Shown here piece after piece: positions 1-15,207 of a stretch of 15,207 bases of DNA. The stretch is taken from the NCBI GenBank assembly GCA_016176845.1, contig JACOWJ010000011.1, forward strand, positions 40,782-55,988, in the 5' to 3' direction. This DNA comes from Nitrospinota bacterium (lineage in GTDB: Bacteria > 2-12-FULL-45-22 > JACOWJ01). Numbering within the stretch: position 1 is the first letter of the stretch; each line of letters opens with the position of its first letter. The translations under genes and the position numbers were made by a program. A model generated the notes under the pieces. That model was not told where the DNA came from. It worked only from the letters and a program-made list of their open reading frames with translations, and ran no database searches.

Positions 1-6
1 TTTTAA

Positions 7-51
7 GTTTTAGGTTTTAGGGCTTAAAACTTAAAACCTAAAACCTAAAAC
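7..51. repeat. AT-rich heptad inverted repeat
   Basis: Positions 7-20 and 38-51 form a perfect 14-bp inverted repeat (GTTTTAGGTTTTAG and its complement) around a 17-nt loop. Both arms are built from a TTTTAGG/TTTTAAG-like heptad repeated in tandem. The element lies downstream of the minus-strand glycosyltransferase gene. It could act as a bidirectional transcription end or simply be one of the interspersed simple repeats seen elsewhere in this window. Nothing else is recognised between it and the gene end at 124. Confidence 0.6.
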
Positions 52-123
52 TTTCTGCAGGGAACCAAATGGGCAAGTTATTTAGTCCACGATCCTAAGT
101 TGACACGAATGATTGGGGAATCC

Positions 124-1548
124 TCACCCGTGCCTCAAGGCAGATGGGGACCTGGAGCTGAATGCAAATCTCGACGTGGCCTGTATCCTCTCGTAAAGAG
201 CTAGAACTTGATCGGCTACCCGGGACCAGCGGAAGCCCCTGGCCCATCGAACCCCCCGGTGACCCATGCAGGCACGTAAGTAATCATCCTTCAAGATCAT
301 CTCGATCTTGGCTGCCATCGACTGCGCGTCCCCCTCGGGAACCAGGAAGCCTGTCCTTCCATCAGCCACCGTGTAAGGTAAACCTCCAACGTTGGAGGCC
401 ACCACCGGTGTGCCGCAGGCCATGGCCTCCAGGGCGACCATCCCGAAGGACTCGTAGCGAGAGGGCACCACCAAAAGATCCGCCGCCCCATAGAAAAAAA
501 CCAATCTCTCCTGGGGCTGGGCGGGGAAGAAGGTAATCTGCTCTCTCACCCCCAGCTGGGAAGCCAGGGCTTCGAGGGTTTTCAGCTCCCGGTTTTCCAT
601 CTCGTTTTGCGGGTTGCCCCCGATCAGGATCAAGCGAAGGCGGCCCTTTGCCAGGCCAGGACTTCGAATCAGGGGGACCATGGCCCGGATTAAGGTATCG
701 ATCCCCTTGATCGGATCGATTCGGCCCACGAAGAGCACAATCCTCTCCTGGTCCAGGCCCAGCTGGCACCTGGCCACTTCCGAAGAGATCGGCCTGAAAA
801 GCTCCACGTCCACCCCGCAGGGAATCACTTCCACCTTATCGGAGGCCATTCTATGAAAGGAGGAAATCTCCTCTTGAAGAAGAGAAGCTTCCGGGCGCTG
901 CCGCCGATTCCACGCTTCCGCGAAGGACTCGACCGGCGCCGACTTAACCGGCAAAGCTTCCGTGTACTGCCTCCAACTCATCTCTTCCGCGAGGGACTCG
1001 ACTAGCGCCTGCTTTTCTGCGGGAGTCGCGGCCAAAACCTGGTCCATCAGATGCGGGAGGGCCCTCTCCCAATAGAGCCGCAATGCGGTCTCCTTCTCTC
1101 CATCTGGGCGACTCACCAGGTTCTTGGGATAGCCCAACGTATGGAATCGCTGGATCGCGGGGATGCCCCAGGCCTTTTTCAATTTCCAAGCAGCCCATCC
1201 CGAGAGCCAATAATGCCCATCGAGGAGGTCGTAAAAGAGGCCCTCTCGATGGGAAAAGCTTTTAACGCGCGCGACGAACTCCGGCAGGTGGTTCCACACC
1301 AGATTCTTGTCGTAGGGCGCCGTGAGGCCGGCCTTGAGGTGAATGACCCGCACTCGGGGAGTCAGCTGAGTGACCGCGGGCAGTGCGGCATCTTGCAGAC
1401 GGGTGAAGATATCGACGTAAAGGCCCCGGCTGCCCAGCTCCCGGCTCAACTCCCTTACATAAACGTTCATTCCGCCCGTGTCCCGCCCACCTAGAGACGC
1501 CAGGGGGCAGCTGTGAACGCATAGCATCGCTACCCGATTGATAGCCAT
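124..1548 (-). CDS. GT4-family glycosyltransferase (MshA / sucrose-phosphate-synthase-like)
   Basis: A 474-residue retaining glycosyltransferase of the GT-B fold, expected to move a sugar from a nucleotide-sugar donor in the cytoplasm or at the inner membrane face. The N-terminal domain opens with the acceptor-side loop GGRDTGGMNVYV (residues 20-31), typical of MshA and sucrose-phosphate-synthase-like GT4 enzymes. The C-terminal domain has VIPCGVD (241-247), FVGRIDPIKG (273-282) and the donor-binding E-x7-E motif ESFGMVALE (366-374), then GTPVVAS and VGGLP. Residues 183-228 are an unusual linker carrying a 23-residue tandem duplication. The start ATG has a GGAGG just upstream and overlaps the upstream acyltransferase gene by 19 nt, so the two are translationally coupled. 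Acceptor and donor cannot be told from sequence. Co-location with two acyltransferase-like genes suggests exopolysaccharide or glycolipid synthesis (inference). Confidence 0.9.
   Translation of the reverse strand: MAINRVAMLCVHSCPLASLGGRDTGGMNVYVRELSRELGSRGLYVDIFTRLQDAALPAVTQLTPRVRVIHLKAGLTAPYDKNLVWNHLPEFVARVKSFSHREGLFYDLLDGHYWLSGWAAWKLKKAWGIPAIQRFHTLGYPKNLVSRPDGEKETALRLYWERALPHLMDQVLAATPAEKQALVESLAEEMSWRQYTEALPVKSAPVESFAEAWNRRQRPEASLLQEEISSFHRMASDKVEVIPCGVDVELFRPISSEVARCQLGLDQERIVLFVGRIDPIKGIDTLIRAMVPLIRSPGLAKGRLRLILIGGNPQNEMENRELKTLEALASQLGVREQITFFPAQPQERLVFFYGAADLLVVPSRYESFGMVALEAMACGTPVVASNVGGLPYTVADGRTGFLVPEGDAQSMAAKIEMILKDDYLRACMGHRGVRWARGFRWSRVADQVLALYERIQATSRFAFSSRSPSALRHG
915..1009 (-). 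repeat. In-frame 69-bp tandem duplication inside the glycosyltransferase
   Basis: The 26-nt segments 915-940 and 984-1009 are almost identical and lie exactly 69 bp (23 codons) apart, with weaker similarity outside them. In the protein this gives two adjacent 23-residue units, VESLAEEMSWRQYTEALP and VESFAEAWNRRQRPEASL, in the linker between the two GT-B domains. Related enzymes usually have a much shorter linker between TPAEK and VIPCGVD (family knowledge). Confidence 0.75.
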
Positions 1549-2570
1549 CGACCTCCGCTCCCTGGCTTTTTCACCCGCAGCTGGTAGGTAAGGAAATCCA
1601 CCGCCCCAAAGCGATATTTGTAAGCCTCCCGGCCCCGGAGGAAATCGACTCTCCGATAACCACGCTCGATCGCCTCTTGGATGACCCGGGCGACCAGGAT
1701 GATGCCCGGGCTCAACGGGGAGTAATCGGGATCGTACCCAGAGTTGTAAACATAGAGCGTCTCCCGATATCTGAGGCAGAGCAGGCCAGCAATCCTATGG
1801 CCATCTGCACTCAGGAAAGAAAGCTGGATTTGGCCTACCGGCCCTAAGGCCTCTGGCAGGGAGAGGAAGAAGCGCTTCATCTGGGGATCCATGAACTCGG
1901 CCTTGGAAGCGCCGCTCTTGGCATGCAGCTCCAAGAAAGAGGGCATCGCCTCCCGGATAGGCTCGGTCTCTTCCAAAGTATAAAAAGCCAGTTGGGCCCT
2001 TTGTTCGGCCCGGCGCAGTTTCCGTCGCAGCTCATGCCGGTCCTTCTGCCCCAAGTGGCCCAGGTAGGTCTCCCAGTCCTCCGGCAGCTGGATCCCAGGG
2101 CAGCTCTCTTCCAACTCCAACCAAACCTCATAGCCGGCGGACTTGGCCAGGGAGGGAATCAGCACGAGGGTGGGGGAGGAGTCTGGAATGGCCCGCAGCT
2201 CCAGGAAGTCTCCGCAGTCTAACCGCTCCTCCAGGTGGTCCCACAGGGCTTTTAGGGTCGGCCCTTCATGGTCGCGGTGAACCAGGAGGTCCATGTAATC
2301 GCAGGTATTGACATTGCCGAGGCGCCGAATGACTCTTTGGCCTCCCTCGGCTGAATGGACGAACCAGGGGGCCAGGCCCCAAAGCTCTCCCGCCGGGCTG
2401 CGGATGGCCACCAGCCACAGGTCTCCCTGGGTGCCGAAGCAGTTCCACCAATGTCGAAGCCACTCCCTGGTGGAGAAGAAGGTGGCAGTACTGGATTGGC
2501 CGGCCAGCCAGTCCCATTCCTCCTGGAGCACTTCGAAACCCATGGCCCCTTCAAATTCTTGGATTAACAT
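1530..2570 (-). CDS. FemAB/CelD-type GNAT acyltransferase (Acetyltransf_6-like)
   Basis: A 346-residue cytoplasmic protein resembling the CelD/BcsL and FemAB-like branch of the GNAT superfamily, whose members acylate sugars or transfer aminoacyl groups during polysaccharide and cell-wall synthesis. The N-terminal half has the usual opening (WDWLAGQS near 20, then FFSTREWLRHWWNCFG at 31-46). The C-terminal half carries the acetyltransferase core: DRHELRRKLRRAE (178-189), then the predicted acyl-CoA region with IAGLLCLRYRETLYVYNSGYD (260-280, quoted in part), SPGIILVARVIQEAI (287-301) and FLRGREAYKYRFG (310-322). The ATG at 2570 has AAGGAAGG upstream. The gene overlaps the preceding gene by 7 nt and the next by 19 nt, so it is the middle of one operon. 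The substrate is unknown; the glycosyltransferase neighbour suggests a glycan or glycolipid. Confidence 0.8.
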   Translation of the reverse strand: MLIQEFEGAMGFEVLQEEWDWLAGQSSTATFFSTREWLRHWWNCFGTQGDLWLVAIRSPAGELWGLAPWFVHSAEGGQRVIRRLGNVNTCDYMDLLVHRDHEGPTLKALWDHLEERLDCGDFLELRAIPDSSPTLVLIPSLAKSAGYEVWLELEESCPGIQLPEDWETYLGHLGQKDRHELRRKLRRAEQRAQLAFYTLEETEPIREAMPSFLELHAKSGASKAEFMDPQMKRFFLSLPEALGPVGQIQLSFLSADGHRIAGLLCLRYRETLYVYNSGYDPDYSPLSPGIILVARVIQEAIERGYRRVDFLRGREAYKYRFGAVDFLTYQLRVKKPGSGGRWLSIG

Positions 2571-3163
2571 GGACCTTCCTTACATTCACATTTCACAAGC
2601 TGGATTCCCTTCTCTCCTCCGCGCAACCTCCCGTAAAAGCAAAGGGGGAAACCCAACCAGCGAATGTAAGTGATCACCTGAAAGAGACGAAAGCCAACCC
2701 GTCGGATCCCGTGGTGAGAAGGCTGGTTGCTTTTCAGAGCAAAGATCAGGGCCCGGCCAAACCCCTTCCCCTTCACATAGCGGAGAATACAACCCAAAAT
2801 GGCCGGATAGAGCCCTTTCCCCCGGAATCCCTCCAAAGTATAAGCATCGTAAAGGTAACATTCCCCTTCTCGCAATAAGAGGGTCCGATCGATCTCCCCA
2901 ATTTCCGCCCGTTTGAAAGCCGCCCAACAATAGGCAATGATCCTGCCCCTCCAGTAGGCCACGCAAGCCACATCTCCTCGCTCCAGCCGCTTAAGGGCGA
3001 CCTTTTTCCTCATGACCTGAAACAGGTCGCCCAGCCGAGCAGCAGACTCCCCGGAAAGAATGAAGACAAACTCTACTTCCTCCTTAGGGTTGATCGGCGA
3101 GATGTACTCCTCAAGAGTCAACGCATACAAGTAGAGCCGGTTCCAGCGAAACCACCATTCCAA
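2564..3163 (-). CDS. GNAT-family acetyltransferase-like protein, TTG start
   Basis: A 199-residue protein, first gene of the minus-strand operon. The C-terminal part fits a GNAT fold: YLYDAYTLEGFRGKGLYPAI (103-122) holds the strand-turn with R114-G115-K116-G117, matching the acetyl-CoA pyrophosphate-binding loop, followed by a helix and ALIFALKSNQPSHHGIRRVG (138-157), a usual motif-B region. The N-terminal 60 residues are not recognised. Translation appears to start at TTG (3161-3163), about 9 nt after AGGGG; the first in-frame ATG is at codon 51 and would remove part of the domain. It overlaps the next gene by 7 nt. The likely role is N- or O-acylation of a sugar or amino-sugar precursor for the same pathway; the substrate is not predictable. 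Confidence 0.7.
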   Translation of the reverse strand: MEWWFRWNRLYLYALTLEEYISPINPKEEVEFVFILSGESAARLGDLFQVMRKKVALKRLERGDVACVAYWRGRIIAYCWAAFKRAEIGEIDRTLLLREGECYLYDAYTLEGFRGKGLYPAILGCILRYVKGKGFGRALIFALKSNQPSHHGIRRVGFRLFQVITYIRWLGFPLCFYGRLRGGEKGIQLVKCECKEGPC

Positions 3164-3192
3164 GTAAGGCCACCCCTCTCCCCTTCACTGGC

Positions 3193-3734
3193 TAAACCGA
3201 CATGGCCAAATTGAGTTGGCCACCCCCCTGCATGAAAATGAGTTACCGGGGGACTCGGGCATTTTCACGGGGTGACCTGGCGCAGGTCCCACATCCCTTC
3301 CCCGAATCGCACTGGGTCAGGGAATTCTGTCTGCAAGGAACTGTTTCCCTCGACGCCTGAAAAGCCGGTTACGGTCAGCCGAATAGCAGAATAAGGGAAA
3401 AGGGATCACATGTCAAGAGAGAAGACTCGGGCATTTTTACGTTAAAACCGACATGGCCGACCGAAGTCGGTCGCCCCCGTGAATGAAAATGGCCGCCGGA
3501 AGTCTCGGGCATTGTTACGTTAAAACTTCTTGACTGAAACCCACGGTTCCGCTAAACTTCGACCAATCCAGTAAACCGACGTGGCCAACCCAAGTTGGCC
3601 GCCCCCGCGAATGAAAATGGGCCTCCATGAGCCCTCGGCATTTTCACGTGAAACCGACATGGCCAACCGAAGTTGACCGCCCCCGGGAATGAAAATGGCC
3701 CCCAGAGAGACTCGGGCATTTTCACGTTAAAACC
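3193..3734 (+). repeat. Four copies of a two-hairpin intergenic repeat
   Basis: This 615-nt gap holds no convincing gene. It carries four copies of a roughly 75-105 bp unit, at about 3193-3271, 3424-3526, 3572-3649 and 3650-3734. Each contains AAACCGACATGGCC or a near variant, a short hairpin, CCCCC, GAATGAAAATGG or a variant, then CTCGGGCATTTTCACGTTAA or a variant. The first hairpin is GGCCAAC-CCAA-GTTGGCC in copy 3 and CGACCGA-AG-TCGGTCG in copy 2, so its arms change together. The second pairs TGAAAATG with CATTTTCA across about 18 nt. Similar half-elements occur at 7489-7506 and 7991-8018. Identity is unknown: an immobile repeat family, or multiple end sequences of a lost IS21-type element (inference). 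No transposase remains. Confidence 0.8.
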
Positions 3735-3778
3735 TTTGCGGTCGTTACCTCCCTTGCTCAGGCCCAGGAGAAGAGATC

Positions 3779-4300
3779 ATGGCAAGAAAGGAGCCCGAGA
3801 TCTTTGATCAATTGAAGCAGACCACCGCCTCCTTCTTGGAGAAGGTGGGCTATCAGGTTACCCTAAACCGGCGGATCCTCTTCAGCGAGATGGCGGTCCA
3901 TGGGCAACGGGGTCCCCATCAGGTTATCTGCCAGCCAGCCACCGATATCTATGAAGCCGTGGAGAGCTGCAAGGACTTGTGCACGGCCAAATGCAAGCTG
4001 GCTGACGAGAGCGATTACGCCCTGGTCTTCCCTCCCATCAAGGAGCACCATTTCATCGAGTTCCTGACAGAGATGGGCGGTCGGCCTTATTACCTCGATA
4101 TCCGGTCCCAGTATTTTATGATCTGGATCGCCAACCCCATAACGGGCGCCGTAGAAGGCATGATCGGGGGCTCCCGGGACAAAGCACTGGAGAAGGCCTT
4201 GATGAAGGTCAGTCAGGCCTTGAAGACTTACTTTTACGGGGGATTCACCCAGTATATCAACCGGATCATTGACGAAAAGATGCGAAAAGGGGAGCTGTAG
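3779..4300 (+). CDS. Conserved-looking orphan protein, 173 aa
   Basis: Family not recognised. The 173-residue product looks soluble and mixed alpha/beta, with no signal peptide or membrane segment. It has four cysteines, C51, C64, C68 and C72, three of them in a CKDLCTAKC cluster on what may be a helix, so metal or redox chemistry is possible. The middle (residues 78-128) is rich in aromatic strands such as YALVFPPI, YYLDIRSQYFMIWIANPITG; the C-terminus is a helical basic tail (ALMKVSQALKTYF, then IIDEKMRKGEL). The ATG at 3779 follows AGGAGA with a 6-nt gap, and coding character is clear over the full length. It sits between the repeat cluster and the cold-shock gene, which has its own promoter just after this stop codon. 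It is probably monocistronic; no terminator is evident. Confidence 0.8.
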   Translation: MARKEPEIFDQLKQTTASFLEKVGYQVTLNRRILFSEMAVHGQRGPHQVICQPATDIYEAVESCKDLCTAKCKLADESDYALVFPPIKEHHFIEFLTEMGGRPYYLDIRSQYFMIWIANPITGAVEGMIGGSRDKALEKALMKVSQALKTYFYGGFTQYINRIIDEKMRKGEL

Positions 4301-4313
4301 AGAAAGAAAATCC

Positions 4314-4342
4314 TTGACAAAAGGCGAGCACTATATTAATTT
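4314..4342 (+). promoter_or_regulatory. Putative sigma-70-type promoter for the cold-shock gene
   Basis: A perfect -35 TTGACA (4314-4319) is followed, 17 nt later, by an AT-rich stretch containing TAATTT (4337-4342); TATATT at 4332-4337 is a better -10 by sequence but too close (12 nt). It lies directly after the 173-aa gene. If used, the transcript would have a leader of about 365 nt before the cold-shock start codon. Confidence 0.45.
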
Positions 4343-4713
4343 GTTGGCGCTTCTTCAGGGGAAGCGGGGACAGGAGAAAAGGGTTTATTGTAAGGCATGA
4401 TTTCTAGGGGGTCAGGCAAGCCTCTTTCCTTGAAGCCACGTAAGAGAAAGGTTGTTCCGTCCCTCAGAATAAAGCTAGCCTTAAAGTTTTGCCATCGGAT
4501 CTTTTCCCAAGAGCATAGGAGAGGGGTGAGTCGTATTTTGGAAAGGCCGGGGCTAAATTTTTTCGGAAGTTTTTTTTCTTGAGGGTCTGTGTGGATCGAG
4601 ACCTGAATAAATGGACATCTTTGCCCTCAAGATGAAATTCCAGGCCTTTTCTCCAGCCATTATCAACCAGAGCTCAACGAACAGGTTCAACAAGTAAGGA
4701 GGGCAGAAGCAGT
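4343..4713 (+). other. Long leader or spacer before the cold-shock gene
   Basis: This stretch has no convincing gene; a 61-codon ORF at 4397-4582 lacks a ribosome-binding site and recognisable sequence. It holds a 6-bp hairpin near its start (CGCTTC-TTCAGGG-GAAGCG around 4349-4367) and a very T-rich segment at 4558-4580. Cold-shock mRNAs commonly carry long, temperature-responsive 5' leaders (established for cspA), which would fit here if the promoter at 4314 is used. The last bases contain AAGGAGG before the ATG at 4714. Confidence 0.4.
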
Positions 4714-4914
4714 ATGCCGACTGGAAAAGTAAAGTGGTTCAACGATAGCAAGGGTTATGGCTTCATCGAACAGGAAACCGGTGAGGATGTCTTCGTCCAT
4801 TATTCTGCAATCAAGGAGGATGGTTATAAGTCCTTAACAGCTGGACAGGAAGTCCAGTTTGACGTCATCGAAGGCCCTAAGGGGCTGCAAGCGGACAATG
4901 TCACAAAGATGTAA
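4714..4914 (+). CDS. Cold-shock protein, CspA family
   Basis: A 66-residue single cold-shock domain, the normal full length for bacterial Csp proteins. It opens with [17 protein letters not shown] (residues 4-20), which includes RNP1 (KGYGFI), and has RNP2 as VFVHYSAI (27-34), the aromatic residues that stack on single-stranded RNA or DNA. The C-terminal half, [20 protein letters not shown] followed by NVTKM, is standard. It would act as a cytoplasmic RNA chaperone that melts secondary structure. AAGGAGG lies about 9 nt before the ATG. The gene has a possible long leader upstream and a strong hairpin after its stop, so it is likely a single-gene transcript, possibly read through into khpA. 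Whether it is cold-induced or constitutive cannot be told. Confidence 0.97.
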
Positions 4915-4944
4915 ATCATAGCATTCGAATCCTATTCAACTGCA

Positions 4945-4998
4945 TGAAAGGGCCCTGAGGGGAGAGAAGGACTTTCCTCTTCCATCAGGGTCCCTTCA
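4945..4998 (+). terminator. Strong 14-bp hairpin after the cold-shock gene
   Basis: Arms 4945-4958 (TGAAAGGGCCCTGA) and 4985-4998 (TCAGGGTCCCTTCA) pair over 14 positions with one G-U and one mismatch. The loop is purine-rich then pyrimidine-rich and can pair further. There is no T-run after it (a G-run follows), so it may stabilise the 3' end of the message or work as a Rho-assisted or processing hairpin rather than a classical terminator. Confidence 0.6.
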
Positions 4999-5073
4999 GA
5001 TAGGGGGGGTAAAGGGGTATGTTAAGACCCTGAGTGTAAACCATCATGTCTTTACAGCTGAGGTGGAATGGAA

Positions 5074-5310
5074 ATGGACGCAAAAGAATTGGTTGTCTAC
5101 ATCGCCAAATCCATCGTAGATCAACCAGAACTGGTCAAAGTCAACGGAGTCGAAGGTGAAAATTCTGTCGTTATCGAGCTCAAGGTAGCCAAGGATGATA
5201 TGGGTAAAGTCATCGGGAAAGAAGGCAAGACCATCTCGGCCATAAGGACCATCTTGAGCGCTACGCGAGCTCAGAAACGAAAGAGGCACATCCTCGAGCT
5301 TCTCGAGTAA
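5074..5310 (+). CDS. khpA: KH-domain RNA-binding protein KhpA
   Basis: A 78-residue single KH domain of the KhpA/YlqC family, a small RNA chaperone that in Gram-positive bacteria pairs with KhpB and affects cell length and small-RNA binding (established for relatives). The sequence MDAKELVVYIAKSIVDQPE at the start and the KH signature GKVIGKEGKTISAIRTIL (with the GxxG loop as GKEG) near residues 47-64 are diagnostic. Two ATGs are possible (5068 and 5074). AGGTGG at 5061-5066 is only 1 nt from the first and 7 nt from the second, and family members start just before KELV, so 5074 is chosen. The usual rpsP-khpA-rimM-trmD context is absent; here it follows the cold-shock gene, placing two RNA chaperones side by side. 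Confidence 0.93.
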   Translation: MDAKELVVYIAKSIVDQPELVKVNGVEGENSVVIELKVAKDDMGKVIGKEGKTISAIRTILSATRAQKRKRHILELLE

Positions 5311-5778
5311 AAAAGTCTGGGCCTTGTTCTTTTCTTTTTATTACTTGGCCACTCCTTCGAATTTTCTCTCTCCTGCTCTAAGCGGCCTTTGAGCTATTCC
5401 TCGCGGACTTCCTGGCCTTCATTCTAACGCTAATGCGCGACCTGAAACGGGCAAAGCCATGGTAGTGGACCGTGACGCAACAGCCAGGTCATTTTCCGGC
5501 TCCTGTGGGAAGGGACCCAGACCCTGGATGATTTACGGGAAGGGCTCCCGAAGGCAAAAAAGCTCCCAGGCTCCTCCCCTGAGACCCCGCGCTCTTAGCG
5601 GCCAGGCGATCCAGGAGCCCTTCCTATTTGAAACGTATAGGAATTTCCTTTTTTTGCTATGAGCCGAATAGCTCGTAGCTCATAGTTCATAGCAAAAGCT
5701 ATGAGCCATGAGCTAATTTACCTTTACCGGGGAAGAAGCGCGGCAGGCCCATTAGCCTGCAACGCGGGAACCCGAGGG
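5311..5778. other. Intergenic region between khpA and the 561-aa gene
   Basis: No gene is supported here; the 67-codon ORF at 5459-5662 lacks a ribosome-binding site. The region contains T-rich tracts soon after khpA (around 5325-5341), a nested pairing around 5570-5625 (GGCTCCT with AGGAGCC, enclosing CGCT-CTT-AGCG), and the AGCTCATAG-type hairpin described separately. Because khpA and the next gene converge, this is where both transcripts should end, and the hairpins may serve as a shared terminator region. Confidence 0.5.
5622..5714. repeat. AGCTCATAG-family hairpin repeat with AGGAATTTCC block
   Basis: Arms 5677-5693 and 5698-5714 are 17-nt inverted repeats (two mismatches that could pair as G-U) around an AAAA loop, made of AGCTCATAG-like units. 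Directly to the left are the units GCTATGAGC and ATAGCTCGTAGCT, and the block CGTATAGGAATTTCC. The same blocks (GGAAATTCCTATACG and AGCTCATAGCTCGTAGCT) recur at 7592-7637 and 8232-8286, there in the opposite relative orientation, so this is one member of a dispersed repeat family in this genome. Confidence 0.7.
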
Positions 5779-7464
5779 TCATCGGCCCGGCGGTTTGATC
5801 AAGGGAGAGATCTCTGGTACCACGATCAGAGGGGCCGCCTCGCGCTTTCCTTCTTTTTGGGCGCGATCGAGACTCCGGTGAACCATCTCTCGGGCCCAGG
5901 GGTGCTCCTTAATCCGCTCGCCCTCCAAATCTTCGAGGCCCAAGGCCACCGCTAAGGCCAGTTCCGCCTCTTCCTTCCTTTGGGTGCACCACAGGAAATA
6001 GGCCATCTCTTCCATCCTTCGCCGGTAAGTCGCCCGGGCCTCGGCATCGAACAGTTCCAGCACCGCCCGCCCGTAAATCTCCTCTTCCCGCTCCTTCTTC
6101 AGCACATCGGAGATGATGATCATCCCTCGCTCGACCTGCCGGAGATCCTCCAGGTATTTCTTCATGCGATTCGGGGGAAAAGACCATCCCACAAGCTCTT
6201 CCAGATCAAAGAGCCGAGGGGCCCGGGATAGAAGGTAAGGACTATGCCGGATGGCCTCCTTGTCCAGTTCTCGGTAAATCATGGGAGTGAAGGGGGAGGG
6301 ATACTCCTCCAAATCGGCCACGGCCACGGGATACCCCTCCGGCACCGGGAGATGGCTCCGTGAGTTTTGCTGATGGAGCTCCTCGACAAGGGCCCTCCAG
6401 TAAGCCGGATCGAGCTCGACCCACCGGTCCTTCGCGACCACCTTCTCCAACACCTCCGAGAGGGACTTCTTAGGGGTCTCGAAGACCTGGCAGCTCAAGA
6501 TCCCCTGGCGGTCGTCACCGAGCAAGAAGACGTTCTTCACCTTTCCCATGGGCTGAGACTTGGCCAGGAAGAAGAGTCGTAGGCCCGCCCCATCGATGGG
6601 ACTGGCCATCGCCTTTAGAACCTTGAATTCCGGCGAGGCAAGAGGAGAGCGAACTTCTCGGGCGAAGGAGGGAAGGTCCAGTTCTGGATGAAGGCTCCTC
6701 AGGCGATAGAGGGACTTCTTGGCCTCTTTCTGGCAGGTCTTGTTTTCCGCAGACCGCGCCACTTCCTCCAGCAGCTGGGCGGCCTCGGGCAGGGCCAGAC
6801 CCCCCAAGGCCGCCAGGGCCCCCTTGATGACCTCTTCCCCCATCCACTGGAACGGCCTACCTGGAGATGGCGCCTCTTCCTCCTTTCGGATCGGCTTAAA
6901 ATGGACCAATGCCTCCAGAAAGGGAAAGGCCTTCTCTTTGTACCTCCGGGCCAGGCGCCCAATCACATGCGCAGGGAGGGGAAGGGTTTCCAAAGAGGCG
7001 ATGAGCTCCTGCGGGTGTCCCTCATCCGGCCTTCCTTCCAGCCACAACCCGATCTGTCGGAAGAGCAGTTCCTCCCGATGTAGCAGTTCCAGCTGCTCTC
7101 TATCGATCGTTTCCCCCCCTTCTGCCAGCAGCTCAAGGGCCTTGACCCTCACCGGGGCCTCCAACTCCACATCACGGCTCAACTCCCTAAGAAGGCCCTT
7201 CAAGGAGCGGGGGCCCCAGGATTCCATCAGACCCATCAAGGCCTCTGTTCCCAGTCTTTTCAACCTTCTGGCCAGCAGGCCCCCATGGGATATCGCCAAG
7301 GCCTCCAACTGGTCCAGCGCCCCCGAAGGGGAATCCCCTCCCAGATCTCGGAAGAGGCAATCCATTCGTTCCTCCAAGGCCCGCTTCTCCTCCGGCCCTT
7401 TCTCTCCTTTGTCCTTTTTCCGATCAGATTTCCGATAGGAGTCTCTCGTTGGGGTATTGGGCAT
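5779..7464 (-). CDS. Orphan 561-aa alpha-helical protein, HEAT-like N-terminal half
   Basis: Family not recognised. The product starts with a highly charged tail (about residues 1-35, rich in K, R, E). Residues 35-260 then look like an alpha-solenoid of short Leu-rich helices (for example GLLARRLKRLGTEALMGLME, LKGLLRELSRDVEL, APVRVKALELLAEGG, ALAALGGLALPEAAQLLEEV). Repeated helix pairs with A/L spacing and acidic ends resemble HEAT or Armadillo-like repeats. Residues 270-370 are more globular (FKVLKAMASPIDGAGLRLFF, GKVKNVFLLGDDRQGILSCQ, then KKSLSEVLEKVV). The rest is charged helices, with a Pro-rich end. No signal peptide or membrane segment is seen, so it is cytoplasmic. The ATG at 7464 has AGAGGAGAG about 6 nt upstream. 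It stands alone on its strand; the only possible partner is the small exported protein gene upstream across a repeat. A scaffold or protein-interaction role is a guess. Confidence 0.75.
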   Translation of the reverse strand: MPNTPTRDSYRKSDRKKDKGEKGPEEKRALEERMDCLFRDLGGDSPSGALDQLEALAISHGGLLARRLKRLGTEALMGLMESWGPRSLKGLLRELSRDVELEAPVRVKALELLAEGGETIDREQLELLHREELLFRQIGLWLEGRPDEGHPQELIASLETLPLPAHVIGRLARRYKEKAFPFLEALVHFKPIRKEEEAPSPGRPFQWMGEEVIKGALAALGGLALPEAAQLLEEVARSAENKTCQKEAKKSLYRLRSLHPELDLPSFAREVRSPLASPEFKVLKAMASPIDGAGLRLFFLAKSQPMGKVKNVFLLGDDRQGILSCQVFETPKKSLSEVLEKVVAKDRWVELDPAYWRALVEELHQQNSRSHLPVPEGYPVAVADLEEYPSPFTPMIYRELDKEAIRHSPYLLSRAPRLFDLEELVGWSFPPNRMKKYLEDLRQVERGMIIISDVLKKEREEEIYGRAVLELFDAEARATYRRRMEEMAYFLWCTQRKEEAELALAVALGLEDLEGERIKEHPWAREMVHRSLDRAQKEGKREAAPLIVVPEISPLIKPPGR

Positions 7465-7488
7465 TATCTCTCCTCTTGAGATCCGCGA

Positions 7489-7506
7489 GAAACCGACATA
7501 GCCAGG
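7489..7506 (+). repeat. Left half of the intergenic repeat
   Basis: GAAACCGACATAGCCAGG matches the start of the 3193-3734 repeat unit (AAACCGACATGGCCA). It directly abuts the G-run repeat beginning at 7506. The matching end of the unit lies at 7991-8018, so the small exported-protein gene sits between the two halves. Confidence 0.55.
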
Positions 7507-7656
7507 TTAGGGGTTAGGGATTAGGGATTAGGGGCTAGTGAAGAAGAATTGTTGCTGACCCTTTGCCCCTAGCCTATAGCCCCTCAAAAATGGAAATTCC
7601 TATGCGATCAAGTTAGCTCTCAGCTCGTAGCTCATAGAGGGCTGAGTTCCGAGCTA
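7506..7656 (+). repeat. Modular repeat, copy 1: G-run head, hairpin, AGCTCATAG tail
   Basis: Four G-runs at 7510-7534 (GGGG-TTA-GGG-ATTA-GGG-ATTA-GGGG) meet the canonical G-quadruplex pattern of four runs of at least three G with loops of 1-7. AGGGGCTA (7530-7537) pairs with TAGCCCCT (7577-7584). After the shared motif GCTGACCC comes GGAAATTCCTATGCGATCAA and then AGCTC-type repeats to about 7656. Copy 2 at 8148-8300 has the same order of modules but different G-run spacers. Confidence 0.7.
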
Positions 7657-7668
7657 AGAAAGGAAAAC

Positions 7669-7974
7669 TTATCTTGGGAAACGATCCAGGTTCATCTCGA
7701 TATCCCGGGCAATCTGGGAGGCTTCCTCCGAGCTGATTTGAAACCTTTCCTCCAGGTTTCGCAAGATCTCCTTCTCCTTGGGATCAAGCTGGCCATCGTT
7801 ATAAAGGAAGAACTTGACCACCCGCTTGTACTCGCTATACTTGCTGGAGATTTTAGGCGGGTGGTTTCGGGCGGGGGCTTGGCCAATCTGAGCGCTTGCC
7901 TGGACGACGAAAATCGCGCCCGGGCCAAGGAGCCAGATCAATCCTTTTGCCAATCTCTTTCGCATCACCCACAT
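7669..7974 (-). CDS. Small exported protein, 101 aa
   Basis: Family not recognised. The product begins with a Sec-type signal peptide: a basic start (MRKRLAKG near residue 4), a hydrophobic core (LIWLLGPGAIFVVQ) and a probable cleavage after ASA before QIGQ, so the mature protein of about 70 residues should be periplasmic or surface-bound. The mature part is charged and helical, with YKRVVKFFLYNDGQLDPKEK and EEASQIARDIEMNLDRFP; the acidic loop DGQLDPKE followed by helix ERFQISSEE resembles a degenerate EF-hand or TerB-like arrangement, but this is uncertain. A longer reading from TTG at 7989 is possible, but AAGGA lies 7 nt before the ATG at 7974, so that start is chosen. The gene is flanked by two copies of the modular G-run repeat and by two halves of the 3193-3734 repeat. 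Confidence 0.75.
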   Translation of the reverse strand: MWVMRKRLAKGLIWLLGPGAIFVVQASAQIGQAPARNHPPKISSKYSEYKRVVKFFLYNDGQLDPKEKEILRNLEERFQISSEEASQIARDIEMNLDRFPR

Positions 7975-7990
7975 GAAATTGTCCTTCAAA

Positions 7991-8018
7991 GAGACCAGGG
8001 CATTTTTCCGTTAAGAAC
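7991..8018 (+). repeat. Right half of the intergenic repeat
   Basis: GAGACCAGGGCATTTTTCCG and the following TTAAGAAC match the end of the 3193-3734 repeat (GAGACTCGGGCATTTTCACG then TTAAAAC). It lies just upstream of the small exported-protein gene, overlapping its leader. Together with 7489-7506 it gives the same left-to-right order as an intact unit, but expanded to about 530 bp. Confidence 0.55.
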
Positions 8019-8093
8019 TCTTTACGAGGTGATTTTACCACACGGGACCGTCCAACAGCAACCGCCCATCCTCTCAGGCCTTTTCTTTTTCTG

Positions 8094-8121
8094 TTGACAT
8101 GGTCCCCCTTTGAGGGATAAT
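8094..8121 (+). promoter_or_regulatory. Near-consensus sigma-70 promoter for the amidase operon
   Basis: TTGACA (8094-8099) is followed after 16 nt by GATAAT (8116-8121), with TAATAA overlapping at the alternative 18-nt spacing. No other gene on this strand lies between it and the GatC-like start at 8362, so it probably drives the GatC/GatA-like pair. The expected leader is about 230 nt and would include the whole second copy of the modular repeat. Confidence 0.7.
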
Positions 8122-8147
8122 AACCTCTCATCCATATGGGCCATTAA

Positions 8148-8300
8148 ATTAGGGGACAGGGAACAGGGGACAGGGATGAGGGATCAGAGGGATGCTGACC
8201 CCCTGATTCCCGACAACTGGCTTTTGCCAAAAGGAAATTCCTGTACGATTAAATTAGCTCATAGCTCGTAGCTTAAAGCTCATAGCTGAAAAAGGAAATT
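8148..8300 (+). repeat. Modular repeat, copy 2: G-run head, hairpin, AGCTCATAG tail
   Basis: G-runs at 8152-8175 (GGGG-ACA-GGG-AACA-GGGG-ACA-GGG) again fit the G-quadruplex pattern with spacers unlike copy 1. GGGATCAG (8180-8187) pairs with CTGATTCCC (8203-8211) with one bulge. The shared motif GCTGACCC, then AAAAGGAAATTCCTGTACGA and AGCTCATAGCTCGTAGCT units, align with copy 1. It lies in the probable leader of the amidase operon. A further GGAAATTCGAT block closes it at about 8300. Confidence 0.7.
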
Positions 8301-8361
8301 CGATTCAATCATAGAGGGACGACCCACGAGGTTTCTCATCAGCCAAAAGGAGGGCGCCGGT

Positions 8362-8553
8362 ATGTCAACAAAGCTTAGCACGGAGGTGATCCATGGGATG
8401 GCCAGGGAACTGGCGGGACTCGAGCTGGATCCGGACCGGCTCAAGCTGCTGACTCCTCGGCTAGAGGGGCTCCTCGGGGAGATCAACCGGCTGGACGAGC
8501 TCGACCTGAATGAGGTCGAGCCGGCGCCCATCATTGAGATGAAAGGGGAATGA
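8362..8553 (+). CDS. Short GatC-like subunit of an amidase
   Basis: A 63-residue protein with the two-helix core of GatC: VIHGMARELAGLELDPDRL followed by LLGEINRLDELDLNEVEP, ending soon after the acidic VEP turn. True GatC, the small subunit of the tRNA amidotransferase, is about 95 residues and continues with a long C-terminal arm that wraps the A subunit; that arm is missing here. Size and position just before a GatA-like amidase resemble the AtzG-AtzE pair of bacterial amidases, in which a short GatC-like protein stabilises the catalytic subunit (family knowledge). AGGAGG lies 8 nt before the ATG. The stop is one base before the next ATG, so both proteins are probably made in equal amounts as a complex. 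It could still be annotated gatC; no gatB is in the window. Confidence 0.8.
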   Translation: MSTKLSTEVIHGMARELAGLELDPDRLKLLTPRLEGLLGEINRLDELDLNEVEPAPIIEMKGE

Positions 8554-8554
8554 G

Positions 8555-9967
8555 ATGAAACGGGACGATCTTTGTTTCCTCACTATCGGCCAGCTTTCTG
8601 AGCTCCTGAGGAAGAAAGAGGTCTCCCCCGTGGAGGCGACCGAGGCCGTGCTCTCCCGGATCGAACAGGTGGACGAGCGGGTTCATGCCTACATCACGGT
8701 GACCCGGGAGGATGCCCGTCGGATGGCCCAGGAGGCGGAAAAGGCCATCCTTTCCGGGAACTACCTCGGGCCCTTGCATGGCGTCCCCATTTCCCTCAAG
8801 GACAACCTGTCTACCCGGGGGGTGCAAACCACGGCCGGGTCCAAGATCCTCCAGGGGTACATCCCCAACTACGATGCCACCCTGGTTGAACGCCTAAAGG
8901 CGGCCGGGGCGGTGATCCTCGGGAAGGTCAATATGCACGAGTTCGCCTATGGGGCGACGACCAACAACCCCCACTACGGCCCGACCCACAACCCCTGGGA
9001 CATTGAGCGCATCCCCGGGGGATCGAGTGGAGGATCGGCCGCCGCGGTAGCGGCTTCTCTGTGCATCGCCTCCATCGGCACCGATACCGGCGGCTCCATC
9101 CGCATCCCCTCATCGTTGTGCGGGGTCGTGGGGCTGAAACAGACCTATGGGCGGGTCAGCCGCCATGGCGTCATTCCTCTGAGCTGGTCGTTGGATCACG
9201 CTGGACCCATCACCAAGAATGTGGAAGACGCTGCCTGGATGCTCCAGGTCATTGCGGGGGTCGACCCGAAAGATCCCACCACCCGAGACCTTCCCGTTCC
9301 CGATTACGCGGCCGCTTTACGGGGAGACATCCAGGGCATCCGATGCGTTGTCCCCAGGGATTACGTCTATGAGCGGTTGGATAAGGAAGTAGGAGAGGCC
9401 TTCCGAAGCGCCCTCTGCGCCCTGGCAGGGTTGGGGGCCCGGGTGGAGGAGATCTCCCTTCCGCGCCTGGCTCATGCCCCTGCGGTAGAACTGGCCATCA
9501 TCCTGGCTGAGGCCAGCTCTTATCACCAAGAGACCCTCCGCAAACGGGCGGGGGAATACGGACCTGACGTTAGGGCCTTCTTGGAGCTGGGCGAGCTCCT
9601 CCTCGCCACCCATTACCTCAAGGCCCAGAGGGCTCAGAGCCTCTTGCGGCAGGACTTGAAGGAGGCCCTCCGGGAGGCCGATCTCCTCTTGACCCCCACG
9701 GCGGCGGTGGCCGCCCCCCGGATCGGCGAGGAGAGCATACAGATCGGCCAGGAAACCGTCGATGTGGTCGGGGCCTTGATCCGCCTTACCTGCCCATTCA
9801 ACTTGACCGGGCTGCCAGCCCTCACCATACCCTGCGGTTTCACCCGAGCCGGCCTACCCATTGGGCTGCAGATCGCTGGGCGGGCCTTTGATGAGGCTAC
9901 CGTCCTGCGATTGGCCCACGCCTACGAAGTCAGCGCTCCCTGGAAAGAGCGGAGGCCCATCCTTTAA
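8555..9967 (+). CDS. GatA-like amidase (amidase-signature family)
   Basis: A 470-residue amidase-signature hydrolase. The catalytic triad is intact: K82 in ISLKDNLS, cis-Ser S157 in PGGSSGGSA and nucleophile S181 in GTDTGGSIRIPSS. These lie at a constant +3 offset from K79, S154 and S178 of Staphylococcus aureus GatA (numbers from memory). The later sequence differs from GatA. The regions aligning with its glutamine-binding Tyr309, Arg358 and Asp425 read LAIILAEASS, DVRAFLELG and GALIRLTCPFNLTG, where none of these residues is conserved. IPLSWSLDHAGP and CPFNLTGLPALTIP are typical of stand-alone amidases and AtzE-like enzymes. It most likely hydrolyses an unknown amide or ureide together with the GatC-like partner. 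A terminator follows directly. A GatA role cannot be excluded without a genome-wide gatB/gatC check. Confidence 0.85.
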   Translation: MKRDDLCFLTIGQLSELLRKKEVSPVEATEAVLSRIEQVDERVHAYITVTREDARRMAQEAEKAILSGNYLGPLHGVPISLKDNLSTRGVQTTAGSKILQGYIPNYDATLVERLKAAGAVILGKVNMHEFAYGATTNNPHYGPTHNPWDIERIPGGSSGGSAAAVAASLCIASIGTDTGGSIRIPSSLCGVVGLKQTYGRVSRHGVIPLSWSLDHAGPITKNVEDAAWMLQVIAGVDPKDPTTRDLPVPDYAAALRGDIQGIRCVVPRDYVYERLDKEVGEAFRSALCALAGLGARVEEISLPRLAHAPAVELAIILAEASSYHQETLRKRAGEYGPDVRAFLELGELLLATHYLKAQRAQSLLRQDLKEALREADLLLTPTAAVAAPRIGEESIQIGQETVDVVGALIRLTCPFNLTGLPALTIPCGFTRAGLPIGLQIAGRAFDEATVLRLAHAYEVSAPWKERRPIL

Positions 9968-9978
9968 CCCTCCATTGA

Positions 9979-10025
9979 GGCGGCCGGGGCCCAGGATCTC
10001 GGCCGCCGCCCCTCCCCTTTTTTTG
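9979..10025 (+). terminator. Terminator of the amidase operon
   Basis: GGCGGCCG (9979-9986) pairs perfectly with CGGCCGCC (10000-10007) around a 13-nt loop, followed by a C/T-rich stretch ending in seven T (10019-10025). It begins 11 nt after the amidase stop. The T-run is about 10 nt beyond the stem, so the fit to an intrinsic terminator is good but not perfect. Confidence 0.65.
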
Positions 10026-10207
10026 CACATGCCAACAAAGTTACTATCTGGAAACTTGGTTACGAAAATGGTGACGTTGTTTCCGCTCGGCTTGAGGCGG
10101 ATTTATCGAGGATAAAACCCTAAAGTGCTAAGCTCGTTTGCGGCTAAAGGGGGCAGGACAGGCGGGAAGAGGCCTGATCCACCATGCGGAACGAGAATTT
10201 AGGGCCC
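10026..10207. other. Spacer before the sigma-54-type promoter
   Basis: No gene is seen. A hairpin is possible around 10049-10085 (GGAAAC with GTTTCC, with an inner GTTAC/GTGAC pair). Upstream activator sites for a sigma-54 promoter would be expected about 80-150 bp before 10208, in this stretch, but no clear palindrome stands out. Confidence 0.3.
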
Positions 10208-10226
10208 TTGGCATCCTTTTTGCTAT
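10208..10226 (+). promoter_or_regulatory. Sigma-54 (-24/-12) promoter
   Basis: The sequence TTGGCATCCTTTTTGCTAT carries GG at 10210-10211 and GC at 10222-10223, exactly 10 nt apart, as required for RpoN promoters (consensus TGGCACG-N4-TTGCW). Only the C of GGCAC and the G after it deviate. Transcription would begin near 10235, giving a leader of about 70 nt before the 30-codon ORF. No bEBP gene is present in the window. Confidence 0.65.
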
Positions 10227-10304
10227 CTTTTTTAGAAAAACACTCTGAAAAACCATCCGATTTGGCTGATGCCTGATTTTTACGCGAAGAAAGGAGAGGT
10301 TCCC

Positions 10305-10397
10305 ATGAAAGAGAGACTGCACAAGGCTTTAGAGGCCCTGATCCAGATGATCGACCGCTACGGCGAGATGACGAAACATTTCTCCCTTTTCCTGTAA
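10305..10397 (+). CDS. 30-residue small protein with strong ribosome-binding site
   Basis: An ATG-to-TAA frame of 30 codons. AAGGAGAGG lies about 5 nt upstream of the ATG, one of the better Shine-Dalgarno sites in the window. The peptide begins MKERLHKALEALIQMIDRYG and ends in an aromatic, hydrophobic stretch (HFSLFL); the first 25 residues would form an amphipathic helix with charged and Leu/Ile/Met faces. It is a complete transcription unit: sigma-54-type promoter 80-100 bp upstream and a 10-bp hairpin starting on the base after the stop codon. No homologue is recognised. It could be a regulatory small protein, a membrane-associated peptide, or a short frame on a small RNA. Confidence 0.55.
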   Translation: MKERLHKALEALIQMIDRYGEMTKHFSLFL

Positions 10398-10437
10398 TCC
10401 CTTTTGGCGTTTGATCCAGAAGGGAACGTTGGGGTTT
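10398..10437 (+). terminator. Hairpin directly after the small ORF
   Basis: TCCCTTTTGG (10398-10407) pairs with CCAGAAGGGA (10416-10425) over 10 positions with one G-U and an 8-nt loop. A run of five T follows at about 10435-10439. It begins right after the stop codon of the 30-codon ORF and closes this unit before the tRNA promoter. Confidence 0.65.
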
Positions 10438-10474
10438 TTCAGCCTGACCGCCCCGCATCGGCTTAAAAACAACC

Positions 10475-10504
10475 TTGACTTTGTTCCTTAATCAGTGTTA
10501 CAAT
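10475..10504 (+). promoter_or_regulatory. Promoter of the initiator tRNA gene
   Basis: TTGACT (10475-10480) and TACAAT (10499-10504) are near-consensus -35 and -10 boxes, 18 nt apart. The start point would be near 10511, about five bases before the mature tRNA 5' end. Confidence 0.75.
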
Positions 10505-10515
10505 TACCACGTTAT

Positions 10516-10592
<77 letters not shown>

Positions 10593-10600
10593 AAGCATTG

Positions 10601-10639
10601 AAAAAGGGGTTACGGAATTAAGTCCGTAACCCCTTTTTT
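10601..10639 (+). terminator. Intrinsic terminator of the tRNA gene
   Basis: A perfect 16-bp stem (10601-10616 with 10623-10638) around a 6-nt loop, with an A-rich 5' foot and a T-rich 3' foot (six T). It begins 8 nt after the tRNA 3' end and reads as a bidirectional terminator, protecting the decayed gene region to the right. Confidence 0.93.
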
Positions 10640-10679
10640 GTTTCCCCTTGGGATATTGACGTGACGATATGTCGCTCCC

Positions 10680-10880
10680 GACGTTAGGGATGATCGCCTC
10701 ATCGAGACCAGAGGGGGTGTCCGCCAATAACCTCGCCGTCCACCGGGATCTTATTGCCCGGCCGCACGATCACCGTTTCCCCGATCTGCACCTCGCCGAA
10801 GCGCTTCGCGCTCCACCCCATCGCGTTTCACCCGGGCCATCTGGGCGACCAGGGCCTGAGCCTCTTCCCCGCTCGCTGAG
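10680..10880 (-). pseudogene. Decayed fragment of a heavy-metal P-type ATPase (actuator domain)
   Basis: On the minus strand three frames together spell part of a CopA/ZntA-type ATPase. From about 10876 to 10810 one reads GEEAQALVAQMARVKRDG; from about 10808 to 10714 another frame reads GEVQIGETVIVRPGNKIPVD then GEVIGGHP; from about 10708 a third reads LDEAIIP. In intact enzymes these are the helix before the actuator domain, the VGD-x-VLVRPGE-IPVDG strand, and the DEAMITGES loop. The frames do not join, so at least two frameshifts have occurred, and the TGES motif and everything after are missing. The fragment is only about 200 bp and lies just upstream of the ArsR-type regulator on the opposite strand, suggesting that a metal-efflux gene once stood here. 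Confidence 0.7.
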
Positions 10881-10938
10881 CGCGGTCGGTCCGCGACAGG
10901 TTGCGCTTTCCTTGATTTTCCTTAACAGGAGAACGGGG

Positions 10939-10980
10939 TTGTTTTATATTTTTAGCACATACTAATATGATAAAAGGAGG
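10939..10980 (+). promoter_or_regulatory. Promoter, possible ArsR operator and ribosome-binding site
   Basis: TTGTTT (10939-10944) and TAATAT (10963-10968), 18 nt apart, form a plausible promoter. The AT-rich spacer has a short imperfect dyad, TTAG-CACATA-CTAA (about 10952-10965) with AT-rich flanks, overlapping the -10 box, a normal place for ArsR/SmtB-family autorepression. AAAAGGAGG (10972-10980) is the ribosome-binding site, 9 nt before the ATG. Confidence 0.5.
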
Positions 10981-10989
10981 AAGCACGAG

Positions 10990-11391
10990 ATGAAGGAGAC
11001 AGCCAGCCTGTTCCGGCTCCTGGGGGTGGAGGCCCGGATCGGGATCATCGAGCTCCTCAAAGAGGGGCGCAAGGCCGTCAGCACCCTGGCCGAGGTCTTG
11101 GGAATCAGCCAGTCGGCCATCTCCCAACATTTACGGATCTTGAAGGCCGCTGGCCTGGTCCGAGACGAGAGGCAGGGCCAGTGGGTCTATTATCGGCTGA
11201 ACGAGGAGAGATTGGAAGCGTGCCGCGAGCAGGCCAACGAGGTTTGCAGTTGCGGCTGTCGCTGTGACGAGCCCCGCCTGGGGCAAGCGGGGCTCCCTGA
11301 GGGCCGGGAGGCCCTGGAGACCTACCGGAGAAAGCTGGAAGAGGAGCTCCGGCGGGTGGAGGAGAGGCTCAAGGCGCTGGAAGGGGGGTGA
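10990..11391 (+). CDS. ArsR-family regulator with Cys-rich coiled-coil tail
   Basis: A 133-residue winged-helix repressor. The N-terminal 75 residues are a standard ArsR/SmtB DNA-binding domain: RLLGVEARIGIIELLKEG, LAEVLGISQSAISQHLRILK (33-52, including the recognition helix), GLVRDERQGQWVYYRL for the wing. The classical ArsR metal-binding loop (ELCVCDL) is absent. Instead the protein extends with C78 and the cluster CSCGCRC (C86, C88, C90, C92), then a charged coiled coil (YRRKLEEELRRVEERLKALE, 112-131). The tail is unusual for the family and suggests that thiol, metal or persulfide sensing happens there (inference). It is the first gene of a compact operon: the next gene starts 7 nt after the stop, and its two small products carry the same Cys-cluster plus coiled-coil layout. 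Confidence 0.92.
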   Translation: MKETASLFRLLGVEARIGIIELLKEGRKAVSTLAEVLGISQSAISQHLRILKAAGLVRDERQGQWVYYRLNEERLEACREQANEVCSCGCRCDEPRLGQAGLPEGREALETYRRKLEEELRRVEERLKALEGG

Positions 11392-11397
11392 GAAGCG

Positions 11398-11577
11398 GTG
11401 TGTGGGCAAGAGCAGGGTCTAAAAAGCATGGAGGGCACCTGTGGTTGTGGCTCCTGCCCTGAGAGGGAGGAGCAGGTCAACCGGACCGAGGAGATCGCCC
11501 GGCTCAAGGAGCTCAAGCGCAGCCTGGAGCAGGAGATCGCCGAGGTAGACCGGAAGATGGAGGATCTCAAGACCTGA
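11398..11577 (+). CDS. 59-aa Cys-cluster plus coiled-coil protein, GTG start
   Basis: Family not recognised. The frame runs from GTG at 11398 (AGGGGGG ends 9 nt upstream) to TGA at 11577. The N-terminal part has C2 and the cluster CGCGSC (C15, C17, C20), followed by one charged amphipathic helix, EEIARLKELKRSLEQEIAEV then DRKMEDLK, with clear heptads, so it should form a dimeric or mixed coiled coil. An internal ATG at 11428 would leave 49 residues but keep the Cys cluster. Its helix resembles the C-terminal tails of the flanking ArsR protein and the 109-aa protein, so the three might assemble together. The likely role is binding of a metal ion or a reactive sulfur species through the clustered thiols (inference). 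Spacing: 6 nt after arsR-like, 16 nt before the next gene. Confidence 0.75.
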   Translation: MCGQEQGLKSMEGTCGCGSCPEREEQVNRTEEIARLKELKRSLEQEIAEVDRKMEDLKT

Positions 11578-11593
11578 AGAGGAGGATATCGAG

Positions 11594-11923
11594 ATGTGCG
11601 AGATCCATGAGCGGAGAAGGGCCCATCACGGCCACGGGCATGGCCACAGTGGCTGTGACTGTGGGTGTGGTTGTAGCTGCGGCTGCAGCTGTTGTCGTTG
11701 CGGCTGTTGCTGCAGCGGAGAGCGGGGCGGGTGCTGCTGCGAGGGAGGCCATGGGGGCCACCGCAAGGAGGAGCCCGGCGCCGGTGAGCCCAGGTTCGTC
11801 CGGCGCTTTAAGAGCCCGGAGGAAGAGACCGAGGAGCTGGAGGAATACAAAAAGGAGCTCTCCCGGGAGCTCTCGGGGGTGGAGCGCCGCCTGAAGGAGC
11901 TGCGGGCCCAGGCCGAGGGTTAG
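11594..11923 (+). CDS. 109-aa Cys/His-rich protein with coiled-coil tail
   Basis: Residues 1-56 are extremely rich in Cys and His: 16 Cys and eight His, with HHGHGHGHSG followed by CDCGCGCSCGCSCCRCGCCC and a later GGCCCEGGHGGH. A charged linker leads to a coiled coil at about residues 74-107 (EEETEELEEYKKELSRELSG, VERRLKELRAQ). AGAGGAGG precedes the ATG. The Cys block has the look of a metallothionein-like or metal-storage segment, and the His-Gly run is common in nickel/zinc chaperones. The overall layout (low-complexity N-terminus, short coiled coil) slightly recalls DUF5320 proteins, but this is weak. It starts 16 nt after the 59-aa gene and ends 3 nt before the permease start, so it is part of the same operon. 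Coding is supported by the ribosome-binding site and the coiled coil rather than by a known family. Confidence 0.78.
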   Translation: MCEIHERRRAHHGHGHGHSGCDCGCGCSCGCSCCRCGCCCSGERGGCCCEGGHGGHRKEEPGAGEPRFVRRFKSPEEETEELEEYKKELSRELSGVERRLKELRAQAEG

Positions 11924-11926
11924 CCG

Positions 11927-12745
11927 GTGGGCCTCCTCCTGACCTTCTTTGGCTTCTTCATGGCCATCCTGGCCAATATGACGGGAATCGAAGGGGGGAT
12001 GATCTTCGTCCCCCTGTTCATCCTCCTGTTCGGGCTATCTCCCCAGGAGGCTGCCGGGGTGAGCATGGCCACGATGGTTTTTGGCCTGGGGGCCGGCTCC
12101 CTGGCTTACGCCCGTCAGGGGCGAATCGACGGCCGCCTTGGCCTGGCCTTGCTGGTGGTCTCTTTGCCTGGAACCATTTTGGGAGCCCTGCTCACTCCGC
12201 ACCTTTCCGCCAGGGCCTTGGAGCTTCTCCTGGGCCTGCTTCTGGTCCCTCTCGGCTTCCGGATCATCTTGCGCCGGGAGCCGGACAAGGCAGGGCCCGC
12301 TGGCCAGAAATCCTCTGAGGGTTGGAGAAGGGTCTGGAGGGACCGCGGAGGGACGGAATTTCGCTATGTCGTTCGCCGCCTGCCCCTCGGCCTTTTGATC
12401 TATTTGTTCGTAGGGCTCGTGGCAGGACTGTTGGGCATCGGGGGAGGGGCCATTAAAGTGCCCACGCTGATCCTGTTGCTGGGGCTTCCTCCCCACATTG
12501 CCGTGGCCACCTCTGTCTTCACGATGGCGTGGACGGCGCTGGCCGGAGGGCTCGCCCACGGGGCTATCGGGCATGTCCTCCCGATCTATGTCCTGTACCT
12601 GGTTCCCGGGGTATTGCTCGGATCCCAGGTGGGTGCCCGGCTGGCCCGGAGGGTCCCGGCCGCTACCCTGATGAAGTTGTTGGGAGGGATGGTCGTCTTG
12701 ATCGGGCTCACCATTTTGGCCAAAGCTTCGGGCCTTTGGGATTGA
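11927..12745 (+). CDS. TauE/SafE family membrane permease, GTG start
   Basis: A 272-residue inner-membrane protein of the TauE/SafE (formerly DUF81) family, whose members carry sulfite, sulfoacetate, thiosulfate and related organosulfur anions. The two-fold internal repeat is clear: MTGIEGGMIFVPLFILLFGL (near 18) matches LLGIGGGAIKVPTLILLLGL (near 167), each followed by a loop with A-VS or VATS and a further helix. Eight or so membrane segments are predicted, with a charged cytoplasmic loop at about 113-148. GTG at 11927 follows GAGGG by 7 nt and is only 3 nt after the previous stop, so translation is coupled. The substrate cannot be read from sequence; the Cys-rich partners and an ArsR-type regulator suggest a reactive sulfur or metalloid anion (inference). 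No terminator is evident before the convergent LysR gene. Confidence 0.92.
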   Translation: MGLLLTFFGFFMAILANMTGIEGGMIFVPLFILLFGLSPQEAAGVSMATMVFGLGAGSLAYARQGRIDGRLGLALLVVSLPGTILGALLTPHLSARALELLLGLLLVPLGFRIILRREPDKAGPAGQKSSEGWRRVWRDRGGTEFRYVVRRLPLGLLIYLFVGLVAGLLGIGGGAIKVPTLILLLGLPPHIAVATSVFTMAWTALAGGLAHGAIGHVLPIYVLYLVPGVLLGSQVGARLARRVPAATLMKLLGGMVVLIGLTILAKASGLWD

Positions 12746-12802
12746 TCGGCCAGCAACCTGAACCCTCCTGGCGCAAGGCTTTCATCAGGAAACCCCAAGG
12801 AG

Positions 12803-13696
12803 CTACCGCAGCAGGCCTTCGACGGACCGGGCACACTCCAGGAAGGCCTCTACCAACGGCAGGGGGCGCTTGTCTCGGTGGGAGAGGATGAAAAGCGGGC
12901 GTTTGAAGGAGAGGCCTCTTACCGGGACCACCACCAGCTTCCCTTCGGCGATTTCGGAGAGGACGGAGAAGCGGGAGACGAAGGAGACCCCCAGACCGGC
13001 CGCCACCGTCTGCTTCACCGCCTCCGGGTTTCCCAGCTCCATGGCCGTTTTGACCTCTATTTTTCCCTCCAGGGCCTTCAGCGCCAGCTCCCGGGTGGCC
13101 GAGCCCGGCTCTCGCAGGATGAACCCCTCTCCCGAAAGCTCCTCAGGGCGGACCTCTCCCCGGCCTGCCAGAGGGTGCCCTGGGGCCGCCACCAGGATCA
13201 GCTCGTCTGTCAGGTAAAGCTCGGCCTTGACCTCGCCTTTGGCCTCCAGCTCCCCTCCGACGAACCCCAGGTCGATCTCATTGCGAAGGATCTTTTCCGC
13301 CACCTGGCGGGTGTTGGCGATCTCCAGGAAGACCTCGATGCCGGGATAGCGGGCCTTGAACGCGCCCATGATCCGGGGTAGCAGGTAGATGCCCGGGGTG
13401 GTGCTGGCCCCGACGTGCAGATGGCCTCGTTTGAGCCCCTTGAGCTCCCCGATCGCCTCCCGGGCCTCCTCCAGCAGGGCCATCACCCGGTGGACGTAGC
13501 CCTCCAGGACCCTTCCCGCCTCGCTTAGATTGACTCGTTTGCCAACCTTCTCGAACAGGGGAGTCCCCAATTCCTCCTCCAGCTGCTGGATCTGCATGGA
13601 TGCGGAAGGTTGGCTCAGGTGGAGCTCCTGGGCCGCCCGGGTAAAGTTGAGGTGGTGGGCCACGGCCCGAAAGATCCTCAGTTGATGCAGGGTCAT
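12803..13696 (-). CDS. LysR-family regulator, CysL/CbbR-like
   Basis: A 297-residue LysR-type transcriptional regulator. The N-terminal winged helix starts MTLHQLRIFRAVAHHLNFTR and contains AAQELHLSQPSASMQIQQLE, the usual recognition helix. The effector domain begins near GHLHVGASTTPGIYLLPRIM and has the CysL/CbbR-like segments RQVAEKILRNEIDLGFVGGE, LILVAAPGHPLAG and ILREPGSATREL. Members of this branch often control sulfur, carbon or selenium-associated genes (family knowledge). An upstream in-frame start at 13753 exists, but GGAGGAG lies just before the ATG at 13696, and the domain begins there. The gene converges on the TauE/SafE gene and diverges from the small membrane-protein pair. A palindrome covers its own -10 region, so it is probably autoregulated. 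Confidence 0.93.
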   Translation of the reverse strand: MTLHQLRIFRAVAHHLNFTRAAQELHLSQPSASMQIQQLEEELGTPLFEKVGKRVNLSEAGRVLEGYVHRVMALLEEAREAIGELKGLKRGHLHVGASTTPGIYLLPRIMGAFKARYPGIEVFLEIANTRQVAEKILRNEIDLGFVGGELEAKGEVKAELYLTDELILVAAPGHPLAGRGEVRPEELSGEGFILREPGSATRELALKALEGKIEVKTAMELGNPEAVKQTVAAGLGVSFVSRFSVLSEIAEGKLVVVPVRGLSFKRPLFILSHRDKRPLPLVEAFLECARSVEGLLR

Positions 13697-13706
13697 TGTA
13701 CTCCTC

Positions 13707-13743
13707 CAATCATTAGAATACATGATTGTAACCATCAAAACAA
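13707..13743 (-). promoter_or_regulatory. LysR promoter with perfect 7-8-7 palindrome
   Basis: CAATCAT (13707-13713) and ATGATTG (13722-13728) are perfect inverted repeats 8 nt apart, containing a T-N11-A core as in LysR boxes. On the minus strand, TTGTTT (13738-13743) and TATTCT (13715-13720) are -35 and -10 boxes 17 nt apart. The -10 lies inside the palindrome, so binding would block the LysR gene's own transcription. Confidence 0.65.
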
Positions 13744-13753
13744 AGTATTTCAC
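13728..13753 (+). promoter_or_regulatory. Shared 26-bp upstream element, copy 1
   Basis: GTAACCATCAAAACAAAGTA and the following TTTCAC match 14337-14362 at 21 of 26 positions. It adjoins the right arm of the LysR palindrome and lies about 80-100 bp upstream of the first small membrane-protein gene. TATCAT at 13757-13762 is a possible plus-strand -10 box just after it. Confidence 0.5.
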
Positions 13754-13830
13754 TTATATCATAAAGCGTGCGAAATTACTATCTGAGAGCTTCAAAAATT
13801 AAAGTGAAACTTCAGAGAGGAGGACCTGGG

Positions 13831-14016
13831 ATGAAAGGGCACGTTGGCTTACTGGAGGAGTATGCTTCGGAGGTAGAGACGGAACTTCAAGAAGAAGGAG
13901 AAGTCAAGGCGGAAAGGCGCATCAACTCCCTGTGGGACTATCTTTTCCTGGCCGAAGCGCTCGCCATCTTTGCCACGCTGGTGGCCTCGCTGGTGTCGCT
14001 GGTGTTGAGGAGCTGA
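13831..14016 (+). CDS. 61-aa small membrane protein (tandem copy 1)
   Basis: Family not recognised. The product has an acidic, helical N-terminal half (LLEEYASEVETELQEEGEVK) and one C-terminal membrane helix (LWDYLFLAEALAIFATLVAS then LVSLVL), so it should be anchored with most of its charged part in the cytoplasm. AGAGGAGG lies about 8 nt before the ATG at 13831. A longer frame from 13768 exists but lacks a ribosome-binding site. The gene diverges from the LysR gene and carries the shared 26-bp element upstream, so it is a likely LysR target. Its second half is duplicated 186 bp downstream. Small one-helix proteins like this often serve as partners or regulators of membrane transporters, but nothing in the sequence shows which one. 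Confidence 0.7.
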   Translation: MKGHVGLLEEYASEVETELQEEGEVKAERRINSLWDYLFLAEALAIFATLVASLVSLVLRS

Positions 14017-14194
14017 GGGAGGGTCGGGAAAGGGGTTGTCGCGGCGAAGCGGAACTTGAAAGAAGCGGAACTTCAACAAAAAGGAGAAACCAAGATGAAA
14101 GGGTACATGAATTCGCTGGGGAACTATCTTTACGTGGCCGAAGCATTCGCCATCTTTTCCACGCTGGTGGCATCGCTGGTGTCGCTGGCGCTGT
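13881..14194 (+). repeat. 186-bp-period tandem duplication
   Basis: Positions 13881-14010 and 14067-14194 align without gaps at a constant offset of 186 bp. Similarity begins with GGAACTTCAA and runs through the membrane-helix coding part (for example GCCATCTTT, CCACGCTGGTGG, TCGCTGGTGTCGCTGG are shared). Shorter copies of the GGAACTT-CAA motif occur at 13805-13813 and 14049-14058. What is coding sequence in copy 1 (the Glu-Gly-Glu codons, AAGGAGAA) supplies the ribosome-binding site of copy 2. Confidence 0.8.
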
Positions 14195-14196
14195 GA
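14095..14196 (+). CDS. 33-aa small membrane protein (tandem copy 2)
   Basis: A short frame starting MKGYMNSLGNYLYVAEAFAI and continuing into a single membrane helix (FSTLVASLVSLAL), paralogous to the C-terminal half of the 61-aa protein encoded just upstream. AAGGAG (14081-14086) lies 8 nt before the ATG. It lacks the acidic N-terminal half of its paralogue and is almost only a membrane helix. Synonymous differences between the copies (GCC/GCA for Ala, for example) with conserved membrane residues suggest that the second copy is also selected as protein. It is probably cotranscribed with the 61-aa gene, 78 nt downstream of its stop. Confidence 0.65.
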   Translation: MKGYMNSLGNYLYVAEAFAIFSTLVASLVSLAL

Positions 14197-14550
14197 GGGC
14201 TTGAGGGAAAAAGCCGGAAGGGAGGTCGCTACCCCCGAATAGGCCAGGAAATCGGGGCTATCCGGTCATGGGTAAACTCCCTGGCCTCAAGGGCTCGTAT
14301 GCCCCACCCACCCTTCATCCATCAGCAAATTTTATCGTTATCATCAAAAATAAGTATTTTACAGACTATCGGATCTGCCGTATTCTCCGGTCATCGGCAA
14401 TCGTATCCTGGAGATTTGCCAGAAGTTTCTCAGAGACCCAGGATGCTGCGAGCCCTTGGGACTTCGAGGGTCCTTCAGCCCTTGCGTCTCCGGAGGAGCA
14501 GAAACCTGGCAATCCGCGTTCCGCAATCCGATTGCAGGAGGGAGGGGGAG
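14197..14550 (+). other. Regulatory spacer with structured DNA/RNA
   Basis: No gene is supported in these 354 nt. The left part holds two interleaved helices, CCCCGA/TCGGGG (14233-14238 with 14252-14257) and AGGCCAGG/CCTGGCCT (14241-14248 with 14280-14287), a pseudoknot arrangement or two alternative structures. The middle is AT-rich and contains the shared 26-bp element. The right part, the probable leader of the next operon, has ATCCTGG/CCAGGAT (14405-14411 with 14438-14444) and a GCAATC-C-GATTGC palindrome shortly before the ribosome-binding site. Confidence 0.45.
14337..14362 (+). promoter_or_regulatory. Shared 26-bp upstream element, copy 2
   Basis: GTTATCATCAAAAATAAGTA and the following TTTTAC match 13728-13753 at 21 of 26 positions in the same orientation. 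It lies about 190 bp upstream of the selenoprotein-like gene, in the only AT-rich part of the spacer, so it probably marks that operon's promoter and a common regulator, most likely the LysR protein encoded at 12803-13696. Confidence 0.5.
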
Positions 14551-14815
14551 ATGATCACGATCAAGCTCTACATGAACCGGCCCATGGGGGAGACCTGAAA
14601 GAGCCACCTGGAGGCGGCCAATTGCCTCAAGGACCTCTACGGGGTAGAGATCGAGGTGGTGGGAAAGGGGCTCCTGGGGAGGGGCGTGGGCAAGGAGGGG
14701 CCGCGCCCCCCCGGCAGTGGCGGTCAATCAGGAGCTCCTGACTGAGGGCCGCCGGCTCTCCTACGAGGAGTTGGAGGCAGCGGTGAAGCGAGCATTGGGG
14801 GAGGAACGGTCATGA
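14551..14815 (+). CDS. Candidate selenoprotein, thioredoxin-fold-like (in-frame TGA; +1 shift at C7)
   Basis: ATG at 14551 (GGAGG runs upstream) opens a frame reading MITIKLYMNRPMGET, then TGA at 14596-14598 (codon 16), then KSHLEAANCLKDLYGVEIEV. If TGA is read as selenocysteine, the product looks like a thioredoxin fold: strand ITIKLYM, loop with U16 at the start of a helix, strand VEIEVV, a Pro-Pro before strand AVAVNQEL (the cis-Pro position) and a last helix (SYEELEAAVKRAL). The original frame ends at 14743-14745. After the seven C at 14706-14712 a +1 shift gives the C-terminal part, ending at TGA 14813-14815 and overlapping the next gene as ATGA. With one C fewer the protein would be 87 residues. 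A hairpin fitting the bacterial SECIS rule follows the TGA. The alternative is a pseudogene with two lesions. A Cys homologue with Cys at position 16 would settle it. Confidence 0.6.
14607..14632 (+). promoter_or_regulatory. Candidate bacterial SECIS hairpin
   Basis: CCTGGAGGC (14607-14615) pairs with GCCTCAAGG (14624-14632): nine positions with one G-A mismatch, and an 8-nt loop GGCCAATT. The loop starts 17 nt after the TGA and opens with GG. The published rule for bacterial SECIS elements (from memory: apical loop 16-37 nt after UGA, with G among its first two bases) is met. Confidence 0.55.
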
Positions 14816-15150
14816 AGCGGGTGTTGGCAGCGGCAGTGCTTCTGGCAGGATGGGCCTCTCTGGCCGGGGCCCAGGAGATCAAGGGGAGGCTGACGGGAGA
14901 GGCGTGCGCCCGGGCCATGCGGGTCGGGGAGTGCCTCCTGGAAAAGGCCTACCCCATGGTCCTCTTCACCGAGGAAGAGGGAGAGTTCTACCGGATGGAG
15001 CTGGAGGGGGTCGATATCGTCGAGCTGGACAAGGCCTTCGGCAAAGAGGTGTTGGTGGAGGGGGAGCTCTCTGACGGTCGGGTGAGGGTGCACAAGATCC
15101 AGGTGCTGGAGCCGGTCGGCGCTGTCGAGTTCTTCAAGGGCTGCCTGTAG
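14812..15150 (+). CDS. Exported 112-aa protein with three cysteines
   Basis: Family not recognised. A typical Sec signal peptide (MKRVLAAAVLLAGWASLAGA, probable cut after AGA before QEI) directs it to the periplasm. The mature part of about 92 residues starts with a strand (EIKGRLTGEAC), has C32 and C41 flanking a short helix (ARAMRVGE), then a beta-rich body: YPMVLFTEEEGEFYRMEL, VDIVELDKAFGKEVLVEGEL, GRVRVHKIQVLEPV, which resembles a small OB- or beta-barrel fold seen in periplasmic ligand-binding proteins. C111 is next to the C-terminus. Its ATG overlaps the end of the upstream reading frame (ATGA), so the two are translationally coupled and the partners of a redox pathway: a cytoplasmic thioredoxin-like protein and a periplasmic Cys protein (inference). 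GGGAGG-type sequence 8-13 nt upstream serves as ribosome-binding site. Confidence 0.85.
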   Translation: MKRVLAAAVLLAGWASLAGAQEIKGRLTGEACARAMRVGECLLEKAYPMVLFTEEEGEFYRMELEGVDIVELDKAFGKEVLVEGELSDGRVRVHKIQVLEPVGAVEFFKGCL

Positions 15151-15162
15151 GGGAGGTGGGGG

Positions 15163-15207
15163 ATGAGGAGACTTAAAAGATCTCTGCCGGGTGGTTTTCG
15201 GATGGGC
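15163..15207 (+). CDS. Start of a further operon gene (truncated by window end)
   Basis: ATG at 15163, preceded by GGGAGG (15151-15156), opens a frame that stays open to the window edge (15 codons, starting MRRLKRSLPGGFRMG). It begins 13 nt after the previous stop codon. The basic first residues could be the n-region of a signal peptide or membrane anchor, but too little is present to say more. Confidence 0.5.
   Translation, partial: MRRLKRSLPGGFRMG

Follow-up and report, generated by a model that had tools for sequence, protein, structure and literature searches.

The window, by which we mean the whole 15,207-nucleotide stretch of DNA analysed, contains a small gene interrupted by a 'stop' codon that is invisible to annotation under translation table 11 and very probably encodes a real selenoprotein. 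We hold with high confidence that UGA codon 16 of this gene is read as selenocysteine (Sec) and that the product is a member of a family of the TsoC kind. The gene begins with an ATG at position 14551, immediately preceded by a purine-rich ribosome-binding site (aggagggaggggga), and its product of ~87 residues, translated with one +1 frameshift bridged, reads MITIKLYMNRPMGETU KSHLEAANCLKDLYGVEIEVVGKGLLGRGVGKEGPRP / PAVAVNQELLTEGRRLSYEELEAAVKRALGEERS. The features of the window are collected in Table 1.

Table 1. Features of the window, with positions counted from its first letter
Feature	Position	Strand	Basis and remarks
ArsR/SmtB-family regulator	10990..11391	+	weak relation to TsoR (58 bits; cut-off 115)
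His/Cys-rich small protein	11594..11923	+	sequence; between ArsR regulator and TauE; no Pfam/NCBIfam match
TauE/SafE permease	11927..12745	+	PF01925, 163 bits
LysR-family regulator	12803..13753	-	best model selenium metabolism-associated LysR, 234 vs cut-off 250
TsoC-like selenoprotein gene	14551..14815	+	~87 aa; NF045708 score and profile from relatives; spans one +1 frameshift
In-frame TGA, proposed Sec16	14596-14598	+	codon 16; GxxU motif, N-terminus of helix 1; aligns with TGA in L020, L021 and L028 and with Cys in L036
Bacterial SECIS-like hairpin	14607..14632	+	loop 17-18 nt after TGA, first loop base G
C7 run, frame shifts +1	14706-14712	+	TsoC homology in different frames on either side
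Next gene, 112 aa	14812..15150	+	ORF; signal peptide-like N-terminus (predicted exported); C-terminal ...FFKGCL

The protein, with U replaced by C and the frameshift bridged, scores 49 bits against the NCBIfam model NF045708 (TsoC, "NEPxGxxU motif selenoprotein"), for which the cut-off is 45. With the TGA translated as X the score is 41.9, so the passage of the cut-off is borderline. Because the cut-off is passed, the family is one already known, and the statement of the original prediction that this was not a known selenoprotein family does not stand. TsoC was described in 2025 (Haft and Tolstoy 2025, mSystems, doi 10.1128/msystems.01417-24, as cited in PMC13188914). The window protein resembles TsoC in size, in the GxxU motif, whose U is likewise encoded by TGA at that codon, and in the thioredoxin-like pattern, whereas it differs in having NRPMGETU in place of NEPxGxxU (N, P, G and U are kept, and E is replaced by R), in the absence of an insertion of 4-5 residues, and in that no Tso operon, with TsoA and TsoB, is visible before the contig runs out.

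In 386 genomes distributed across the domain, a search returned two clear TsoC genes (L020 in G166 and L021 in G286) and a weaker relative, L028 (G286:C202; MTKATITLYSNDPMGKRU...); the corresponding codon is TGA in all three. A fourth relative, L036 (G286:C316), has Cys at the Sec position (NEPMGRKC). The three TGA-bearing relatives belong to phyla other than that of the window. The homologue comparison that the original prediction had proposed thus yields Sec or Cys at the codon 16 position in all five aligned members, the window protein included. In phylum-level searches around G000, G286 and G166 (two genomes each), no further close relatives were found; in tblastn searches of plasmids, the window protein had no match, nor had the Cys form or TsoC, and TsoB matched only ordinary DsbD. 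The sole return of the genome-contigs scan, L019, is a chance match to what is presumably a TatD-like hydrolase, judging from a reading of its sequence, and the weak matches L022, L023 and L026 were set aside as ordinary CxxC thioredoxin-like proteins.

Against a profile built from the four relatives only, the frameshift-bridged window protein scores 56.9 bits with the TGA as X and 63.5 bits with the TGA as Cys, while the highest score among 2000 shuffles is 11.7 bits. Coding across the TGA is therefore far above chance, in agreement with the proposal of an in-frame TGA at codon 16 behind a ribosome-binding site, with sensible protein sequence on both sides. The source genome encodes the complete Sec machinery, as the original prediction had suggested looking for. 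Specifically, selA (608 bits), a full-length selB (378 bits), selC, the tRNA-Sec with anticodon TCA (70 bits), and selD (L048, G000:C23:19348-20271; 381 bits) are all present, the last with an in-frame TGA of its own at the active site (GAGUACK). Since these genes occur in the same genome, the organism very probably decodes UGA as Sec. Homology and genome content together suggest that codon 16 would be decoded by the genome's own SelA, SelB, SelC and SelD, aided by the adjacent 3′ hairpin.

The SECIS-like hairpin claimed 3′ of the TGA was found. It consists of the stem GAGGCG/UGCCUC and the loop GCCAAU, or the loop GGCCAAUU when the G-U pair at the end of the stem does not form, and its folding energy ranges from -13.0 to -16.4 kcal/mol; the minimum free energy (MFE), -16.4, corresponds to a z of -2.2 against dinucleotide shuffles. 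All four TGA genes (the window gene, L020, L021 and L028) have a qualifying hairpin, one that lies shortly 3′ of the TGA and has G among its first two loop bases. On the same contig, 15.5% of 1447 TGAs (about 1 in 6) are followed by a hairpin that qualifies, and 5.7% by one with an MFE of -12 or lower, so that the hairpin does not discriminate and, on its own, is weak evidence.

These background figures are the point in favour of a coincidence, in which an ordinary stop closes a 15-codon peptide and the hairpin arises by chance. The homology that crosses the TGA, the aligned column of TGA, TGA, TGA and Cys in the relatives, and the complete Sec machinery of the genome all argue against it, leaving such a coincidence a scarcely credible account of the locus. 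The break in the reading frame further downstream invites two other explanations. The original prediction had not included the +1 frameshift at the C7 run, 5′ of which TsoC positions 2-38 are matched and 3′ of which positions 57-86 are matched in a different frame. Past the run, frame 0 reaches an unrelated stop shortly downstream, while the C-terminal half, AVAVNQELLTEGRRLSYEELEAAVKRALGEERS, is read in the +1 frame and terminates at a TGA (14813-14815); this stop shares bases with the start codon of the next gene, the ATG at 14812 (TCATGA).

The broken frame, together with the single genome copy from which it has to be judged, would fit a pseudogene, that is, a real selenoprotein family and a legitimate Sec TGA in a copy that a real +1 frameshift has killed. 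We regard this as unlikely: the two halves separately keep clear homology to the four-relative profile (28 bits for the frame-0 part alone and 24 bits for the part 3′ of the run), there is no further stop, the ribosome-binding site and the TCATGA coupling to the next gene are intact, and a one-base change in the length of a C7 run is typical of sequencing, of assembly or of a recent event. It is also conceivable that programmed +1 frameshifting at CCC-CCC-G yields the full-length protein. Proline C-runs are a known type of +1-prone site, the run here is of that type, and the frame resumes exactly past it; however, this would require two recoding events, none of the relatives found changes frame at this position, and a simple indel suffices as an explanation, which makes programmed frameshifting highly improbable. 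Most probably, the frameshift reflects a single-base homopolymer error or a recent indel.

To obtain a structural model, AlphaFold2 was given the five-row alignment with the frameshift bridged and U as C. The model (pLDDT 79) comprises E3-9, H14-30, E33-39, E55-58, E61-65 and H71-81 (b-a-b-b-b-a), and residue 16 falls near the beginning of the first helix (residues 14-30). In VIA-align comparisons, thioredoxins are matched with Z up to 9.7 and SelW-type proteins with Z of about 8; the best Foldseek match is MtH895 (E 5e-3), and the ArsD structures 3mwh and 3kgk are also among the matches. The predicted structure thus supports a thioredoxin fold and backs the earlier claim of a thioredoxin-like protein with U16 at the N-terminus of helix 1, while the function is left undecided by the modelled fold. 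The window protein shares its fold with MtH895 (PDB 1ilo) and other small CxxC thioredoxin-like proteins, and the Sec column aligns with the second Cys of their CxxC motif, but the first Cys is replaced by Gly and the second by Sec.

Within the family, the window protein is 37% identical to L028, 34% to L036 and 32-33% to both TsoC genes, and the L028-L036 pair shares 54% identity. With identities so close, the grouping of the window protein with L028 and L036 rests on motif, gap and context rather than on identity, and it is suggested as at most a broad subgroup. Specifically, the three share the PMGxxU/C motif (LYxNxPMGxxU/C in its longer form) and lack the insertion of 4-5 residues (YYALDLP region) that is present in both TsoC genes, and L028 resembles the window gene in its TauE and LysR neighbours, whereas L036 adjoins arsA and arsP. 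Both L028 (32 bits) and L036 (27.5 bits) score below the NF045708 cut-off. The subgroup without the TsoC insertion may be a separate branch.

The window gene is preceded by the regulators, the His/Cys-rich protein and the permease listed in Table 1. The His/Cys-rich protein (HGHGHGHSGCDCGCGCSCGCSCCRCGCCC) is, judging from its sequence, possibly a metal- or metalloid-binding protein. Just 5′ of the TsoC-like gene lie two 133-nt direct repeats (13875-14007 and 14061-14193) that are 81% identical, and each encodes a small hydrophobic peptide (...YLFLAEALAIFATLVASLVSLVLRS / ...YLYVAEAFAIFSTLVASLVSLAL). The product of the next gene carries a Cys near its C-terminus and has no above-cut-off match in Pfam or NCBIfam. 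The right end of the window (G000:C16:40782-55988) is the end of the contig, 57 bases past this gene, and the rest of the operon is therefore unseen. TsoB was not found above cut-off in the source genome, which is 68% complete and gave only partial DsbD-like matches.

The TauE/LysR context is common to the window and only one relative, L028. At the L028 locus in G286, two TauE-like genes flank L028 together with a divergent LysR gene, and the locus continues with a multihaem cytochrome, TsoB (868 bits, two TGAs) and TsoC. The LysR there is 41% identical to the LysR of the window. The downstream TauE-like gene is named from its similarity to the TauE of the window (about 23% identity, E 5e-11), and the upstream one we take to be TauE-like from a reading of its sequence. 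L036 lies directly downstream of arsP and arsA on the same strand. The Cys form thus occupies the place after arsP and arsA where arsD would be expected.

Sec would take the place of the second Cys of CxxC and Gly that of the first (GxxU), so that the protein would depend on a lone selenol at the N-terminal end of helix 1. A single selenol with no neighbouring resolving Cys would suit a monothiol-like carrier or reductase, and the selenol would form a mixed selenyl-sulfide or bind a soft substrate. Such a substrate, which the protein would handle on behalf of the TauE/SafE permease with LysR in control, could be reduced sulfur, selenium or a metalloid thiolate. With the transporter and regulator neighbours suggesting the substrates, we tentatively infer a one-selenol carrier or reductase of thioredoxin fold that works on sulfur, selenium or metalloids with the TauE permease. 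It is similarly conceivable, if short of probable, that the window protein, L028 and L036 form a branch of their own within the TsoC kind, untied to the Tso operon, and serve as selenol carriers for a transporter, TauE/SafE or else ArsA/ArsP, that a selenium-linked LysR regulates.

A serious rival to the function proposed here is an ArsD-like metallochaperone, in which the subgroup would not be a redox enzyme and would carry soft metalloids, such as As(III) or Se species, to ArsA/ArsP or TauE. The gene arsD often stands downstream of arsP and arsA, and the position of the Cys form just 3′ of those genes is consistent with this reading, as are the ArsD crystal structures among the Foldseek matches and the ArsR regulator and His/Cys-rich protein in the window. 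ArsD shares with the window protein a thioredoxin-like fold. However, no member of the family has a Pfam ArsD match at E<=1, and the vicinal Cys pair that ArsD carries is absent. ArsD also ranks under ordinary thioredoxins among the structure matches, and the link to the arsenic genes comes from one locus only. We therefore judge an ArsD-like role possible but doubtful.

With our analysis, the TsoC kind comes to include a diverged branch that has a Cys counterpart. If the window protein and its two closest relatives are indeed carriers in a separate branch, TauE permeases would gain a dedicated soluble selenoprotein partner. The occurrence of the TauE/LysR setting in two phyla makes the function of TsoC accessible to transport and tolerance assays.
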